Positions 1-64,000 of a stretch of 64,000 nt of DNA are shown here, piece by piece (positions within the stretch are counted from its first letter, which is position 1; each line of letters starts with the position of its first letter). The notes beneath the pieces are model-generated. The model worked only from the letters and a program-made list of their open reading frames with translations. It had not been told where the DNA came from and made no database searches. The DNA is taken from contig JAFIEZ010000015.1 of the NCBI GenBank assembly GCA_020832235.1, positions 124,001 to 188,000 of the forward strand, in the 5' to 3' direction. The position numbers and the translations under genes were made by a program. Origin of the DNA: Bacteroidota bacterium (GTDB taxonomy: Bacteria; Bacteroidota; Rhodothermia; Balneolales; HLUCCA01).

Positions 1-50
1 CTTATGTGACATCCGTACCCGAGTACGTACATCAACATCACACAAGGGCT

Positions 51-731
51 TTAGCTTCTTGTAGCAGAGTGTTGAAATATCACATTAGGAGAGTCGATAT
101 AACGTTCATGAGAGTACCCCATATCGGAGAGACTCTTTAAGACCTTATCTGACTTAGTTTCGACGAGTAAAGCAGGTTTATGCTTTACCAGAATTCCTTT
201 CATGCCATGAAGTACCTGCAGTTCGTGTCCTTCCGCATCAATTTTAATAAAGGAAATCTGCCTATCCATTAAAAAGGAATCCAGTGACAACGTGAGCACA
301 GATAAAGCGTGATTGTTTGCAGACGACAGATGTGCCTCATAATAGTTTGTGAGACCTGTTGGAAATAGTGGAATCGACATACCCACGGTGTTAATCGTAT
401 CAGATACGGCGGCATTAACCAGCGTTACGTTTGGGAAAGCAAATGATTGAACATTTGAAGACAGCAGTGCGAATGTAGCCGGTACAGGTTCGAAGGCAAT
501 AACACGTCCGTTTATTCCTACAAGATCGGATAGCTTTTTTGTATAATGACCTACATTAGCACCGATATCGAGAACCCAGTCCCCCTGGGCGACCAAACGC
601 TCGATTATATCGAACTCCGGCTCTTTTGATATAAAGGTACCCGCAGACAGCTGCCTTTTATAATGTAGTCGTTTTAACTCCGATTGCCAGGCAACAGGAA
701 GTTTAGATGCGATTCGTTTTAGTAACTGCAC
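51..731 (-). CDS. FkbM family SAM-dependent methyltransferase
   Basis: This 226-residue protein has the FkbM-type methyltransferase fold. The SAM-binding motif DIGANVGHYT lies at residues 55-64, AFEPVP at about 79-84, and the family hallmark FIKIDAEGHE at 161-170. FkbM-family enzymes O-methylate sugars or small molecules. Beside a flippase and two glycosyltransferases the likely role is methylation of a surface glycan, which is inferred from context. It lies 80 bp downstream of the flippase gene on the same strand, so the two may be co-transcribed. The N-terminal 40 residues are basic and lack a clear signal peptide, as expected for a cytoplasmic enzyme. Confidence 0.85.
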   Translation of the reverse strand: MQLLKRIASKLPVAWQSELKRLHYKRQLSAGTFISKEPEFDIIERLVAQGDWVLDIGANVGHYTKKLSDLVGINGRVIAFEPVPATFALLSSNVQSFAFPNVTLVNAAVSDTINTVGMSIPLFPTGLTNYYEAHLSSANNHALSVLTLSLDSFLMDRQISFIKIDAEGHELQVLHGMKGILVKHKPALLVETKSDKVLKSLSDMGYSHERYIDSPNVIFQHSATRS

Positions 732-810
732 TGTTTTATATTTTTTGTTTAATTACGGCTTATGATAACACTTTCACCGGTAATAATTTGGAGTATTACA
801 TCCTTCCTAT

Positions 811-2103
811 TCAACGATTACCATCAGCTTTACTAACCAATTGCCAATACCAGGCTAAAATTCCGAGGCTCACCAATACCCCTACCAGTGAATACAAGAT
901 CAACAAGAGTGAAATATCATTAAACCAGACGCCTACTCCCATAGCAAGTACCCTCAAAAGCAGATACACCATACCAATAAAAAAAGCATCCCGTTGACGA
1001 TTCAACATCAACGTGATGTAATTAAATGGAGTTAACACAAAGCTTACATAGAAAAACGGAATGAGTAGCTGAACAAATCTGCCAGAGGCTTCGTATTGAG
1101 GGCCCAATAACCAACTAAATAACGAAGGACTATACACGAATAAAATGATAAATGGTATTAATCCGGCTCCGGCAAACAGCAATACAGATTTTGTAAAAAA
1201 AGAGGTCAGCACTTCTTTTCTTGCATACTTTTCCGAGATACGTTGACTAAACACCTGATACACGGAAGTAGATATCACCTGTATGGGCACAAAAAGTACT
1301 TTTATGGCAATGGCATAGAAACCAGCTGTCGCTTCAGAAAAAAAGGTAATGATAACCAGTGTTGGGATGTTCGCTGAGAGGGCAGCCGAAAGTGCGTCTG
1401 GTGCATTCCAATAGGGAAAATATCGGTAACGTTTCGCCATAGCCTTCATCCGCCGAACCGAAACCCCTTTCAAAGGATTTTCAACATGTTGAAAGCGGTT
1501 CACCAGCAGATATATCGCAGCAAGTAAATCGCCGGCAATTTTACCTATAAGGAGTCCAACTGGTGATATAGCCAGCCATCCCATAATCACCTGAATTGAG
1601 CCGGTACTCCCACTTGCCGTAATCTTGCCTTTGGCTATATAACCATATTGTTTAATTCGATTATGGCTCATCCATAAGATTACTACTACCGCATAAGAGA
1701 ATACAGAAAATGGCAAAAATAGTATAAATGACCCGATTGCTTCCAGGTTTAACCACCCAAGTATCTGTTGCTTACCTACCAGCAGAGCAAATAACACCAA
1801 TGATGAGACCAGGGCCGCGAAGAATACAGATAATGCGGTAATATTGTTCGCCGCAATTTGATTTCCCGGGATGAGTGTTGCATACTCGTAACGTAGTGAT
1901 GCAAAAGATTGAATAATGGCAATTAAAGAAAGATAGCTTGCATATAAACCAATTTGATCAGGACTATAAAACCTCACTATTAAGGGAATTACGGCCAGAC
2001 CAATAAGATGGGCTACACCAGTCCCCGTGATCATCTTTCCTAAATTTCTTAGAAATAATGAATTTCGGACAACCTCCAACAGTTTTGAAAAACGATTAAG
2101 CAT
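811..2103 (-). CDS. Wzx-like polysaccharide flippase (MATE/MOP superfamily)
   Basis: A 430-residue polytopic membrane protein with about 12 hydrophobic segments spread over its full length. The N-terminal stretch (LGKMITGTGVAHLIGLAVIP, then IVRFYSPDQIGLYASYLSL) is typical of Wzx/RfbX O-antigen and capsule flippases, which move undecaprenyl-linked oligosaccharides across the inner membrane. The length matches the family. It is followed on the same strand by the FkbM gene and is divergent from two glycosyltransferases across a 190-bp spacer. Substrate cannot be told from sequence. Confidence 0.82.
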   Translation of the reverse strand: MLNRFSKLLEVVRNSLFLRNLGKMITGTGVAHLIGLAVIPLIVRFYSPDQIGLYASYLSLIAIIQSFASLRYEYATLIPGNQIAANNITALSVFFAALVSSLVLFALLVGKQQILGWLNLEAIGSFILFLPFSVFSYAVVVILWMSHNRIKQYGYIAKGKITASGSTGSIQVIMGWLAISPVGLLIGKIAGDLLAAIYLLVNRFQHVENPLKGVSVRRMKAMAKRYRYFPYWNAPDALSAALSANIPTLVIITFFSEATAGFYAIAIKVLFVPIQVISTSVYQVFSQRISEKYARKEVLTSFFTKSVLLFAGAGLIPFIILFVYSPSLFSWLLGPQYEASGRFVQLLIPFFYVSFVLTPFNYITLMLNRQRDAFFIGMVYLLLRVLAMGVGVWFNDISLLLILYSLVGVLVSLGILAWYWQLVSKADGNR

Positions 2104-2293
2104 GGTTCACAATTTACCTAAATTGACAAGAAAAGCGTGCTACGTTTTTAAGGCTACATGATTTGTCGGGCTCTTTCCATTTCCTCATTACAGGTTCGTT
2201 TTTGCGAGGGTGTTTCTTATTTAATCGGAAACTTAAAAGTCGTAGATTGGAAGTCTATCTCAATTTAGCCCATTACATTATGATTCCTGAATA

Positions 2294-3415
2294 TTGTCGT
2301 TAAGAATTGTTCATATTATAGACAGCGGTGGATTTTATGGCGCTGAAGCCATGTTATTGACGCTGTGTGAGGCGCAGCTAAGACAAGGTCTTAATGTTGA
2401 GGTCATCAGTATTGGGAGGCCAGGTAATTATGAAAAAGCCATAGAGACAAGATTACTCGAGCGTAATATACCGTGCAAAATATGGCGAATGCCACCATGG
2501 CCCGACATACGGGTATCAATGAGTATTTACCGATGGTGTGCCAGCACTCATACCCATATTATTCATTCACACGGGTATAAGGGGAATATTTTGATGGGGT
2601 TATTACCCAGGCGATTTCGTCGCATACCTGTGGTATCAACTATGCACGGCTATACTATTAAGCGTGGATTCAGCTTACTCAACGTGAAATATTGGGTCGA
2701 TAAAAAAATATTGCGACGGTTAGACGCCTTAGTGATGGTCAGTAGCAGTATGAAACAACAGATCAGCGCAGACCGTTGGAATAACCGCGTACATGTTATT
2801 CCCAACGGTATTTCCAGGTTAGCCCCCCTTGATGATACGCACAACTATCCAGAGGTATTTAGCCTATCGGGGCCGAAGATTGTTTCTATGGGAAGGTTAT
2901 CTAAAGAGAAAAACTTTGGATTACTTATCAGTGCTATGGTGGGGGTGCTCAAAAAGATACACGATGCAAAGCTAATCATTTTCGGAGAAGGTAAGGAACG
3001 TGTACAATTGGAAGCACAGATTTCAGATTTGGGCTTAAACGATTATGTTTTTCTACCCGGATATATAGATCAACCAGCAATTATTTTCAAAAAAACGGAT
3101 GTATTTATAAACTGCTCTACAACAGAAGGGATGCCCGTAACCCTGTTGGAGGCGATGCGCGAGGGCTGCTTAATTGCGGCTACTGATATTCCGGCAAACA
3201 GAGTATTACTTGAGAACTTGACCCCTCCCCCTCCATTAACTCCCCTGTTGCCCGATGCTTTGGCAGACGCAATAGCCGGATTGCTGCTGCTGAATGACGA
3301 TGAGAAAAGAAACAGAAAACAAAATGCCATAGAATATTTCAGATCCAACTTTACCGATGATATTATGGCAGAGAGGTATTTTACACTTTATGAGCAGCTA
3401 TTTGCATCAACATAA
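2294..3415 (+). CDS. glycosyltransferase family 4 protein
   Basis: A 373-residue GT-B fold glycosyltransferase. The N-terminal half has the GT4-like start IVHIIDSGGFYGAEAMLL (nucleotide-sugar enzymes such as WcaL/PimB). The C-terminal half carries MGRLSKEKNF (about residue 200) and the donor-binding acidic motif STTEGMPVTLLEAMREG (near 275-291). The only plausible start giving full length is TTG at 2294: an ATG at 2280 runs into a stop after seven codons. It probably adds a sugar to a surface polysaccharide repeat unit. The next glycosyltransferase begins 9 bp after its stop, so they form an operon. Confidence 0.83.
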   Translation: MSLRIVHIIDSGGFYGAEAMLLTLCEAQLRQGLNVEVISIGRPGNYEKAIETRLLERNIPCKIWRMPPWPDIRVSMSIYRWCASTHTHIIHSHGYKGNILMGLLPRRFRRIPVVSTMHGYTIKRGFSLLNVKYWVDKKILRRLDALVMVSSSMKQQISADRWNNRVHVIPNGISRLAPLDDTHNYPEVFSLSGPKIVSMGRLSKEKNFGLLISAMVGVLKKIHDAKLIIFGEGKERVQLEAQISDLGLNDYVFLPGYIDQPAIIFKKTDVFINCSTTEGMPVTLLEAMREGCLIAATDIPANRVLLENLTPPPPLTPLLPDALADAIAGLLLLNDDEKRNRKQNAIEYFRSNFTDDIMAERYFTLYEQLFAST

Positions 3416-3424
3416 ATATTTTCT

Positions 3425-4441
3425 ATGAGCACAACACGAAACCAACAATCCAGTGGTACAGATCCAATAGCCTCTGCCTGGATAACCTGGGAAAGGCAAA
3501 CGCGTAACCGAAGCATGGCGAATATTCTTGGGGTACCGCTTTATGAACTACTATCCGACAAAAAAAGAGTCTTTCGATATATAGAGCTTATCCGGGAAAC
3601 CTTTCGGATTATCAGAAGAGAGAAAATCCAAGTTTTATTTGTCCAAAATCCCTCTATTGTTTTAGCATTGTCAACAGTCCTTGGCAAGAAGTGGTTTAAT
3701 TATACGCTTGTTGTTGATGCGCACAATGCAGGTGTTTATCCCCTGGAGGGGAAAAGCCGGATTTTAAATGCCATCACGTCATATATCATACGGGCAGCAA
3801 ATTTGACGATTGTAACAAATACAACGCTGGCAAACATCGTTGAGCAACGGGGAGGACGCGCATTCGTGATGCCAGATCCAATACCGGACCTTACCCCAAA
3901 GGATATCATCCCTGCGACTACGGAATCTCACGAAAGCAGGTATGTTTTATTCATCAGCACCTGGGCTGAAGACGAACCCTATATGGAGGTTATTGAAGCA
4001 GCAAGGCAATTAGATACACCCATAACGGTCTGTATTACAGGTAATTATCGGAAAAAACTATCCGAGCACGATATACATGCACTACCTGATAATGTAAAAC
4101 TACTTGGTTTCCTGGATGAAGCTGACTATGTCCAATGGCTTGCCGGATCAGCGCTTACCATAGACTTAACAACAAGAGATAACTGCCTGGTCTGTGGTGC
4201 CTATGAGTCTATTTCCTTAGGCGTACCTGCCATTTTATCCGATTTCCCGATAAACAGAGAGATTTTTAATACAGGTGTAGTTTATTCAGCAAATACAGCT
4301 TCCGAAATCAAAAAAAGCATTCAAAATGGGATGCAAATGCTTCCAACTCTTCGTAAAGATGTGCAATCTCTGAAATCCAGCATGATTCAGGAGGAGAAAC
4401 TACGGGCGGAAGCGTTACGCAACAAACTCGGCATTTCGTAA
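3425..4441 (+). CDS. glycosyltransferase (GT4-like)
   Basis: A 338-residue glycosyltransferase-like protein. It shows the GT-B pattern: an N-terminal domain with VVDAHNAGVYPLEG (about 97-110), and a C-terminal domain with LFISTWAEDEPYMEVIEAA and a donor-site region around AYESISLGVPAILSDFPINR (about 259-278). The usual E-x7-E motif is only partly kept, so the exact family is uncertain. It starts 9 bp after the preceding glycosyltransferase and ends near the convergent pyrB gene. Acceptor and sugar donor are unknown. Confidence 0.72.
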   Translation: MSTTRNQQSSGTDPIASAWITWERQTRNRSMANILGVPLYELLSDKKRVFRYIELIRETFRIIRREKIQVLFVQNPSIVLALSTVLGKKWFNYTLVVDAHNAGVYPLEGKSRILNAITSYIIRAANLTIVTNTTLANIVEQRGGRAFVMPDPIPDLTPKDIIPATTESHESRYVLFISTWAEDEPYMEVIEAARQLDTPITVCITGNYRKKLSEHDIHALPDNVKLLGFLDEADYVQWLAGSALTIDLTTRDNCLVCGAYESISLGVPAILSDFPINREIFNTGVVYSANTASEIKKSIQNGMQMLPTLRKDVQSLKSSMIQEEKLRAEALRNKLGIS

Positions 4442-4519
4442 GATCCAATGGTATAGGCACTAACTTGAGCTTATCCACAGGACTTGGCCGCAGGTTTGTT
4501 ATCACTTTCCAGCTACGGC

Positions 4520-5458
4520 CTATACCCTGCTGCCACCGCTGAGCAGATACAACACCGCCATCCTGACCGCCAGTCCATTGGTTACCTGGCTCAGGATGAT
4601 GGCTCTGTTGCTGTCGGCAACCTCGCTTTCCAGTTCCACTCCCCGGTTGATGGGCCCCGGGTGCATGACCACAAAATTGGGGTATTTCTCGAGGTGAGTT
4701 CGCTTGATTCCGAACCGTTCATGGTATTCGCGCAGGCTCGGGAATAATCCCTGCTCCTGCCGTTCCAGCTGAATGCGCAGCGACATGGCCACATCACACC
4801 AGGCCAGCGCCTCCTCCAGGTTGTAGGTAACCTTCACATTCATATCTTCGATAAAAGCCGGCATAAAGGTCTTGGGACCACACAACACCACCTCCGCGCC
4901 CAGCTTGGTCAGGCCGATGATATTCGAACGCACCACCCTACTGTGCAGAATGTCGCCGATAATCGCCACTTTGAGTCCCTCGACCTTGCCAAAACGCTGC
5001 CGCATAGAATACATATCGAGCAGTGCCTGGGTAGGATGCTCGTGAGCGCCATCCCCGGCATTGATAATATTCGCATCCACCACACGGGCAAGGAAATGTG
5101 CCGCTCCCGGACTCTCATGCCGCACCACCACCATATCAATTTTCATGGACTCGATATTCTGGATGGTATCTTTCAGCGATTCGCCTTTTTTGGTGCTGGA
5201 TGACGATGCAGAAAAGTTCACCACATCGGCTCCCATGCGCTTTTGCGCCAGTTCAAACGATATGCGCGTGCGGGTAGAGTTCTCGTAAAACAGGTTAACG
5301 ATGGTTTTGTCGCGCAGGGTTGGAATCTTCGGCACAGGACGATCCAGAATTTCCCGGAACGTATCGGTTTGTTCCAGAATATGTCGGATGTCGTCGGCGC
5401 TGTAGTCGGCAAGTCCGAGCAGGTGGCGGTGGTTAAACGAGTATTCGGAGGTGGACAA
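4520..5458 (-). CDS. pyrB: aspartate carbamoyltransferase catalytic subunit
   Basis: Catalyses carbamoyl phosphate plus L-aspartate to N-carbamoyl-aspartate, the committed step of pyrimidine synthesis, in the cytoplasm. The 312-residue length is normal for a catalytic chain. The carbamoyl-phosphate signature FYENSTRTRISFE lies at 58-70, a Ser/Lys loop SSSSTKKGES at 85-94, HPTQALLDMY near 141-150, and the C-terminal HPGPINRG loop near 275. It sits 20 bp downstream of pyrR on the same strand, the classic pyrRB arrangement. No pyrI regulatory chain is visible here. Confidence 0.97.
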   Translation of the reverse strand: MSTSEYSFNHRHLLGLADYSADDIRHILEQTDTFREILDRPVPKIPTLRDKTIVNLFYENSTRTRISFELAQKRMGADVVNFSASSSSTKKGESLKDTIQNIESMKIDMVVVRHESPGAAHFLARVVDANIINAGDGAHEHPTQALLDMYSMRQRFGKVEGLKVAIIGDILHSRVVRSNIIGLTKLGAEVVLCGPKTFMPAFIEDMNVKVTYNLEEALAWCDVAMSLRIQLERQEQGLFPSLREYHERFGIKRTHLEKYPNFVVMHPGPINRGVELESEVADSNRAIILSQVTNGLAVRMAVLYLLSGGSRV

Positions 5459-5478
5459 AACTGGCTGATTTAGTTGTT

Positions 5479-6021
5479 TCAGAGGGTATCGGGCTGGATA
5501 ACATACACACCATCGTCGCCGTCGAGTTCGCGCAGGTGTACGCGGATTTCCTCGGCTTTGTGTGTGGGGACGTTAAGACCGACATAATCGGCCGAAATGG
5601 GCATTTCCCGATGTCCGCGATCTACCATGCAGCAGAACCTGATGCTTCGCGGTCGACCAAAACTCATGAGGGCTTCCATCGCTGCGCGCACGGTACGGCC
5701 GGTGTACAGAACGTCATCCACCAGAACGATATCTTTCTGGTCGAGGTCGAACGGGATTTCGGTAACCTTCACCTCCGGCATTTTCATCTTCGTGCGGAAG
5801 TCGTCGCGGTAGAAGGTTACATCCAGCATTCCCATGGGTACGTCGGCATCGAGTTCGTTAGCCAGAATATCGCGGATGCGTCGGGCGATGTACACGCCCC
5901 GGGTTTGCATGCCGATAATGGCCAGATTTTCGTGAGAATCGTAGGGTTCAATGAATTGATGGGCGAACCGGCGCAGGGTGCGGTTCATGTCGTCGGCGGA
6001 TAGGAGCAGGGCTTGATTCAC
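5479..6021 (-). CDS. pyrR: PyrR bifunctional regulator / uracil phosphoribosyltransferase
   Basis: A 180-residue PyrR protein. The PRPP-binding motif DIVLVDDVLYTGRT is at residues 97-110, and the family-typical IGMQTRGVYIARRI is at about 36-49. PyrR converts uracil and PRPP to UMP, and in many bacteria it binds pyr leader RNA to control pyrimidine genes. It is the first gene of a pyrR-pyrB pair with a 20-bp spacer. A hairpin at 6130-6162 lies about 110 bp upstream and is more simply the terminator of the protease gene, but an attenuator role is possible. Confidence 0.95.
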   Translation of the reverse strand: MNQALLLSADDMNRTLRRFAHQFIEPYDSHENLAIIGMQTRGVYIARRIRDILANELDADVPMGMLDVTFYRDDFRTKMKMPEVKVTEIPFDLDQKDIVLVDDVLYTGRTVRAAMEALMSFGRPRSIRFCCMVDRGHREMPISADYVGLNVPTHKAEEIRVHLRELDGDDGVYVIQPDTL

Positions 6022-6129
6022 GGTAGCTGGATTATGCCGGTGTCGGATTCACATCGATGTTAAAATACAGCTTTGCGCAGAAAGATGAATGGCTAAGTTG
6101 CGGGGGTTCTGCGGGATGTTGGAAAAAAG

Positions 6130-6162
6130 AAAGGTCGCCCGTGGTTAAACGAAGCGACCTTT
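6130..6162 (-). terminator. intrinsic terminator downstream of the S8 protease
   Basis: The arms AAAGGTCGC (6130-6138) and GCGACCTTT (6154-6162) form a perfect 9-bp stem with a 15-nt loop. On the minus strand it is followed by a T-rich run (CTTTTTTCC). It lies 40 bp after the stop codon of the minus-strand protease gene and before pyrR, so it most likely separates these transcripts. Confidence 0.7.
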
Positions 6163-6201
6163 GGATGTAGGTTGTTTGGATGTAGATTGTTCAGCGCTGT
6201 C

Positions 6202-7875
6202 TTAGAAAGTAGCGGTGATGTCGGCGGAGCAGGTTGATGTTCCGGCTTCGCAGACACGGTAGGTCAGGGTTCCACCGCCGCGGAAGTTGGTACGGTCGGT
6301 GTAGGTTCCGCTGTTGGATACGGTGGTGAGCGCTGATCCTTCACGGAATATGGTGACCTGAGCGGATGTTGCGCCTGACCAGGTGAGGTCGGCGACCCAT
6401 CGGCCCTGCACTTTTGAGGATTCAACGGAGAGTGAAATGGATGGCGTGGTGCCGGAACCATCGTCACCGCCAGAGCCATCGTCACCGCCGGAACCATCGT
6501 CACCGCCAGAGCCATCCTCGCCGCCGGAACCATCGTCACCGCCAGAGCCATCGTCACCGCCAGAGCCATCGTCACCGCCGGAGCCATCGTCGCCACCGGA
6601 ACCATCATCGCCGCCAGAGCCTCCATCGTCATTTAGCGGCTGAAACAGTGTGTAAAGCAGGTTGTTGTTAGCAGTAGCCGTCCTGCGGGGACTGGTCGTC
6701 ACGATTCCCTGGGTAGCATTGGCATCAATTGCAGCCAGTACAGCTGATGGAGAAGCGCCAGGGGTCGACTGCAAATACAGCGCAGCAGCGCCGGCGACAT
6801 GTGGAGCGGCCATGGAAGTACCGCTGATTGTACGGGTTGCAGTGCTGCTACCAATCCACGCCGAAGTAATACTCGATCCCGGAGCAAAGATATCCACACA
6901 GCTGCCGAAGTTAGAATAGCTGGCACGAGAGTCATTAGAGGCTGTGGCTCCAACGGTAATCGCCTCAGCTACTCGCGCCGGACTATAGCGGCAGGCATCA
7001 TCGCCCGAGTTACCGGCAGCTACCACATACGTCACTCCAGAGGCAACCGAGTTACGTACCGCAGTATCAAGTGCTGTACTTGCGCCTCCACCAAGACTCA
7101 TATTCGCAACGGATGGACCGCTTGCATTTCCGGTAACCCAGTCAACACCGGCTATAACACCGGCAACGGTACCTCCTCCACTGCAGTTAAGCACGCGGAC
7201 CGATACGAGATCTGCGCCTTTGGCAACACCCCATGTCGTACCGCCAACGGTTCCGGCTACGTGAGTACCATGCCCGTCGCAATCATCGCCATTTCGACCG
7301 TCACCAATAGAATCGAATCCGGCAGAAACACGTCCTGCATAGTCAACATGGCTGTAATTGATTCCGGTGTCCAGAATATAAACGGTTACGCCGGAACCGG
7401 TAGCAGAGTAGGTATAAATGCCATCGAGGGGTAATGAACGCTGGTCTACGCGGTCGAGTCCCCAGGTAGCACTTGTTTGCGTGTTAAATTTAACAACGCG
7501 TTGATTTCGTTCTATATATGCAACATTCGGATTGTTCTGCAAGGCCCGAACCGCGCGTTCACTGGCCTGAGGTGGTAAGGTAAGCGCGAATCCGCTGAGT
7601 GCATTTTCGTATACGTGGGTAACTTCACCATCAACCTGGGCGGCCATTCTGCGGGCAAGGTCTGCCATGCCGCGGGTACGTTCATTCAGAACAACAATGA
7701 AACTCCCTTCAATTACATTGCTTTCTTCATCAAGGTCGAGCGCGGTGAAGGCCGGGGCACCAGGCATGGCCCTGTTTTCAACGGTTTCATTGCCAGAAAT
7801 GCCTGCATCACAAGCTGTTAACGCAAAGAATATGGCTATCACGCCAATCAGCGTAGTTAAACGATTGTTTTTCAT
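6202..7875 (-). CDS. S8 subtilisin-like serine protease lipoprotein with Asp/Gly-rich linker
   Basis: A 557-residue secreted protease. The signal peptide ends in a lipobox (FALTAC, Cys22), so it is probably a lipoprotein. Residues ~57-130 resemble the I9 inhibitor propeptide ([12 protein letters not shown], ending [10 protein letters not shown]). The catalytic triad is visible: Asp169 in YILDTGIN, His202 in GHGTHVAG and Ser354 in [11 protein letters not shown], as in proteinase K-like subtilases. After the domain comes an acidic linker of about ten GSGGDD-type repeats (~418-476). A beta-sandwich of about 80 residues with two Cys ends the protein. It likely acts outside the cell on proteins. 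No T9SS tail is seen. Confidence 0.93.
6448..6624 (-). repeat. 18-bp coding tandem repeat (GSGGDD linker)
   Basis: About ten near-identical 18-bp units encode a Gly-Ser-Gly-Gly-Asp-Asp linker in the S8 protease, with one Glu variant. The unit is a multiple of three, so copy-number change would keep the frame. It joins the catalytic domain to the C-terminal beta-sandwich. The mirror strand reads as Pro/Glu/Ser repeats and is a shadow. Confidence 0.85.
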
Positions 7876-8179
7876 ATTGACGATACTAAGTGTTCCTGTT
7901 ATTTAAGCAGATTTCGACATCTTTAGAGGGCCCGATTCTTGGGTCAGGCCGTTACACATACATACATTCATCTTCCAGATATCTACAGACAAGATTGAGG
8001 GTGTTTTCATTACCATCTTGCATAGACGATAATAAACGACCCTGTTCAACTTTGCAAAATAAATTTCATTTTTACTGGCACATACACCCAATACTAACAG
8101 ATTCTTGCTAACAAACGTCATGTGCGATTAATCAATAATGGTTAGTTTAATATTCGATTTGTTTACCAACTACATACCT
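7876..8179. other. divergent intergenic region, protease / nitroreductase
   Basis: A spacer of about 300 bp between the protease (leftward) and the nitroreductase (rightward). It must hold both promoters. I see no strong palindrome, hairpin or recognisable coding sequence. Short ORFs on both strands overlap each other and have no family features. Confidence 0.4.
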
Positions 8180-8842
8180 ATGAACCAAGAACTTATACCT
8201 CTTAACTACTCCCGGCCAGTGCCCGAAACGGTTATCCAAAACAGCGAGCATTTTCTCCGTTTGATGCAGACTCGCCGAACGGTTAGGACCTTCTCTGCCG
8301 ACCCCCTCCCACCCGGTGTTTTAGAGAATATTGTACGTACTGCCGCAACAGCGCCATCGGGTGCTAACAAACAACCCTGGTTTTTCGCCATTGTTACCAG
8401 CGCTAATGTTAAACGCCGCATCCGGTTGGCCGCTGAAGAAGTAGAATCGGTCAATTACGCCGAACGCTACAGTGACGAGATGTTATCTGACATTGGCCAT
8501 CTTCCGGTAGACGCGAACAAACCTTATCTGGAAGAAGCTCCCGCTTTGATTGTCATTTTCAAGGAGAGTTACCGGATAGATGAGGAGGGATTTCGTCGAA
8601 AAAACTATTACGTGAACGAAAGTGTTGGCATTGCTTCAGGTCTGCTGCTGGCGGCCATCCACCAGGCAGGACTTGTGACCGTCACGCACACACCCAGCCC
8701 GATGAAGTTTATGAACGACATCCTGGATCGACCGCAGAACGAGTCGGCCATTATGCTGTTACCGGTTGGTTTTCCCGCTGATGATACAACCGTACCCAAT
8801 ATCACACGCAAGCCGTTCGATGCCATCGCGAAGGTCTATTGA
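8180..8842 (+). CDS. nitroreductase family protein (FMN-dependent)
   Basis: A 220-residue nitroreductase-fold oxidoreductase using FMN and NAD(P)H. The family start RRTVRTFSADPLPPGVLENI and the FMN-site segment ATAPSGANKQPWFFAIV are clear near residues 32-70. A C-terminal region with SVGIASGLLLAAIHQAGLVT and MLLPVGFPAD is also typical. I chose ATG 8180 rather than 8138 because the upstream 14 residues are hydrophobic and not family-like. Length and motifs resemble the iodotyrosine dehalogenase-like branch, but the substrate is not known. The methyltransferase gene starts 22 bp after its stop. Confidence 0.88.
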   Translation: MNQELIPLNYSRPVPETVIQNSEHFLRLMQTRRTVRTFSADPLPPGVLENIVRTAATAPSGANKQPWFFAIVTSANVKRRIRLAAEEVESVNYAERYSDEMLSDIGHLPVDANKPYLEEAPALIVIFKESYRIDEEGFRRKNYYVNESVGIASGLLLAAIHQAGLVTVTHTPSPMKFMNDILDRPQNESAIMLLPVGFPADDTTVPNITRKPFDAIAKVY

Positions 8843-8864
8843 GGTCAATCAAACCGCCCAAACC

Positions 8865-9485
8865 ATGTTCAAAACCTGCATATTCCCCTTTTTGATGGAT
8901 CTCGGCATGCGAGGCAAGCCGTTCACACGGTATCGTCGGGAGGTACTGCGCGGCGTGCAGGGCGATGTACTCGAAATCGGAGTCGGAACCGGGCTCAACT
9001 TCCCGCATTACCCTGCAACGGTAGAGGAAGTCCACACGGTTGAGCCCAACAGCGGCATGCATTCCCGGGCAGGAAAACGCGCCGAACAGGCCGGCATCCA
9101 TCTGCACCATCACATCCTTTCGGCCGAGGCCCTGCCATTTAAGGATGAGCGCTTCGATGCAGTCATCTCTACCTGGACGCTCTGCAGCATTCCCGATGTA
9201 GAGCAGGCTCTGGTCGAGGTATACCGCGTGATGCGTCCGGGAGCTCGATTTCATTACGTAGAACACGGATTGGCGCCCGACCCGAAGGTGCAGCGCTGGC
9301 AACATCGGCTTAATCCCGTACAGAATATCATCGCCGATGGATGCAACCTGAACCGCAACATGCATGCGCTTATTGAAGCTTCCGGACTCGTTCACTTGCA
9401 GCGAGACGCCCATTATGTGCCCAAAACCCCGAAAACGGTAGGATATTTCTACCTCGGCACCGCCGAAAAACCCGTTCTCAAGTAG
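8865..9485 (+). CDS. class I SAM-dependent methyltransferase
   Basis: A 206-residue methyltransferase of the UbiE/type 11 kind. Motif I is VLEIGVGTGLNFPHYP, the acidic end of strand 2 is VEPNSG, and the post-motif segment is LPFKDERFDAVISTWTLCSI. This matches phosphatidylethanolamine-type or arsenite-type small methyltransferases only broadly; the substrate is not assigned. ATG 8865 was chosen because an upstream start at 8766 would overlap the nitroreductase by 77 bp and adds unrelated residues. It is probably co-transcribed with the nitroreductase. Confidence 0.85.
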   Translation: MFKTCIFPFLMDLGMRGKPFTRYRREVLRGVQGDVLEIGVGTGLNFPHYPATVEEVHTVEPNSGMHSRAGKRAEQAGIHLHHHILSAEALPFKDERFDAVISTWTLCSIPDVEQALVEVYRVMRPGARFHYVEHGLAPDPKVQRWQHRLNPVQNIIADGCNLNRNMHALIEASGLVHLQRDAHYVPKTPKTVGYFYLGTAEKPVLK

Positions 9486-9570
9486 TAAGACGTGTTGACA
9501 TCCGTAATCGAGGTTTTTCCCGTATGAGCTTAGGAGATTTTGCCATTATTCTAATGTGCAAGAACAGTAT

Positions 9571-9757
9571 CCAGCCACTGACGTAATCCTACCGTCGGCA
9601 ACTGATGAGTACTACAATGTTCCATCTTTTATGGCCCACGGTCAATTTCCAGCTACTGGCAAAATCCTACCGTCAGCAACTGATGAGCACCACAGTGATT
9701 CCATGTTTTAAAGTTCGCGCACAATTTCCAGCCACTGGTGTAATCCTACCGCCTGGA
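9571..9757. repeat. three tandem copies (78/79 bp) of the 3' end of the DUF4143 ATPase gene
   Basis: The string CCAGCCACTG...AATCCTACCG recurs at 9571, 9649 and 9728, a spacing of 78 then 79 bp. The copy at 9728 lies inside the ATPase gene and encodes its last residues (GLHQWLEIVREL). The other two lie beyond its stop codon and have drifted. The array is therefore an imperfect tandem duplication of a gene 3' end. Confidence 0.85.
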
Positions 9758-10868
9758 CCTGTTCAGCTACAGGAAACGCCTCGGTTCCCGCATAAACAAT
9801 ATAGTTCTGGGATGTCTTTACATCCTCAATAACACTGGCAAAGCCTCTCGACATCGTCGGTGCATTTGATCGTTTTATCTCACCACAGCAAATGGGCTCA
9901 CCATTTCGAACCAGCAGCATATCAGCCTCCGCACCCTGGTGCGTTCTGTAGAAATACAGAGAGCAACCCTCCGGCAGAACCATAGCCGTTTGTTCAATAA
10001 TAAACCCTTCCCACGATCCACCAACACTTATATGTCCCGTTAGCATTGAATGACTATTCACCCCATTTATAGCGTGCAGCAGTCCTGAATCACGAATGTA
10101 CACCTTAGGCGATTTAACCAGGCGTTTTTTGGCGTTTACATGCCATGGCAGTAATTCCCTGATTAAATAAATATGCTGAAGGTAATACACATATCGTGTA
10201 ATCGTAGCACCACTAACACCCACAGAACGGGCCAGTGTCTCCTTGTTCAGCAGACCACCTTGTTGCTGGGCAAGCATCCCGATAAACATTCTCAATTTCT
10301 CGTAATCGGTATTCAATCCCAACAAAGGCAGGTCACGCGCTGTTACCGTGAAAAGAAAGTCATTTAACCATCGCATGGCGACTTTATCAGAGCCAGCGCT
10401 CAGTGCTTGTGGAAATCCACCTCGAAACCATAAATCGTCTGTTGTGTATCTGTCGTCAAGTTCATCGATGTGCAATCCAAACAGTTCTTCATAGGCAATT
10501 CTCCCGGCGAGTGATTCTGACGAATTTCGGATTAATTCGGGGGAGGCCGATCCTAAAACCAGGAATCGACCATTTCGGCGATTGCTATCGATTACCGAGC
10601 GAAGGACGGGGAATAGCTCCGGCTTATGTTGAATTTCATCGATGATGATGAGCTTCTCTTCGTGCTGTTCAAAGAATAATTCGGGCTCCTGAAGCCTCGC
10701 GAGGTCCCGGGGAGACTCCATATCCAGATAGATGGCTGTATCCGGCCTAATAGAAGCTATTTCCCGTGCTAGCGTAGTTTTCCCGACCTGACGTGCACCC
10801 GTAATGGCTACACATGGATAATATTCCATCAATTCAAGCAGCGTACTTTTTTTTTCGCGATGAAGCAT
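9708..10868 (-). CDS. AAA ATPase with DUF4143 domain
   Basis: A 386-residue P-loop protein of the AAA_14/DUF4143 family. Walker A is GARQVGKTT (residues 24-32). Walker B is LIIIDEIQHKPEL (~73-85), followed by the sensor-like LVLGSASPELI. A winged-helix region (TLARSVGVSGATITRYVYYL) leads into the C-terminal DUF4143 nuclease-like fold, with FYRTHQGAEADMLLV and CCGEIKRS. The cellular role of the family is unsettled. Two 37-bp palindromic repeats lie upstream of the start, and copies of its own 3' end lie downstream. It is monocistronic on the minus strand. Confidence 0.88.
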   Translation of the reverse strand: MLHREKKSTLLELMEYYPCVAITGARQVGKTTLAREIASIRPDTAIYLDMESPRDLARLQEPELFFEQHEEKLIIIDEIQHKPELFPVLRSVIDSNRRNGRFLVLGSASPELIRNSSESLAGRIAYEELFGLHIDELDDRYTTDDLWFRGGFPQALSAGSDKVAMRWLNDFLFTVTARDLPLLGLNTDYEKLRMFIGMLAQQQGGLLNKETLARSVGVSGATITRYVYYLQHIYLIRELLPWHVNAKKRLVKSPKVYIRDSGLLHAINGVNSHSMLTGHISVGGSWEGFIIEQTAMVLPEGCSLYFYRTHQGAEADMLLVRNGEPICCGEIKRSNAPTMSRGFASVIEDVKTSQNYIVYAGTEAFPVAEQVQAVGLHQWLEIVREL

Positions 10869-11006
10869 GGAGGAAGGATGTCTTAGTTATTCACAGGTAT
10901 TGCCTAAAAACGTGCCATAATGACAAATATGACCGATTATAGCGCTCTTTTATCATTCTGGATGTTGCAACATTGATTAAATCATGAATAATGATACACA
11001 ATTTAT

Positions 11007-11096
11007 CCATGAAAATTCAATATATCGTGTAGATATTTCATGGATGAAAAAATAACCAACCATGAAAATTCGACATGACATGTAGATTTTTCATGG
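11007..11096. promoter_or_regulatory. two 37-bp palindromic direct repeats upstream of the DUF4143 ATPase
   Basis: Copies occupy 11007-11043 and 11060-11096, separated by 16 bp. Each begins CCATGAAAATTC and ends TTTCATGG, so each is an imperfect inverted repeat with about 16 of 19 arm positions matching. They lie 139 bp upstream of the minus-strand ATPase start and about 115 bp before the plus-strand GH3 gene, inside the 342-bp divergent spacer 10869-11210. The arrangement fits a dimeric repressor with two sites, but the regulator is unknown. Confidence 0.6.
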
Positions 11097-11210
11097 TTAA
11101 AGCCGTTGTTCAAACCCATTCCTCCATCAAGGTTTTACACTTTATTTATATGGGCTCCGCGATGATATCCGTATCATACACCATTATCATCTGCAATTAC
11201 ATCCCTGTTT

Positions 11211-12611
11211 ATGAAACTCCTGACTGCCGGTCTGCTGACCGCCTGCGTTCTATTCGCCTCCCTGAGTCCACGCACTGTTCACGCCCAATCCCTCGAAGAG
11301 AAAATCGCCCAGATGCTGATGGTTTCTTTCACCAGCTTCGGTGCCCCGAAAGACACCCTCATGGTAGACATCGCCCAGCGCAACCTCGGCGGCGTGCTTT
11401 ATTTTCAGAATCATATCAGTAGTCCGGCCCAGATTCAGGCCCTCAGCGCCGAGCTGCAGGACTTCGCCGGAACCCCGCTGTTCCTCGCCGTTGATCAGGA
11501 AGGCGGACGTGTAGCACGCCTGAATGCCAACAACGGATATACGGCCACGGCCAGCGCTGCATTCACCGGAGACGGCGTTTTGCGGGATGTAAATCGCACC
11601 CGATCTCAGGCCTTCACCATGGCCGGATGGCTCCGCGACGCCGGCATTAACGTGAACCTCGCTCCGGTTGTGGATGTAAACATCGATTCGAATAGTCCGG
11701 CCATCGCCCGCCTCGAACGCGCCTACTCCCGCAACGAGCTCACCGTAGCCGACCACGCCATCGCTTTCATGGAAGCCCATAACGAGCGCGACATCATCAC
11801 CTCCACCAAACACTTTCCGGGACATGGAAGCGCCGTAGCCGACTCCCATTTCGGGTTCACCGACATCACCAACACCTGGCAGGAACGCGAACTCACCCCA
11901 TACGAAGTCATTTTTGAGCAGTTCATGCCCGACATGGTCATGACCGGACACCTCTTCCACCGCGACATCGATCCCGATTATCCCGCCTCCATCTCGCACA
12001 AAGCCGTAACCGAGCTGCTCCGCGATGAAATGGGCTATACCGGCGTGGTCATCAGCGACGAGCTCTTCATGCAGGCCATCACCGACAACTATTCCTTCGA
12101 TGAGGCCCTCGTTCTGGCAGTAAATTCTGGCACCGACATTCTGCTATTTAACCGAAACCTGTGCACCTCGCACTGCGGGTCGGAAGAACCCATCTCGCTG
12201 GTACGATATGCGATTCAGCACATCGCCGCAAAAGTGGATGAAGGCGTGATTCCGGCCTGGCGCATCGACGAGTCGTACGCCCGCATCATGGAACTCAAGA
12301 ATCGTCGCTTAACCCCGACATCACTGGCCGATGCGGGAAGCCTTCCCGTTGCCGTTGAGCTTGCGCAGAACTTCCCGAATCCGTTTAATCCAACCACCAC
12401 CATTCGTTGGGAGATGCCGGATGCCGGCGCGGTACAGCTCGCGGTATACAACATGCTGGGACAGGAAGTAGCCCGCCTGGCCGATGAGCAGCTGAGTGCC
12501 GGAGTGCATCAGCGCGTATTCAACGCCACGGGACTTTCCAGTGGCGTGTATGTTTACCGGCTCACCGCCAATGGTGTAACGCTTAGTCGTACCATGACAT
12601 TGGTGAAATAG
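11211..12611 (+). CDS. secreted GH3 beta-N-acetylhexosaminidase-like enzyme with T9SS sorting domain
   Basis: A 466-residue exported glycoside hydrolase family 3 protein. A signal peptide (to VHAQS, ~26) precedes a NagZ-like barrel. LFLAVDQEGGRVARL lies near 93-107. STKHFPGHGSAVADSHFG near 197-214 is the NagZ loop carrying the catalytic His/Asp pair, and VISDELFM near 279-286 holds the nucleophile Asp. From about residue 380 comes a type A T9SS tail: AQNFPNPFNPTTTIRWEMPD, then YNMLGQEVARL, ending LSRTMTLVK. Unlike cytoplasmic NagZ, this enzyme should be sent to the cell surface, perhaps to degrade external chitin or peptidoglycan fragments. Confidence 0.92.
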   Translation: MKLLTAGLLTACVLFASLSPRTVHAQSLEEKIAQMLMVSFTSFGAPKDTLMVDIAQRNLGGVLYFQNHISSPAQIQALSAELQDFAGTPLFLAVDQEGGRVARLNANNGYTATASAAFTGDGVLRDVNRTRSQAFTMAGWLRDAGINVNLAPVVDVNIDSNSPAIARLERAYSRNELTVADHAIAFMEAHNERDIITSTKHFPGHGSAVADSHFGFTDITNTWQERELTPYEVIFEQFMPDMVMTGHLFHRDIDPDYPASISHKAVTELLRDEMGYTGVVISDELFMQAITDNYSFDEALVLAVNSGTDILLFNRNLCTSHCGSEEPISLVRYAIQHIAAKVDEGVIPAWRIDESYARIMELKNRRLTPTSLADAGSLPVAVELAQNFPNPFNPTTTIRWEMPDAGAVQLAVYNMLGQEVARLADEQLSAGVHQRVFNATGLSSGVYVYRLTANGVTLSRTMTLVK

Positions 12612-12937
12612 GTCAATGCTCAACCGCACGATGAACGCTTGCGAAGTAGCAAGATGGCCCTGTGTAGTAGCAATTTCAAACCAAAGGAAGATGCCAATAC
12701 GGGACAATTCTTATTGATTCATGATGTGGTATTCTTATTGTTTTGTGTCGTACAATTCTTATTGATTCATGCAAAACAACAATCGTAACCAACTCAACTA
12801 ACATAAACTATGTTGCGTGGTGTATTATCGCACACCTTTCAATTATAGGAGCTACTTCATCAGCGTTTTTCAAAATGGATTTGTCAAGTTTTATACTTTT
12901 TGGTTAGATTGAGGTAATCTTAAGATTTAGAAAAATA
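12612..12937. repeat. intergenic region with a 20-bp direct repeat
   Basis: This 326-bp spacer holds ACAATTCTTATTGATTCATG at 12704-12723 and again at 12752-12771, a 48-bp period, with a partial copy (ATTCTTATTG) between them. The region is AT-rich next to the TA module and has no credible ORF. It probably contains the promoter of the antitoxin at 12938. Confidence 0.5.
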
Positions 12938-13168
12938 ATGGCCAACTTATTTAACGAAATTGAATCTTCCGCACTAAAGCTTCCCATAAAGCAACGAGCG
13001 CGTCTAGCTTCCAAATTGATCAGGAGCCTTGAAAAGCACGACGAAAAACAAGTTGAAAAACTATGGCTAGAAGAAATAGACCGTAGAAATGAAAATTTGG
13101 AAAAAGGAAACGCTGAGTTAGTTTCCGAATCCGACGTCATGAAAAACGTTCGATCCATCTTATCTTAA
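12938..13168 (+). CDS. addiction-module antitoxin
   Basis: A 76-residue acidic, helical protein of the addiction module component family: SALKLPIKQRARLASKLIRS, then EKQVEKLWLEEIDRRNE, ending SESDVMKNVRSILS. Such proteins neutralise a RelE/ParE toxin encoded next to them. The stop codon TAA shares its last A with the ATG of the toxin gene, an overlap typical of translationally coupled TA pairs. Confidence 0.87.
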   Translation: MANLFNEIESSALKLPIKQRARLASKLIRSLEKHDEKQVEKLWLEEIDRRNENLEKGNAELVSESDVMKNVRSILS

Positions 13169-13458
13169 TGCAAGTAACCTTTCTACGCGAAGCTGAAATC
13201 GAACTCATCAAATCGGCATCATTCTACGAAGATAAATCTGTTGGCTTAGGGGGCGAATTTATCAATGAAGTAAACTCGACCGTTCAGCTCATCAAGAAGA
13301 TGCCGGAAGCCTCTCCATTGATTAACTCATATGCTCGGAAAGCATTGCTTAGTCGCTTCGAATATGGAATAGTATATCGAGTATTCAACAATCAGATCAT
13401 CATTTTGGCAGTCATGCACTCAAAGAGAGAACCAAATTACTGGATTGGGAGAAAGTAA
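13168..13458 (+). CDS. RelE/ParE family toxin
   Basis: A 96-residue toxin of the RelE/ParE superfamily: MQVTFLREAEIELIKSASFY, a central basic stretch with ARKALLSRFEYGIVYRVFNN, and the C-terminal IIILAVMHSKREPNYWIGRK, which matches the family ending (AVxHxKRxPxYW). It probably acts as a gyrase poison or mRNA interferase; sequence alone does not decide. It appears intact and full length. Confidence 0.87.
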   Translation: MQVTFLREAEIELIKSASFYEDKSVGLGGEFINEVNSTVQLIKKMPEASPLINSYARKALLSRFEYGIVYRVFNNQIIILAVMHSKREPNYWIGRK

Positions 13459-13459
13459 A

Positions 13460-13482
13460 AACCGCGTGTATATCACGCGGTT
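13460..13482 (-). terminator. hairpin between the RelE toxin and pullulanase genes
   Basis: A perfect 9-bp stem AACCGCGTG (13460-13468) / CACGCGGTT (13474-13482) with a 5-nt loop. On the minus strand it is followed by TTTTAC, so it fits termination of the leftward pullulanase transcript better than of the rightward toxin transcript. It may act on both. Confidence 0.55.
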
Positions 13483-13621
13483 CAAGCGGACAGGGGCTGC
13501 TTGGTATAGCCTGGTTTTGGACGGCAATTCACTGCATTGCATTTGTTGTATTTTTGCGGCCACGGCCTCTTAACCGTAAAGCCGACCCCGCCCGCATCAA
13601 CATCTCTCAACCCGATCCATC

Positions 13622-16621
13622 TCAATACGCATTACACGGGAATTCCTGCATCGGTAAGTCGAGCGGCTTCACGAACACCGCGGCTGTATGAGCGGGAACC
13701 ACAAAGGTGCTTCCATCTACCCGCGCCGTACGCACAACAGGATCAACGCTCGCGGCCTGAACCGGATGCAGCTGCATGCCGGTCACTCCGGGCAGATTCA
13801 CCGTGAAACTACGCTCCCGATTGTCCGCATTGAAAATCACCAGAATGCCATCATAGTGCTCATCCAGCATATTTCCGGCACAATTCCCGTCCGACACGCT
13901 CATTACGATGAGTCCTGCATCCTGCTGACTTCCCACATTGTGGAAGCGTACCCGCTGGATGACCTCATCGGCCGAGCGAAGGCGCAGCAACGGGGTGCTG
14001 TAACGAATCTGAAGCTGCTCCAAAAACTGTGCATGGGCAAATTCCATGTGCTCACGGGTGACCTCCACATTGGCATGCTCAAACAAATGGCGGATTTCAT
14101 CCCATCGGCGCTGATTGTCCCAGCGGGGCGGAATGCCCGTGGCCCAATTGTGCGTTTCCATCGTGAAATCGACCCGGTTGAACCAGTCGCCGGAGATATA
14201 ACTGTTCCGATCGAGGGACTTCGACCGCAAAATATCCGTTCCCATCTGGAAAAACGGCACGCCCTGACCAAAATTGATAAACGCGTTGCTCAGCATGTGA
14301 ATGCGCACCCGATCATCGGTACTCATATCCAGCGGAAGCTTGGTTTGGGTGTTGTCGAAAAGGGTTTCGTTGTCGTGCTTGTCGATGTAATTCACGTTCT
14401 CGCGCGGATGTAAGGTGTAGCCTATGCCATCGCGGCCGCCATTTCCGACGACGCCCGTGCGATCGCGGTAAATATAAGTACGCAGGTTTCCGGCCAGTCC
14501 AACCCGGATCTGGTCAGCCTGATACAGGAGGCGGGCACGACGCTCTTCCTCGGTGTCGGTATCGCCTTCGTTGGGGAATAACAGCTGACCGCTTACAAAG
14601 CCCTGAGCCCTACCCACATCCGTGAAGTTCCGGCCCCGGATTCCATCCCGCAAACGGTCGTTGAAATTCCCGAGTCCGGTGCCGGCGGTCATGAACTGGG
14701 TCGCCTGATCAAAAATACGGTTGTTGGCCACCTCCCCGAAGTTCCATCCCTCCCCATAGATGTACACATTGGCGCCGTCAACGCCATGCTCGGCAAGGGT
14801 AAGTGTTTTGAGGGCTTCCTGAATGCGGGTCATGTTGGTGAGGGAGTGGTGACCCATAAGATCAAATCGGAAGCTGTCAATTTTGTAGGCTTCCGCCCAT
14901 AACAGGATGGAATCGATCATGAGTTTTTCCATCATGCGGTGCTCCGAAGCGGTGTTCGGGCAACAGGTGGAGGTCTCAATAGCGCCCGTAAACGGATCGA
15001 AACGCTGATAATAGCCCGGAACTACGCGGTCGAGGACAGATCGCTCGTGCATACCGTAGGCGGAAGTATGGTTGTACACCACGTCAACGACGACCAGCAG
15101 TCCGATTTCGTACAGGGCCATCACGGCTTCGCGAAGCTCATATATGCGTTGTGCTCCGTCGGGATTGGTGCTGTAACCGCCCTCAGGAACGTTGAAATGC
15201 CAGGGATCGTAGCCCCAGTTGAATCCGTCGAAATCTCGTAGTCCCGACTGTCCGGCTACGTTATTATACAACTGCTGAATGCGTTCGGTGGCCGGATCCT
15301 CCTGGGCCCAGACTGTGAACACATCGCGCACCGGGGTCGAAGCATAGGTTTCACAATCACCGGCTACATTATGGGCCTCAACCACGTCGGGGTGTAATAC
15401 CTCACACACACGGGAAAAGGGGTCATCCAGATTAATCCGGCGGGAGGTGTCTTCAATAATGGTGGTAATGTCGTTTATCGGAAGCAGGTGGATGTGGGTA
15501 AGTCCGGCATCGGCGAGTCGGGCGAGGTGTCGCATACCGTTCGACATCGCCCGGCGCTTCCCGTTATAGGTGAAGGCGGTGTAGGTGGCGCGGTGCTCGG
15601 GGGCTACGGACTCATCCCAGGCACTGAAATCCCGCACGTGGGCTTCGTAAAGTGTGATATCTGTTGGATAAGGCAACGCTTTGCGCAGCGTTGTCCAGCC
15701 GGATGGTTTGAGGGATGCATCCCCCAAGAGATTCACAAATTGTGAATATTGACTATCCGTGGCAAGGCTCACAGAATACGGATCGGTTACCTCATAGGTA
15801 ACCACCTCATCGGCCTGATAATGATATACCGTGACGTTGAATCGGTAGAACAGACGGTCCCACTCGGACGCATTGCCGCGGAACGTGTACACGCCGTTGG
15901 TCGGCAGCTGCGATTCCGGCTGCACTTCGCGGAGGCGGTTTTTATCGGCATCGTACAGCATGAGACTCAGATTCTGGGCGGTTGGCGCCCAAACAGTAAG
16001 GGTAACGGTGTTGCCTTCGTAGTGCGGACCCAGTTTGCCATTGTAAAAGAATAACTGGTCGATGACGCCCGGGGCCTGCACGCGGGTGGCCGCAACGGGC
16101 TCTCCGGCACGGTTGTAAGCCACAGCGATGAGCTGTGAACGCAGGGCGTCAACCATAATGTCACGGGGTGCATCCAGACTGAAAACAGGCCAGGCGGCGA
16201 TATGGCGGTACTGATCGGCGGTGCGGAAGTCGAGTCCGGCGCCGGAACTCAAGGCGATGGTAAGCCCCCCCGATACGCCGTTTTCGTCAACGGTGATGGA
16301 GGCATCGGAAGCGTAACGAAGCTCGAACCGGTGCGCGGATGCGGGTGCGTTCCAGATCACGCGATTGCCACGAATCCAGTGTGCCGCCGCACCCTCCACA
16401 GAGGTAACTACGGCAGCTTCGGGCTGAGCGGCGGCAGGAGCCGCATCCCGAGATGAGCTGCATCCAAAGGCCATTGCAGCTAGCACGATCATCCACACCC
16501 ACAAACAGGGTGTGCAGAAAATGGCCGGAATACCGCGACGGGAACAAAAACTGTTATCTGTTGCGCATGAAGGTCCGCAGGTGGCGAAGAAAGGCTTTTT
16601 AAATAGGTTTCCCATAGTCAT
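13622..16621 (-). CDS. type I pullulanase (GH13) lipoprotein
   Basis: A 999-residue debranching enzyme that cleaves alpha-1,6 bonds of pullulan, amylopectin or glycogen. The N terminus ends in a lipobox (LAAMAFGC), pointing to a lipoprotein, with an unusually long leader. A Klebsiella PulA-like N2 region (AAHWIRGNRVIWNAP) and a CBM48-like domain precede the barrel. Pullulanase signatures are FNWGYDPWHFNVPEGGY, region I DVVYNHT (~512), region II SFRFDLMGHH (nucleophile Asp ~584), region III YIYGEGWNFGE (acid/base Glu ~620) and region IV YIDKHDNETLFD (~747). The C terminus is DUF3372-like. A LacI-type operator candidate lies upstream. Confidence 0.94.
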   Translation of the reverse strand: MTMGNLFKKPFFATCGPSCATDNSFCSRRGIPAIFCTPCLWVWMIVLAAMAFGCSSSRDAAPAAAQPEAAVVTSVEGAAAHWIRGNRVIWNAPASAHRFELRYASDASITVDENGVSGGLTIALSSGAGLDFRTADQYRHIAAWPVFSLDAPRDIMVDALRSQLIAVAYNRAGEPVAATRVQAPGVIDQLFFYNGKLGPHYEGNTVTLTVWAPTAQNLSLMLYDADKNRLREVQPESQLPTNGVYTFRGNASEWDRLFYRFNVTVYHYQADEVVTYEVTDPYSVSLATDSQYSQFVNLLGDASLKPSGWTTLRKALPYPTDITLYEAHVRDFSAWDESVAPEHRATYTAFTYNGKRRAMSNGMRHLARLADAGLTHIHLLPINDITTIIEDTSRRINLDDPFSRVCEVLHPDVVEAHNVAGDCETYASTPVRDVFTVWAQEDPATERIQQLYNNVAGQSGLRDFDGFNWGYDPWHFNVPEGGYSTNPDGAQRIYELREAVMALYEIGLLVVVDVVYNHTSAYGMHERSVLDRVVPGYYQRFDPFTGAIETSTCCPNTASEHRMMEKLMIDSILLWAEAYKIDSFRFDLMGHHSLTNMTRIQEALKTLTLAEHGVDGANVYIYGEGWNFGEVANNRIFDQATQFMTAGTGLGNFNDRLRDGIRGRNFTDVGRAQGFVSGQLLFPNEGDTDTEEERRARLLYQADQIRVGLAGNLRTYIYRDRTGVVGNGGRDGIGYTLHPRENVNYIDKHDNETLFDNTQTKLPLDMSTDDRVRIHMLSNAFINFGQGVPFFQMGTDILRSKSLDRNSYISGDWFNRVDFTMETHNWATGIPPRWDNQRRWDEIRHLFEHANVEVTREHMEFAHAQFLEQLQIRYSTPLLRLRSADEVIQRVRFHNVGSQQDAGLIVMSVSDGNCAGNMLDEHYDGILVIFNADNRERSFTVNLPGVTGMQLHPVQAASVDPVVRTARVDGSTFVVPAHTAAVFVKPLDLPMQEFPCNAY

Positions 16622-16868
16622 CCTCGAAAATCAGGTTGGCGAATAGTATCGACTGTTGACCTGCAATTCGGAAGGATTTCCTCCGTGAACCCGCGCCGGG
16701 GATGCCTCCTTGAGGTCAACCCGGCCACAATCAGGCCGTAGGCAGCGATGTATGTTCTGTTGCAGGTGTTATGTAGCAACGTCACAATATACCATCCTTC
16801 CGCGAGATGCTCTACATAAACCGGAAATGTAAGCAATGAAAGTGAACGCCAATCCGCTTACATGGCGG

Positions 16869-16882
16869 TGTATGCGCTTACA
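16869..16882. promoter_or_regulatory. LacI-family-type operator candidate upstream of pullulanase
   Basis: TGTATGCGCTTACA is a near-perfect 14-bp palindrome around a central GCGC. It fits the LacI/CcpA-family consensus TGNAANCGNTNNCA except at one base. A second GCTTACAT (16856-16863) lies 20 bp away and an inverted TGTAAGC lies at 16828-16834. The sites sit about 210-260 bp upstream of the pullulanase start, in a 433-bp spacer (16622-17054) with no recognisable gene. Control by a sugar-responsive repressor is an inference. Confidence 0.45.
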
Positions 16883-17054
16883 TTTGCACTAAAAGTGTGT
16901 GCTATTAATAGCAAACTGTGTGTAATGCCCTCCGGGATTATAACGGTGGATTAGGGATGAATCCGTTGATGCCAATCAATATAGACACTAGATGCTGCCC
17001 TCGGAGAGTTAGCGTGCCAACGCAAGGAGTAAGCGCTAAAGTACCAGGCTTGAA

Positions 17055-18398
17055 CTACGCTCCCCTCCCGAATGTATTTGTTTCCAGTTCACTATGTCCG
17101 ATTGTATCGCCGGGACGATCGGTAATCAGTCTCACACCACGTTTGTAGGTAAAATAATGCCACATCCACTCTACAAAAACGTGCAGTCGATTGCGGAATC
17201 CAATCAGGAACAAAATGTGAATGACCGACCACATAGCCCAGGCGAAGAACCCGCTGACTTTAAATCCACGGATGTCGGCAACCGCGCGGGCTCGACCTAT
17301 AGTAGCCATACTGCCTTTGTCGAGGTACCGGAATGGCTCGCGCACGGCAGCATTGTATTTCGACGCATCTTTCAGCAAAGACGCGACATATTTACCTTGT
17401 TGCATGGCAACCGGAGCGATGGCTGGCAGCGGATTCCCTTTATCATCGAGCATATGAGCGGCATCACCAATCACAAATATATCGCGATGCCGGGGCAGGC
17501 TCATGTCGGGAGCAACGATGGCTCTGCCGGCCCGGTCGGTCTCCACATCCAGCGTCTTGATAATGGCATTGGCAACAACACCGGCAGCCCAGATAATATT
17601 GGGGGACTCAATCACACTACCCACCAGAAATATCTTATCTCGCTCGATGTTGGTAACGGGCGTGTTTTGCAAAACCTCCACCCCCAACTCCTGGAGCATG
17701 CCGACCGCTTTTTCCGACAGGGTTTCATCGTAGCCATTCAAAATGCGTGGTCCCGCCTCGATGAGGTAAACGTGGGTCTGGTCAGGACTGAAATTGTTAT
17801 AGTCGCGCATCATGTTCCGTTTGGCGATTTCCGCGATAGCTCCGGCCATTTCAACACCGGTTGGTCCGCCGCCAATGACCACAAAATTCAAATACTTCTG
17901 TCGTTCTTCTGCACTTTCAATTTGATCGGCTTTTTCCAGCGACATCAATATGCGCTCGCGAATATTCAGCGCGTTCGAGATGGTTTTGAGTCCGGGAGCA
18001 TGCTTCTCCCACGCCGTATTGCCGAAATAATTGTACTTCGCGCCACAGGCAACCACCAGCGTATCGAAAGGAATGAGGCGGTCATCTTTAAGTCGAACAA
18101 CCTTCTGCTGCTCGAGCACTTCCACGACCTCGCCCAACATCACCTTCACATTTTTCTGCTTGCTGAAGATCGCGCGAATCGGCACCGCTATGTCGCCGGG
18201 AGATAATGCAGCTGTTGCCACCTGATATAATAAAGGCTGAAACAGGTGATGATTGGTTTTGTCAATGAGGGTAATGTTGACGTCGGCCTTGGCCAGCATC
18301 TTTGCTGTTTTAATTCCACCGAATCCGCCGCCAATAATTACGACTTCTCTTTTTGCGTTTGTGCTCATAGCTGATTGCGTTAAAGTTTTGTTATTCAT
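17055..18398 (-). CDS. type II NADH dehydrogenase (NDH-2) family FAD oxidoreductase
   Basis: A 447-residue flavoprotein that passes electrons from NADH to quinone without pumping protons, on the inner face of the membrane. The FAD motif is VVIIGGGFGGIKTAKMLAKA near the N terminus, followed by the NDH-2 hallmark HHLFQPLLYQVATAALSPGD. The NAD motif VIGGGPTGVEMAGAIAEI lies at about 172-189. A third segment, DIFVIGDAAHMLD, is also typical. The C-terminal ~60 residues are hydrophobic/basic and may anchor it. The start could be MNNKTL or the later MSTNAK (11 residues in). It stands alone on the minus strand. Confidence 0.9.
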   Translation of the reverse strand: MNNKTLTQSAMSTNAKREVVIIGGGFGGIKTAKMLAKADVNITLIDKTNHHLFQPLLYQVATAALSPGDIAVPIRAIFSKQKNVKVMLGEVVEVLEQQKVVRLKDDRLIPFDTLVVACGAKYNYFGNTAWEKHAPGLKTISNALNIRERILMSLEKADQIESAEERQKYLNFVVIGGGPTGVEMAGAIAEIAKRNMMRDYNNFSPDQTHVYLIEAGPRILNGYDETLSEKAVGMLQELGVEVLQNTPVTNIERDKIFLVGSVIESPNIIWAAGVVANAIIKTLDVETDRAGRAIVAPDMSLPRHRDIFVIGDAAHMLDDKGNPLPAIAPVAMQQGKYVASLLKDASKYNAAVREPFRYLDKGSMATIGRARAVADIRGFKVSGFFAWAMWSVIHILFLIGFRNRLHVFVEWMWHYFTYKRGVRLITDRPGDTIGHSELETNTFGRGA

Positions 18399-18556
18399 AT
18401 AACTAAAACCAAGCTAAATCAGTTCATTTGAGCGGATTTCAACGCCGGTACACTGGAAGCGGTTTGCCAGTAAACCAAGGGCACTTAGGGAGATCAGGAC
18501 GCTGGTTCCTGTCAATTTTTTTTACAGCAACCCATCTTCAGGGCGGCTGTTTGCCT

Positions 18557-18720
18557 CGAGTTGACGTTGTTGTTCAAATCGAATGCCCAATCGATTTACA
18601 GTTAATTTCTCAGACTGATCACCCCTCGACTTACTGCCGTTATTCCAGTTGCGCGTCTTCTTCGAGTTTTCTTTGCTCTTCATGCCTTGCTTCTTCATCG
18701 AGTTGACGTTGTTGTTCAAG
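18557..18720. repeat. 36-bp repeats of the MlaD-like gene 3' end, running past the stop codon
   Basis: The 3' part of the gene encodes 12-residue charged units, 36 bp each. The 21-bp string CGAGTTGACGTTGTTGTTCAA occurs inside the gene at 18699-18719 and again at 18557-18577, beyond the present stop codon at 18640. The distance is 142 bp, i.e. four 36-bp units minus 2. The downstream copy would encode RFEQQRQLEANSR in a shifted frame. Confidence 0.75.
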
Positions 18721-19713
18721 TCGTAGGTCTTCCTCGAGTTTTCGCTGCTCTTCTATGCGTTTGTCTTGCTCGAGTTGACGTCGCTCTTCCAGCTTTATAT
18801 CTTCCTCAATTTGCCGTTGTTCCTCCCTTTCCAGGCGACGAAAATATCGCCGAAAGAAAAAGTTCTCTTTGAGCGCCTGCATGTTTTCATCCAGACCATG
18901 TGTGGCCTGCTCTACATTAATGAGGGTCTGACGAAACGTTGCGGCCATGGTGGTATCGTGGATGATGGCGCCGAGCGAGCCCTGTCCGCTGTTAATTTTG
19001 GTCATGATTTCCCCGAGCTCCTGCGAGGCAATCTCCGTTTTTGCGGCCGTTTCCTGCAATTTCTCCATGAATTCGAACACATTTCGCTGGGTGATTTCAA
19101 TGGTTTCATCGAAGCCTTCCGAACTCCTTCTGAAATTCGCGATGGTCTGGGTGATGTTCTCAGCTATGGTGGTATCCTGCAAAATTCGACCAATATTCCC
19201 CTCCCCGTTGTTGGCGTTGAGCATGATTTGCGCCAGCTCAAACGTGATAACTTCGGCATTTACGGCAGAAGTGTACAGACTGGCGATGATGAGTTCAGGC
19301 TCGATGGGTTCTTTGGATGGGATATGTTGCCCGTCGCGAACGGTTGGCGCCGCGTTGCTTCCCTGGGTAATGATCAGCACCCGATCACCAATTATGCCTT
19401 CTGAACCAATCCCGGCTTCGCTGTCGGCTTTGATGAATTCCTGCACATTCCTGCGAATGAGCATTACCACCTGCACGGTCGAGTCGTTGATGATGGTGAT
19501 GTTTTCAACAATCCCAACGTTGATGCCCGAATAGCGGACGTTGTTGCCAACCAGCAGTCCGCTCACATTGTTGAAGTTGGTCGTGACTTTGAACACCGGA
19601 TTAAACAGGTTCTGCTGCTTGCCGATGAAGAATATGGCGATGACAAATATGGCCAAACCAATGGCTATAAACATGCCTAATCGTGCTTTTACAGCGGGGG
19701 TATGATCATTCAT
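18640..19713 (-). CDS. mlaD: MCE/MlaD family lipid-transport protein with charged repeat tail
   Basis: A 357-residue protein with one N-terminal transmembrane helix (LGMFIAIGLAIFVIAIFFIG). An MCE domain follows (VTTNFNNVSGLLVGNNVRYS, then GSEGIIGDRVLIITQG). A helical region of MlaD/Mce type follows. The C-terminal ~70 residues are 12-residue units rich in Glu, Arg and Gln, predicted coiled coil. MCE proteins form a periplasmic ring that carries phospholipids between membranes. Its ATG overlaps the stop of the ATPase gene by one base, so mlaE-F-D-like genes form an operon. The tail may be frameshift-truncated. Confidence 0.88.
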   Translation of the reverse strand: MNDHTPAVKARLGMFIAIGLAIFVIAIFFIGKQQNLFNPVFKVTTNFNNVSGLLVGNNVRYSGINVGIVENITIINDSTVQVVMLIRRNVQEFIKADSEAGIGSEGIIGDRVLIITQGSNAAPTVRDGQHIPSKEPIEPELIIASLYTSAVNAEVITFELAQIMLNANNGEGNIGRILQDTTIAENITQTIANFRRSSEGFDETIEITQRNVFEFMEKLQETAAKTEIASQELGEIMTKINSGQGSLGAIIHDTTMAATFRQTLINVEQATHGLDENMQALKENFFFRRYFRRLEREEQRQIEEDIKLEERRQLEQDKRIEEQRKLEEDLRLEQQRQLDEEARHEEQRKLEEDAQLE

Positions 19714-20474
19714 TATCGTTGGTGTTTAATCTTGGGTTTAAAAAAGGATTGCATCAGCTCGTCGGAGGAAGTTTCAAAGTCCTCGAGGGACCCTTCCATA
19801 TAAACTTTCCCGTCTTTCAGCATAATCATTCGGTCGGCGGTGGCCCGGGCGCACTCGATGTCGTGGGTGATGATGATGGAGGAGGTGTTGTATTTTTCCT
19901 GAATTTGATTGATCAGCGCGCTGATTTCATCGGAGGTTACCGGATCAAGTCCCGTGGTGGGTTCGTCATAGAGCATAATTTGAGGATCAACCACGATGGT
20001 TCGCGCCAGACTAGCCCGCTTGCGCATGCCTCCCGATAGCTGAGAGGGCATTTTGTCGAGGGTGTCGGATAGTCCCACATTTTCGAGGGCCTCGTTGATC
20101 TTCTCATCAATCTGCTTGCTGCTAAGGTTTCGTTTAATGCGCTTGAGCGGAAATGCGAGGTTCTCTTTGATGGTCATGGAGTCGTACAGCGCCCCGCTCT
20201 GAAACAAAAACCCGATTTTCATTCGCATCGCGGCGAGGTCTGAGGCATTAAGCTCACCAATACGTTCGCCCATCACATCGATGGTGCCGGAGTCAGAACG
20301 GAGCAAGCGCACGATGCACTTAATCAGCACAGATTTTCCCGAGCCGGACTTGCCCAGTACAACCAGGTTTTCCTTCGTGTTCAGATTTAGGGTAAGGCCT
20401 TTCAGTACCGGCAGTTTGCCGAAACCTATCTTAAGATCACGGACCACAATAACAGGTTGGGAGGATGGTTCCAT
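19713..20474 (-). CDS. mlaF: MlaF-like ABC transporter ATP-binding protein
   Basis: A 253-residue ABC ATPase energising phospholipid transport at the inner membrane. Walker A is VLGKSGSGKSVLIK, the signature is LSGGMRKRASLARTI, Walker B is IMLYDEPTTGLDP, and the H-loop is IIITHDIECA. These are the sequence variants usual for MlaF/Ttg2A. It lies directly between the permease and MCE genes: its start at 20474 is adjacent to the permease stop at 20475, and its stop overlaps the mlaD start. Confidence 0.93.
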   Translation of the reverse strand: MEPSSQPVIVVRDLKIGFGKLPVLKGLTLNLNTKENLVVLGKSGSGKSVLIKCIVRLLRSDSGTIDVMGERIGELNASDLAAMRMKIGFLFQSGALYDSMTIKENLAFPLKRIKRNLSSKQIDEKINEALENVGLSDTLDKMPSQLSGGMRKRASLARTIVVDPQIMLYDEPTTGLDPVTSDEISALINQIQEKYNTSSIIITHDIECARATADRMIMLKDGKVYMEGSLEDFETSSDELMQSFFKPKIKHQR

Positions 20475-21329
20475 TTACAGCATATCCGTTATTTGTGCCG
20501 CAACCAGGTCAATCAGAATCACGAACATCGAGGCCATGACTACCGACTCGTTCGCGGCAATACCCACGCTTCGTGTGCCACGTCCGGCCGTGAAACCTTT
20601 AAAACATCCCACAAATCCGATGGCCGCGCCAAAGAAAAAGGTTTTGATGATGGCGGGAAAAAGGTCGCTGAATCCCAGGGAGCTGAAGGCTTGGGTGGTA
20701 AACAGAACAAAGTTTACATCCCCCTTGATGTTCGCACCCAACCAGCTGCCCATGATGCCGAAAGCATCGGCGTAGAGTACCAGAATGGGAATCATAAAGG
20801 TAGCGGCCAGCACTCTGGGCACTACTAAAAAACGGATAGGATTGGTGGAGGAGACCTCCATAGCATCAATTTGTTCGGTCACTTTCATAGATCCGAGCTC
20901 TGCTCCCATTCCCGAGCCAATTTTTCCGGCGCAGATGAGGGCCGTAACAACCGGACCCATTTCCTTCACGATAGACAGCGTGACCATGTTCGGCAGCATC
21001 GACAAGGCCCCGAATTCTGCCAGAATCGGGCGCGACTGAATGGTGAGTACCAGTCCGATTACGAGTCCGGTAATGGTGATCAGCGGCAGGGTTTTATTCC
21101 CCACCAGGTAACACTGCCTGAGAAACTCTCTAAATTCGAAATCGCGAGAGAACGTTGCTTTAAAGGTAAGCCAGAAAAATAGGGTAAACGCGCCGACCTC
21201 CAGGAAAAATTGGTTCACCTTTTCCGTTTTCCGAATGGCATTTTCGCTGAGCTTTATCGCCTGTTGCTTGACGTTGGGCAGCCTGGGAATGCGTTTTAAT
21301 ACTGGACCAATAACTTTCATGTGTTTCAT
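20475..21329 (-). CDS. mlaE: MlaE-like ABC transporter permease
   Basis: A 284-residue membrane protein of the MlaE/YrbE family. Hydrophobic segments and the family motif TEQIDAMEVSSTNPIRFLVV with VPRVLAATFMIPILV are clear, as is GCFKGFTAGRGTRSVGIAAN near the C terminus. It forms the membrane channel of the Mla-type lipid transporter. It is first in a three-gene operon with the ATPase and the MCE protein. The N-terminal 40 residues form an amphipathic lead before the first membrane segment. Confidence 0.92.
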   Translation of the reverse strand: MKHMKVIGPVLKRIPRLPNVKQQAIKLSENAIRKTEKVNQFFLEVGAFTLFFWLTFKATFSRDFEFREFLRQCYLVGNKTLPLITITGLVIGLVLTIQSRPILAEFGALSMLPNMVTLSIVKEMGPVVTALICAGKIGSGMGAELGSMKVTEQIDAMEVSSTNPIRFLVVPRVLAATFMIPILVLYADAFGIMGSWLGANIKGDVNFVLFTTQAFSSLGFSDLFPAIIKTFFFGAAIGFVGCFKGFTAGRGTRSVGIAANESVVMASMFVILIDLVAAQITDML

Positions 21330-21590
21330 TATTTCGTGCGACGAAATCGACGTTCAACAACCTGAAGCATCAGTCAGATGGTGTGAGAAGATTAGCCAAC
21401 CGTTCATGTAGTGGGGTTAGCTATGCTAACATAGATTAATTCCTGATATAAACCGTTACATCATTCCGTGTTTCACTTGCATATATCTCATGAGTGTAAC
21501 AGTTACCATTGTAATTAAACGTAGCTTACCCTACTTGGGAGTAGTGAGCAAAAGATGAATTCAGCCTCCCAAGCAACACAAAACATCATT

Positions 21591-21833
21591 ATGAGATTAT
21601 ACCTCTTTACGATCATTGCGCTTCTGTTTCTATCGATTGGTACTGTACATGCCCAACACGCAAACATAGGCACCAAAATAGGACTCAACTCCTTCACCAT
21701 TAATTCCGGCAGCAATTTTGGTATCGATTTACGCTACAACCTTGGGTTGAGTGATATCACGAAAAGTTCGGGTTCAGATGCTACCAACAGAGGCCTTCAG
21801 ATTGGCGTTTTCTACCTGTTCAATCATCATTGA
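21591..21833 (+). CDS. very short outer-membrane beta-barrel-like protein (PorT-type, internally deleted?)
   Basis: From ATG 21591 this is an 80-residue secreted protein. A signal peptide (ending VHAQ) is followed by NIGTKIGLNSFTINSGSNFG, which resembles the first strand of PorT/OMP_b-brl barrels, then by IDLRYNLGLSDITKSS and RGLQIGVFYLFNHH, which resemble the last two strands. Family members are usually about 180-230 residues. The middle strands are absent, so this looks like an in-frame internal deletion. It overlaps the OmpA ORF region by few bases and may share its transcript. Upstream, 21330-21590 shows no gene. Confidence 0.5.
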   Translation: MRLYLFTIIALLFLSIGTVHAQHANIGTKIGLNSFTINSGSNFGIDLRYNLGLSDITKSSGSDATNRGLQIGVFYLFNHH

Positions 21834-21847
21834 TACTTTACGCCACT

Positions 21848-22525
21848 ATGAAATATATGTTACGATTTAAATCCTATCTCCTTATTTCCATTCTCGCTAT
21901 AACCTTAACCATCCCCGGATGCGCATCGTGGAGCAGTGCTACCAAAGGAGCCATCATTGGAACTGCCGGCGGAGCAGCCGTTGGATCCGTTATCGGCAGA
22001 ACACTTGGCAATACCGCGGCCGGAGCCATTGGCGGAGCGGTTGTTGGCGGAACGGTAGGTGCCATTATTGGCAGAAATATGGACCAAAAAGCGGCCGAAC
22101 TGGATAAAGAACTGGATGGCGTTATCATTCAACGTATTGAAGAAGGCATTGCTGTCAGCTTCGATAGTGGTATTCTGTTCGGTTTTGATTCCGCTACCTT
22201 GCAAACGGAAGGTCAGGAGAATCTTCGGAAACTGGCGCGAATTCTAAGCCGTGATACCGACACCATCCTCATGATTGTTGGTCACACTGACTCCAGAGGT
22301 AACGAAAGTTACAACCTCGGACTGAGCGAGCGACGGGCGCAGTCGGCCAGAACCTATATGGTTTCACAAGGCTTGCCTGCATCCCGAATCCAGATTGTTG
22401 GACGAGGAGAACTTGAGCCTATTGCTGACAACGAAACCGAAGCCGGTCGACAGAAAAACCGACGCATCGAGGTCGCTATTATTGCAAGTCCTGAGTACGT
22501 TGAACGCCTGAAAGCACGTAATTAA
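21848..22525 (+). CDS. OmpA-family lipoprotein with glycine zipper
   Basis: A 225-residue lipoprotein. The signal ends at TIPGCAS. A Gly-zipper segment follows (GAIIGTAGGAAVGSVIGRTL, then GAIGGAVVGGTVGAIIGRNM). The C-terminal OmpA domain has FGFDSATLQTEGQENLRKLA, the peptidoglycan-binding core VGHTDSRGNESYNLGLSERR and the ending NRRIEVAI. It resembles YiaD-type proteins that tie the outer membrane to peptidoglycan. ATG 21848 was preferred over 21830 because it gives a normal basic n-region. It ends next to a G/C hairpin. Confidence 0.92.
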   Translation: MKYMLRFKSYLLISILAITLTIPGCASWSSATKGAIIGTAGGAAVGSVIGRTLGNTAAGAIGGAVVGGTVGAIIGRNMDQKAAELDKELDGVIIQRIEEGIAVSFDSGILFGFDSATLQTEGQENLRKLARILSRDTDTILMIVGHTDSRGNESYNLGLSERRAQSARTYMVSQGLPASRIQIVGRGELEPIADNETEAGRQKNRRIEVAIIASPEYVERLKARN

Positions 22526-22527
22526 TT

Positions 22528-22694
22528 GCGTTGCTTAGCGGTTGCGGGGGGGTAATCCCCCGTTACCTTGTTCAGCGGTTACGATAGGTTAATCGGGCCG
22601 TTGTTTTGTTCAGCGGCCGCGAAAATCGAAGATTCATCGCGATGCCGCTTTGCCTAGCGTCCACGGAACTGAAATCGAAGATTCATCCCGCCGC
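22528..22694. repeat. tandem copies of the GH3 gene 3' end and a 37/38-bp unit
   Basis: AAATCGAAGATTCATC at 22672-22687 encodes the last residues of the GH3 enzyme (MNLRF). It recurs at 22623-22638, 49 bp further on and past the stop codon, where it would read GIAMNLRFSRPL. Beyond it, units beginning on the minus strand CGnnnCCGCT(G/A)A repeat with a 37-38 bp period (22584-22621, 22547-22583, and partial 22528-22546). Confidence 0.7.
22545..22562. terminator. G/C hairpin between convergent OmpA and GH3 genes
   Basis: CGGGGG (22545-22550) and CCCCCG (22557-22562) form a 6-bp G/C stem with a GGTAAT loop, 20 bp after the OmpA stop. There is no long T tail on either strand, so termination is plausible but unproven. 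It overlaps one unit of the repeat array. Confidence 0.4.
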
Positions 22695-25050
22695 TGCGCA
22701 CCAGAACATCACCCGCTTCGTACACCCGTTGCCCTCGGGCATCGGGGTACCAGAGCGACTCCTCCGGGAGGATATCGAAGTGCACCGTTCTTGACTCACC
22801 GGGCTCAAGATGCACCTTCTCGAAGTGTTTCAGGGCCTTAATCGGACGCGAAATCGTGCCCATCACATCGGTCAGGTACCAGAGCACCGACTCTTTTCCA
22901 GCCACATCCCCGCTGTTCGTTACCGTAACCGAAGCGCGTATCTGCTCACTCATACCGATTTCCGTGGCACTCAGCTGCAGGTCGCTGTAAGTGAACGTGG
23001 TATAACTGAGTCCGTCGCCGAACATGTACAACATGGTATGGGGATTCGGCTCTTCGATGTGATTCTGATTGTCGGGATGGAAGAAAAACATTTCACTCGG
23101 TTTATAGTTGTAATTCAACCGGTGTCCCGCATAGGCCGGATAAGAAAACGGAAGTTTTCCACTGGGATTCACCCTTCCGCTGAGCACATTGGCTATGGCT
23201 TCGGCCCCCTCGAAACCCGGCAAACCGGCGTGAATCAGCGCATCCATTTTAGGATGGATGTCGGTAATGAGTCGAGGTCGACCTTGAATCAGCACCACAA
23301 CCAGCGGAGCATTGAACTCCGACAGCCGCCGGATATCGTCTTTTTGCTGCTGAGGGAGATTCGAGTCGGTGATGTTGCCCAAAAACTCGGAATACGGCTC
23401 CTCTCCGCCCGCATAAACGATGACATCCGCCGCACGCAGCACCGAAGCTGATCCCGCACCCAGACTGCTCAGCATATCGATTCGGGCATTCGGAAACTCC
23501 CGCTGCAATGCGGTATACACGGTATGCATATCGTCAGGATAACGCTCCTCGTCACCACCCTGCCACGCGAGTGTCCACCCTCCGGCCAGGTTCCGCTTAC
23601 TGTTCGCCGACGGACCGGCAAGTACGATGCGCGATGGATTCCTCAGCGGAAGCACATCTCCCTCGTTTTTCAGCAACACCATCGACTCGCGGGCGGCTTC
23701 CAGGGCCTTAAGCCGGCTTTCTTCGCTGCCAATTCGGTCGAGACGATCGTTGCGCGGAAACGGGTTCTCAAAAAGGCCGATTTCGAATTTCAGCCGCAGA
23801 ATCCGTCGCACCGAGGCATCAATGCGCGCTTCGGAAATACGTCCGGCTTCATAGAGCTCCATCAGCGAGGAATAGAAACCGAGGTGAAGCGGGGTCATAC
23901 TCATGTCAACACCGGCCATGACCGCCATGTACGTGGCTTCGGTGAAATTCGGAGCCGTCTTGTGGAAGCCAACCAGCTTACCCACTTCATCCCAGTCGGT
24001 GAGAATGACACCTTCGAAGCCGAGCTGGTTTCGAAGCAGCTCCGTTAACATCATGTGATTGGCATGCGATGGGGTGCCGTTGAACTCCGAGCTGCTGATC
24101 ATGATGGTTTTAAGTCCGGCATCAAAGGCCGCCTGAAACGGAGGTAAGTGCAGCTCATAGAGCTCCTGCATGCCCATTTGCACCGGGGTTTTGTCCCACC
24201 CGGTCACGGTATTGCTGTATCCGATGAAATGCTTGGCGTTGGAGGCCAGCGTGTAGGGATAAATCTCGTCGTTGTTTTTGAATCCGTACAGGTAGGCGCT
24301 GCCCATACGTGCGGCCAGGTGGGGATCTTCGCCGTAGGTTTCGTAGAGTCGCGGCCAGATGGGATTCACGCCCAGGTCGAGGGTCGGCGCGAAGTTCCAG
24401 TGGTGACCCACATCCGCCATTTCCAGGGCTGTAACCCAGCCGGTATGGTAGCTGTGCAGGGTGTCGAAGGTCGCGGCGATGTTGATGGCATGGGGGAAAA
24501 TGGTGGTTTCCGACATGTAACTGGCGCCGTGCACATGATCGATGCCGTAAATGATGGGGATGCCAAGTCGACTCTCCTCCATCGCGGTGCGCGTGAGTAC
24601 GTCCATAAATTCGAACCATTGCTGCGGCGGAACGGCCTCCCCGTTGATGAATGACCCCACATGGTAGTTGCGGATAAGATCGCGGACCTTGTTTTCATCG
24701 ATCGTTACGATAGGCTGGTCTGTGGCGTTAATCAGTGAAAAATCGAGCTGATTCATCTGACCGATTTTCTCTTCGATGGTCATGCGCGAGAGGAGGTCTT
24801 CAACGCGCTCATCGATGGGTACAGACGGGTCCAGATAACGGAGCTGATCTTCGCTGTCGGAGCAGGCCGTTGTTAAAAAAACCATGCCCAAAACAAGGAG
24901 TAGTAGTGTTCGGAGGCGTGTATATGCCTTGCGAGGTGGTGTTTTGTCCACGATGGGGTGCGAATACACCGCGATGGACGTGAGGTTCGAGGTTGCCCGG
25001 TTATAGTTCATACCCGTTATTGCGTTTAGATTTACACAGTTACACATCAT
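22654..25050 (-). CDS. GH3 beta-glucosidase-like lipoprotein
   Basis: A 798-residue (maximum) BglX-like glycoside hydrolase. The barrel has NAKHFIGYSNTVTGWDKTPV and the nucleophile segment GVILTDWDEVGKLVG (Asp ~351). The alpha/beta sandwich and the C-terminal FnIII-like domain (VTVTNSGDVAGKESVLWYLT) follow. A lipobox LTTACSD lies after a hydrophobic stretch. The ATG at 25050 overlaps the TGA of the upstream sugar-porter fragment, but gives a long leader. GTG at 24951 would give an ideal lipoprotein signal peptide. It likely releases glucose from beta-glucans or cellodextrins in the periplasm. The 3' end is tandemly duplicated. Confidence 0.92.
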   Translation of the reverse strand: MMCNCVNLNAITGMNYNRATSNLTSIAVYSHPIVDKTPPRKAYTRLRTLLLLVLGMVFLTTACSDSEDQLRYLDPSVPIDERVEDLLSRMTIEEKIGQMNQLDFSLINATDQPIVTIDENKVRDLIRNYHVGSFINGEAVPPQQWFEFMDVLTRTAMEESRLGIPIIYGIDHVHGASYMSETTIFPHAINIAATFDTLHSYHTGWVTALEMADVGHHWNFAPTLDLGVNPIWPRLYETYGEDPHLAARMGSAYLYGFKNNDEIYPYTLASNAKHFIGYSNTVTGWDKTPVQMGMQELYELHLPPFQAAFDAGLKTIMISSSEFNGTPSHANHMMLTELLRNQLGFEGVILTDWDEVGKLVGFHKTAPNFTEATYMAVMAGVDMSMTPLHLGFYSSLMELYEAGRISEARIDASVRRILRLKFEIGLFENPFPRNDRLDRIGSEESRLKALEAARESMVLLKNEGDVLPLRNPSRIVLAGPSANSKRNLAGGWTLAWQGGDEERYPDDMHTVYTALQREFPNARIDMLSSLGAGSASVLRAADVIVYAGGEEPYSEFLGNITDSNLPQQQKDDIRRLSEFNAPLVVVLIQGRPRLITDIHPKMDALIHAGLPGFEGAEAIANVLSGRVNPSGKLPFSYPAYAGHRLNYNYKPSEMFFFHPDNQNHIEEPNPHTMLYMFGDGLSYTTFTYSDLQLSATEIGMSEQIRASVTVTNSGDVAGKESVLWYLTDVMGTISRPIKALKHFEKVHLEPGESRTVHFDILPEESLWYPDARGQRVYEAGDVLVRSGGMNLRFQFRGR

Positions 25051-25484
25051 TTCTTCCTTACAAGTTGAGATTCCAGTTCTTCGAGGGACTTATTCTTGGT
25101 TTCGGGCACAACCCTCCACACGAAGAGCAGTCCGGCCGCGGCAAAAAGTCCGTAAATGAGAAAGGTGAGGCTGGTGCCGATCGTGGCCAGCTCCCATGGA
25201 AACACAAGCTGCACCATAAAACTGACCAGGGAGTTGATAAATCCCGCGAAGGATATGGCCAGTCCGCGCACGCGTAGGGGGAACAGTTCGGAGAACATCA
25301 CCCACATCACCGGACCAATGGATATGGCAAAGGATGCCACAAAACCCAGAATCGCGAATAGAATCAGCCTCGGATTGATGTCGATGGCGGCGATTCTGAT
25401 AGCATATACCGTGGAGGATTTCATGGCAAAGTTTTTTGTTAGGCACGGCGTACGCGTTTGGATTTGTACTCGCACAGAGCACAA
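25047..25484 (-). pseudogene. C-terminal fragment of a sugar porter (MFS)
   Basis: Only the last ~105 residues match the sugar porter family: FAISIGPVMWVMFSELFPLR, RVRGLAISFAGFINSLVSFM and the closing motif VPETKNKSLEELESQL. These correspond to TM10-TM12 and the C-terminal PETK motif. Full-length members have about 450-550 residues; here the N-terminal two thirds are missing. The first ~40 residues of the ORF look unrelated. It overlaps the GH3 gene by 4 bp (ATGA), suggesting that a complete transporter once sat in an operon with that beta-glucosidase. Confidence 0.75.
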
Positions 25485-25633
25485 ATCGTGTAAGCGTGAT
25501 TATCCCGGCACCGGTTGTATTAACTTCGCTTTCGAAAACTTTGCCACATACCTGCGTGGACCGGTTTACAGTTCCCGCAGAATGAAATTCAAAAGCGTAA
25601 ACGAAATGTAACGACTGCGACGTAGAAAAGAAA

Positions 25634-25658
25634 AATCCTGAAATTAATTTTCAGGATT
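25634..25658 (-). terminator. AT-rich hairpin
   Basis: AATCCTGAAA (25634-25643) and TTTCAGGATT (25649-25658) make a perfect 10-bp stem with a 5-nt loop. On the minus strand it is followed by TTTCTTTTCT. It would stop leftward transcription ahead of the sugar-porter remnant. The rest of the 313-bp spacer 25485-25797 shows no gene. Confidence 0.5.
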
Positions 25659-25797
25659 GATGTTCAAAGATATATCGATTATAAATCTATGCTAAATCAC
25701 CTTATTCGGCTACAAGGGCAAGAATTAAATCGGATACTCTGTGAATCACTTTTTGCATTAAATACCAAAATGGCTATGTTTTAAAAAAAGAATAACT

Positions 25798-26034
25798 ATG
25801 TCTACTGCTGAATTAAATAAAAAAAAGCTTGATCTGATTGCCTGGATTAATAGGTTATCGGATGAGAATCTTATTGAGTTTTTAGACGGTTTAAGAAGTT
25901 CCGATACCAATGGAGATTGGTGGGATGAACTTTCCATAAACCAAAAAGAACGCTTAAAAAGTGGTATTGATGATGCGGAAAGAGAGAACGTTATTTCGTC
26001 ATCTGAGTTTTGGAATCAACTGAGAAATGTCTGA
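25798..26034 (+). CDS. antitoxin of a RelE/ParE-type module, toxin deleted
   Basis: A 78-residue protein with features of antitoxins paired to RelE/ParE toxins: a helical start (LNKKKLDLIAWINRLSDENL) and the typical DWWDELSINQKERLKSGIDD followed by an acidic helix and SSEFWNQLRN. A purine-rich AAAAAAAGAATAACT precedes the ATG. The stop TGA overlaps an ATG that opens only a 21-residue stub, so the partner toxin appears lost. Confidence 0.7.
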   Translation: MSTAELNKKKLDLIAWINRLSDENLIEFLDGLRSSDTNGDWWDELSINQKERLKSGIDDAERENVISSSEFWNQLRNV

Positions 26035-26099
26035 TGAAAAATCGAATAGTGGTTGTCTCGATTATGGATAACAGAAGAGATATGGGCGACAGGCTCTAA
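26034..26099 (+). pseudogene. remnant of a RelE/ParE toxin (start codon plus C-terminal end)
   Basis: This 21-codon frame starts at an ATG overlapping the antitoxin stop (TGATG). It encodes MKNRIVVVSIMDNRRDMGDRL. The IVVVSIMDNRRD segment matches the closing strand and the basic (R/K)RD motif that end RelE/ParE toxins. About 70 residues are missing between start and end. I read it as an internally deleted toxin gene; a chance ORF is the alternative. Confidence 0.5.
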
Positions 26100-26123
26100 A
26101 GCTCTTCATGCTTTGATGAGCCC

Positions 26124-26182
26124 GTTTCTACTCATATTCCCCGCTGTCTACTCATATTTCCCGTTTCTACTAATGCTCCCCG
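26124..26182. repeat. three 20-bp tandem copies of the amine oxidase 3' end
   Basis: Units at 26124-26143, 26144-26163 and 26164-26182 share the pattern (G/C)T(T/G)TCTACTCATATTcCCCG. The third contains the last codons and the TAG stop (26170) of the amine oxidase gene; the other two lie beyond the stop. Confidence 0.7.
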
Positions 26183-27246
26183 TTTTTTCCGCGAATCGCG
26201 GCCAACGCTTCATCCGCCGCCCTTCGGGCGCTGTCAACGGCGCCATCCATATAACCGGGATGCATTCGTGCGGTTTCAGAGCCCGATAAAATGAACTTCC
26301 CGCCAAACAGGGGCTGTTGAAAAATCGGGTGACCGTTATGTTGATGCGGTATTACCGGCTGACGATACGCCCGGTACGTGAACGGCTCCTTACTCCAGGC
26401 AACATCATCATACCCACGATATTCATCAACTTTAGGACCGTAAATTCTGCGAAGTTGTTGCAGTACGAGCGTTTTGCGTTCTTCTTGTGAAACCGCGTGA
26501 TATGCGCTGTTCATGAAACCCACTAAAGCATAACCGCCATCACTGGAATGGTCGTACATCTCGGTGACCGGACCCACATTGCTAAAAATCGTCCCGCTGG
26601 ATTCGGGTTGCAGCCAGAAAGGTTCATCGAAACGCACCGCTACTTTGATCGACTCACCCATCCAGGTGTGGGTTTGGGATGCAATGGAAAGGAATTCGTC
26701 AGGCAGGGCGGGACTAAACGCGATGGAATCGACCAGCATTTTTGGCGGAAGGGTGCTGATCACAACGTCGGCATTGAACGTGGCGGAGGTCGTTTCAACC
26801 TGAATTCCGTCGTTGGTCTGCGAAATGGCCTTTACAACCTGGTCCACGTGCAGCTGTTCGGGGCTCAACCGGTTTATAAGTGCTTTGATAACCTGATCGG
26901 TGCCCCCGGAAATGCGGTAACTGGGCTCTGGGTTTGGAGGGAGGTCGACCAGCTGCGGCGGCGACACCGACATCGGCTCATAAAACGCCTTCCGACCCAT
27001 GTGCTGTTCGGTGATATTGATATTCAGCTCGCGAAGCAACTGGATGAGGTTACGATGTTGGTTACCCAGCCAGGTAGCCCCCATTTCGATGGAGGCATTC
27101 GGCGCTGGTCGCAGCGTTCTGATTCGTCCACCCGGTTCACTACGCGCTTCGAGGATGACGGCCTGCACGCCTTTTTGGGCAAGATCAAAGGCGGTAACCA
27201 GACCCGACAAGCCTGCGCCAATAATTAATATGTTGGGTTTTGGCAT
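26170..27246 (-). CDS. flavin-containing amine oxidase (FAD-dependent)
   Basis: A 358-residue flavoprotein of the monoamine oxidase family, which oxidises amines using FAD. The dinucleotide-binding motif ILIIGAGLSGLVTAFDLAQK opens the protein, followed by VILEARSEPGGRIRTLR. MGATWLGNQHRNLIQLLREL is the usual second FAD segment. The C-terminal FAD-contact region is FILSGSETARMHPGYMDGAV. It is shorter than eukaryotic MAO (~450-520) but matches bacterial short forms. The start ATG follows an open spacer; substrate is unknown. Its 3' end is tandemly repeated. Confidence 0.9.
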   Translation of the reverse strand: MPKPNILIIGAGLSGLVTAFDLAQKGVQAVILEARSEPGGRIRTLRPAPNASIEMGATWLGNQHRNLIQLLRELNINITEQHMGRKAFYEPMSVSPPQLVDLPPNPEPSYRISGGTDQVIKALINRLSPEQLHVDQVVKAISQTNDGIQVETTSATFNADVVISTLPPKMLVDSIAFSPALPDEFLSIASQTHTWMGESIKVAVRFDEPFWLQPESSGTIFSNVGPVTEMYDHSSDGGYALVGFMNSAYHAVSQEERKTLVLQQLRRIYGPKVDEYRGYDDVAWSKEPFTYRAYRQPVIPHQHNGHPIFQQPLFGGKFILSGSETARMHPGYMDGAVDSARRAADEALAAIRGKNGEH

Positions 27247-27291
27247 AGAAGCATAAGGTGGAACGGCATCGTATATGGCCTCTTGAACGCG

Positions 27292-28989
27292 TTAATTATC
27301 TAGCTGAGATATTCGCCAGATCGACGAAGCATACCCGGCAAGTTTCCGTTGTCGAATCTCGAGGGTATTTGGCGTCCACTCATTCGCTACAATTTGTTTG
27401 GCGAGTTCATATTGACTTTCGCGGTAAACATCTTTTTTGTCCTCGAACGGAAGGTTAGAACATTCCCGATTTTTATCATTTTCAAGTAACGTATAGTTGC
27501 CTAATCTGTACACCAGCGATTCGTGGATGGAACTCGGGAACTCATTTTCATAATGATCACTTCCATTTTCGGGAAGGATATGCTCAATGGTACCTGGATT
27601 ATCTTCGAAATCGAAATCATTTCCACTTAGTTGATTCTCAATACTAAACAAAATATACCTGACAAGTTTTTTCCCTCGTTTAGTGGTAATCGACTTTGTT
27701 GCGAAATCGTTTTTGAAGTCGTTATCTGAGGGGTACAAGGGTTTCAGCAATTGTACCATTTGCAATGCCGATGTTACTCGTTTTTCACTGATTTCAATAG
27801 CAGCCTTGTTATAGATTTCTTCTTTGATATTGGTGTGTAATCTTGCAATAACAGTATATCGGAATGTAATGATGGAAATAAACTTCAATACAAGAGCAAA
27901 ATTCTCTTGATCTAAATTATTATAGGCCGCTATCAACAATGGATAAGCCTGCTTTTCCTTGAATAAATCAAGCTCCTTCACTCTTCTCCTGGTTTCCCGA
28001 TGACCATCCCAGAACGTGTCTGCGTAATTAGATAGTGCATTATAGAGCAACGCATTATCTTCCAAAGATTCTAATAATGAAATGACCTCAGGCGAAGTAG
28101 TTACCGAAGCCTTTATAGCCCGAAATAAATATTCCTGACGAATTAACTTATGCTTTGAAATCCAATAATGTCTCAAGAATGTTGGAAACAAATCTAATCC
28201 GATGATTTCAACAATTTTTTTCCACTTATCTTTGATATGTGGCAGATCAACATCCGTTGCTACTGAAAAGAGGTAATTTTTCAGCAAATCGGTTACGGTT
28301 AAGCCAACGCCTCTGGAGTTTAAGGTCTCAAAAACAGTGTAGGCACTTAGTTCATCTTCCACAATAATCTGAATAAACATCAGCTTTTCAGCAATGTATT
28401 TATTTAGAAAATTTGCAATTACTTCCCCACTTTCTTCATGTGCAAAATGTTCGGTTATTCTGGCAACATAATAATTGTAGGCTTGCCAGATTAACCGGTC
28501 GGAGTCTTTAAGCGTGTTTACATTCGTGGGCGATCTAAAGACAAGTACGTTGGATTGGAAAAAGCTATTGTTATTCTCGTTCAGTTTCAGCTTTGAGGAG
28601 TAGGTTAACGAACCTGGATCTTTATCACCTATGAATTTTTTTTGTAACAGCGATACTCGTTCACGATTTTCTGCAACATCAATATTCTTGTCAATAAGAA
28701 TCTCTAACTGATTGATTATAGCCAGTACAATTAACGTCAACGTTGCGAATCGTTGTTGACCATCAATCACATTAAACCTTTTCTCCCCCATGTTCTGCAA
28801 GACAATTGAACCCATGTAATGCACGCTTCCTTCAGTAGCAATAGCCAGCACATCATTCCATAGATCTTCCCATTGGTCACGCCTCCAGGAATAATCTCTC
28901 TGATATGGTGGAACCGTATATGTTTTACCGTTGCCAATGATATCACTAAGGCTAACTGAGCTTGTATCTAAAAGGTTGTTGACTGCCAT
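27292..28989 (-). CDS. DUF262/DUF1524 protein, GmrSD-like defence nuclease
   Basis: A 565-residue protein. The N-terminal DUF262 (ParB-like, NTP-using) domain has TYTVPPYQRDYSWRRDQWED (~23-42) and the key motif FNVIDGQQRFATLTL. The C-terminal DUF1524 His-Me nuclease domain has TIEHILPENG (~472), then YRLGNYTLLENDKNRECSNL and DKKDVYRESQY. This pair occurs in GmrSD type IV restriction enzymes, which cut glucosylated hydroxymethylcytosine phage DNA, and in BrxU/SspE-type relatives. It stands alone in a region rich in TA genes, so an anti-phage role is likely. Which modified DNA it recognises is unknown. Confidence 0.85.
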   Translation of the reverse strand: MAVNNLLDTSSVSLSDIIGNGKTYTVPPYQRDYSWRRDQWEDLWNDVLAIATEGSVHYMGSIVLQNMGEKRFNVIDGQQRFATLTLIVLAIINQLEILIDKNIDVAENRERVSLLQKKFIGDKDPGSLTYSSKLKLNENNNSFFQSNVLVFRSPTNVNTLKDSDRLIWQAYNYYVARITEHFAHEESGEVIANFLNKYIAEKLMFIQIIVEDELSAYTVFETLNSRGVGLTVTDLLKNYLFSVATDVDLPHIKDKWKKIVEIIGLDLFPTFLRHYWISKHKLIRQEYLFRAIKASVTTSPEVISLLESLEDNALLYNALSNYADTFWDGHRETRRRVKELDLFKEKQAYPLLIAAYNNLDQENFALVLKFISIITFRYTVIARLHTNIKEEIYNKAAIEISEKRVTSALQMVQLLKPLYPSDNDFKNDFATKSITTKRGKKLVRYILFSIENQLSGNDFDFEDNPGTIEHILPENGSDHYENEFPSSIHESLVYRLGNYTLLENDKNRECSNLPFEDKKDVYRESQYELAKQIVANEWTPNTLEIRQRKLAGYASSIWRISQLDN

Positions 28990-29184
28990 AGCTTACTTTT
29001 TTCTGTATCAAAATGTGACTTCAATATAACAATTTATACGTCCGTGTTGATTCATCTGTCTTTTACTGCGAATTGTGCACCTGTAGTTTTATTAGGATAC
29101 TCTTTGGCCATGTTATAGCTAGACATCCATAATCCGTTGAATATTCTTGACGTTGCTACGGGATCATTACATTTCGGTAAACGC

Positions 29185-30717
29185 TCATTTGCCGGGCTTC
29201 TTGCGGAGGTCGGCCAGCACGTTTCGGAACATGCTTTTAGACATTCCCTCCCCGGAGGCTTTATCGGCGGGGGCTGTATCTCCGGTGGATGCATCGACCG
29301 CAGAACTATCGTTTGTACTATCTGGAATATCATTAGAACGTACTAAAGACTTCTTCTGATCTGGCGCAGGTGATACCTGTGTTTGTCTACTTTCTCGATC
29401 GGGCGCCGCTGCAAAGTTTTGCTCGCGCACACTATACTGGCTAGACAGCGGGATGGATGCTTGTTCCGAAAGGGAAGCTTCGGAACCTGTGCCCGTATCC
29501 GTTATCTTTGGAAGCCCCCTAAAGCGAAGGGTCTCCTTAATCACAGGTTCCTGTTTTTCTTCAGTTGACGGAGCCACACGCTCCAACGGCACAATCCCTA
29601 AAAAGTCATGGAAATTATCGGGACGGACCTCCTCTTGCGCTACCGGTCCGTAGTTTTTCGTGAACGTTTTCGGGAAACGTACCGGTTTTTTGCCCTCCCA
29701 GTTAAATTGCCATGCCGAAATCCCTTCCTCGCGCTTCTCCAGATAGCTGACTTCCTGTCGCTGTGTGCTTCGCCAGTAGTGCACGCCCACACGCTCACGC
29801 TGCACATTCAGTTGCTTGAGTCGCTCGCTCACCAGGAAATTCTCCCATAACGCCGGGGCGTCGGGTCGCACCGTTACCGGCTGAAACGCCCCCAAAATGG
29901 CGTTTCGGATGCCATTATCGTAAAAATAGAGCTTGCGCGAAGCCGTGACTTCATTCTCCAGAAATCCAAAGTAGGAGGGGACACGGAACACCAGAAATGC
30001 CTTCTCAAGCAGTCCGATATACCGAAGGATGGTTTTCGGATCGAGGTCGAGCGCCAGGGAAAGGTCCCGTATGATGAGTTCGTTGCCCAGATTTCGCGCC
30101 AATAGCACGAGCAGGTCATCAAGGACATCCGGCTTGCGAATCTCACCGGAATGCAGCACCTCTTTTTGAATAGTTTCTCGCAGGATTTGCTGCAGATGCA
30201 GGCTGGCGGATGCCGGATCTTCAAGCGCCGAGGGATATCGACCGTACAGTATGCTTTGGTGCAGGTCGGATGGATGCTCGGCCATGGACGGAGGCAGCAC
30301 ATGAAACGTTGCCCTTCGACCTGCGCACGCCTCCTGCAGTCGCACTACGGCATCGTTTCGCGATGAGGACAAAAATAGCAGCTGGAGGTCGGGATGTGCG
30401 GCGAGTATTTCCCGTGTCAACGTGTCGATTTCCGGGAAGCGTTGCGCCTCCAGAAAGCAAAGAACCTTTAACAACGGACGTTGTTCTAGAAGTTTTTTTG
30501 CCGACAACGACCGGGCGCAGGATCGCTGGTCGGGGTCCTCGCCGTTGAGCATCAACACGTTATCGGTAGATAACTCCGCACGTTGCGACACCTCCTGCAG
30601 CAGCGCTTTCAGGAATGCCTGTTTGCCCCCGTCGCGCGGTCCGAGCAGGAAAATGGCTCTACCCGTGAAAAACTGCTCGCGAATCTGCGTGAATTGTTGT
30701 CGTTCTGTTGGTTTCAT
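29185..30717 (-). CDS. AAA/DUF4143-like protein with degenerate Walker motifs
   Basis: A 510-residue protein with the layout of AAA_14/DUF4143 proteins. FTGRAIFLLGPRDGGKQAFL holds the P-loop position, a LKVLCFLEAQRFPEI stretch (~83-97) the Walker B position, and TILRYIGLLEKAFLVFRVPS plus KLYFYDNGIRNAILG the DUF4143 part. Both nucleotide motifs are altered: GGKQ replaces GGK(T/S), and the FLEAQ stretch lacks the usual acidic DE pair. A Ser/Asp/Pro-rich tail of about 130 residues follows. It may bind but not hydrolyse ATP, or may be decaying. It sits in the accessory region. Confidence 0.75.
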   Translation of the reverse strand: MKPTERQQFTQIREQFFTGRAIFLLGPRDGGKQAFLKALLQEVSQRAELSTDNVLMLNGEDPDQRSCARSLSAKKLLEQRPLLKVLCFLEAQRFPEIDTLTREILAAHPDLQLLFLSSSRNDAVVRLQEACAGRRATFHVLPPSMAEHPSDLHQSILYGRYPSALEDPASASLHLQQILRETIQKEVLHSGEIRKPDVLDDLLVLLARNLGNELIIRDLSLALDLDPKTILRYIGLLEKAFLVFRVPSYFGFLENEVTASRKLYFYDNGIRNAILGAFQPVTVRPDAPALWENFLVSERLKQLNVQRERVGVHYWRSTQRQEVSYLEKREEGISAWQFNWEGKKPVRFPKTFTKNYGPVAQEEVRPDNFHDFLGIVPLERVAPSTEEKQEPVIKETLRFRGLPKITDTGTGSEASLSEQASIPLSSQYSVREQNFAAAPDRESRQTQVSPAPDQKKSLVRSNDIPDSTNDSSAVDASTGDTAPADKASGEGMSKSMFRNVLADLRKKPGK

Positions 30718-30804
30718 AGTGTGCGGGAGGTGTTTGGGCGGTGAGCATGCTTCGGAGCCACCTTTTGCTCATGCCATATAGACCGTGACCTGTGGAGAAC
30801 AACA

Positions 30805-30978
30805 CTAAGTTACAGAATTCGGGCGGGGTATGCTTGTGCCATCAGCCAAATCTTTGCATAGACTTATCAGCATTTGACAATAGTAATCGGCTTGATCTTC
30901 AGACCATGTGTCGAAGGAATATTCCCATATCTGGTTTAAATCTTCAACGGCTTTATTAGTCAGACGATATGTTGCCAT
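30805..30978 (-). pseudogene. parE: ParE toxin, truncated
   Basis: A 57-residue frame starting one base after the antitoxin stop. It begins MATYRLTNKAVEDLNQIWEY and continues SEDQADYYCQMLISLCKDLA, an excellent ParE N-terminal half. The usual C-terminal half (basic strand region and the final YRI/HxR motif, to ~95-100 residues) is replaced by TSIPRPNSVT and a stop. It is probably inactive as a toxin. Confidence 0.7.
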
Positions 30979-30979
30979 G

Positions 30980-31222
30980 CTAGCGTCTGACGGATTTCAA
31001 TTGCTCGAGGTTCTTTTGTGCGTCAAAATTGGAAGCTGTGCCACTGTCGATGCCTTCTTGAATGGCATTTCTAAGCGCAATAGCTTTGTTTTCTTCATTT
31101 TCCAGCAAACGCAATCCGGCCCGAATTACTTCGCTTACGTTCTTGTATCGCCCATCTGAGACTTGACTGTGAACAAATTGGTCAAAATAGTCGCCGAGTG
31201 ATATTGATGTGTTCTTGCTCAT
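30980..31222 (-). CDS. parD: ParD family antitoxin
   Basis: An 80-residue ribbon-helix-helix antitoxin: TSISLGDYFDQFVHSQVSDG, then YKNVSEVIRAGLRLLENEEN, and an acidic C-terminal helix with IQEGIDSGTASNFD. This is the classic ParD pattern: an RHH DNA-binding N terminus and a toxin-binding tail. It precedes a truncated parE by one base. A palindrome at 31259-31273 just upstream is its likely autoregulatory operator. Confidence 0.88.
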   Translation of the reverse strand: MSKNTSISLGDYFDQFVHSQVSDGRYKNVSEVIRAGLRLLENEENKAIALRNAIQEGIDSGTASNFDAQKNLEQLKSVRR

Positions 31223-31258
31223 GGCTATTCCTATAACTTGTACGTTAATCGATCAAAT

Positions 31259-31273
31259 TACCAAATATTGGTA
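31259..31273. promoter_or_regulatory. parD operator candidate
   Basis: TACCAA-ATA-TTGGTA is a perfect 6-bp inverted repeat with a 3-bp centre, 37 bp upstream of the parD start. RHH antitoxins commonly bind such sites to repress their own operon. Confidence 0.5.
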
Positions 31274-31279
31274 CTATTA

Positions 31280-31762
31280 TCAATTTACGAAGGTACAAAT
31301 CGACGTTGCCCCAATGCAGGCCAAGACAGGCAACCGACCTGTGGAAAACTGCATTAAGAACACAGTACGTACTCCGGTAATACTGCCCCCTACTCCAGAA
31401 TATGCAGTTCTAAGATCTCGGACCACTACATCTATTACCCAGTTTTTCAGGTTAACGGGTTGAGTGGAAATGTTCATGACTTCGATGAATTCGGCTGCGT
31501 TTTGGGGGGACTGGTGTTCGGAGTTATAGTGAACCTGGGAAATAATCAGCTGCATAGAGCCCGAGTTGCTTACGTTTACGCTCGGCGCTTTATGTGCATC
31601 ATGAAATCCTGCTGTTGACGTTTGGGCATCACTGACGGTCTTTAAGCGATTCGTTTGAGGCCAATAATTTGCCGACAAATCGTCAATGAGACTCGATGGT
31701 GTTAAACCGGTACGCTGTAATGTCGTAATATTTCCGTGTGAATCATAATGCAAATCTTCGTT
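31280..31762 (-). pseudogene. remnant: Rhs repeat segment joined to a lamin-tail-domain fragment
   Basis: Reading leftward from 31762, the frame encodes LHYDSHGNITTLQRTG and then LIDDLSANYWPQTNRLKTVSD, a standard Rhs-repeat order (YDxxGNIxxLxR, then a NRLxxVxD unit). It then changes to IISQVHYNSEHQSPQNAAEF and NLKNWVID, which fits the start of a lamin-tail domain (LTD) common in secreted proteins. The open frame extends rightward to 31795 only because it reads into the higA fossil (MHIHPIHTQAD). It looks like joined debris, not a gene. Confidence 0.6.
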
Positions 31763-31977
31763 ATCGGCTTGTGTATGTATGGGATGTATATGCATTGTAG
31801 TTGTCCTCCGGTGGTCAAACTGTATGTGCGTCTATTTTGTCATATTCGGCATGTGTACCGATAAAACGGACATTATCGTTTTTGCCCATTGGAAGGGAAT
31901 GTCCGACCCAATCAAAATAGGATGATTTAGCTCTAAAAATCGGCATCCCATCAGCTCAGAGACGATTAATGGAGGCT
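31763..31977. pseudogene. fossil duplicate of the higBA-hipA segment with internal deletions
   Basis: Three blocks match the intact locus. 31763-31871 aligns with 33535-33643 (104/109 identical): the higA start and higB end. 31872-31920 aligns with 34473-34521 (45/49): the hipA start. 31921-31977 aligns with 35631-35687 (57/57): the hipA end. The joins fall at short direct repeats present in the intact copy: GATAAAAC (33632 and 34461) and TCAAAATGGGA (34513 and 35622). It encodes no complete protein. Confidence 0.9.
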
Positions 31978-32044
31978 ACCGTTCTAAACTCTATGCGTAG
32001 TCCCCAGAAAATTCACTTAATCCCTTTTGTTTTAAAATCTGTTT

Positions 32045-32120
32045 TTGGTCATTATTGACCAACTAAAAAGGTCATAAAGATTAATTTTTTACCTATAATT
32101 GGCAAAATGACTTATTTTGC
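32045..32120 (+). promoter_or_regulatory. promoter/operator region of the XRE-RelE TA operon
   Basis: Two inverted repeats precede the XRE gene: TTGGTCA-TTAT-TGACCAA (32045-32062, perfect) and GCAAAAT-GACTT-ATTTTGC (32102-32120, perfect). The second ends 16 bp before the ATG at 32137. They are good candidates for binding by the XRE regulator or antitoxin. The stretch is strongly AT-rich. Confidence 0.5.
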
Positions 32121-32136
32121 AATAAACTAAGTAAAA

Positions 32137-32502
32137 ATGACAGTAGGCGAAAAAATAAAGCAAGTCCGTAAGGAGAAAGGACTACAGCAAAAAGCTGTAG
32201 CCCTAGAGATTGGTTTAGACCAAAGCAACTATAACAAAATTGAAAACGGAAGGCGAGAACCTTCTGTTGAAGTTTTACAGAAGCTTTCGGTTATTTTCGG
32301 GGTCACAGTGGACTATTTGCTGAACTTGGATAACAACCAACCAAGCCCGGTTACTGTGGAGGATAAAACCGTAACCGAAAAAATACGGCTGATTGAACAG
32401 CTTGAGGATGAAGATAAGCGCGTGATTTACAAAATGCTTGATACCATGCTGACCAAAAAGAAGTTTCAGGATTTCTTTCAGCAGAACATAGCAACCAAAT
32501 AA
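32137..32502 (+). CDS. XRE-family transcriptional regulator
   Basis: A 121-residue Cro/CI-type helix-turn-helix protein: IKQVRKEKGLQQKAVALEIG, then LDQSNYNKIENGRREPSVEV, and the extension FGVTVDYLLNLD. A C-terminal helical part (TEKIRLIEQLEDEDKRVIYK) may mediate dimerisation. It is the first of three closely spaced plus-strand genes (gap 8 bp to the next), so it may regulate the TA pair downstream. Confidence 0.85.
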   Translation: MTVGEKIKQVRKEKGLQQKAVALEIGLDQSNYNKIENGRREPSVEVLQKLSVIFGVTVDYLLNLDNNQPSPVTVEDKTVTEKIRLIEQLEDEDKRVIYKMLDTMLTKKKFQDFFQQNIATK

Positions 32503-32510
32503 TTTCGGAT

Positions 32511-32744
32511 ATGAGACTACAGATAATACAGGACAGCAAAGGCAAAGCCACCGGGGTTTATATCCCCATCAGCGAATGGAAGGAGCTAAAAAAACAGTAC
32601 AAAGACTTGGAAGCCCTGGAATATGAAGAACCTACCAAAGAGCAGATTTTAAAGGAGCTCAAAGAAGCCGTAAACGAACTTAAAATGGTGGAGCAGGGTA
32701 AATTGAAAGCACGTCCCGCAAAAGAGCTTCTGGATGAGTTATAA
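32511..32744 (+). CDS. antitoxin-like protein of the RelE pair
   Basis: A 77-residue protein beginning MRLQIIQDSKGKATGVYIPI with SEWKELKKQYKDLEALEYEE, then a long charged helix. A short DNA-binding beta start followed by an acidic helix is common in Phd/RelB-like antitoxins seen beside RelE toxins in Bacteroidota. It overlaps the toxin gene by 11 bp, so the two are translationally coupled. Confidence 0.75.
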   Translation: MRLQIIQDSKGKATGVYIPISEWKELKKQYKDLEALEYEEPTKEQILKELKEAVNELKMVEQGKLKARPAKELLDEL

Positions 32745-33060
32745 TATTTCTTCTTTACCGCTTTTTGACAAGCAGGCAAAGCGACTGCCCAAAAAATACC
32801 CTTCGCTTAAAAAGGACTTGGCCGGGCTTATTGAAAAACTCACCGATGAACCTGAACAAGGAAAGGCTCTCGGCAACAGCTTTTATAAAATCCGGCTGGC
32901 TATTGCTTCAAAAGGAAAAGGAAAATCAGGTGGAGCAAGGGTTATTACCTACGTGAAAGTAGCCCACAATACCGTTTACCTCACTTCCATTTTCGACAAG
33001 TCCGAAAAAAGCACCGTCACGGATAAGGAACTCGAACAGATTTTTAACTTGATTCCGTAG
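32734..33060 (+). CDS. RelE-like toxin (mRNA interferase family)
   Basis: A 108-residue RelE/HigB2-like toxin: PLFDKQAKRLPKKYPSLKKD, LGNSFYKIRLAIASKGKGKS, GGARVITYVKVAHNTVYLTS and IFDKSEKSTVTDKELEQI. These are the usual features of RelE-type ribosome-dependent RNases, with conserved basic residues. It looks intact. Its stop is directly followed by an Rhs remnant, showing that this TA operon sits inside old Rhs sequence. Confidence 0.85.
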   Translation: MSYNISSLPLFDKQAKRLPKKYPSLKKDLAGLIEKLTDEPEQGKALGNSFYKIRLAIASKGKGKSGGARVITYVKVAHNTVYLTSIFDKSEKSTVTDKELEQIFNLIP

Positions 33061-33206
33061 TTTGAATGATCTATAAAGCTTGAGGATACCAGTCTGTTTA
33101 TTGCGTCATAATTGAAGCCTTGCGAGTAATCAATATGCGAATGATTAAAATTCATCGAGGAGGTACAGGCCTCGTACTTTTTATACCTGCCAAGGCTGTC
33201 ATGCAA
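33061..33206 (-). pseudogene. Rhs core remnant
   Basis: The minus-strand frame reads MHDSLGRYKKYEACTSSMNF, then HSHIDYSQGFNYDAINRLVS. DSLGRYKKYE and FNYDAINRLVSS are canonical Rhs-repeat elements. It breaks off at the end of the RelE gene. The next expected Rhs element (YDSHGNI) resumes 1.3 kb further on, at 31762. No start or complete domain is present. Confidence 0.65.
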
Positions 33207-33213
33207 GCGATAC

Positions 33214-33567
33214 TTATTGTTGCAACAGCACTTCCGCGGGGATGTTGAGTTTTCGATGTAACAAGCGGATCATCTTAAGTGATAATGTTCTTTTACCCGA
33301 AAGGATTTCGCTCGCCCTCGATTTAGAACCTATAAATCCTGCCAAATCGCTCTGAGACAATCCGAGTTGTTCCATGCGAAACTTTACCGCTTCTATTGGA
33401 TCCGGGGCGTCAACGGGGAAGTGTCGTTTCTCAAACTCATCGACAAGGATGCCCAAAATTTCAAGTTCATCCCCTTCGATCGTTCCCGGTTTGGCATCAA
33501 AGATCTCTTCGATCCTACTTAAAGCGTTGTTATAATCGGCTTGTGTATGTATGGGATGTATATGCAT
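33214..33567 (-). CDS. higA: HigA-like antitoxin (XRE HTH)
   Basis: A 117-residue antitoxin. The N-terminal part (NNALSRIEEIFDAKPGTIEG, then DELEILGILVDEFEKRHFP) and the HTH (FRMEQLGLSQSDLAGFIGSK, then EILSGKRTLSLKMIRLLHRK) match HigA proteins coupled to the HigB_toxin family. In this family the toxin gene comes first, as here (19-bp gap). Its 5' end is duplicated in the fossil at 31763-31795. Confidence 0.88.
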   Translation of the reverse strand: MHIHPIHTQADYNNALSRIEEIFDAKPGTIEGDELEILGILVDEFEKRHFPVDAPDPIEAVKFRMEQLGLSQSDLAGFIGSKSRASEILSGKRTLSLKMIRLLHRKLNIPAEVLLQQ

Positions 33568-33586
33568 TGTCGTTGTCCTTCGGTGG

Positions 33587-33880
33587 TTAAATTGTATGTG
33601 CGTCTATTTTATCATATTCGGCATGTGTACCGATAAAACGGACAAACAACTGACCATAGTCATAATTGATTTTTACAATCAAGCGGTACGTATTTCCCTT
33701 GATGTTAAAAACAACACGATTATCGGATAAAATACTGGCGGATGGATATAATCGCTTGATGTCGGCAGGAGATGTCCATCGTGCTTTATCTGCTTCAGCA
33801 AACCATGATTTCAAAGATTGCTCGGCATCAGCATGCTTTGTCCAAAAATCAACCAGTGTTTTTCGTGAGAATACGCGCAT
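33587..33880 (-). CDS. higB: HigB mRNA interferase toxin
   Basis: A 97-residue HigB_toxin family protein: MRVFSRKTLVDFWTKHADAE, SLKSWFAEADKARWTSPADI, SASILSDNRVVFNIKGNTYR and the near-invariant end FIGTHAEYDKIDAHTI. HigB cleaves mRNA on the ribosome. ATG 33880 was chosen because family homology starts exactly there; the longer frame to 33991 adds unrelated residues. It looks intact and is divergent from hipBA across a palindrome. Confidence 0.92.
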   Translation of the reverse strand: MRVFSRKTLVDFWTKHADAEQSLKSWFAEADKARWTSPADIKRLYPSASILSDNRVVFNIKGNTYRLIVKINYDYGQLFVRFIGTHAEYDKIDAHTI

Positions 33881-34105
33881 GTTGCAGTATACAAAGTTCC
33901 CATATTGGGAACAAGAGTGATTTGGGATGCCGCTTTCTAGAACCGGTTGATAATCGGTTTGCACCAGCGGGTTTGGGCGTAGACGAATCACTCGCCCTCG
34001 AGGCGTACGTAATCGATGAGCATTGGGGCTGGGTAATCAAGACCCATGCACGTGGATTGTTACATAAAATTGGGGATGAGAATGCTCGTCAGCCGAAAAC
34101 AGAAT

Positions 34106-34162
34106 AGCCATAATGTTGATTACTATCAACATTATGGCTAATTTTGTTGATAATATTCAACA
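34106..34162. promoter_or_regulatory. hipBA operator region with a 15-bp perfect palindrome
   Basis: AGCCATAATGTTGAT (34106-34120) and ATCAACATTATGGCT (34125-34139) are perfect 15-bp arms around TACT. A second, smaller site, TGTTGA (34145-34150) / TCAACA (34157-34162), ends 2 bp before the hipB ATG. HipB dimers typically bind such operators to repress hipBA. The region also lies between divergent higBA and hipBA. Confidence 0.65.
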
Positions 34163-34164
34163 TT

Positions 34165-34449
34165 ATGAAGTCAAAGAAACAAAAAATATTCCCTCAGCAT
34201 CGTAAGATCTTAGAACAGTTTGGTGAAAACATTAAACTGGCTCGTAAGCGCCGTAAACTTACAACCACTCAGGTAGCTGAACGCGCTGCTATCAACCGGA
34301 CCACGTTGTATCATATTGAGCAGGGCAAACCGTCAGTGGCTATTGGTGCTTACTTTAATGTATTACGAGTCCTGAACTTACACGAGGATTTTCTGAAGTT
34401 AGCAGCAGATGATGAATTTGGTCGGAAACTGCAAGATATGAATCTATAA
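34165..34449 (+). CDS. hipB: HipB-like antitoxin (XRE HTH)
   Basis: A 94-residue Cro/CI-type HTH protein: FGENIKLARKRRKLTTTQVA, ERAAINRTTLYHIEQGKPSV, then VLRVLNLHEDFLKLAADDE. It lies 2 bp before hipA on the same strand. HipB neutralises HipA and represses the operon. ATG 34165 is preferred over 34144, which would begin inside the operator and adds a non-family sequence. Confidence 0.9.
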   Translation: MKSKKQKIFPQHRKILEQFGENIKLARKRRKLTTTQVAERAAINRTTLYHIEQGKPSVAIGAYFNVLRVLNLHEDFLKLAADDEFGRKLQDMNL

Positions 34450-34451
34450 GT

Positions 34452-35705
34452 ATGGCTTCTGATAAAACCGATATTATCGTTTTTGCCCATTGGAAAGGGA
34501 TGCCCGACCCAATCAAAATGGGAGTGCTTACTGCGCAGGAAGCTCGGGGGCATTTGGCGTGGAGCTTTGCTTATGAAAAAGAATGGCTGGATACACAATC
34601 TCAAATACAGTTAGATCCTGACCTAGAGTGGTTTACCGGTCCTCAATATTCCAAGGATAACAAACCGAACTATGGGATGTTTCTTGATTCCATGCCGGAT
34701 ACGTGGGGACGTACGCTCATGAAAAAGCGAGAGGCTCTACTAAAGCCGAAAGGTCAACCAAGACGAAAATTGACAGACATTGATTTTTTGCTAGGTGTTT
34801 TTGATCCGGCCAGGATGGGAGGGTTACGCTTTAAGTTAGATGAAGAGGGTCCTTTTTTGGATAATGATGAAGAGAAGTCTATCCCGCCTATTACAGATGT
34901 TCGGGAATTACAGGTGGGTGCTGACCTAGTGGAATCGGATGAGGGTTCTGAAGCTGTGCGGAAATGGCTGCAAATACTACTCGCTCCGGGATCTTCATTG
35001 GGTGGTGCCCGACCTAAATCATCCGTTATGGATGAAAACGATGAGTTATGGATCGCTAAGTTTCCTTCGCGAGAGGATACCACGGACAAAGGAGCATGGG
35101 AATATATAGCCTGGGAGCTTGCAAAGTTAGCAGGAATACGGGTGCCTGAAGCCAGAGTGGAACAAGTAGCCGGGAAATATCACACTTTTTTCTCAAAAAG
35201 ATTCGACCGTTCAGGTAAAGAACGTATTCATTTTGCTTCGGCTATGACGATGACGGGTCATTTAGAAACCGGGATTAGAGATTATACACCGAGTTATTTG
35301 GAGCTGGCTGAATTTATTCAATACAATGGGGCTTCCCCAGATGAAGATCTTCACGAACTATGGAGGCGTATTGTCTTCAACATTGCCACTTCAAATACAG
35401 ATGATCATTTAAGGAATCATGGTTTTGTAATTACGGAGGAAGGATGGCGCTTATCTCCTGCCTATGACATGAATCCATCCATTGACAAGGCTGGTCTCGC
35501 TCTTAACATTGATTTAGAATTGAATGCATTGGATTATGACCTCGCCCGATCTGTTGGTGAATATTTTAATCTTGAGGGCAAAGAAATGGATACCATCATT
35601 GACGAGGTCAAAGAGGCCGTTTCAAAATGGGATGATTTAGCTCTAAAAATCGGCATCCCATCAGCTCAGAGACGATTAATGGAGGCTGCATTTAATCTTA
35701 AATAA
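34452..35705 (+). CDS. hipA: HipA-family serine/threonine kinase toxin
   Basis: A 417-residue HipA. The Gly-rich nucleotide loop with the autophosphorylatable Ser region is LAPGSSLGGARPKSSV (178-193). The catalytic loop TSNTDDHLRNHGF lies at 313-325 and the metal-binding LSPAYDMNPS at 334-343. HipA kinases phosphorylate glutamyl-tRNA synthetase or other targets, halting translation and causing persistence. All key residues are present, so it should be active. Its 5' and 3' ends are also found joined in the fossil at 31872-31977. Confidence 0.93.
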   Translation: MASDKTDIIVFAHWKGMPDPIKMGVLTAQEARGHLAWSFAYEKEWLDTQSQIQLDPDLEWFTGPQYSKDNKPNYGMFLDSMPDTWGRTLMKKREALLKPKGQPRRKLTDIDFLLGVFDPARMGGLRFKLDEEGPFLDNDEEKSIPPITDVRELQVGADLVESDEGSEAVRKWLQILLAPGSSLGGARPKSSVMDENDELWIAKFPSREDTTDKGAWEYIAWELAKLAGIRVPEARVEQVAGKYHTFFSKRFDRSGKERIHFASAMTMTGHLETGIRDYTPSYLELAEFIQYNGASPDEDLHELWRRIVFNIATSNTDDHLRNHGFVITEEGWRLSPAYDMNPSIDKAGLALNIDLELNALDYDLARSVGEYFNLEGKEMDTIIDEVKEAVSKWDDLALKIGIPSAQRRLMEAAFNLK

Positions 35706-35722
35706 ATTATTTTGTGGCCAAT

Positions 35723-35738
35723 AAAATGATCATTTTTT
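35723..35738 (+). terminator. AT-rich hairpin after hipA
   Basis: AAAATGA/TCATTTT followed by TT forms a short, AT-only-flanked palindrome 18 bp after the hipA stop. It is a weak terminator candidate. Confidence 0.3.
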
Positions 35739-35743
35739 GATTG

Positions 35744-35881
35744 TTACCGATGCTTCCACGATATCAAGTGCAGATAGTCTTTTATTAACATCTTTATTCG
35801 CTGGCAGGCAGAATCCTCAACAATGGAACTCCGTTGTTCTTCCCAACGGCCTGTGATTTCAGTTTCAGTGGGTTTGATCAT
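35744..35881 (-). pseudogene. fragment resembling an Imm27-type immunity protein
   Basis: A 45-codon minus-strand frame reads MIKPTETEITGRWEEQRSSI, then VEDSACQRIKMLIKDYLHLI. The pattern ExxITGxW, acidic turn, CxRIxxLIxxYL resembles the N-terminal half of Imm27 immunity proteins. The rest is missing. It directly follows the second Rhs tip/immunity pair, where orphan immunity genes are expected. The family call is from memory of the pattern and is tentative. Confidence 0.4.
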
Positions 35882-35920
35882 GGCTACGGCACTCTTCGAA
35901 TTGTCGCTGAACGGGTACAG

Positions 35921-36268
35921 TTAGATTTGATTTAGCTTATCAATGACACCTTGTACAAACGACTTCCAATACGATGGCAAATGCGAATCATTGGCATGCA
36001 TGTTATTAAGAATCTTTTCAAGTTCTGGAAGGTACTGAACAGCCTCCAGTCGGCCGATCAAATCTATAGCATATTCAGCTTTTACCTGATCATAACCTTG
36101 AAGCCAATCTCCAAGAGCCCTGATTATTGCATCATACAATGCACCTTCATGTTGCCGAATTTTCCATTCAATTCGCTTTAATAGCTCTTCACCGCTTATC
36201 TCTTCGGGAAGGTTTTTATATAAATCATCCAAAAATAAAAGTGCTTCCTGTTTTAATTCGTTGTCCAT
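35921..36268 (-). CDS. putative immunity protein for the Rhs ART-like toxin tip
   Basis: A 115-residue, all-helical acidic protein (MDNELKQEALLFLDDLYKNL ... SYWKSFVQGVIDKLNQI) with no signal peptide. I recognise no family with certainty. Position argues for immunity: it starts 2 bp after the stop of the Rhs toxin tip on the same strand. Small, acidic proteins directly after a toxin tip are the rule in polymorphic toxin loci. Confidence 0.6.
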   Translation of the reverse strand: MDNELKQEALLFLDDLYKNLPEEISGEELLKRIEWKIRQHEGALYDAIIRALGDWLQGYDQVKAEYAIDLIGRLEAVQYLPELEKILNNMHANDSHLPSYWKSFVQGVIDKLNQI

Positions 36269-36270
36269 AG

Positions 36271-37035
36271 CTATTTAATTCTTCTTATAAATTCCGGTGG
36301 CACATTTCCTCTAATCAATACTTCTTGTCCACCTCCAGGCATATTAAACATTCTGCCAACCTGCTGAGGTTGTGAAACATTTATCCCAGCTTGCCGCAGG
36401 CCGCCGGCATTGATTTCGAATACTGCACCTGGTAGACCTCGATTAGGTGGCAAAGCTAAATCAATTTGAGCTTGTAGGGGTGAAAGTGAGCTATTAGGTG
36501 TTGCATAAACTGTACCTCTACTACTTCTTATTCCTGTTGCAGTAATGCTTTCTGCATTACTCGCTGATGTGTAATGGAAAACTCTTCCAAAATCACCAGT
36601 ACTTGTAACATTATCCGCCACCTTCAATCCCTGTGCGGTTCTGGTAGCAGCTCCTGCACCCTTAGCACCCAGAAGAACTTCCCCGGTCAGTGCAACCACT
36701 TCACCGGCCACCTGCCCCATTAACAGCGGGTTTCCGCTGGTAGCCATATCCACTCGTTCGCTAATTCCCTCGCCAATGGCCGAAAGAGTTTCTCGTGGGT
36801 TCGATATCGCATGACCCAAAGCACTCATCGTACCAGGAAAGTCCGTAACTAAACCTCTTATTCCTTCATATGTACTGGACAGTGATTGCTCAAAACCCTG
36901 ATGCATTCCTACACAGAAAATACCTGCAGCAATGGGGCAGTTTCCATCTGGATCAGTATAGCGTGCAGGATTATTGAGGGTATAGTTATAGGGACTCCAG
37001 CTTGGGTATCCATCCGCCATCGGATGCACACTCAA
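36271..37035 (-). CDS. detached Rhs C-terminal cassette with ADP-ribosyltransferase-like tip
   Basis: The frame begins at the end of an Rhs core, SVHPMADGYPSWSPYNYTLN then NPARYTDPDG, the standard hinge before a variable toxin. Only TTG or an internal Met is available as a start, and two in-frame TAG codons lie just upstream, so it is a detached cassette. A linker with a Gly/Ala-rich helical stretch follows. The last ~105 residues (GRVFHYTSASNAESITATGI ... GTVYATPN ... FEINAGGLRQAG) resemble HYD1-type ART toxins, which start with HYT. The target is unknown. Confidence 0.65.
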   Translation of the reverse strand: MSVHPMADGYPSWSPYNYTLNNPARYTDPDGNCPIAAGIFCVGMHQGFEQSLSSTYEGIRGLVTDFPGTMSALGHAISNPRETLSAIGEGISERVDMATSGNPLLMGQVAGEVVALTGEVLLGAKGAGAATRTAQGLKVADNVTSTGDFGRVFHYTSASNAESITATGIRSSRGTVYATPNSSLSPLQAQIDLALPPNRGLPGAVFEINAGGLRQAGINVSQPQQVGRMFNMPGGGQEVLIRGNVPPEFIRRIK

Positions 37036-37074
37036 AAACTACTAATAACCTTTGTCATACTTCTCGCACTTTTA

Positions 37075-37620
37075 CTACTTAATTCTATATCTGCCATAAA
37101 AGCCCTTATCGCGATAATCTGCAACATGAAAGTACACATATTCATCAACTATGATAACATTGCGGACCCGTCCATGAATAACTCTTTGATCTAGAAGCTC
37201 AAAAGTTTCACGATCAAAGGTATTAAGCCTCGAATATATGGGTCTAAAAAAGTATCTGAAGAAACCATCTTCTATACCTAAATTTCCATCCATCATTATA
37301 ATATAATCATCAAATAAATATATCCATTTTAATTGGGTAGAAAATTTAAAAACCTTATCTCCTTTAACAGTTTCACGGATTTGGCCATATCTTTGTTCAA
37401 TGACATAGCCCTCGTTTTTCAAGATATCATGTGGAACTATTCTATTTCCTTCCTCATCTCTTGTCCCATGCCACCCCGATGGAAACGGTACCTCAATCCC
37501 TGCTTCTTCTAATTCCTCATCACTGATTACTTCGTACTCACCTTCGATGTAACCGCATCCTGAGAGTACGCCGAAAATGAGGATGAAGTGAATTGTGTAT
37601 AAAGTTTTAACCTTATTCAT
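37075..37620 (-). CDS. lipoprotein, candidate immunity to the Rhs hydrolase tip
   Basis: A 181-residue protein with a lipoprotein signal (ILIFGVLSGCGY, Cys22). The mature part is rich in beta-strand-like segments with several Tyr and Asp residues. I do not recognise a family. It begins 4 bp after the stop of the Rhs protein with a lipase-like tip. Periplasmic lipoproteins that protect against phospholipase effectors are known next to such effectors (Tle/Tli pairs), so immunity is a reasonable inference. Confidence 0.55.
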   Translation of the reverse strand: MNKVKTLYTIHFILIFGVLSGCGYIEGEYEVISDEELEEAGIEVPFPSGWHGTRDEEGNRIVPHDILKNEGYVIEQRYGQIRETVKGDKVFKFSTQLKWIYLFDDYIIMMDGNLGIEDGFFRYFFRPIYSRLNTFDRETFELLDQRVIHGRVRNVIIVDEYVYFHVADYRDKGFYGRYRIK

Positions 37621-37624
37621 TGTA

Positions 37625-38761
37625 TTAAGGCCTTAATAAGCGTATCATGGGTACATTATTATGCATTTGTGAATGTGATCTAATCGGGTTCCTACCTGCC
37701 GGTTGAGTAGCATTGACATTTCTAGCTCCTGGCTGAATACGGCCTGCCGGCAAGCCGATAAACATTAAACCCGTTGCCGAGCTCGAGATTCTATATGTAT
37801 CATATCCCCCTAATACCTGTACAGCATCATTGTTAGAGAATATATTCACATGATTTCCTACGACTCCATCACCTGCCCTGTATTCATCTCTTGAAGGTGT
37901 TCCGATTGTGATAAGATTGTCCACACTCAATTCTCCATTCGTTCTTTCCGATAACATATTGGCTGCAAGTATACCAACATTGCCGCCATGGCTGTGTGCA
38001 ACGATATTTATTTCCATTTCAGGATTTTCTTTAAGAGCCTCCAAAATAGCATCCACAAGATCTTCGGCCGCTTCAACTCTTGCCTGATGTGTATTTGCCC
38101 CCGACCAATTAAAATTATCGGCGCGATCATCATTCAAGTATTGCTCCCAAGCCTCTAAGCCAATCTGAGTCCATGTTATATCACTTGATAAAGTTCCATG
38201 CACAAACCATATATCCCTGCCATCTGGATCAATAGAGATCACGGGATTATTAGCTACATAAGCATAGGGAGATATTCCCGGATAGTTCGATGCATGAGGA
38301 TCCACACTGTTAAACCGCCCGATGAACGGATCGTACGTCCGGGATTCGGCGTGGTACCATCCTAAGTCGCCTTCGTCTTCTGCCTCGTAGCCCGTGAATT
38401 TGATCATATCGTGGGTGTTGGCCGTGTTCGCGCTTCGGGTTGGCATGGGCAGTCCGAACGGGTAATAGTCGCTCCAGCTGAGCAGGTCTCCATCCCGGTT
38501 CACCACTGCACGTACCGATCCCAGGTGGTCGGTGAGGTAGTACTGACTCTCCGGAGCGTTGCTCACATGAATGCCGGTGATGGTGCGGGTATGGGTTCGA
38601 CCAACGGAGTTATGTACCTGCAACTGTACCTGCCAGCCTGTCCCCGCTTGGGTGAACGTGTGCCAGTAGGTCGGACTGCTCGATACCTGCGTCCACGCCC
38701 CGAAACCTCCATTGCGTACCCGCCAGGTGTAGCTGACCTTATTAAAAACTTGAACTGCCAT
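37625..38761 (-). CDS. Rhs-core fragment with alpha/beta-hydrolase (lipase-like) toxin tip
   Basis: A 378-residue protein. An Ig-like beta segment (YTWRVRNGGFGAWTQVSSSP) leads into an Rhs core end: YYLTDHLGSVRAVVNRDG, then FTGYEAEDEGDLGWYHAESR, and the hinge GRFNSVDPHASNYPGISPYA ... NNPVISIDPDGRD. The tip (~190 residues) is an alpha/beta hydrolase with WFVHGT (oxyanion region) and the nucleophile elbow IVAHSHGGNVG. Full Rhs proteins exceed 1000 residues, so the N-terminal shell is missing; an in-frame TAA lies just upstream. It likely encodes a phospholipase-type toxin cassette. Confidence 0.72.
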   Translation of the reverse strand: MAVQVFNKVSYTWRVRNGGFGAWTQVSSSPTYWHTFTQAGTGWQVQLQVHNSVGRTHTRTITGIHVSNAPESQYYLTDHLGSVRAVVNRDGDLLSWSDYYPFGLPMPTRSANTANTHDMIKFTGYEAEDEGDLGWYHAESRTYDPFIGRFNSVDPHASNYPGISPYAYVANNPVISIDPDGRDIWFVHGTLSSDITWTQIGLEAWEQYLNDDRADNFNWSGANTHQARVEAAEDLVDAILEALKENPEMEINIVAHSHGGNVGILAANMLSERTNGELSVDNLITIGTPSRDEYRAGDGVVGNHVNIFSNNDAVQVLGGYDTYRISSSATGLMFIGLPAGRIQPGARNVNATQPAGRNPIRSHSQMHNNVPMIRLLRP

Positions 38762-39374
38762 TACGTTGTAGCAAGTGGCCTTGAGTGTTTATTGTGTTGT
38801 ACGCATAATACCCATCTAAAAGCCGTGCAACCGTTAGAATTTGCACCATGTAATACGTACGTAGTAGCCGAGAATGTCCGAGTTTAAAAGACATACTTTT
38901 AAGGAAACTATCTGACGTTTTGTACCGGGTATTGGATATTCAGGGCATTTCCCCGCTTCAAAATGGCCAGTAAACGGCTCCGGTATAGCACATCCCAATG
39001 GAAAATTACACGCTGTAATTACGCGAGCGATCCGATTAAATACTATGCCGATTATCGGGGAAGCTTTCACGTTGATCAGCGGCCAAATTTCATCAAGAAT
39101 ACTTCTTACCGGTTTGAGCCATTTTACACCAATCTCATCGCGGGTGAATCGTACGGTTACGAGGTGATTCGATTTCATAACATACAGTTGCCGATTATAT
39201 GCCGTGATTGATGCCAATTGAAAGAACTTTGGTATACACCATAACACATGGCATAGATCAAAAGTGTTGGTCTTTAGCGACATTTATGCATATATTTATA
39301 TCATCAAAGCTGCCGGGCCTCTGTGGAAACACACGCTTCCTAACGGTAGCTTTTTCTATTTTGTAGATTTAGCA
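38762..39374. other. region of about 600 bp without a recognised gene
   Basis: Between the Rhs fragment and the Abi gene. A 149-residue minus-strand frame (38834-39283) and an 82-residue plus-strand frame (38963-39211) overlap each other; neither shows a family motif. Reading the minus strand just upstream of the Rhs frame gives debris-like sequence with stop codons. It may be eroded Rhs or secreted-protein sequence, but I cannot support a gene. Confidence 0.3.
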
Positions 39375-40274
39375 GTGAAATATACAAAACCCTCACTCAC
39401 CATCGATGAACAAGTTAAACTTTTGCAATCCAGAGGGATGGCGGGTGACCCTACACGAATAGGCCGCAGATTAAAGGTTGTCAATTACTATCGCCTTAGC
39501 GGTTACTGGTACCCATTCCGAAACCCGGATAACTCCTTTGCACCGGGAACGAACATCGAAGAAGTTTGGAAACGATACATGTTTGATCGCAAACTCAGAC
39601 TTTTGGTGATGGATGCTATCGAACGGATTGAGGTAGCTGTTCGAACCCAAATAGCATATCACCAATCGAGTCAATTTGGACCGTTTGGATACATTGAACA
39701 GCCTAATGCATTGCCCACCAAAGTTAAACCAGACCGAACTGAACTGTTAGAGTGGATTCGTAAAGACGTGACTCGTAGCCGAGAATCCTTTATGAATCAT
39801 TTTCAGAAAAAATACGGTTCGGATCATCCATTTCCCCCAATTTGGATCGCTACAGAGGTCCTATCATTCGGCACCGTAGTTGCGCTTTATCGGCGTAGTC
39901 CAAAGTGGCTTCAAAAAAACATCGCCAAGGAATTTGATGTGCCCTCAGTGGCCTTCCAATCTTGGCTGTTAACATTGAATACGATACGTAATTATTGTGC
40001 GCACCACAGCCGATTGTATAACCGTGTTTTCACACTAAAACCGGAGATTCCACCCAAGCATTCTGTACCCGACTGGCATAGCCCTTTTGTAATTTCGAAC
40101 GATCGTGTGTTCGCTATTTTAAGCATCTGTAGATATCTGATGCAACGCATCGCGCCAAACAGTCAGTGGGGATATCGGGTCGTTAAGTTAATTGAAGATC
40201 ATCCTAACATTCCTCTTATAGTGATGGGAATACCTCAAAACTGGAAAGATCACGAACTATGGAGAGAGATTTGA
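39375..40274 (+). CDS. Abi family abortive-infection protein (Abi_2, AbiD/AbiF-like)
   Basis: A 299-residue Abi_2 protein. It has the family opening KYTKPSLTIDEQVKLLQSRG, the RRLKVVNYYRLSGYWYPF block, FDRKLRLLVMDAIERIEVAV, and the C-terminal NTIRNYCAHHSRLYNRVF, which carries the RxxxxHxxR-like (RNYCAHHSR) HEPN-type motif. HEPN RNases of this kind abort phage infection. GTG 39375 is chosen because homology begins with its second codon; ATG 39264 adds 37 unrelated residues. It lies beside the Rhs array at the right end of the accessory region. Confidence 0.85.
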   Translation: MKYTKPSLTIDEQVKLLQSRGMAGDPTRIGRRLKVVNYYRLSGYWYPFRNPDNSFAPGTNIEEVWKRYMFDRKLRLLVMDAIERIEVAVRTQIAYHQSSQFGPFGYIEQPNALPTKVKPDRTELLEWIRKDVTRSRESFMNHFQKKYGSDHPFPPIWIATEVLSFGTVVALYRRSPKWLQKNIAKEFDVPSVAFQSWLLTLNTIRNYCAHHSRLYNRVFTLKPEIPPKHSVPDWHSPFVISNDRVFAILSICRYLMQRIAPNSQWGYRVVKLIEDHPNIPLIVMGIPQNWKDHELWREI

Positions 40275-40454
40275 ATTCCGGTTGCATTTACTATAGCTCC
40301 GTTTCGCTCTTTTGTTTTTAATTCCTGATGAAATGATGCTTTTGACTTAGGTTTTTAGTGTAAAAATGGATGAACACCCTGCAAATCACCAATATTTTCA
40401 CCACATTGGTCGTTTAGTGTCTTTTCAAATCAACTGTTTACTAATCGTCATACT

Positions 40455-42644
40455 ATGTCTAAGAACTACTATTTCGCAACATTGCCGACGCTCCTGCTGG
40501 CTGTCGCACTCATAGCCCTGCAGCCCGTTCCATCCAACGCCGCCGGCAACCACGCAACAACTCCTACTATAGCTGGCTCTCACCAGGTCGATGAACGTAC
40601 TACAGAATACCCATCTTCCTACCTACGCCCCGCCTCCGAACAACAGGTTACGAATTCCAATTTCGCCGACCATCACGCCGCCACAGATGCCCCCGACCGA
40701 ACCCTCAGCGTTGAACGCCTCTGGGAAATGAAACGCGTCGGTGCACCCACAATTTCACCGAACGGTCGGTGGATTGTCGCTCCGGTAACACGATATACCG
40801 TTGACGACGACAAATCACACACCGATATTTGGTTGTTCACCCCCGACGGAAGCACAGAACGACCACTTACACGCCACGGCTCAGCCGATGGCTCGCCGGT
40901 ATTTAGTCCCGACGGCCGCCACCTGGCTTTCATCAGCCGACGCGACGGCGACAGCGCCTCGCAGCTCTACATCCTGCCCCTCAACGAGCCCGGCGAAGCC
41001 ACCCGACTCACCAACATTCCCACCGGTGTCGGCAATCCGAAATGGGTAGGCAACCACATTTACTTCACCTCCAGCATTTTCAAAGAACACGACACCTGGG
41101 AGGCCATGCAAAAGCAGTTGGATGCCAACCGGGCATCGCATGTGAGCGCATTCGAGTGGACCGAACTTCCCTTCAGCTCGTGGGACCGTTACCTGGATGC
41201 ATCCCGCGAAACACACATTTTCCGCATTCCCGCCAGCGGTGGCGATGTTGAAGACATCACCCGTCCCACAGGATGGTCCGCGAGTTCGTACGATGTCTCC
41301 CCGGATGGATCCCTCGTGGCCTTCGTAACCGATACCAACCGCGACGATACCAATCAGAATATCGATATTTATCTGGTTCGTCCGGGAAGCAGCGAGGCCC
41401 GCAACATCACAACCGACAACCCCGGCGTTGATGCCAACCCACTCTTCAGTCCAAACGGCCGCCTCCTTGCGTTCACCCGTCAGCGCATCAACGGTTTCTA
41501 CGCCGACACCCGCAAGCTCAACCTGTACGATGTAAACAATAGCACCATTCGGGAGGTTGCCGCCGATTGGGACCGCTCCGCCGACGGACTCGTCTGGGCG
41601 CACGACAATAACGGCCTTTACGGATCCATTGATGATGCCGGCGTACGCAACATCTGGTTCATACCCATAACCGGTCGAAACACCGCACCCCGCCGTGTGA
41701 CCTCCAACACCGACTTTTCGGCCCTGTCCATCTCCCAAAATGGCACCATGGTAACCCAGAATCACAGCTTTCTGTACCCGCCACGGCTCGTCATGGTGAA
41801 CACACGCAACGGCGCCACCACCCGCATCGACACCATTAACGACGATATTCTGGCGGAGGTAGACCTCGGCACCTACGAAAGCGTAACCTACACCGGAGCC
41901 AACGGTCAGGACATCCAGATGTGGGTGCATTATCCGCCCGGATTCGACCGATCGAAGCAATATCCGCTGTTTTTGCTCATTCACGGCGGTCCGCATAACG
42001 GCATAACGGATGGATTTCATTTCCGATGGAATGCCCAGACGTTCGCATCATGGGGCTACGTAACGGCCTGGCACAACTTCCACGGAAGCACGGGCTTTGG
42101 TCAGGACTTCGCCGATGCCATCAATCCCGATTGGCTCACCCTCCCCCTGGAAGACACCAAACGCGCGGCCCAATGGTTTGCCGATCAGCCCTGGATTGAT
42201 GCCGACAGGATGGTAGCCGGAGGAGGAAGCTATGGCGGATATTTATCCTCGATTTTGCTCGGGGTGGAGCATCCGTTCAACACCCTCGTTATCCACGCGC
42301 CGGTGTACAACATGTACTCGCAGATGGCGGCCGATTTCTCGGTGCACTCGGTGCGTTTTGGCGATTATTGGGATGTTCCGGAGATCTATAAAGAGATTTC
42401 GCCGCACTACTTCGCCGGCAATTTCAACACGCCTGCCCTCATTATTCATGGTCAGACCGACCTTCGCGTGCCGGTAGGACAAGCCTTCGAGCTGTTCCGA
42501 ACCCTGCAGCACCGGGGAATTGAATCGAAGTTGATTTATTATCCCAACGAAAACCACTGGATTTTGAATCCGAACAACTCGATTCACTGGTATCACAGTG
42601 TTCGCGAGTGGATTGAGCGCTTTGCCGAGCCCGGCGGCCGGTAA
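40455..42644 (+). CDS. S9 family serine peptidase (acylaminoacyl-peptidase-like)
   Basis: A 729-residue exported peptidase. A signal peptide (to about SNAAG, 31) precedes a WD40/PD40 beta-propeller with several FSPDGRHLAFISRRDG-type blades, which filters small peptide substrates. The C-terminal alpha/beta hydrolase has GGGSYGGYLS (nucleophile Ser ~593), HGQTDLRVPV (Asp ~667) and NENHWI (His ~700). It probably trims oligopeptides in the periplasm. A run of ~60 low-complexity residues separates signal and propeller. Its stop region is duplicated immediately downstream. Confidence 0.92.
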   Translation: MSKNYYFATLPTLLLAVALIALQPVPSNAAGNHATTPTIAGSHQVDERTTEYPSSYLRPASEQQVTNSNFADHHAATDAPDRTLSVERLWEMKRVGAPTISPNGRWIVAPVTRYTVDDDKSHTDIWLFTPDGSTERPLTRHGSADGSPVFSPDGRHLAFISRRDGDSASQLYILPLNEPGEATRLTNIPTGVGNPKWVGNHIYFTSSIFKEHDTWEAMQKQLDANRASHVSAFEWTELPFSSWDRYLDASRETHIFRIPASGGDVEDITRPTGWSASSYDVSPDGSLVAFVTDTNRDDTNQNIDIYLVRPGSSEARNITTDNPGVDANPLFSPNGRLLAFTRQRINGFYADTRKLNLYDVNNSTIREVAADWDRSADGLVWAHDNNGLYGSIDDAGVRNIWFIPITGRNTAPRRVTSNTDFSALSISQNGTMVTQNHSFLYPPRLVMVNTRNGATTRIDTINDDILAEVDLGTYESVTYTGANGQDIQMWVHYPPGFDRSKQYPLFLLIHGGPHNGITDGFHFRWNAQTFASWGYVTAWHNFHGSTGFGQDFADAINPDWLTLPLEDTKRAAQWFADQPWIDADRMVAGGGSYGGYLSSILLGVEHPFNTLVIHAPVYNMYSQMAADFSVHSVRFGDYWDVPEIYKEISPHYFAGNFNTPALIIHGQTDLRVPVGQAFELFRTLQHRGIESKLIYYPNENHWILNPNNSIHWYHSVREWIERFAEPGGR

Positions 42645-42727
42645 GCAGCGCATAGCTGAGATGGGGCCGGTCGCACTCAGCGGCCGGTAAGCAGCGCATA
42701 GCCGAGATGGGACTGGGTGGATTCAGC
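42635..42727. repeat. 46-bp tandem duplication of the S9 peptidase 3' end
   Basis: CGGCCGGTAAGCAGCGCATA at 42635-42654 contains the peptidase stop codon (GGC CGG TAA). It recurs at 42681-42700, a 46-bp period, with a degenerate third start (CGGGTAGGAAACAG) at 42727. The array fills most of the spacer to the convergent vapC gene. Confidence 0.8.
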
Positions 42728-42742
42728 GGGTAGGAAACAGCA

Positions 42743-43144
42743 CTACTCCTTCACCCAGTCTTCAACGCGAAGCTCCGGAACCCGTAAAAACTCTCTGGCA
42801 TTGTGGGTAACCAGTGTCATGCCCCGGGCAAGACACTGCGCCGCAATTTGAAGGTCATAAGGACCAATTGGTTTTCCGGCTTTTCGGAGTGCTGCGCGAA
42901 TAAGACCAAAATATCGTGCATCACCGGCATCAAAGCCCACAATTTCAAACGCAGAGGCAAATAAGGTCATGGTTTCTCTGTTTTCAGCCGGTCTCTGACT
43001 CATTGCTGCACCATACTCTAGCTCTGCTAGCGTAACAGCCGAAAGCATTAGACTGCCCGCTTCTGCGCGATAGACCCTCTGGTTCAATTCGGGATATGTG
43101 CGTTTTATCAGATATATGCAGATGTCGGTATCGAGCAAAAACAT
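42743..43144 (-). CDS. vapC: VapC-type PIN-domain toxin
   Basis: A 133-residue PIN ribonuclease: MFLLDTDICIYLIKR (first Asp), SAVTLAELEYGAAMSQRPAE (Glu), and GKPIGPYDLQIAAQCLARGM followed by TLVTHNAREF (C-terminal Asp cluster). All catalytic acids appear present. VapC toxins cleave tRNA or rRNA. It is 3 bp downstream of vapB. Confidence 0.92.
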   Translation of the reverse strand: MFLLDTDICIYLIKRTYPELNQRVYRAEAGSLMLSAVTLAELEYGAAMSQRPAENRETMTLFASAFEIVGFDAGDARYFGLIRAALRKAGKPIGPYDLQIAAQCLARGMTLVTHNAREFLRVPELRVEDWVKE

Positions 43145-43147
43145 GGT

Positions 43148-43408
43148 TCAGGCTTTGTAATCTACATTATCGTCATTGAGATGAATTACTGATTCAGGCA
43201 GCCTGGGTTGATCCCGGCCGATATCAAATATGTCATCGGAGAAACGGTCAATAATAGCTTCCAATACCGCCATTGTCCCGTCTATTTCTGTAAGCACAAT
43301 GGCATTACCAACTTTTTGGATATGCAGCTCAGATGATGAAACCGCAAACTCTGCCGGAAGGCGCACAGCCTGACTATTTCCGCTCTTGAAAACTTTTGTT
43401 GTGGTCAT
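43148..43408 (-). CDS. vapB: VapB-type antitoxin (AbrB/SpoVT swapped-hairpin)
   Basis: An 86-residue antitoxin starting MTTTKVFKSGNSQAVRLPAE, the AbrB-type DNA-binding fold of VapB/MazE proteins, then an acidic tail that would block VapC. ATG 43408 is used because the family motif begins there; ATG 43426 is an alternative. The tandem palindromes at 43474-43496 are its likely operator. Confidence 0.88.
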   Translation of the reverse strand: MTTTKVFKSGNSQAVRLPAEFAVSSSELHIQKVGNAIVLTEIDGTMAVLEAIIDRFSDDIFDIGRDQPRLPESVIHLNDDNVDYKA

Positions 43409-43473
43409 GTTGCGTGTGTTGAGCATTATGAGATAGTATGAATGAATTCATTAAATAACTGCATCACTCAAAT

Positions 43474-43496
43474 TTGTATATACAATTGTATATACA
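43474..43496. promoter_or_regulatory. vapBC operator candidate
   Basis: TTGTATATACA occurs twice (43474-43484 and 43486-43496). Each core TGTATATACA is itself a perfect palindrome, and together they form a larger symmetric site, 66 bp upstream of the vapB start. Such paired palindromes fit binding of a VapBC complex. Confidence 0.65.
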
Positions 43497-43610
43497 TTTT
43501 CAGAAAAAGTCAAGACATAGACCCTGCACAGGTTTAACAATCATAACTGCAGGCAATACCCTATATTTCAGCTTTAGTACAGCTAACCATAGGTCAAAAA
43601 CGTCTCCATT

Positions 43611-46600
43611 ATGCGCATGACAACCCATCAACCGGTCGCCACAGGCCTCCTTACATCGGCCGGAACAGTCCTCATACTCGCTGCTTTAGCGCTCGCAACC
43701 ATCCTGCCGACATCCATCGTTACCGCACAAACCGCAGCCGATGCAGGCATCACAGGTACGGCGTCAGCAGCAAATCCCCACACCATCACAACATCCGCAT
43801 CAAGTAACGCAGCCCCATCCGACAGCACCACAGCCGAAGAAACGCCCGAATGGCAAAAGCGCTGGAGCGTTAACGGGGAGGTCTGGAACAACTGGCCCAC
43901 TCAGGAGCTGGACATCACCACCGACGAAGGCACTTGGATGAACCTGGATGTGAGTCCTGACGGAGAATACATCGTTTTCGACATGCTCGGGAACATCTAC
44001 ATCATGCCAGCGGAAGGAGGCGAAGCCACGGCCCTGCGCATGAATCAGGCCTACGAACTGCAGCCCCGATTTAGTCCCGACGGACAACATATTTCGTTCA
44101 CCAGCGATTACGGAGGTGGCGACAATATCTGGGTAATGCGCCGCGACGGATCCGATGCCCGGCAGATCACCCGCGAGAGTTTCCGCCTGCTGAACAACGC
44201 CGTATGGACGCCCGAAGGCGACTACATCATCGCCCGCAAGCACTTCACCTCCACCCGGTCCCTCGGCTCCGGCGAACTCTGGATGTACCACATCAGCGGT
44301 GGCTCCGGCATTCAGCTCGTAGAACGACCCAACGCCCAGCAAGATCTGGGACAACCCTTCCTATCGCCCGACGGTCGATACGTATACTACTCGCAGGATG
44401 TATACCCCGGCGGATTCTTCCAATACAACAAAGATCCCAACAGCCAGATTTACGCCATCAACCGCTACGACCGCGAAACCGGCCAGCGTGAGCGCATTAC
44501 AGGCGGTGCTGGAGGAGCCATTTCACCAACCCTGTCGCCCGACGGCACCAAAATGGCCTTCGTTCGCCGGGTGCGCGAGCAGTCCGTCATGTTCATCCGC
44601 GACCTCGAATCGGGCATCGAACGACCCGTTTACGACGACCTCAGCCGCGACCAGCAAGAAGCCTGGGCCATTTTTGGTCCTTACACCAATTTCAACTGGA
44701 TGCCCGACAGCAAGCACCTCGTATTCTGGTCGAAGGGGAAAATCCGCAAGCTGAACACCGAAACCCTCGAAGCCGGCATCATCCCGTTTGAGGCCCGCAT
44801 CCACTACACCGTGGCCGAACCCCTCACCATGGAAATCGATCCGGCGCCCGACGCTTTCACTGCGCGCGTCATTCGCCATGCCACAACCTCCCCCGACGGG
44901 CGCACCCTGATTTTCAACGCAGCCGGATATCTGTGGACCAAATCCTTGCCCGATGGCACGCCACAGCGCCTCACCACCGGCACCGATTTCGAATTTGAAC
45001 CGGTATTTTCGCCCGACGGACGCACCCTGGTGTACGTAACCTGGAGCGATACCGATCTGGGTCGCATCATGCACCTCGATCTGAACCGCCGAAATGCTCG
45101 TCCACAGGCGATCACCACGCAAAAAGGCATCTATCGGGAGCCGGCTTTTTCGCCGGATGGGCGCACGATTGTGTTTCGTCGCGAAAACGGAAACAATCAG
45201 CAGGGTCACGCCTGGACCGAAAACCCCGGGATTTACACCATGCCTGTAGCAGGAGGCGAGAAGAAACTGGTCACCCGGTCGGGTAGTCGAGCCACCTTCA
45301 ACGCCACCGGCGACCGCATTTTCTATCATGCCGGCGGAGCCCTGAACCGACGGTACGTGAGCGTTGATCTGAATGGTCACGACGAGCGCGTACACTTCCG
45401 CTCCACCTACGCCAATAATTTCGTACCCTCGCCCGACAACCGCTGGGTCGCCTTCAACGAGCTCTTCAAAGTCTACATCGCACCCATGCCACGGGCCGGA
45501 ACCGACATCACCCTCACCGGCGACACCCGTGCCATTCCCGTGACCCATGTTGCGCTGGATGCCGGCATCAATCTGCACTGGAGCGGTGACGGACAGCAGC
45601 TGCACTGGACGCTCGGCGAGGAGTATTTCAGCGTGGGGCTGGATGACGCCTTCGCATTCCTGCGGAATCAGCGCGTGGATGCGGGCGCTGGCAGCTCTGC
45701 CGCCGCACCATCCGGAAACAACAGCACGACCGGAAGCACCGAAACGGAGCCCCTGCAAGAGCGTGACCGAAACGCCGGCACCCGTCCCTCCGAAATGCGT
45801 CCGCTCGGACCCAAAGACGGCATCCGCATCGGACTTGAGCTCCCATCCGACAAACCATCCGGACGCATTGCCTTCACCAACGCCCGCATCATCACCGTCA
45901 ACGAAACCAACGACGTGATCGAAAACGGTACCGTAATCGTGCATGAGAACCGAATTGAAACCGTTGGTCCCGGCCGCGAAGTCCTCATCCCGCAGGGAAC
46001 AACCGTAATTGACCTCCAGGGCAAAACCCTGATGCCGGGAATGGTAGACGTGCACGCCCACATCGGAAACTTCCGTAACGGCCTGAGTCCCCAGCAGCAA
46101 TGGGAGTATTTCGCCAATCTGGCCTTCGGTGTAACCACGGTACACGATCCCTCCTCCGATACCGAAATGATTCACGCACACGCCGAAATGGTGCAGAACG
46201 GTGCAATGCGCGGTCCGAGGATCTTCTCCACCGGACGCATTCTGTACGGGGCTGACGGCGATTTCAAAGCTGTAATCAACACCCTCGACGATGCCCGGTC
46301 GGCCATTCGCCGCACCCAGGCCTTTGGCGCCATCTCGGTAAAAAGCTACAACCAGCCCCGCCGCGATCAGCGTCAGCAAGTGATGCAGGCCGCACGCGAA
46401 CTGGGCGTGTTGGTTGTACCGGAAGGCGGATCCACCTTTACACACAACATGACCATGCTCCTCGACGGACATACCGGTGTGGAGCACAACATTCCAATTT
46501 ATCCGGTCTATAACGACGTGATGTCGCTGTGGAGAACATCCATGGCCGGCTACACCCCCACCCTTGTGGTGAACTACGGAAGTGTGAGCGGCGAGTACTA

Positions 46601-47180
46601 CTGGTACCAGAACACCAATGTGTGGGAAAACGAACGCCTCCTCACCTTTACACCCCGAAGCGTAGTCGACTCACGTAGTCGACACCGAACCATGATCCCC
46701 AATGAAGAATATGTGGTCGGTCATATTGCCAGCGCCGAGCTCGTGCGCGACCTGCACCGCGAAGGCATCAACACCAACCTCGGTTCGCACGGACAAATGC
46801 AGGGCATCGCGGCGCATTGGGAGTTGTGGATGTTCGCTCAGGGCGGGATGACGCCTTTGGAGGTCATCCGAGCCGTAACCATGAACGGAGCCTCGTACAT
46901 CGGAATGGATCAACACATCGGAAGCGTCGAGCCCGGCAAACTGGCCGATATCATCGTGATTGACGGGAATCCGCTGGAGGACATCCGCACCACCGAAAAC
47001 GTGACATATACCATGGTCAACGGTAGACTTTTCGATGCCGCCACCATGAACGAAATCGGCAATCATCCGCGGGAGCGATTGCCATTCTGGTGGGAGCAGC
47101 ACGGATACAACGAGCGTTTCCCATGGCATGCAACAACCTTCATCGACAGCACCCCACAGTGTGTGTGCGGAAGGCACTAA
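43611..47180 (+). CDS. TolB-propeller/amidohydrolase fusion protein
   Basis: A 1189-residue exported protein. After a signal peptide and a Thr/Ala-rich stretch comes a long beta-propeller with repeated FSPDGQHISFTSDYGG-like blades (TolB/PD40). The C-terminal third is an amidohydrolase: MPGMVDVHAHIGNFRNG (metal-binding HxH ~813-815), GVTTVHDPSSDTEM, and the closing GSVEPGKLADIIVIDGNPLE. Proteins of this build are common in Bacteroidota and relatives; they are assigned as imidazolonepropionase-like or dipeptidase-like hydrolases, but substrates are not known. It may degrade peptides or heterocycles in the periplasm. Confidence 0.9.
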   Translation: MRMTTHQPVATGLLTSAGTVLILAALALATILPTSIVTAQTAADAGITGTASAANPHTITTSASSNAAPSDSTTAEETPEWQKRWSVNGEVWNNWPTQELDITTDEGTWMNLDVSPDGEYIVFDMLGNIYIMPAEGGEATALRMNQAYELQPRFSPDGQHISFTSDYGGGDNIWVMRRDGSDARQITRESFRLLNNAVWTPEGDYIIARKHFTSTRSLGSGELWMYHISGGSGIQLVERPNAQQDLGQPFLSPDGRYVYYSQDVYPGGFFQYNKDPNSQIYAINRYDRETGQRERITGGAGGAISPTLSPDGTKMAFVRRVREQSVMFIRDLESGIERPVYDDLSRDQQEAWAIFGPYTNFNWMPDSKHLVFWSKGKIRKLNTETLEAGIIPFEARIHYTVAEPLTMEIDPAPDAFTARVIRHATTSPDGRTLIFNAAGYLWTKSLPDGTPQRLTTGTDFEFEPVFSPDGRTLVYVTWSDTDLGRIMHLDLNRRNARPQAITTQKGIYREPAFSPDGRTIVFRRENGNNQQGHAWTENPGIYTMPVAGGEKKLVTRSGSRATFNATGDRIFYHAGGALNRRYVSVDLNGHDERVHFRSTYANNFVPSPDNRWVAFNELFKVYIAPMPRAGTDITLTGDTRAIPVTHVALDAGINLHWSGDGQQLHWTLGEEYFSVGLDDAFAFLRNQRVDAGAGSSAAAPSGNNSTTGSTETEPLQERDRNAGTRPSEMRPLGPKDGIRIGLELPSDKPSGRIAFTNARIITVNETNDVIENGTVIVHENRIETVGPGREVLIPQGTTVIDLQGKTLMPGMVDVHAHIGNFRNGLSPQQQWEYFANLAFGVTTVHDPSSDTEMIHAHAEMVQNGAMRGPRIFSTGRILYGADGDFKAVINTLDDARSAIRRTQAFGAISVKSYNQPRRDQRQQVMQAARELGVLVVPEGGSTFTHNMTMLLDGHTGVEHNIPIYPVYNDVMSLWRTSMAGYTPTLVVNYGSVSGEYYWYQNTNVWENERLLTFTPRSVVDSRSRHRTMIPNEEYVVGHIASAELVRDLHREGINTNLGSHGQMQGIAAHWELWMFAQGGMTPLEVIRAVTMNGASYIGMDQHIGSVEPGKLADIIVIDGNPLEDIRTTENVTYTMVNGRLFDAATMNEIGNHPRERLPFWWEQHGYNERFPWHATTFIDSTPQCVCGRH

Positions 47181-47183
47181 AAC
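47159..47183. repeat. left copy of a 25-bp direct repeat flanking the metal-efflux island
   Basis: GTGTGTGTGCGGAARGCACT plus AAAAC (R = G here) covers the last codons and stop of the amidohydrolase gene. The same sequence with one base changed occurs at 55049-55073 after the RND pump gene, so the pair brackets 7.9 kb. Confidence 0.75.
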
Positions 47184-47311
47184 GGGCACTACGCACAAAA
47201 GGGCATGGTACTAGACTCAAAATATGAACGGAATCAAAGCGATACTGACTCTGTAAGGTACAGACCTGCTGCTAACTCAAATGGCACTGATGCTAAACCA
47301 AATCACAGGCT

Positions 47312-48016
47312 ATGCACATACTCCTGATAGAAGACGAAGAAAAAGTAGCGCGGTTCATCAAAAAAGGACTGGAAGAGGCGTCGTATACCGTCGATGTTGC
47401 GTCTACCGGTCCTGAGGGGGTTCAAAAAGCCATTGGCGGACAATACGATGTCATCATTCTGGATGTAGTACTGCCCGGAAGCAGCGGTCTGGAGGTATGC
47501 CGCAGCATCCGCCAGCAGGGCGTGACCGTGCCCGTACTCATGCTCACCGCGCTGGGTACACTTCAGGACAAAGTAACGGGACTCGACTACGGGGCCGATG
47601 ACTACCTCACCAAGCCCTTTCATTTTCAGGAGCTTCTTGCCCGGCTTCGGGCACTAACCCGAAGGAGCCGTAGCAGCAGCCAGGGCAGCCTCGCCGCCGA
47701 AAACTCGCAGCCAGACACCGACAACATCCTGTCCATCGACGACCTCGAAATCAACACCGACGCCAAAACCGTCACACGGTCGGGCGAAAGCATCACCCTC
47801 ACCGCCCGCGAATTCCGCCTCCTCGAACTGTTGGTCAAAAACCGGGGCAAGGTCCTTTCGCGCTCTTACATTGCCGAGGTCATCTGGGAGCAGGCCTTCG
47901 AAACCGGTTCGAACGTAATCGATGTGTATATTAACTACCTGCGCAAAAAAATTGATCATGGTCACTCGCGGAAACTCATCCACACCGTTATCGGGATGGG
48001 ATATGTACTGCGATGA
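47312..48016 (+). CDS. OmpR-family response regulator
   Basis: A 234-residue regulator: a receiver domain with IEDEE (acidic pocket), the phosphorylated Asp in YDVIILDVVLPGSSGLEV, and YLTKPFHFQELLARLRAL. A winged-helix domain follows (EFRLLELLVKNRGKVLSRSY ... VIDVYINYLRKKID). It pairs with the histidine kinase 21 bp downstream. By position it should control the efflux operon in response to metal, like CzcR/CusR. The 11-bp-phased direct repeats at 49407-49446 are its likely target. Confidence 0.93.
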   Translation: MHILLIEDEEKVARFIKKGLEEASYTVDVASTGPEGVQKAIGGQYDVIILDVVLPGSSGLEVCRSIRQQGVTVPVLMLTALGTLQDKVTGLDYGADDYLTKPFHFQELLARLRALTRRSRSSSQGSLAAENSQPDTDNILSIDDLEINTDAKTVTRSGESITLTAREFRLLELLVKNRGKVLSRSYIAEVIWEQAFETGSNVIDVYINYLRKKIDHGHSRKLIHTVIGMGYVLR

Positions 48017-48037
48017 TGACATAAAAACACGTTCATA

Positions 48038-49423
48038 GTGAAGATCCGAAATCGTTTATCGCTTCAGTTTACCGCCCTTGTGGCTTCGGTGCTGCTCATT
48101 TTTTGCGTGATTATTTACTCCATAACCGCAACGCAGGTACGCAACGATTTCTTCGACGAGCTGTACGACCGAACCCTCACTACAGCCTACATTTTTCTGG
48201 AGGAGGATGAATTTCCGCCCCATGTGTACGAGCTGATTCGGGAGCGCTATATACGCAGTCTGCCCGGGGAGATAGCCCAGCTTTTCGACATGCAAAATCA
48301 GCCCGAGTTTCTGCCGTTATCGCAGGAGGTGCGTTACAGCGACGAACTCATCAATTATATTCGCGATACGGAATTTCATACATTCAGCCAGGATGACCGT
48401 CAGGCCGTAGGTATTTTTTATCGCGATAATCAGGGTGATTTCGTGGTCATCGTTTCGGCAGTGAATACCGCAGGACAAGCCCAGCTGTATAACCTCACCC
48501 GGGCTCTGGTGGCGGGGTATTTCATTTGTGTGGCGATACTTTTCCTGGCCGGACGTTTCTTCGCGGCCCAGTCGCTTCGGCCCATCCCACGCGTGGTGCA
48601 GCAGGTGAACGCCATCACGCCCGACAAGCTGGATGCCCGCCTTGACGACGGCGGTAATATGGACGAAATCAGCGAGCTGGCGAATACCTTCAACAACCTG
48701 CTCGAACGGCTTCAGGGCAGCATCCTGATGCAGCAACGGTTTGTGGCCAACGCCTCGCATGAGCTGCGCACGCCGCTGACCAGCGTAATCGGCGAGGTTG
48801 AGGTGACCCTGAGCAAAGCCCGGTCGACCGAGGAGTACGAGGAAGTGCTTCGAAGCATCCATCACGACGCCCTCATGCTGCACGAGCTGATCAACGGGTT
48901 GCTGCAAATCGCCCAGACCGAATCCGAAAAGCTGCACAACCTCCTCGAAAAGGTGCGCATTGATGAGCTTGTTCAGGAGGCCGGCATGCTGGTAGAGAAA
49001 AAGTATTCCGGCGCTTCGGTGCAGGTAAATTACGCCGATGGACTTGCCGACATGGATGCATTTATCATGCCCGCGCCGAAGTCCCTGCTGCTGAACGTGT
49101 TCGTGAACGTCATTGATAATGCCATCAAGTTCTCGCCGGAGAATCCGAGGGCGGCAGTACAGCTGGATGCAAACGCTGATGACATCCGAATTGTGATTCG
49201 GGATGAAGGAATCGGCATTCCCGCCGAGGAGCAGGATCGCGTTTTCGATCCATTTTACCGCTCCGACAGCGCGATTGCGTACGGGGGCTACGGGATCGGA
49301 CTATCCCTGGTGAAGCGGGTGGTTACCCTGCTCGGCGGACAGGTGACACTTGTTTCAGAACCCGAAAAAGGCACGTCTGTTACAATCTTTTTCAAAAAAT
49401 CGGATGTTTTAATGCCGTTTTAA
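48038..49423 (+). CDS. HAMP-containing sensor histidine kinase
   Basis: A 461-residue membrane kinase with a GTG start at 48038. TM1 (FTALVASVLLIFCVIIYSIT) and TM2 (near 160-180) enclose a periplasmic sensor of ~130 residues. A HAMP domain follows, then the H-box VANASHELRTPLTSVIGEVE, the N-box VNVIDNAIKFSPE, and G boxes DEGIGIPAEEQDRVFDPFYR and GYGIGLSLVKRVV. It probably senses a metal ion in the periplasm and phosphorylates the partner regulator. The sensor part shows no obvious Cys/His cluster, so the ligand is uncertain. Confidence 0.92.
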   Translation: MKIRNRLSLQFTALVASVLLIFCVIIYSITATQVRNDFFDELYDRTLTTAYIFLEEDEFPPHVYELIRERYIRSLPGEIAQLFDMQNQPEFLPLSQEVRYSDELINYIRDTEFHTFSQDDRQAVGIFYRDNQGDFVVIVSAVNTAGQAQLYNLTRALVAGYFICVAILFLAGRFFAAQSLRPIPRVVQQVNAITPDKLDARLDDGGNMDEISELANTFNNLLERLQGSILMQQRFVANASHELRTPLTSVIGEVEVTLSKARSTEEYEEVLRSIHHDALMLHELINGLLQIAQTESEKLHNLLEKVRIDELVQEAGMLVEKKYSGASVQVNYADGLADMDAFIMPAPKSLLLNVFVNVIDNAIKFSPENPRAAVQLDANADDIRIVIRDEGIGIPAEEQDRVFDPFYRSDSAIAYGGYGIGLSLVKRVVTLLGGQVTLVSEPEKGTSVTIFFKKSDVLMPF

Positions 49424-49446
49424 TCTCGTACTAATCCGGTCTTAAT
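49407..49446 (+). promoter_or_regulatory. four 11-bp-phased direct repeats, candidate response-regulator operator
   Basis: TTTTAAT (49407-49413), TTTTAAT (49418-49424), TACTAAT (49429-49435) and TCTTAAT (49440-49446) recur every 11 bp exactly, each followed by a G/C-rich 4-mer. OmpR/PhoB-type regulators bind direct repeats spaced one helical turn apart. The array overlaps the end of the kinase gene and lies just upstream of the TolC-family gene. Confidence 0.6.
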
Positions 49447-49454
49447 ACCGGGTG

Positions 49455-49492
49455 GATATTCTCTTCAGGTTAGCAACACGGACGAGAATATC
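49455..49492 (+). promoter_or_regulatory. inverted repeat ahead of the efflux operon
   Basis: GATATTCTC (49455-49463) and GAGAATATC (49484-49492) are perfect 9-bp arms 20 bp apart, ending 3 bp before the outer-membrane factor's ATG. If transcribed, the hairpin would cover the ribosome-binding region; it could also be a protein site. Confidence 0.45.
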
Positions 49493-49495
49493 ACT

Positions 49496-50797
49496 ATGAG
49501 AATCATACCCTTTTGTACGTTTTCGCTGGTTTTACTGTTTTCGCTGATTGGAGGCAAAGCGGTGGGAGCAACCGCCGAGGAATCGCGCCCCGACACCCTT
49601 ACGCTCAGCCTTGCCCAGGCCGAAACCCGATTTATTGAAGAAAACCTCGGACTCATCGCAGCCCGCATCCAGCTCGACATCGCCGACGCGAAAATCCGTC
49701 AGGCCCGGCTCTGGGAGAATCCGGAGGTGAGCATCGAGCATCAGATTATCAATCGAAACGGAAACGGTCCCATTGGATTCACCTCCTCCGACAACACCGT
49801 TTTCGAGATAGAACAAACGATTTTCACCTCGGGCAAACGTACCCGCAACATCCGCCTGCGGGAGCTGGAAAAAATGGAGGTGACCCACGCTTTTGATGTG
49901 CTGTTACGCTCCATGCGTCGCGACCTGCGCGAAAGCTGGTTCGATTTCGAGCGACTTTCGGCCTCAACGGCGTTGTTTGATGAACAAATTGACGGATTAC
50001 GGCGGATGCTGACTGTTTTTGAGTCCCAGGTGGAAGAGGGGAATATTTCACGGCTGGAAGTCATTCGACTGCGCGGACTCCTGCTTGAGCTTCAGGATGA
50101 ACGCAATGGCCTGCTCAATGACCTCGACGAAGCGGAGCGGAGCCTGCAAATCCTGCTGAATTTACCGGGAGTTCCGCTGCGTCCCGAGCCCTCGCTACGG
50201 TCGTATAATGCCACCCTGACGGCATCCCTCCCCGACGTACACGAACTTGCCGAAATGGCCCTGGAATATCGCAGTGATTTGCGGCAATCCCGCGCGGCGA
50301 TGGCCGTATCCCGCCAACAGGTTCGCGTTGAGCAAGCTGCGGCCCGTCCGGATGTGGCGTTGGGACTGGTCTACGACCGCCTCGACGGTCCGGTAGACCA
50401 CTACTGGGGCATGCTCATCAGCTTTGATGTACCGCTGTTCAATCGCAATCAGGGCGCAGTGCGCGCCGCCCGACACGAACTTCGTCAGCACGAATTATTC
50501 CTCCAGCAACATCAGGATGCGGTCATGGCCGAGGTTTCGGGAGCGCGTGGAAAGCTCCTGCGTGCCGATGCCTTGCACGCTGAACTCCGCACCGACGACC
50601 TGGACGATTTGAGTGAGATTCTTCAGATGCTGCTCCGGTCCTATCGTAGCGGCGAACTCAGCCTGGTAGCTTTTATCGATTATTATGAGTCCTTCCGGGA
50701 GGGAGTTCTTCGCCAGCTGTCTGTTCAAAACGACTGGCTCATTGCCATAGAAGAACTGAATTACACCGTCGGACGTGACCTGTTATCCATCCCATAA
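49496..50797 (+). CDS. TolC-family outer-membrane efflux protein (CzcC-like)
   Basis: A 433-residue protein with a signal peptide (LVLLFSLIGGKAVGATA) and the long alternating helices of TolC/CzcC outer-membrane factors: LSLAQAETRFIEENLGLIAA (repeat 1) and LAEMALEYRSDLRQSRAAMA (repeat 2). QPFE-type C-terminal elements are represented by SYRSGELSLVAFIDYYESFR. It should form the outer-membrane duct of the tripartite metal pump. It overlaps the reading region of the adaptor gene only if that gene's upstream ATG is used. Confidence 0.9.
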   Translation: MRIIPFCTFSLVLLFSLIGGKAVGATAEESRPDTLTLSLAQAETRFIEENLGLIAARIQLDIADAKIRQARLWENPEVSIEHQIINRNGNGPIGFTSSDNTVFEIEQTIFTSGKRTRNIRLRELEKMEVTHAFDVLLRSMRRDLRESWFDFERLSASTALFDEQIDGLRRMLTVFESQVEEGNISRLEVIRLRGLLLELQDERNGLLNDLDEAERSLQILLNLPGVPLRPEPSLRSYNATLTASLPDVHELAEMALEYRSDLRQSRAAMAVSRQQVRVEQAAARPDVALGLVYDRLDGPVDHYWGMLISFDVPLFNRNQGAVRAARHELRQHELFLQQHQDAVMAEVSGARGKLLRADALHAELRTDDLDDLSEILQMLLRSYRSGELSLVAFIDYYESFREGVLRQLSVQNDWLIAIEELNYTVGRDLLSIP

Positions 50798-50807
50798 TCA
50801 CTATCGT

Positions 50808-51917
50808 ATGAAACCCATGTTCAGAATACCACTTGTGGCACTATGTGTTCTCGTAATCGGATGTTCCGGCAACGAAACCGAGGCAGAATCCGCAACGGCA
50901 ACCGATGAAACGACCTGTTTATCTGACACCATGATGGAGCTGATCAAGCTGGATGAGGTGGAAGAAGGCGAATCGAGGCGCATGCTGACCCTCACGGGCG
51001 AGGTCACGGCCGATCCCGATCGCATGTACCGGGTTTATGCGGCGGCCGGTGGCGTTGTTGAAAACGTTCGCGTTCAACGCGGTGAAGCCGTTCGCCGGGG
51101 ACAAACCCTGATGGAGGTTCGTTCCCCCGAAATCGCGGCTTTTCGCAAGGATGAAGCCGCTGCCCGGGCGCAGGTTCGCCTCGCAGAGCGTCAGCTGGAT
51201 TTAACCCGTTCGATGGTGGAGTCGGGCGTTGTTGGACAGCGCGAGCTCATCGAAGCCGAGCTGGCCGTTGAACAGTCCCAGATTGACCTCGAACAAATTC
51301 GACAGCGCGCAGCGGTTCTGGGCATTCGCGAAGACGACAGTACAGGCTCGGGGCTGTATCGCCTCACCGCGCCACAATCGGGATTCGTGCTTGAGCGGCA
51401 CGCACACGCCGGTATGTTACTCCGCGATGAAGACGAATCGGTATTTACCCTGGCCGACCTGTCGCACGTACACATCGTCGCCAATATTTTTGAACGGGAT
51501 ATACGCTGGGTTCGCGAAGGCGCCGCTGTTGAAATCAGTACCTTAGCCTATCCCGACACTGTTTTCACCGGGCGCGTAACACGGGTATCTCAGGTTTTAC
51601 ATCCCGATAAGCGTGTAGCGGAAGCCATCATTGCCATTCCAAATTCCGAGAACCTCCTCAAACCCGGCATGTTCGCGGGAATTCGTATTGAGCGAAATGG
51701 CGGCGAGCGTAGTATGCGAGTACCTCAGGCCGCCCTCATATTCGATAACAATGCCCATCACGTCGTTGTTTTTCGTGATGCCTGCGATGTGGAAGTCCGC
51801 ACCGTGTCTATAGCCGATCGTTTCAACGACACCGTTTTTTTGTCCGACGGCGTGGAATCCGGCGAGACCGTCGTTTCCAACAAGCAACTCCTCATTTTCA
51901 ACCAATTGATGTACTAA
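50808..51917 (+). CDS. RND efflux periplasmic adaptor (CzcB-like) lipoprotein
   Basis: A 369-residue membrane-fusion protein. The lipobox is LVIGCSG. The barrel-sandwich half-motif RVYAAAGGVVENVRVQRGEA and the helical hairpin (AAARAQVRLAERQLDLTRSM) are followed by LTAPQSGFVLERHAHAGMLL and the beta-barrel SHVHIVANIFERDIRWVREG. It links the inner-membrane pump to the outer-membrane duct. ATG 50808 gives a normal lipoprotein signal; 50775 would overlap the upstream gene by 23 bp. Confidence 0.9.
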   Translation: MKPMFRIPLVALCVLVIGCSGNETEAESATATDETTCLSDTMMELIKLDEVEEGESRRMLTLTGEVTADPDRMYRVYAAAGGVVENVRVQRGEAVRRGQTLMEVRSPEIAAFRKDEAAARAQVRLAERQLDLTRSMVESGVVGQRELIEAELAVEQSQIDLEQIRQRAAVLGIREDDSTGSGLYRLTAPQSGFVLERHAHAGMLLRDEDESVFTLADLSHVHIVANIFERDIRWVREGAAVEISTLAYPDTVFTGRVTRVSQVLHPDKRVAEAIIAIPNSENLLKPGMFAGIRIERNGGERSMRVPQAALIFDNNAHHVVVFRDACDVEVRTVSIADRFNDTVFLSDGVESGETVVSNKQLLIFNQLMY

Positions 51918-51929
51918 TCTCAGGCAACC

Positions 51930-54900
51930 ATGGTTAACGGCATTATTACATTCTCCCTGCGCAATCCCGCTATCGTCTTTCTGTTCACCGCCATTACGGT
52001 GATTGCCGGCATCTATGCCTACAGAGAGCTGCCCATCGAAGCATTCCCGGATGTAACCAACACCAGGGTTCGCATCATCACTCAGTGGGACGGTCGCAGC
52101 GCAGAGGAGCTCGAGAAATTCGTGACCATTCCCGTTGAAACCGAGATGAATACCGTGCCGGATGTGGTCAGTCTGCGGTCGGTTTCCCTGTTCGGACTCT
52201 CCGTTGTTACCCTGATTTTCGAAGACCATGTGGATGACTTCACGGCCCAGCAGCATGCCATCGCCCGGCTCATCAACCTGGAATTTCCCGAGGGAGCCGA
52301 ATACGAACTGGAGCCGCCCTCGGGCGCTACAGGCGAGATTTTCCGCTATGTGCTCATGAGCGACGATATGCACATCCGCGATATTACGGCGCTGCAGGAG
52401 TGGGTGGTGGAGCGAAATCTGCGCAGTGTGAAAGGGGTTGCGGATGTGGTCAGTTTCGGTGGTGAAGAGAAGATTTACGAAATCAGCGTGAACCCCGATT
52501 TGTTGCTGCAATACAATCTCACCGCACTCGATGTTTTTGAACGGGTATCGTCCAGCAACATCAATGTAGGCGGGGATGTCATCGAGAAAAGCGGTCAGGC
52601 CTACGTGGTTCGCGGACTCGGACTGCTAAGCTCTATCGAAGACATTGAAAACATCCTCATTACCAACAAAGACGGTACCCCGATTCTGGTGAGTCATGTA
52701 GCCGAGGTGCGGGAATGGGCTATGCCCCGGCAGGGTCAGGTAGGACTCAACGAGCACGACGACCTGGTTCAAGGCATTGTGATTATGCGTCGAGGCGAGA
52801 ATCCAAGCGAGGTGATTCACGGCATACGTGCCAAAATTGATGATCTTAATGAGCGCATTCTGCCCGATAACGTAGAAATTGTGCCCTTTTACGACCGCAA
52901 TGATCTGGTCGACACGACGGTACGCACCGTAACCTTCAATCTGCTGGAGGGTATTGTGCTGGTCACCGTTATCGTATTGTTGTTCATGGCCGAATGGCGC
53001 ACCACCGTCATGGTCGCCATTATTATTCCCCTCTCCCTGCTCTTTGCCTTTATCTGTCTGCGGCTCATGGGGATGTCGGCCAATCTTATCTCGATGGGGG
53101 CGATTGACTTCGGAATCATCATTGACGGGGCCGTGGTAATGGTGGAAGGTATATTCGTGGCCCTCGACCGAAAACGGCGGGAGCTCGGCCTGGGACGGTT
53201 TAATCGCCTGGCGAAACTCAGCATCATCAAGAAAAGCGCCCTGGAAATGGGGAATTCGGTGTTTTTCGGGAAAGTGATTATTATTACTGCCCTCCTGCCG
53301 ATTTTTGCTTTTCAGCAGGTTGAAGGCAAGATGTTCTCGCCCCTGGCGTGGACCCTCGGTTTCGCGCTGTTCGGAGCGTTGATCTTCTCGCTGACGCTGG
53401 TGCCGGCCATGGCCCGCTACATGCTCTATAAAAATGTGGAGGAGCGCGAGACGCGTTTCATCCGTTTCATACGCGATAATACCTATGCTGCTTTTGAGTG
53501 GGTTTTCAATCGAAAAGCGATGAGTCTGGTTACAACCGGTGTACTGCTGGTGGGTAGCCTGTTCATCTTCCGCGGGATGGGCACCGAGTTCCTGCCCCAC
53601 ATTAACGAGGGGGCTATTTACGTGCGGGCTACGCTTCCGAACAGCGTATCGTTGAACGAGTCGCTGGAGATCACCCACCGCATGAAAGACAAGATGCTCA
53701 CGTATCCGGAGGTGGACTTTGTACTCACGCAAACCGGTCGACCAAACGATGGGACCGATCCGACCGGATTTTTCAATATCGAGTTTCATGTAGAGCTGCA
53801 TCCCGAGCGGGAGTGGACATCCGGCCGTTCGCAGTCCGACGTGTTGCGGCGGATGCAGGAAGATCTGGACTTATATCCCGGAATTGAACTCGGATTTTCC
53901 CAGCCCATTATGGATAATGTGGAAGAGTACGTGTCTGGCGTGAAAAGCTCACTGGTTGCCAAGCTGTTCGGCGACGATTTATTTGAACTGGAACGCTATG
54001 CGGAGGAAATTGCTGATCAGCTCCGTGAAATACAAGGCATCGAAGACATTGCGGTGTTCCGGAATATTGGTCAGCCTGAATTGCAGATACTCCTCGACCA
54101 GCGGTTAATGGCGCTGTACGGAGTCACCACGGATGATGCACAAGCCATCATCGAAATGGCCATTGGCGGTCGCACCGCGAATGAGTTCTTCGACGACGAG
54201 CGGCGTTTCGACATACGGGTGCGGTACAAAGAAGACTTCCGGCGAACACAGGAAGATATTGCCAACATTCTGGTGCCTGCGGCTGTCGGTGGCATGGTTC
54301 GACTGAGCGAAATCGCCGATATTCAGGAAGTGACCGGTCCGTCATTTGTGTATCGGGAGCAAAACCAGCGACACATTGCCGTTGGCTTTTCGGTACGGGG
54401 ACGTGACCTTGGCGGTGCGGTAGCCGAAGCCCAGGATCGCGTGGCGGAGCATGTAGACATTTCGCGGGGATATACCCTGGAATGGGCCGGTGAGTTTGAA
54501 AATCAGGAGCGTGCCCTGGCCAGACTGCAGCAAATTATTCCCGTTACCCTCATCCTCATCTTCTTCCTGCTGTTCATCGCCTTTGGCAGCGTGAAAGACG
54601 CCATGATCGCCCTCACAACCATCCCTTTCGCCCTAATTGGCGGTATTTTGTCGCTTTGGGTAACCGGAACCTTCTTCGGGATTTCGGCCGGGGTGGGAAT
54701 CATTATTCTGTTCGGGGTTTGTGTGCTCAACGGGGTGATTTTGATATCGGATTTCAACAAGCGCAAGCAGGGTTCGCGCATGAGTCTGGAGCTCGCCATT
54801 AAAATGGGTGTAAAAGACCGGATTCGTCCTGTGATAATGACGGCGTTGCTGGCATCGTTCGGACTCGTTCCCGCGGCGATATCCACCGGAATCGGTTCTG

Positions 54901-55031
54901 AAATTCAGAAACCTCTCGCCATTGTTATTGTGGGAGGGATGATTATCGCCATGATTCTGACCCTGCTGATACTTCCCGTGATTTACTACCTGGCATATAA
55001 GAAGAATCCGTCGCCAAGCAATGATATTTGA
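51930..55031 (+). CDS. czcA: CzcA/CusA family heavy-metal RND pump
   Basis: A 1033-residue inner-membrane proton antiporter with the RND layout of 12 membrane helices and two large periplasmic loops. TM1 begins IITFSLRNPAIVFLFTAITV, then the conserved YRELPIEAFPDVTNTRVRI. The TM4 motif GAIDFGIIIDGAVVMVEG carries the paired Asp residues typical of divalent-cation pumps (Zn, Co, Cd, Ni; HME1-3 classes) rather than Cu/Ag CusA. It is last in the czcCBA-like operon, 12 bp after the adaptor. A strong terminator follows at 55093-55123. Confidence 0.93.
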   Translation: MVNGIITFSLRNPAIVFLFTAITVIAGIYAYRELPIEAFPDVTNTRVRIITQWDGRSAEELEKFVTIPVETEMNTVPDVVSLRSVSLFGLSVVTLIFEDHVDDFTAQQHAIARLINLEFPEGAEYELEPPSGATGEIFRYVLMSDDMHIRDITALQEWVVERNLRSVKGVADVVSFGGEEKIYEISVNPDLLLQYNLTALDVFERVSSSNINVGGDVIEKSGQAYVVRGLGLLSSIEDIENILITNKDGTPILVSHVAEVREWAMPRQGQVGLNEHDDLVQGIVIMRRGENPSEVIHGIRAKIDDLNERILPDNVEIVPFYDRNDLVDTTVRTVTFNLLEGIVLVTVIVLLFMAEWRTTVMVAIIIPLSLLFAFICLRLMGMSANLISMGAIDFGIIIDGAVVMVEGIFVALDRKRRELGLGRFNRLAKLSIIKKSALEMGNSVFFGKVIIITALLPIFAFQQVEGKMFSPLAWTLGFALFGALIFSLTLVPAMARYMLYKNVEERETRFIRFIRDNTYAAFEWVFNRKAMSLVTTGVLLVGSLFIFRGMGTEFLPHINEGAIYVRATLPNSVSLNESLEITHRMKDKMLTYPEVDFVLTQTGRPNDGTDPTGFFNIEFHVELHPEREWTSGRSQSDVLRRMQEDLDLYPGIELGFSQPIMDNVEEYVSGVKSSLVAKLFGDDLFELERYAEEIADQLREIQGIEDIAVFRNIGQPELQILLDQRLMALYGVTTDDAQAIIEMAIGGRTANEFFDDERRFDIRVRYKEDFRRTQEDIANILVPAAVGGMVRLSEIADIQEVTGPSFVYREQNQRHIAVGFSVRGRDLGGAVAEAQDRVAEHVDISRGYTLEWAGEFENQERALARLQQIIPVTLILIFFLLFIAFGSVKDAMIALTTIPFALIGGILSLWVTGTFFGISAGVGIIILFGVCVLNGVILISDFNKRKQGSRMSLELAIKMGVKDRIRPVIMTALLASFGLVPAAISTGIGSEIQKPLAIVIVGGMIIAMILTLLILPVIYYLAYKKNPSPSNDI

Positions 55032-55048
55032 TTGACGATGGACTCGTT

Positions 55049-55073
55049 GTGTGTGTGCGGAAAGCACTAAAAC
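55049..55073. repeat. right copy of the 25-bp direct repeat
   Basis: GTGTGTGTGCGGAAAGCACT plus AAAAC, 18 bp after the pump gene's stop. It matches 47159-47183 at 24 of 25 positions, although here it encodes nothing. Confidence 0.75.
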
Positions 55074-55092
55074 ATTAACAATCATAGAGAAG

Positions 55093-55123
55093 AACGGGCT
55101 CCGAATCAGCGGAGCCCGTTTTG
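55093..55123. terminator. bidirectional terminator between czcA and the amidohydrolase
   Basis: AACGGGCTCCG (55093-55103) and CGGAGCCCGTT (55110-55120) form a perfect 11-bp stem with a 6-nt loop, followed by TTG. It sits between the convergent ends of the pump gene (55031) and an amidohydrolase (55125), so it can serve both. Confidence 0.8.
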
Positions 55124-55124
55124 C

Positions 55125-56405
55125 TTACTCTTCCAAGGCCTGAAACTCCTGCACCTTTTGCAAATAGCGATGATACAGCTCACGATGAGCATCCATCATA
55201 TCGCTTTTTCGTCCGCGGATGTAGACCTGAATGACCTGGGTGGCATACTCAATCGGATTCCCGTCGGTGATGATGAGATTCGCCTCCAAACCCGGCTGTA
55301 ACGAACCAATTACATCGTCAAGTCCGAGTATTTGCGCGGGATATACCGTGAGCGATTTCAAAGCCTCATCCAGCGGTAACCCGAAGGCTGCAGCCGTACC
55401 CGCCTCGAACGGGAGTCGGTTGGCATTGGGTGCGCTGGAGGTTCCTACTATCGCAAACGTTACCCCCGCTTCGTGCAAACGGGCGGGAAGCTCGTACCAT
55501 GCGTAATACGCCTCCCACCATCGATTCGGAGACGATTGTACGGTTGTTATCAAGACCGGTGTTTCCGTTTCTACCAGATGATCGGTAATCAGATGAGCAT
55601 CACGACCGCCCAAAATAACCATTCGGATGTTCTCCTCCTGAGCCCAGGTGATGGCATCTTGCATGGCGCGTACGTCGTTGGCCGATACGACAACAGGCTG
55701 AGTTCGATCAAATACGCGCATCATGGCATCCCATCGCGAATCGAACCCGGGACGGGGAGCATTGCCGGCGGCGTGTGCTTCAACCGCTTTCTTATACGAA
55801 CGGGCATCATCAAAGGCCTTGCGAAGCTCGGCTACCTGACTGGCATACGTCCGGGTGTTGTTCGGATTTGGCCAGTTTACCAGCATCCCTACTCTCGCAC
55901 GGATAGTCATCTCGTCCCACGCCCAGCCATCAAGGGCCATCGCAGCCGACTGACCGGATATGAGTCCGCCTCCGGGCGATGTAACCGTGGTAAGTACTCC
56001 GGCCGACCGGGCCACGCCTATGTGGCGACTCTCCGGATGAAACGCACGTTCTACCATCACGTTAGGATTGATCAATCCCTGCTCGTTGATGTCGACCGTC
56101 ATGTTAACCGCACCGATTTCGTAGATACCCATGGTACTCCACCCGTCGATGAGTCCGGGATAAATATGCCGGCCGGTGACGTCTTCGGTGACCGTGCCAG
56201 CCGGTAGCGTTACGTCGGTGCCAATTGCGGTTATCACACCATCTTCAAACAGAATGGTTCCGTTTTCTACCACATCACCCGCCAGGGTATGAATCGTACC
56301 GCCCACAAGCGCTACGGGAACGGTCTGTCGTGGAGCAGGGGCTTGCGCCAGCGCCGGCATCACGCCGACCAGCATCAGCAATGCTATGCAAAGGGCTGTT
56401 TTCAT
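55125..56405 (-). CDS. exported amidohydrolase family protein
   Basis: A 426-residue amidohydrolase with a signal peptide (ALCIALLMLVGVMPALAQAP). VTGRHIYPGLIDGWSTMGIY occupies the usual metal-motif place, but the HxH pair is replaced (DGWS), which is notable. The C-terminal block LGLDDVIGSLQPGLEANLII is family-typical. ATG 56405 is chosen because of the signal peptide; the frame stays open to 56627 through 12-residue repeats that belong to the neighbouring gene's 3' array. It lies downstream of the larger amidohydrolase on the same strand and may be co-transcribed. Confidence 0.85.
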   Translation of the reverse strand: MKTALCIALLMLVGVMPALAQAPAPRQTVPVALVGGTIHTLAGDVVENGTILFEDGVITAIGTDVTLPAGTVTEDVTGRHIYPGLIDGWSTMGIYEIGAVNMTVDINEQGLINPNVMVERAFHPESRHIGVARSAGVLTTVTSPGGGLISGQSAAMALDGWAWDEMTIRARVGMLVNWPNPNNTRTYASQVAELRKAFDDARSYKKAVEAHAAGNAPRPGFDSRWDAMMRVFDRTQPVVVSANDVRAMQDAITWAQEENIRMVILGGRDAHLITDHLVETETPVLITTVQSSPNRWWEAYYAWYELPARLHEAGVTFAIVGTSSAPNANRLPFEAGTAAAFGLPLDEALKSLTVYPAQILGLDDVIGSLQPGLEANLIITDGNPIEYATQVIQVYIRGRKSDMMDAHRELYHRYLQKVQEFQALEE

Positions 56406-56463
56406 GACGTTATAGTTAAAGTGCTCGTTAGTTTTTCCGGAGTTGAACCTGAGTCCGGAAAAT

Positions 56464-56643
56464 TGCGTCGTTTGGGTCATTGCCGTGTTCTCCGCAGGTG
56501 AGGTTTCAAACGTACTCTTTGCCAGACTCGATGTGGAAGTTTCATACGTACGCATTGCCAGCTTAGCTGTTGAAGTTTCGCGCTTACTCATCGCCAGCCT
56601 CCATGTTGAAGTATCAAATCTAGTCATTTCCGCCCTCCATAAT
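56464..56643. repeat. 36-bp tandem repeats containing the 3' end of the large amidohydrolase gene
   Basis: Four clear units at 56500-56535, 56536-56571, 56572-56607 and 56608-56643 begin GA(A/G)GTTTC or GAAGTATC. A degraded fifth lies at 56464-56499. The unit at 56608 contains the stop codon (56620-56622) and final codons of the upstream gene, so the rest are copies past the stop. Because 36 is divisible by 3, the minus strand reads as 12-residue repeats (ETSTAKLAMRTY and the like). Confidence 0.8.
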
Positions 56644-59598
56644 TAATCGGATGAGGGCAGCGCGCTCTCGCTCAACGGCACGCTGCAGTTCCGCATCTTC
56701 GCGGACATCAAAATACCTGCGACCATCTACCCAGGTTTGTTCGGCAATGGTCATGGTGGAAAGCGGATCCCCGCTCCAGATCACGAAATCGGCATCTTTG
56801 CCGGGTTCCAGCGACCCTACTCTGTCCTGAATGCCCAGAAGCTCAGCGGTTCGGCTAGTCACCATAGAAAGGGCCACTTCTCGGTCGACACCTGTTCGCA
56901 CGAGCTTGGCCGCCTCCCAGTTCATGCGGGTGGCAATCTGCGAATCGTCGGAGTGCAGGGATGTGACTACTCCGGCTTCGTGCAGCAGTCGTGCGTTGTA
57001 GTTGGTGTTGTCGTAGGCCTCGATTTTGAATCCACCCCAGTCGGACCAGACCACGGCGCCAATGCCTCGCGCGGCCAGTTCGGGAGCCACCTTAAAGGCT
57101 TCCAACGAGTGGTGGAAGGATGTGACCCGGAAGCCCATGTCGTCTGCCAGGCGCATCAGCATCAGGATTTCATCCTGACGATAACTGTGACTGTGTACGT
57201 CGAGGTCGCCGGCGAGGATGTCAACCAGTGCATCAAGTCGAAGGTCTCTTCGCGGTGGGATGCCAGACCGATTACGCTCCCAATCTTGCCAGCGGGCGCG
57301 GTAGTCCTCGGCCATTCGGAAGCGGTCGGCGATGATCTGTTCAACGCCCATGCGCGTATCGGGATAACGATTGCTGCCCACACGTTTGGGATTTTCGCCC
57401 AAGGCAAATTTGATGGTTCTTCGGGCTCCATCGAGCGGCAGGTCGTGCGAGAGCGCTCCCCATCGCATTTTCAGGGTTACGTTCTGTCCGCCGATGGCAT
57501 TGGCCGATCCGTGCATAACATGGGCGGTGGTAAGTCCACCGGCGAGCTGACGATACATCCAGATGTTGTCGATGGTAAGCACATCGCCCATGCGGACTTC
57601 CGCGGTGATGGCGTTTCCGACCTCATTTACCCCCGTTACGCCGGAGTGCAGGTGGGCGTCGATGAGTCCGGGTGTTACATGCTTGCCTTCGGCATCAATG
57701 ATGGTGGCGTTGCGCGGGGCCCGCAGGTTTTGTCCTACTTCAACGATGCGGCCCTGACGCACGAGCAGGTCGGCGTTTTCGAGTATGCCTTGCTCTCCCA
57801 TGGTCCAGATGGTGGCGTTGCGCACGAGCAGATCACGAGGCTGCTCAGGAAGTCGTTCGCGGCCGTATTCCATAGCCGGACGTACATTTGGTAGGCGGAG
57901 GTCGCGGGCCATCAGCGTTTGTTCCCGGGGTTCGGGAGGAGCGGCGGTCTCGGTTCGATGTCCTTGAAACTGAATGCGTTGCTCTCCGCTGAGCTCGCCC
58001 CATCCTTGAATGCGGTCGTTGAACAGGGAGGCCGTGAGTCGGATGAGCACACTGCTGCCCCCCTCCTCATGGAGGAAATCCCCACGCAGTCGACGGGTTT
58101 CATCGTCGTACGATACGCTCTTGAGCTCTGTTTCCACCCCGTCGCGCAGCAGCTTACCGGATAGCCGACCCCCGCGGGCTTCGGTTACATGCAACTCCCC
58201 GTTGAGGCGCTCATCGGTGGTCACCAGCGACCAGACTCCGGCGGGACTATCCACCGGTTGACGGTTAATCACATGGCGATGTCCGTCGGTCCACACATCC
58301 ATAACACGGGTTCCGGGCTTGAAAATATCGCCATCCGTTACCACAAAATTGGCGGTCTTGCCCCGTTCAATCGTACCATGCGTGCCGGCTATGCCCAGCA
58401 ACTCGGCCGGATTCACCGTGAGGGCTGCCAGAGCCGCATCAGCGCTGAGTCCGGCATGCACCATGTAGCGCAGGTTTCGCAGGATGTGGGCAGGACTCGA
58501 CAAACCGTTCGCCGTGAACGAAAAGCGGATGCCTTCTCCGGCGAGTCGGGCGGCGTTTTCAGGAGCCAGATACCAGTGGCGAAGCTCGGCCAGACTGGCA
58601 TTCAACGCCTCTTCGGGCGTGTCAATGTCGGGTTTGGATGGCAGCTCAATCGGAAGTATCAGTTGAAAACGCTGATCTTTCAGGTAATCGGCAATGCGAT
58701 ATTCATGTCCGCTGCCCTTAATCCAGGGATTCCTCAGGTCAAATTCACCAGCAATTCGAAGGACGCGAAGCACCTCTTCGTCAGATCGGGTATCGAAAAC
58801 AACGGGGTGCTGACCGCGGGATGCATCCTCCAAAGCGGCCAGAACGGCGTTAAACTCAGGGCGAGCCAAGCCGGCGGAAGATCTTCTAAACGCTTCGTGT
58901 GCGTCGTGATGCCAGCGGGCATCGTATAGGGTCTGCCGAATCATGGCAATCACGCCAATCGGGGAAGTCGGATAGGTAAATCCAAATTCCCGGCTTTGGG
59001 TGAGCGAAATCGAATGCGCAACGTTGTCGCGTACGAGTCGATCGGCGGGTGCGGCGTCACTCAGGCTGAAAACCGCGGTTTGTCCGCGGAAGATGCCCAA
59101 AGTTGGCACCGAAGCAACCGTGGTAAAACCGGCTTTTCGCAGGACATCGCGGCCGTCATCCTCGGCATTAAACTCGGAGGATGCGTTGAGATGGGCGCGC
59201 AATTGAGGGTTCCACGACGCGTTGCCACGATCCAGTTCCACCCGGGGATCTTGCATACCCACATGCGAATGGGCGTCGATGAAGCCCGGATAAATGGTTC
59301 GTCCCTGCATATTCCACACGCGGGCATCGGCAGGAACCGACACATTGCGACCTACCGCCTCTACGATGCCGTTTCGAACCACGAGGGTGGCATTGGTGAG
59401 GGTATTGCCCGGAGCAGTGATGATGGTGGCGTTGGTGAAAGCATGCACACGAGGTGTGTTCTCATGCATCCCGTCGACCGGAGAAGTCTGGGCTTGGGCC
59501 AGCAACGCTGCCGGAATGAACATCGCGACTACAATAAAGAGCAGAAGCGAACGGTGAACATGCCCAAAGACATGTTTAAAAAATGATGAATCTTTCAT
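56620..59598 (-). CDS. tandem amidohydrolase protein (two amidohydrolase-like domains)
   Basis: A 992-residue exported protein with a signal peptide (LLLFIVVAMFIPAALLAQAQ). It has two amidohydrolase-like halves. The first has TIYPGFIDAHSHVGMQDPRV and closes with GTIERGKTANFVVTDGDIFK. The second has VTPGLIDAHLHSGVTGVNEV, GGLTTAHVMHGSANAIGGQN and the closing GSLEPGKDADFVIWSGDPLS. Both halves keep an HxH metal pair. Such fused proteins occur in Bacteroidota-like bacteria; substrate is unknown. ATG 59598 was preferred over 59637 as giving a better n-region. Its 3' end is duplicated four times. Confidence 0.87.
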   Translation of the reverse strand: MKDSSFFKHVFGHVHRSLLLFIVVAMFIPAALLAQAQTSPVDGMHENTPRVHAFTNATIITAPGNTLTNATLVVRNGIVEAVGRNVSVPADARVWNMQGRTIYPGFIDAHSHVGMQDPRVELDRGNASWNPQLRAHLNASSEFNAEDDGRDVLRKAGFTTVASVPTLGIFRGQTAVFSLSDAAPADRLVRDNVAHSISLTQSREFGFTYPTSPIGVIAMIRQTLYDARWHHDAHEAFRRSSAGLARPEFNAVLAALEDASRGQHPVVFDTRSDEEVLRVLRIAGEFDLRNPWIKGSGHEYRIADYLKDQRFQLILPIELPSKPDIDTPEEALNASLAELRHWYLAPENAARLAGEGIRFSFTANGLSSPAHILRNLRYMVHAGLSADAALAALTVNPAELLGIAGTHGTIERGKTANFVVTDGDIFKPGTRVMDVWTDGHRHVINRQPVDSPAGVWSLVTTDERLNGELHVTEARGGRLSGKLLRDGVETELKSVSYDDETRRLRGDFLHEEGGSSVLIRLTASLFNDRIQGWGELSGEQRIQFQGHRTETAAPPEPREQTLMARDLRLPNVRPAMEYGRERLPEQPRDLLVRNATIWTMGEQGILENADLLVRQGRIVEVGQNLRAPRNATIIDAEGKHVTPGLIDAHLHSGVTGVNEVGNAITAEVRMGDVLTIDNIWMYRQLAGGLTTAHVMHGSANAIGGQNVTLKMRWGALSHDLPLDGARRTIKFALGENPKRVGSNRYPDTRMGVEQIIADRFRMAEDYRARWQDWERNRSGIPPRRDLRLDALVDILAGDLDVHSHSYRQDEILMLMRLADDMGFRVTSFHHSLEAFKVAPELAARGIGAVVWSDWGGFKIEAYDNTNYNARLLHEAGVVTSLHSDDSQIATRMNWEAAKLVRTGVDREVALSMVTSRTAELLGIQDRVGSLEPGKDADFVIWSGDPLSTMTIAEQTWVDGRRYFDVREDAELQRAVERERAALIRLIMEGGND

Positions 59599-59688
59599 AC
59601 GTATAAAATTTTGACCCTTGTTTTCGACACAATCCACGAAAGTAGCGTTTATCTGTTAACCGTTTAATAAAATGATGTAAATGCAGGC

Positions 59689-59884
59689 ATTCGCAGGACT
59701 ATTCGCTGCTCTATTCGCAGGCATTCACTGGTATATTCGCTGGTATTCGCAGGTTCATTCGCTGGACTATTCGCAGGTTCATTCGCAGGACTATTCGCTG
59801 CTCCATTCGCAGGCATTCACTGGTATATTCGCTGGTATTCGCAGGTCTATTCACTGGTTCATTCGCTGGACTATTGGCAGAAGC
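59689..59884. repeat. higher-order short tandem repeat array (10/12-bp units, 92-bp super-period)
   Basis: About 16 units of ATTCGCAGGxxx, ATTCGCTGGxxx or ATTCACTGGxxx, each 10 or 12 bp, fill 59689-59884. The unit order itself repeats: the series starting at 59689 recurs at 59781, a 92-bp period with few changes. It lies between divergent genes (amidohydrolase leftward, sulfurtransferase rightward). No unrelated spacers are present. A plus-strand frame runs through it but looks like a by-product of the repeats. Confidence 0.85.
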
Positions 59885-59963
59885 TCCGTTTTTTTTGCAA
59901 AACTATGCGTCAAAATATGTACCATTCACCTACCGGCACTAACGTAGAACAACCTTTTCCATC

Positions 59964-60980
59964 ATGAACCTATCACCCATTGTTGAACCTGAAGAAATCC
60001 TTAATAAGCCAGGCGTGCTGCTGTTTGATGTCGGTGGCACTCCCGATTCCCTAACTCGTTTCAAAACCGAGCATTTAAGAGGGGCTGTTTTTGTAGACCT
60101 CGACACGCGTCTATCTCAGAAACCGGCGGACGCCGCCGTTGGTGGAAGGCATCCGCTCCCCGACATCCGAACCTTTGCGCGTACATTGACGGAGCTGGGT
60201 ATCTCGCCCGATAGTCATGTGGTTTTGTACGACGATAAAAACGGATCGAACGCCGCGGCCCGGTTCTGGTGGATGCTCCGCGCGGTTGGGCACGAAAAGG
60301 TTCAGGTTTTGAATGGAGGACTTACCCACGCCAAAGCCCGGAATTTTCCGATTGAGGCGGGGATGCAGGCGGGCCCGCGCACTGAAGCAGCAGACGCACA
60401 AACCGGAATCGGGTTTCAGTCAGACGCTGAATCATTTCGGGCAGGCTCCAAATTGGCTGGCAGGATGCAGGCTGACGCAAAAGCTCAAGGTGGAATGCAG
60501 ATGGGTTCTCAATCGGATGTCGCGCCTGGTTCAGCAGCAGGAGTTGAGGCATTGCCCTACCCCGTTGACCATTGGCGACTTCCCCTCGCAGACCTGAACG
60601 AGGTAGACCTCGCCACACAAAGCGTGCAACATCGCATTGTTGATGTGCGCTCGAAAGAACGGTACGATGGCATCACCGAACCCATCGACCTCGTTGCAGG
60701 ACATATTCCCGGCGCCATGAACATCCCTTTCACCGAGAATCTCGACGAAAACGGACGCTTCCTACCCGCCGAACAACTCTACGTGACCCATCAGTCACTT
60801 TTTGACAACATCCCCTCCGAAAACGTCATTATTCATTGCGGATCGGGTGTTACCGCCTGTCATACCCTGCTTGCTGTGGCCCATGCCGGGTATTCCATAC
60901 CCAAGCTATATGTTGGATCCTGGAGCGAATGGAGTCGAAATGATAAGCCGATGATTGCATCGAAACAAATCAATGATTAA
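59964..60980 (+). CDS. two-domain sulfurtransferase (rhodanese / 3-mercaptopyruvate type)
   Basis: A 338-residue cytoplasmic sulfurtransferase. The N-terminal inactive rhodanese domain has LLFDVGGTPDSLTRFKTEHL and HVVLYDDKNGSNAAARFWWM. The catalytic domain has RIVDVRSKERYDGITEPIDL, AGHIPGAMNIPFTENLDENG and the active-site loop IIHCGSGVTACHT. The CGSGVT loop (Cys ~291) fits mercaptopyruvate sulfurtransferases. A ~65-residue Gln/Gly/Met/Ala-rich insert separates the domains where relatives have a short linker. It moves sulfane sulfur, for example to cyanide or thiols. Confidence 0.9.
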   Translation: MNLSPIVEPEEILNKPGVLLFDVGGTPDSLTRFKTEHLRGAVFVDLDTRLSQKPADAAVGGRHPLPDIRTFARTLTELGISPDSHVVLYDDKNGSNAAARFWWMLRAVGHEKVQVLNGGLTHAKARNFPIEAGMQAGPRTEAADAQTGIGFQSDAESFRAGSKLAGRMQADAKAQGGMQMGSQSDVAPGSAAGVEALPYPVDHWRLPLADLNEVDLATQSVQHRIVDVRSKERYDGITEPIDLVAGHIPGAMNIPFTENLDENGRFLPAEQLYVTHQSLFDNIPSENVIIHCGSGVTACHTLLAVAHAGYSIPKLYVGSWSEWSRNDKPMIASKQIND

Positions 60981-60981
60981 A

Positions 60982-61013
60982 CTACCCGTGTAAAATTAAA
61001 ATCACACGTGTAG
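60982..61013. promoter_or_regulatory. operator candidate of the RHH-PIN module
   Basis: CTACCCGTGT (60982-60991) and ACACGTGTAG (61004-61013) form an inverted repeat matching at 9 of 10 positions, ending 2 bp before the antitoxin ATG. An antitoxin or TA complex could bind here. Confidence 0.5.
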
Positions 61014-61015
61014 TT

Positions 61016-61264
61016 ATGAAAAAGAAGCTTACTCTTGTTGTTGACGATGAAGTTATAGAGCGGGCAAAACGTCATGCCCGTGCTAAAAACATCACGTTAT
61101 CTGAGCTTGTAGAGCAATATTTAGTGGAAGAAACCCGGTCTGAGGGATGGAATCCTCCGAAGGGTACGGTACTTTCCCGCCTCACAGGTGCCGTTCAGCA
61201 AGATACCTCCCAAAAAAGCGACGATGAACGCCTGTATCAAGCGTTGAGAGACAAATATGCCTGA
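61016..61264 (+). CDS. ribbon-helix-helix antitoxin (DUF6364-like)
   Basis: An 82-residue protein: KKLTLVVDDEVIERAKRHAR, then KNITLSELVEQYLVEETRSE, a ribbon-helix-helix fold, with a disordered C-terminal part ending DDERLYQALRDKYA. It overlaps the PIN-domain gene by 8 bp, so the two form a TA operon. Confidence 0.85.
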   Translation: MKKKLTLVVDDEVIERAKRHARAKNITLSELVEQYLVEETRSEGWNPPKGTVLSRLTGAVQQDTSQKSDDERLYQALRDKYA

Positions 61265-61676
61265 GCGAGTACTATTCGCTGTTAATGTTCTTTTGGATGT
61301 GATTGAGAACAGACTACCTTACGTTAATCAATCCGGACCGGCGTTGCGATTAGTCTCGGATGGTAAAGTTAGAGGCCTGATCGCAGCATCCTCCGTTGAT
61401 ACCCTGGCGTTCTTAATTCGGAAAAATGCAACATCCGCACAAACGCATAGCATTCTGGAGGATTTGTTACTGCTGCTGGAGGTGGCCCCTGTTGATGGAG
61501 ATATTGTTCGGAAGGCGCTATCCATGCGATGGAACGACCCGGAAGACGCGATCATTTATCAAGCGGCGAAGTTCAGTGGTTGCACTGCGATTGTGACCCG
61601 AAATACACGTGATTTTCGAGTTGATGCCGATTCTATCGAGGTATTGTCCCCGGAACAGCTCGTTCGCCGAGGGTGA
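61257..61676 (+). CDS. PIN-domain toxin with altered first catalytic Asp
   Basis: A 139-residue PIN protein. The family start is normally VLFDTNVLLD; here it is VLFAVNVLLD, so the first catalytic Asp is Ala8 (GCT codon). Later acids appear kept: LSMRWNDPEDAIIYQAAKFS and VTRNTRDF. A central AASSVDTLAFLIRK replaces the usual ASS/Thr-Glu segment. Loss of the first Asp usually abolishes metal binding, so ribonuclease activity is doubtful. It is coupled by an 8-bp overlap to the RHH antitoxin. Confidence 0.85.
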   Translation: MPERVLFAVNVLLDVIENRLPYVNQSGPALRLVSDGKVRGLIAASSVDTLAFLIRKNATSAQTHSILEDLLLLLEVAPVDGDIVRKALSMRWNDPEDAIIYQAAKFSGCTAIVTRNTRDFRVDADSIEVLSPEQLVRRG

Positions 61677-61706
61677 GGATACGTGACAGACTGTAGTCTG
61701 AATCCG

Positions 61707-62303
61707 CTACGGAGCTATCCAACGGCTAGTGACTTCATCACCAATCCAGCTCCTTTCGGAGCGCCGGTGCCGGATACCGTCCAGCTGCAGGAACTCCATC
61801 AGCGTTGCTTCTACTCGAATGAGGCAAAAAAGAGCGGAATCGTCATCCTTCCAGGTATAGGCCTCCTCGGGATGCGTAATGGGCGTGCCGGGAGGCAACA
61901 CCGATGTGTACGAAAACGGACTTTTGCTTCCCCTTTGTGACCATTCGGTCACTACGTCATCACCAGAAACGATAAGTGATGCCGCGCCATTCACCCGAAG
62001 CTGCAGTCCACGGCGGTCATCGTAAAAAAGCAGACTCACAGCGCTGTTTGCGGTGATTTCGGCAACTTTGTCGGACCGGGAGTCGGTGAAGATCACAAAT
62101 TCCCGCTGGTTTCGAAACGCGCGCAGCACCACCATCCGTTGCCGCGGACATCCCTGCACATCTACTGTTGCCAGTGAGAGATACCGAAACGCGTGCTCCT
62201 CACGGGCACCGTCGCGCGAAACGGCACGGGTTAGATGCTGATGTACCAGCTCCCAGGCGGCATCCAGCGATAAATCAGGCGAAATCAAGGTGGTTTTGGA
62301 CAT
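61707..62303 (-). CDS. pyridoxamine 5'-phosphate oxidase-like FMN-binding protein
   Basis: A 198-residue split-barrel flavoprotein: EHAFRYLSLATVDVQGCPRQ, RMVVLRAFRNQREFVIFTDS, RSDKVAEITANSAVSLLFYD and LQLRVNGAASLI are the usual PNPOx-family FMN contacts. The C terminus differs from true PdxH, so a general FMN-dependent oxidoreductase of the Alr4036-like group is more likely. ATG 62303 is chosen because homology begins soon after it; the longer frame adds a hydrophobic stretch. It is convergent with the PIN gene and divergent from the higB-like gene. Confidence 0.85.
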   Translation of the reverse strand: MSKTTLISPDLSLDAAWELVHQHLTRAVSRDGAREEHAFRYLSLATVDVQGCPRQRMVVLRAFRNQREFVIFTDSRSDKVAEITANSAVSLLFYDDRRGLQLRVNGAASLIVSGDDVVTEWSQRGSKSPFSYTSVLPPGTPITHPEEAYTWKDDDSALFCLIRVEATLMEFLQLDGIRHRRSERSWIGDEVTSRWIAP

Positions 62304-62435
62304 GTGGTATGAGGTTAAAAATGTGATCAAGAGTACGGTTTCAAATGTACATGAATTATTCATCCCCATTTTTATCAGTGCTAAAAAATTCGTAATTTTT
62401 ATTAACCTATTCCGTTAATAAATTCATCGCATCTG

Positions 62436-62768
62436 ATGGAGCTAACTTTCAAGAGCCGTAAACTTCAAAAACAATTAACCAATCCTAAGGAACTGGTTAA
62501 AGTATATGGCCAACTTGCTCGAAAAGTTAATCAACGGATCAAAGATTTAACAGATGCTGATCATTTGGGAGTAATGAGGACTATTCCCGCAGCAAGATGT
62601 CACGAACTTACGGGAGATAAAAAAGGTGCATTAGCGGTTGATATTTCCGGCAACTATCGCCTTCTTTTTCAGCCTGATCATAGCCCGGTTCCGATCAAGT
62701 CTGATGGTGGACTAAACTGGGATAATATTACCAAAATTCAGATTATCGCAATCGAAGATTACCATTAG
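62436..62768 (+). CDS. higB: HigB/RelE-type toxin
   Basis: A 110-residue toxin of the plasmid-maintenance killer (HigB) group: MELTFKSRKLQKQLTNPKEL, MRTIPAARCHELTGDKKGAL, AVDISGNYRLLFQPDHSPVP and ITKIQIIAIEDYH. The layout (basic N terminus, CHxLxGDxxG, YRLxF, closing ExxDYH) is characteristic. It is followed 19 bp later by the long antitoxin. Confidence 0.88.
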   Translation: MELTFKSRKLQKQLTNPKELVKVYGQLARKVNQRIKDLTDADHLGVMRTIPAARCHELTGDKKGALAVDISGNYRLLFQPDHSPVPIKSDGGLNWDNITKIQIIAIEDYH

Positions 62769-62787
62769 AATAAAAGTGAAGTATATC

Positions 62788-63894
62788 ATGGCAACAAAGC
62801 TTGAATTAGCAAAATTAGTAATTTCCCCTCCCGGCGACACGATTCAGGAGCATATTGACTTCCTTGGCATGAGTCAGGCTGAGCTCGCTGAGCGAATGGG
62901 CCGGCCGAAAGAAAAAATCAATGATCTTATCAAAGGTCGGGAGCCCATCACTACTGCAACAGCATTTCAGTTGGAAAACGTCTTAGGTATTTCGGCAAGT
63001 TTTTGGCTGAACAGAGAAAATACCTACAGAAAAGAGCTATATGCTATCAACCAGCAAGAAAAACATGAGAAAGAATCACAGTGGTTACGCCAGTTTCCGT
63101 ACAACCAAATGCGAAAACTCGGTTTGCTTCCAAATACCCGCGAAGATCATATTCTAGTTGATCGTCTACTGAAATTCTTTGGTATTGCATCTACTGAAGA
63201 GTGGAAACGTATTTACCTGGATTCAGAAGTCTCCGTTGCCTTTAGAGTGTCCCTTGCTCATACAAAAAACCCGCACGCCATATCAGCATGGTTGAGGATG
63301 GGGGAATTGCAGGCACAAAAGTTTAACCTGGCTACCTTTGATAAATCTTCCTTTAAATCCGCTCTAACTACCATCAAAGAACTCGCATTCGTGATGCCCG
63401 ACGATTTCACTCATCAACTTCAAACCATTTGTTCGGAGTGTGGCGTTGCTGTTGTATTTACCCCAAACTTACCCAAAGCGCCCATTAGTGGAGCAACACG
63501 ATGGCACCATGGTAAACCTATCATTCAGCTATCCGGAAGTTATAAGTGTAGCGATCACTTCTGGTTTACATTTTTCCATGAAGCAGCTCACATTTTGTTA
63601 CATGGGAAAAAAGATGTTTTTTTGGAGAAGGTTTCCGGTACCGATATTGATCAGCAAAAGGAAGATGAAGCCGATGATTTTGCAAAAAAAATACTGCTTA
63701 GTGATAAAGAATTGCAGGAAATTTTGGATGCATCCCAACTTACATTGGCTAATATTCAGCATTTTTCCCAGAAATTCAGAACTCCCACCGGCGTGATAGT
63801 AGGTCGGCTTCAATATGATAAGCATGTACCGTATTCGTTCGGTAACGAGTTGCGCCAACCCATCTCACTCCGCCCGGGCGGCATCGTCGTTTAG
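62788..63894 (+). CDS. HigA-type antitoxin fused to an ImmA/IrrE metallopeptidase domain
   Basis: A 368-residue protein. Residues 15-80 are the HigA HTH (PPGDTIQEHIDFLGMSQAEL, then LENVLGISASFWLNRENTYR). After a helical linker comes an ImmA/IrrE peptidase domain with the zinc motif FFHEAAHILLH (HEAAH 264-268) and KEDEADDFAKKILL. ImmA-type peptidases cleave repressors in response to DNA damage or phage signals. A protease on the antitoxin may let this system respond to stress. ATG 62788 is used; GTG 62776 is possible. Confidence 0.9.
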   Translation: MATKLELAKLVISPPGDTIQEHIDFLGMSQAELAERMGRPKEKINDLIKGREPITTATAFQLENVLGISASFWLNRENTYRKELYAINQQEKHEKESQWLRQFPYNQMRKLGLLPNTREDHILVDRLLKFFGIASTEEWKRIYLDSEVSVAFRVSLAHTKNPHAISAWLRMGELQAQKFNLATFDKSSFKSALTTIKELAFVMPDDFTHQLQTICSECGVAVVFTPNLPKAPISGATRWHHGKPIIQLSGSYKCSDHFWFTFFHEAAHILLHGKKDVFLEKVSGTDIDQQKEDEADDFAKKILLSDKELQEILDASQLTLANIQHFSQKFRTPTGVIVGRLQYDKHVPYSFGNELRQPISLRPGGIVV

Positions 63895-64000
63895 TCCGGC
63901 CACCCCTCCCGATACAATGAATTTCATGGTATCGCCCGGAGGCAGGTCAATCGGACGCACCTGTTCCGCAGGAACAATGAACATCTCCCCCGAAAAATTG
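63865..64000 (-). CDS. partial CDS at the right edge, function unknown
   Basis: A minus-strand frame enters from the right edge and stops with TGA at 63865-63867. It encodes about 45 residues including EMFIVPAEQVRPIDLPPGDT and MKFIVSGGVAGLNDDAARAE, Pro/Gly-rich and beta-like, with GC use like the core genes. It overlaps the antitoxin 3' end by 30 bp. No family is recognised from this fragment. Confidence 0.6.
   Translation of the reverse strand, partial: NFSGEMFIVPAEQVRPIDLPPGDTMKFIVSGGVAGLNDDAARAE

Follow-up and report, generated by a model that had tools for sequence, protein, structure and literature searches.

What is the function of two long, closely spaced palindromes in front of an AAA_14-DUF4143 ATPase gene, a gene family of unsettled function, and which protein binds them? 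Here, we address this question for a 64,000-nucleotide stretch of a Bacteroidota genome (GCA_020832235.1, contig JAFIEZ010000015.1, positions 124,001 to 188,000; hereafter, the window) and for related genes in other genomes. The original prediction was that paired 37-bp imperfect palindromes, 16 bp apart and without an adjacent regulator gene, are operators that could be bound by the winged helix of the ATPase itself. We confirm the palindromes, their size and spacing and the lack of an adjacent regulator gene, and our data support this interpretation. We suggest that the palindromes are most likely the control site of the ATPase gene; however, binding by the ATPase is inferred, and we give this reading a probability of roughly 0.62. 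The pair in the window is the local form of a wider rule in which one or several copies, spaced by whole helical turns, sit at the start of most of the related genes examined.

Table 1. Coordinates of the features discussed (window positions unless a locus is named)
Feature	Position	Strand	Description
Palindrome 1	11007..11043	.	37 bp, CCATGAAAATTC...TTTCATGG, 12 of 18 pairs
Palindrome 2	11060..11096	.	37 bp, CCATGAAAATTCG...TTTTTCATGG, 16 of 18 pairs; 53 bp (five helical turns) from palindrome 1, start to start
ATPase gene	9708..10868	-	Intact, 386 aa; AAA_14 + DUF4143; PADLOC PDC-S01
Predicted winged-helix part	10083..10313	-	Codons 186-262; helices 189-201, 209-216, 220-232; strands 236-239, 255-258
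Predicted PD-(D/E)XK-like C-terminal domain	9792..10025	-	Codons 282-359; E314, D316, E330, K332
Promoter-like site	10991..11020	-	Towards the ATPase; TTGAAT, 18, TATCAT; first hexamer inside palindrome 1
GH3 gene	starts at 11211		Por secretion tail
ParE-type toxin reading frame	13168-13458		Behind the GH3 gene; 24 bits, cut-off 23
78-bp tandem repeat	9570-9751		2.3 copies, 79% matches
Second, distant DUF4143 gene	29722-30165 (G000:C18:153722-154165)		
92-bp repeat	59683-59875		1.8 copies, 94% matches; 12-bp ATTCGC-type units
ATPase gene with arrays on both sides (locus L287)	G013:C1:1361708-1363223		ACCGTGAA palindrome array before and behind the gene, with part of the flank repeated
Repeated array (locus L297)	2848-3251		Array plus about 100 bp, three times in a row before the ATPase

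Several lines of evidence bear on whether the palindromes stand out. First, the two copies agree at 31 of 37 bases. Second, palindrome 2 is the only 37-mer in the window with 15 or more pairs, while 20 dinucleotide shuffles of the window have none. However, at 13 or more pairs the window (4) does not exceed the shuffles (mean 2.55, maximum 5), so palindrome 1 alone would not stand out. Third, a loose pattern allowing 3 mismatches finds only these two sites in the window, although 9 of 100 shuffles have 2 or more such matches. Fourth, the exact 8-bp arms at this spacing occur only here in the 3.38-Mb genome, and in a BLAST search of the same genome the other 7 matches have E-values of 1.98 or more.

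The ATPase gene starts 138 bp from palindrome 1, and the GH3 gene starts 114 bp away on the other side. The ATPase matches AAA_14 and DUF4143 with 96 and 128.5 bits (cut-offs 27 and 28.1) as well as seven PADLOC PDC-S01 models (best E 1.3e-88; no curated cut-off is given for this library), while searches of NCBIfam and, by sequence, of the PDB gave no match at E 0.01. An AlphaFold2 model (pLDDT 93.2, pTM 0.90) shows an AAA domain, a helical lid, and three helices and a wing ordered as in winged helices; naming this part a winged helix is an inference. Residues 1-269 align best to the archaeal ATPases PABY2304 (2qen) and SSO1545 (2fna), with Z 17.2 and 16.3 over 244 and 248 residues but only 17-19% identity; these alignments cover mainly residues 1-299 and are uninformative about the C-terminal domain. 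In that domain, E314, D316 and E330 are invariant and K332 nearly so in 34 sequences, and Foldseek gives weak matches to McrC, VRR_NUC, Card1 and Bax1, none of which reaches E 0.001 (best 0.017). Thus, a PD-(D/E)XK-like nuclease is likely but not shown. The 78-bp tandem repeat spans the 3' end of the ATPase gene and the DNA behind it, as if the tail of the gene had been duplicated.

The palindromes go with the ATPase. In a genome of the same genus (G001), the methyltransferase and GH3 genes that flank the unit in the window are 180 bp apart, compared to about 1,733 bp in the window, and neither ATPase nor palindromes lie between them. In a genome of the same order (G028), a related ATPase has a similar palindrome pair although its other neighbours differ. 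Moreover, a paralogue on contig C14 of the window's own genome, 42% identical, has three tandem palindromes of another sequence (TTGAAAATCTAA type), also 53 bp apart. By contrast, the second DUF4143 gene in the window (about 29.7-30.6 kb) has no array or long palindrome in its upstream region.

To ask whether this arrangement is general, we used a profile of the ATPase to locate 182 distinct upstream regions in loci from the own order, the phylum and public genome contigs. The fetched loci are a part of the listed matches, DUF4143 was not tested again on each, five loci contribute two rows, and a few rows may be other ATPases. A direct-repeat score of 13 or more was found in 70 of 182 regions, compared to 0.33% of 910 shuffles and 16 of 279 upstream regions of other genes, of which one is the GH3 gene seeing the same array and two are the 92-bp repeat of the window. 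After dropping 7 regions as low complexity, coding or outside 20-80 bp spacing, 63 arrays were kept. Their spacings are 32-33 bp (34 arrays; two more read as 64 and 66), 53-54 bp (12), 22-23 bp (10), 43 bp (2), and 51, 68 and 76 bp once each. In total, 61 of 63 lie within 2 bp of a multiple of 10.6, where 41% of spacings lie, while 8 of 22 control spacings do. The arrays fall into 22 clusters by motif, and 0 of 5000 uniform draws of spacings were as regular; however, with a free phase the best period was 9.5 rather than 10.6 bp. Fifty of 63 arrays are palindromic at p 0.05 or better, whereas in the 22-23 bp class 5 of 10 are, the rest being plain direct repeats.

Regions without arrays often hold one long palindrome at the start of the gene. 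Over -110..+80, 123 of 182 regions have a palindrome at p 0.02 or better compared to 26 of 278 controls; with a score of 9 or more as well, the numbers are 117 and 20, and at a score of 12 or more 89 and 6. Altogether, 131 of 182 regions have an array or a strong palindrome and 51 have neither. In 115 of the 117 cases a start could be assigned, and the palindrome ends a median 9 nt before the ATG; in the window, the palindromes are farther from the ATG than usual. The thresholds (repeat score 13; palindrome p 0.02 and score 9) were chosen while looking at this first set; we scored with them, unchanged, a held-out set from the phylum, in which 42 of 43 loci, many of them from one genus code, gave a region. 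This set repeated the palindromes (26 of 42, against 20 of 278 controls) but hardly the arrays: Only two had whole-turn spacing, and two other repeat scores had spacings of 95 and 106. Thus, the palindrome is common across the phylum while arrays are concentrated in some lineages, with 40 of 79 in the own order, 18 of 63 elsewhere in the phylum, and 2 of 3 and 3 of 37 among genome contigs of Bacteroidota and of other phyla, respectively. A perfect palindrome of 63 bp lies directly before a DUF4143 ATPase gene (locus L399).

The element of the window, CCNTGNAA...TTNCANGG, keeps its length in several phyla. With a free choice of span from 31 to 45, CNTGNAA elements were found in 17 of 182 regions, 14 of them with span 35 (37 with the outer C and G), and in 0 of 278 controls. 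A looser rule with span 34-36, plasmids included, gives 23 loci, 22 of them at 35; judged by record titles, these include Nitrospirae, Brocadiaceae, Opitutaceae, Gammaproteobacteria, Bacteroidota and alphaproteobacterial plasmids. Eight alphaproteobacterial plasmid copies, picked from the best-ranked of 384 plasmid records, all show a CCTTG...CAAGG palindrome of 37 bp before the gene. Seven of these pass the strict pattern; however, only four reach p 0.05 in the palindrome test, and some are near relatives of each other.

The converse, motif-first search supports the link to the ATPase. CATGAAAAT-N15..19-ATTTTCATG occurs at 9 sites in 8 of 394 Bacteroidota genomes, 8 of the 9 with the same span of 35, while the reversed control pattern occurs at one site. 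Six sites, in 5 genomes of which one was already in the gene-first set, lie at the 5' end of a full DUF4143-type ATPase, a seventh lies beside a DUF4143 remnant, and two lie beside none within 1.5 kb, one of these an orphan beside a reading frame that looks like an aconitase by eye. Two other lineage motifs, tried in genomes chosen with such loci among them, gave 10 sites in 4 of 10 genomes and 2 sites in 2 of 12 genomes, all at DUF4143 loci. In viral contigs, 25 relatives were found, 8 of them with a palindrome at p 0.05, three of which are near-identical. Two patterns gave 9 viral-contig stretches without an ATPase; these look like chance, and the one inspected lies inside a phage-like coding sequence.

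Which protein binds the palindromes? Presence and spacing follow the ATPase tree. On a quick tree of 180 rows, with some long branches, 29 changes are needed compared to 58.3 for shuffled labels, and none of 200 shuffles was as low. The 32-33 bp class needs 13 changes (32.3 shuffled) and the 53 bp class 4 (12.7), whereas the 22-23 bp class is hardly clustered (8 compared to 9.9, 4 of 500 as low); among rows of these three classes only 4 changes are needed. One genome (G013) holds arrays of 22, 32-33 and 54 bp beside different paralogues, so the genome does not set the spacing. Motifs are private to ATPase lineages, and pairs with similar motifs have more similar ATPases (AAA identity 0.58 compared to 0.30; rank correlation over all pairs 0.24-0.27). 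The simplest reading is that each ATPase reads its own site with its predicted winged helix. However, conservation of this part relative to the other domains did not separate motif-sharing from other pairs: Of 1,326 pairs with all domains aligned, those with mean identity 0.40-0.75 gave an excess winged-helix identity of 0.062 for 36 motif-sharing pairs and 0.050 for 243 others. Covariation between half-site base and residue was likewise not resolvable from phylogeny.

Altogether, these findings support a model in which the palindromes are the operator of the ATPase gene and belong to a common cis element of the AAA_14-DUF4143 family, i.e., a long palindrome, single or repeated with whole-turn spacing, at the promoter or start codon. 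We suggest that the ATPase most likely binds this element with its own winged helix, one dimer per palindrome, with neighbouring dimers on the same face of the helix so that binding is cooperative, and thereby shuts off its own promoter. That the ATPase is the binder, repression rather than activation, cooperativity and any role in defence are inferences, made in the absence of binding or expression data. In this scenario, the ATPase would be kept low until something, such as ATP state, invading DNA or loss of the protein after transfer, lifts it off. The promoter-like site that overlaps palindrome 1 rests on a consensus scan only (9 of 12 matches, one of 6 such sites in the stretch where shuffles give 2.3) and is not evidence of function. 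A more far-reaching scenario, which we regard as unlikely though not excluded, is that each lineage of this very large family carries its own DNA address, a diversifying set of mutually distinct winged-helix/operator pairs, with repeats locked to whole helical turns because the ATPase assembles on them as an ordered oligomer. The array would then be the parking and sensing site of a single-gene defence system, in which the protein sits silenced on its own promoter until foreign DNA or a change of ATP state moves it off, raising its level and freeing its nuclease.

PDC-S01 is ranked fourth among prokaryotic defences, with validation pending for most such candidates (PMC12988326). A cis element at most of the genes examined would give the family a first testable molecular activity, sequence-specific DNA binding, a way to find what induces it, and a natural set of ATPase-operator pairs, several per genome, for working out specificity. 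In the literature searched, judged by titles, abstract starts and selected passages and with most subscription papers outside its reach, we found no description of lineage-private, helically phased palindromes in this ATPase family. The only expression hint found is that a Thermus DUF4143 gene (TT_P0211) had 6.6-fold more RNA when a plasmid was present, and only with TtAgo (PMC4406477); this gene shows no array. What the element may work like is known from other systems. The controller (C) proteins of type II restriction-modification systems provide a cooperative, concentration-dependent switch of a nuclease system that moves between hosts (PMC3115060). However, C proteins are probably small separate helix-turn-helix proteins beside restriction and modification genes, whereas here the candidate binder is the 386-aa ATPase itself and the neighbours are a Methyltransf_11-type gene and GH3. 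Iteron-bound Rep initiators and Orc1/Cdc6 with origin repeats would share repeats spaced by whole helical turns beside the gene for a winged-helix binder, and the Cdc6/Orc1 structure 2qby is in the Foldseek list. By contrast, the elements described here are mostly palindromic, in one to about five copies, and a predicted PD-(D/E)XK-like domain is attached; at the window locus, no Rep family is among the Pfam hits of the ATPase and five neighbours, and the contig is 215 kb. The pair in the window also does not fit a CRISPR array, with two copies identical at 31 of 37 bases and a 16-bp gap, although cas genes were not searched for. Moreover, the stretches between repeated arrays in four loci, including L297, look by eye like tandem duplications or interspersed repeats rather than captured spacers.

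Among the alternatives, the one that survives best, although it is doubtful, is that the palindromes are sites on which the ATPase-nuclease works rather than an operator, i.e., an assembly, cleavage or recombination site by which the gene moves or is maintained, as with initiator proteins on iterons. Gene and array are present or absent as a unit between close genomes, the array stands on both sides of one gene in G013, units are sometimes duplicated in tandem, and the 22-23 bp arrays may resemble iterons. In addition, the plasmid copies examined sit near rep, par, recombinase, transposase, toxin-antitoxin or conjugation genes. However, among the 18 array-bearing genes searched in 20 wide loci, only that in L287 had a copy behind the gene; copies otherwise lie before the gene. 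At the empty site in G001, the flanks have diverged too far to fix the ends of the insertion, so a target duplication is neither seen nor excluded.

Less likely still, the palindromes act as RNA, as hairpins in the leader of the ATPase mRNA that hide the ribosome-binding site or are bound by the protein. The proximity to the ATG, which 24 of 115 palindromes overlap, is compatible with such translational autoregulation, and a palindrome of this length would be expected to fold as RNA. However, whole-turn spacing of copies has no reason in RNA, the palindromes in the window lie 138 bp upstream of the ATG, no Rfam family reaches its threshold in the window, and fixed outer half-sites with a free centre look like a dimer on DNA. 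A host regulator encoded elsewhere is improbable. Operators of similar size probably exist for many regulators, and none is adjacent here; however, several different private motifs occur in one genome, exact patterns occur nowhere else in the genomes tested, and a shared regulator would not give spacing that follows the ATPase tree. Finally, that the palindromes regulate the divergent GH3 gene, to which they lie close, is very unlikely because the GH3 orthologue in G001 has no palindromes in its upstream region, whose homology to the window begins near 11156, after them, and because in G028 a similar pair stands before the ATPase with other neighbours. Behind the GH3 gene in the window lies the ParE-type toxin reading frame, and a small reading frame before it may be its antitoxin.

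Follow-up and report, generated by a model that had tools for sequence, protein, structure and literature searches.

A probable remnant of a second higBA-hipBA locus, with deletions at short direct repeats, beside the intact copy

How much of the history of a deleted toxin-antitoxin (TA) locus can be recovered from what is left behind? Deletion remnants in Bacteria are mostly unreadable, the ancestor being gone. The window analysed here, a stretch of 64,000 nucleotides of a Bacteroidota genome, holds a short remnant at positions 31763-31977 and, at a distance of only 1.6 kb, an undeleted relative; one of the two deletions in the remnant is also carried by a sister species, so that the choice of repeats, the order of the deletions and their recurrence can all be examined. 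From what did this remnant derive, and by which route did it decay?

The 215 bp consist of three blocks, all on the same strand and in the same order as the higBA-hipBA locus at 33535-35687 (2,153 bp). Block 1 (31763-31872) joins the 5' end of higA and the 3' end of higB, both on the minus strand in the intact locus, and is identical to 33535-33644 at 105 of 110 positions (95%). Block 2 (31873-31921, plus strand) corresponds to the 5' coding end of hipA (45/49 to 34474-34522), and block 3 (31912-31977, plus strand) to the hipA 3' end, out of frame past the second junction, with 65 of 66 positions identical to 35622-35687 and 57/57 from 31921 on. Two segments of 829 bp and 1,109 bp are gone, and with them hipB and the greater part of higB, together with the palindromic gap at 34105-34140. 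The positions and identity counts that the initial annotation had given for these blocks hold in both a repeat search and a base-by-base alignment, and the pairwise alignment that it had proposed as a check confirms collinear blocks with internal deletions. Used as a DNA query against all 20 contigs of the genome (3.38 Mb), 31740-32000 gave three matches (E=5e-45, 2e-26 and 3e-18), all to the intact locus and nothing else. A different hipA, collinear with the blocks and free of such deletions, was rejected as their source, the only other hipA-like gene of the genome being 46% identical in protein. It is thus highly probable that this stretch is a non-functional remnant, or fossil, of a second copy of the composite higBA-hipBA locus.

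The intact neighbour comprises two divergent gene pairs. On the minus strand, the higB toxin gene (33587-33991; HigB_toxin PF09907, E=1.8e-33; solved HigB structures, E=1.9e-6) precedes an adjacent higA-like antitoxin gene (33214-33567; HTH_3, E=8.6e-9; its match to the NCBIfam HigA model is below cut-off), a toxin-first arrangement typed as higBA by its HigB_toxin domain and neighbouring HTH antitoxin. The listed higB open reading frame begins at a GTG, and its true start is probably an ATG about 36 codons in. On the plus strand, a hipB-like antitoxin gene (34144-34449; HTH_31 above cut-off; couple_hipB E=1.3e-10, below the curated cut-off), listed from a TTG with its start likely at the ATG at 34165, lies upstream of a hipA-like kinase toxin gene (34452-35705; HipA_C PF07804, E=1.7e-49). 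The segments NTDDHLRNHGF and SPAYDMNPS of the latter align with NEDMHLKNF and SPAYDL of HipT (8ezr), and the kinase domain, these catalytic segments and the upstream HTH antitoxin identify the pair as a putative hipBA module. A repeat search found a perfect 16-bp inverted repeat, TAGCCATAATGTTGAT / ATCAACATTATGGCTA, at 34105-34140 in the divergent gap between higB and hipB; it is a likely operator and has no counterpart in the fossil. Intact reading frames and family matches suggest that this locus works. With HigB_toxin, HTH antitoxins and a HipA_C kinase toxin it resembles the type II higBA and hipBA modules, whereas the fossil encodes none of these.

Both junctions can be read base by base. 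Junction 2 (31912-31922, 1,109 bp lost) joins hipA positions 34523 and 35622 and falls exactly on a perfect 11-bp repeat, TCAAAATGGGA, of which the intact gene has two copies (at 34513 and 35622, as initially annotated), flanking the segment that is missing from the fossil. A single copy is left at fossil position 31912, with one base change (TCAAAATaGGA). TCAAAATGGGA is the longest direct repeat within hipA, and in the 2.15-kb locus only one other pair reaches 11 bp, its two copies lying close together in the hipB operator region. Repeats of at least 11 bp arise in about half of Markov simulations of the locus, so that the length by itself is not rare. However, only about 6e-6 of the possible junctions in the locus would fall inside a run of at least 11 bp, which argues that repeat and deletion go together. 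Since 1,109 is not divisible by 3 and a TGA is met at once, the hipA stub ends after 24 codons and no toxin remains.

Junction 1 (31860-31872, 829 bp lost) is less regular. The 8-bp perfect repeat GATAAAAC does occur in both parental sequences where it had been placed (33632 and 34461). Beyond it, however, the fossil keeps to block 1 for 5 bp, reading GGACA, versus CGATA in hipA. The switch therefore lies at 31872/31873, within an imperfect 13-bp direct repeat (GATAAAACsGAyA, 11/13), and not in the 8-bp repeat. Flush repeats of 11/13 account for 2e-5 of the possible junctions. Either two mismatches were tolerated in pairing, or the lost copy had ACG GAC for ACC GAT, a synonymous difference. 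The description of both lost segments as bounded by short repeats is accordingly exact for junction 2, and for junction 1 needs correcting by the 5 bp that separate the switch from GATAAAAC.

From these junctions we infer the following route. A second copy of the locus would have lost 829 bp, from within higB (most of which is gone) across the operator region and the whole of hipB to the start of hipA, as well as 1,109 bp amounting to nearly all of hipA. Both deletions may have taken place between short direct repeats, by strand slippage or by annealing without need of RecA. Further trimming would then have created the junction with an Rhs fragment on the left and, on the right, a junction inside an insertion sequence (IS) of ISAon1 type. 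What had been annotated as microhomology-mediated deletion of toxin genes is borne out as regards the lost toxin segments and the repeats at the joins (perfect 11 bp; imperfect 11/13), the molecular part of it being the one that is conjectural.

Deletion hot spots in lacI are the classic case of short-direct-repeat deletion in E. coli. In E. coli K-12, short direct repeats can recombine independently of RecA, with the exchange in a stretch of perfect homology (PMC5426353). The fossil is similar in that DNA between short direct repeats was deleted; however, the E. coli events are experimental and ongoing, whereas ours are old and their route is reconstructed. A further parallel is offered by the natural deletions of Haloquadratum walsbyi, often in mobile or pseudogene-rich regions, which likewise leave one copy of a short direct repeat at the join (4-20 bp; a 10-bp example is ACATCATTCT) (PMC3119063). 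There, strains were compared at one locus, whereas here the undeleted copy resides in the same genome and one of the deletions is also present in a second species. Short-repeat deletion is thus a well known mechanism, and what this locus adds is the second species with an identical deletion. Our literature search on the decay of TA genes through short repeats turned up nothing specific. The locus offers a small, testable case of such decay, in which one may ask whether the longest available short repeat sets the site where a toxin gene is lost.

The second species is Bacteroidetes bacterium HLUCCA01 (LIHN01000017.1), a sister genome assembled from a metagenome and a member of phototrophic consortia (PMC5468372). 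Its hipBA remnant occupies the orthologous site, with the same genes on either side, and runs from the equivalent of window positions 34332-34523 (97% identity) straight into 35622-35770 (97%), with an exact 11-bp overlap at the TCAAAATGGGA repeat. It still has the 3' half of hipB and the hipA start, and therefore did not undergo deletion 1. When the genome contigs were scanned for the junction-2 pattern, HLUCCA01 alone had it; the viral contigs had none. All five differences between HLUCCA01 and the intact copy in hipBA coding sequence fall within 9 bp (34477-34485; ATCGTTTTTGCC to AAGGTTTACTCC), a cluster that looks like one multi-base event, and the remaining shared hipBA coding bases, to 35699, are identical.

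Where did the second copy come from? The initial annotation saw in the blocks direct evidence of segmental duplication, and this is too strong: no relative with two complete copies turned up when we searched, as it had proposed, the three congeners and 129 genomes of the order, and acquisition followed by decay fits equally well. Each copy changed after the split: the intact copy is derived at 33611, where the fossil still agrees with most homologues, and the fossil is derived at 33592 and probably at 33588. Duplication in place is a plausible source. Alternatively, another strain may have supplied the same Rhs island with a second, slightly different higBA-hipBA locus that subsequently decayed, a scenario that we rate a little short of an even chance. 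Fossil and intact copy are 4-5% divergent, similar to the 3% for the remnant of HLUCCA01, which is another species, and cassettes of the island have clearly been exchanged (AbiE in HLUCCA01; XRE-RelE and Abi_2 in the window). However, the 129 genomes of the order include no donor, and the pairing of higBA with hipBA is common to both copies, which also speaks against acquisition.

Is the shared junction 2 the product of one deletion or of two? We somewhat favour two separate deletions at a hot spot. Over just 118 bases, all that the three sequences have in common, the fossil differs from the intact copy at 6 positions, HLUCCA01 from the intact copy at 5, and the fossil from HLUCCA01 at 11; the intact sequence is thus intermediate, and no change is common to both deleted forms. 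The Phe/Tyr difference at residue 11 was left uncounted, since it lies inside the 9-bp, five-change cluster of HLUCCA01 and may belong to one event. Residue 18 of the outgroup hipA is Ser in the nearest homologue (G082) and Pro in the next (G125), and the differences among fossil, intact copy and HLUCCA01 are not polarised. Several of the fossil changes are synonymous or lead to residues found in homologues, and the HLUCCA01 cluster, I-V-F-A to K-V-Y-S, is also HipA-like; this hints that both forms diverged while still coding.

A single origin would have an ancestral hipBA copy, already lacking the 1,109 bp, give rise to both the fossil and the HLUCCA01 remnant, with the intact copy adjacent to it or brought in afterwards through recombination at the 3' end that the copies share. 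In its favour, both species have an identical junction at one chromosomal site, and one crossover at the hipA 3' end would leave the two copies in the observed order, the deleted one on the left and, to its right, the intact one with the resident right flank. However, no derived base unites the fossil and the HLUCCA01 remnant over the 118 bp, and in a four-taxon likelihood comparison of these bases (outgroup, the intact G082 gene, 79% identical) the tree joining the two deleted forms was the lowest of the three, though not significantly so, and none of the three was rejected. An extra recombination is also needed, because in HLUCCA01 the remnant is followed by the same right flank as the intact copy. 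We hold a single deletion to be somewhat less likely, and these same observations (no common change, the lowest though not significantly lower likelihood, the right flank) are why two events are preferred. With two events, junction 2 would be a slippage hot spot at which a deletion flanked by the 11-bp repeat also took hipA from the orthologous site of HLUCCA01. We lean slightly towards the view that HipA was removed twice independently in this way, in two species at one site, perhaps being kept because loss of the toxin was favoured; if so, the locus provides a natural replicate of a deletion hot spot. That the three blocks reflect mere chance similarity or an assembly artefact, for which nothing speaks except their shortness, is scarcely conceivable and was rejected by the genome-wide DNA search (E-values of 3e-18 to 5e-45), the more so as the fossil lies within one 215-kb contig, its substitutions relative to the intact copy are scattered, and junction 2 is also present in a separately assembled genome.

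The fossil is truncated on both sides; the initial annotation had passed over both edges, as well as the surrounding island and the HLUCCA01 deletion. The right edge of the fossil (31977/31978) adjoins a 46-bp match to the right end of an ISAon1/ISL3-type IS (31979-32024, plus strand), with the last transposase codons, a stop and the end TCCCCAGAAAATTCACTTAATCCC. This remnant is 91% identical over 47 bp to G000:C10:1314-1360, at the end of a DDE_Tnp_ISL3 / ISAon1 transposase reading frame whose match scores below the NCBIfam whole-protein cut-off. The same IS end occurs in two further genomes (G009 and G039), and the family was assigned from this one end, which in longer copies stands beside an ISAon1-type transposase. 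On the left, the fossil is cut by a Rhs/YD-like and lamin-tail-like fragment (31280-31762, minus strand); the lamin-tail match (LTD, E=1.8e-7) is below the Pfam cut-off, and the Rhs/YD reading was made by eye, Rhs models giving no match to the fragment. The genome contains no second copy of it, and the exact left junction is therefore not defined. A chimeric reading frame at 31280-31795 fuses the first 11 codons of the fossil higA in frame with this fragment.

Flanks common to the window and HLUCCA01 end at about 30841 and resume at about 40357, enclosing an island of 9.5 kb in the window (30842-40356) and of 3.4 kb in HLUCCA01 (L020 9958-13331). The former carries parD with a truncated parE, Rhs pieces, the fossil, the IS remnant, XRE-RelE, higBA, hipBA, an Rhs core end and Abi_2; the latter carries the hipBA remnant, an Rhs core end and DUF6088-AbiEii. 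One chromosomal site in two species thus hosts islands of differing cargo, with Rhs core ends in both. Rhs-associated cassette islands are similar in that their toxin and antitoxin cassettes lie scattered among Rhs core ends and orphan fragments, whereas the present island, known from sequence alone, holds mainly TA and Abi modules and remnants. In HLUCCA01, the hipA 3' flank is joined directly to the region upstream of the gene at 40357 (L020 about 9958), with about 4 bp (AGTG) common to window positions 35751-35770 and 40340-40360; the 4.6 kb of Rhs/Abi DNA found in the window is absent from this join. The ParE toxin gene beside parD (30805-30978) is truncated to profile positions 1-48 of 89, and it ends at the edge of the island (about 30841), the point from which HLUCCA01 is again homologous. 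Between XRE-RelE and higBA, a minus-strand reading frame at 32976-33206 contains the Rhs/YD-like stretch YDAINRLVSSSF and is probably another Rhs crumb.
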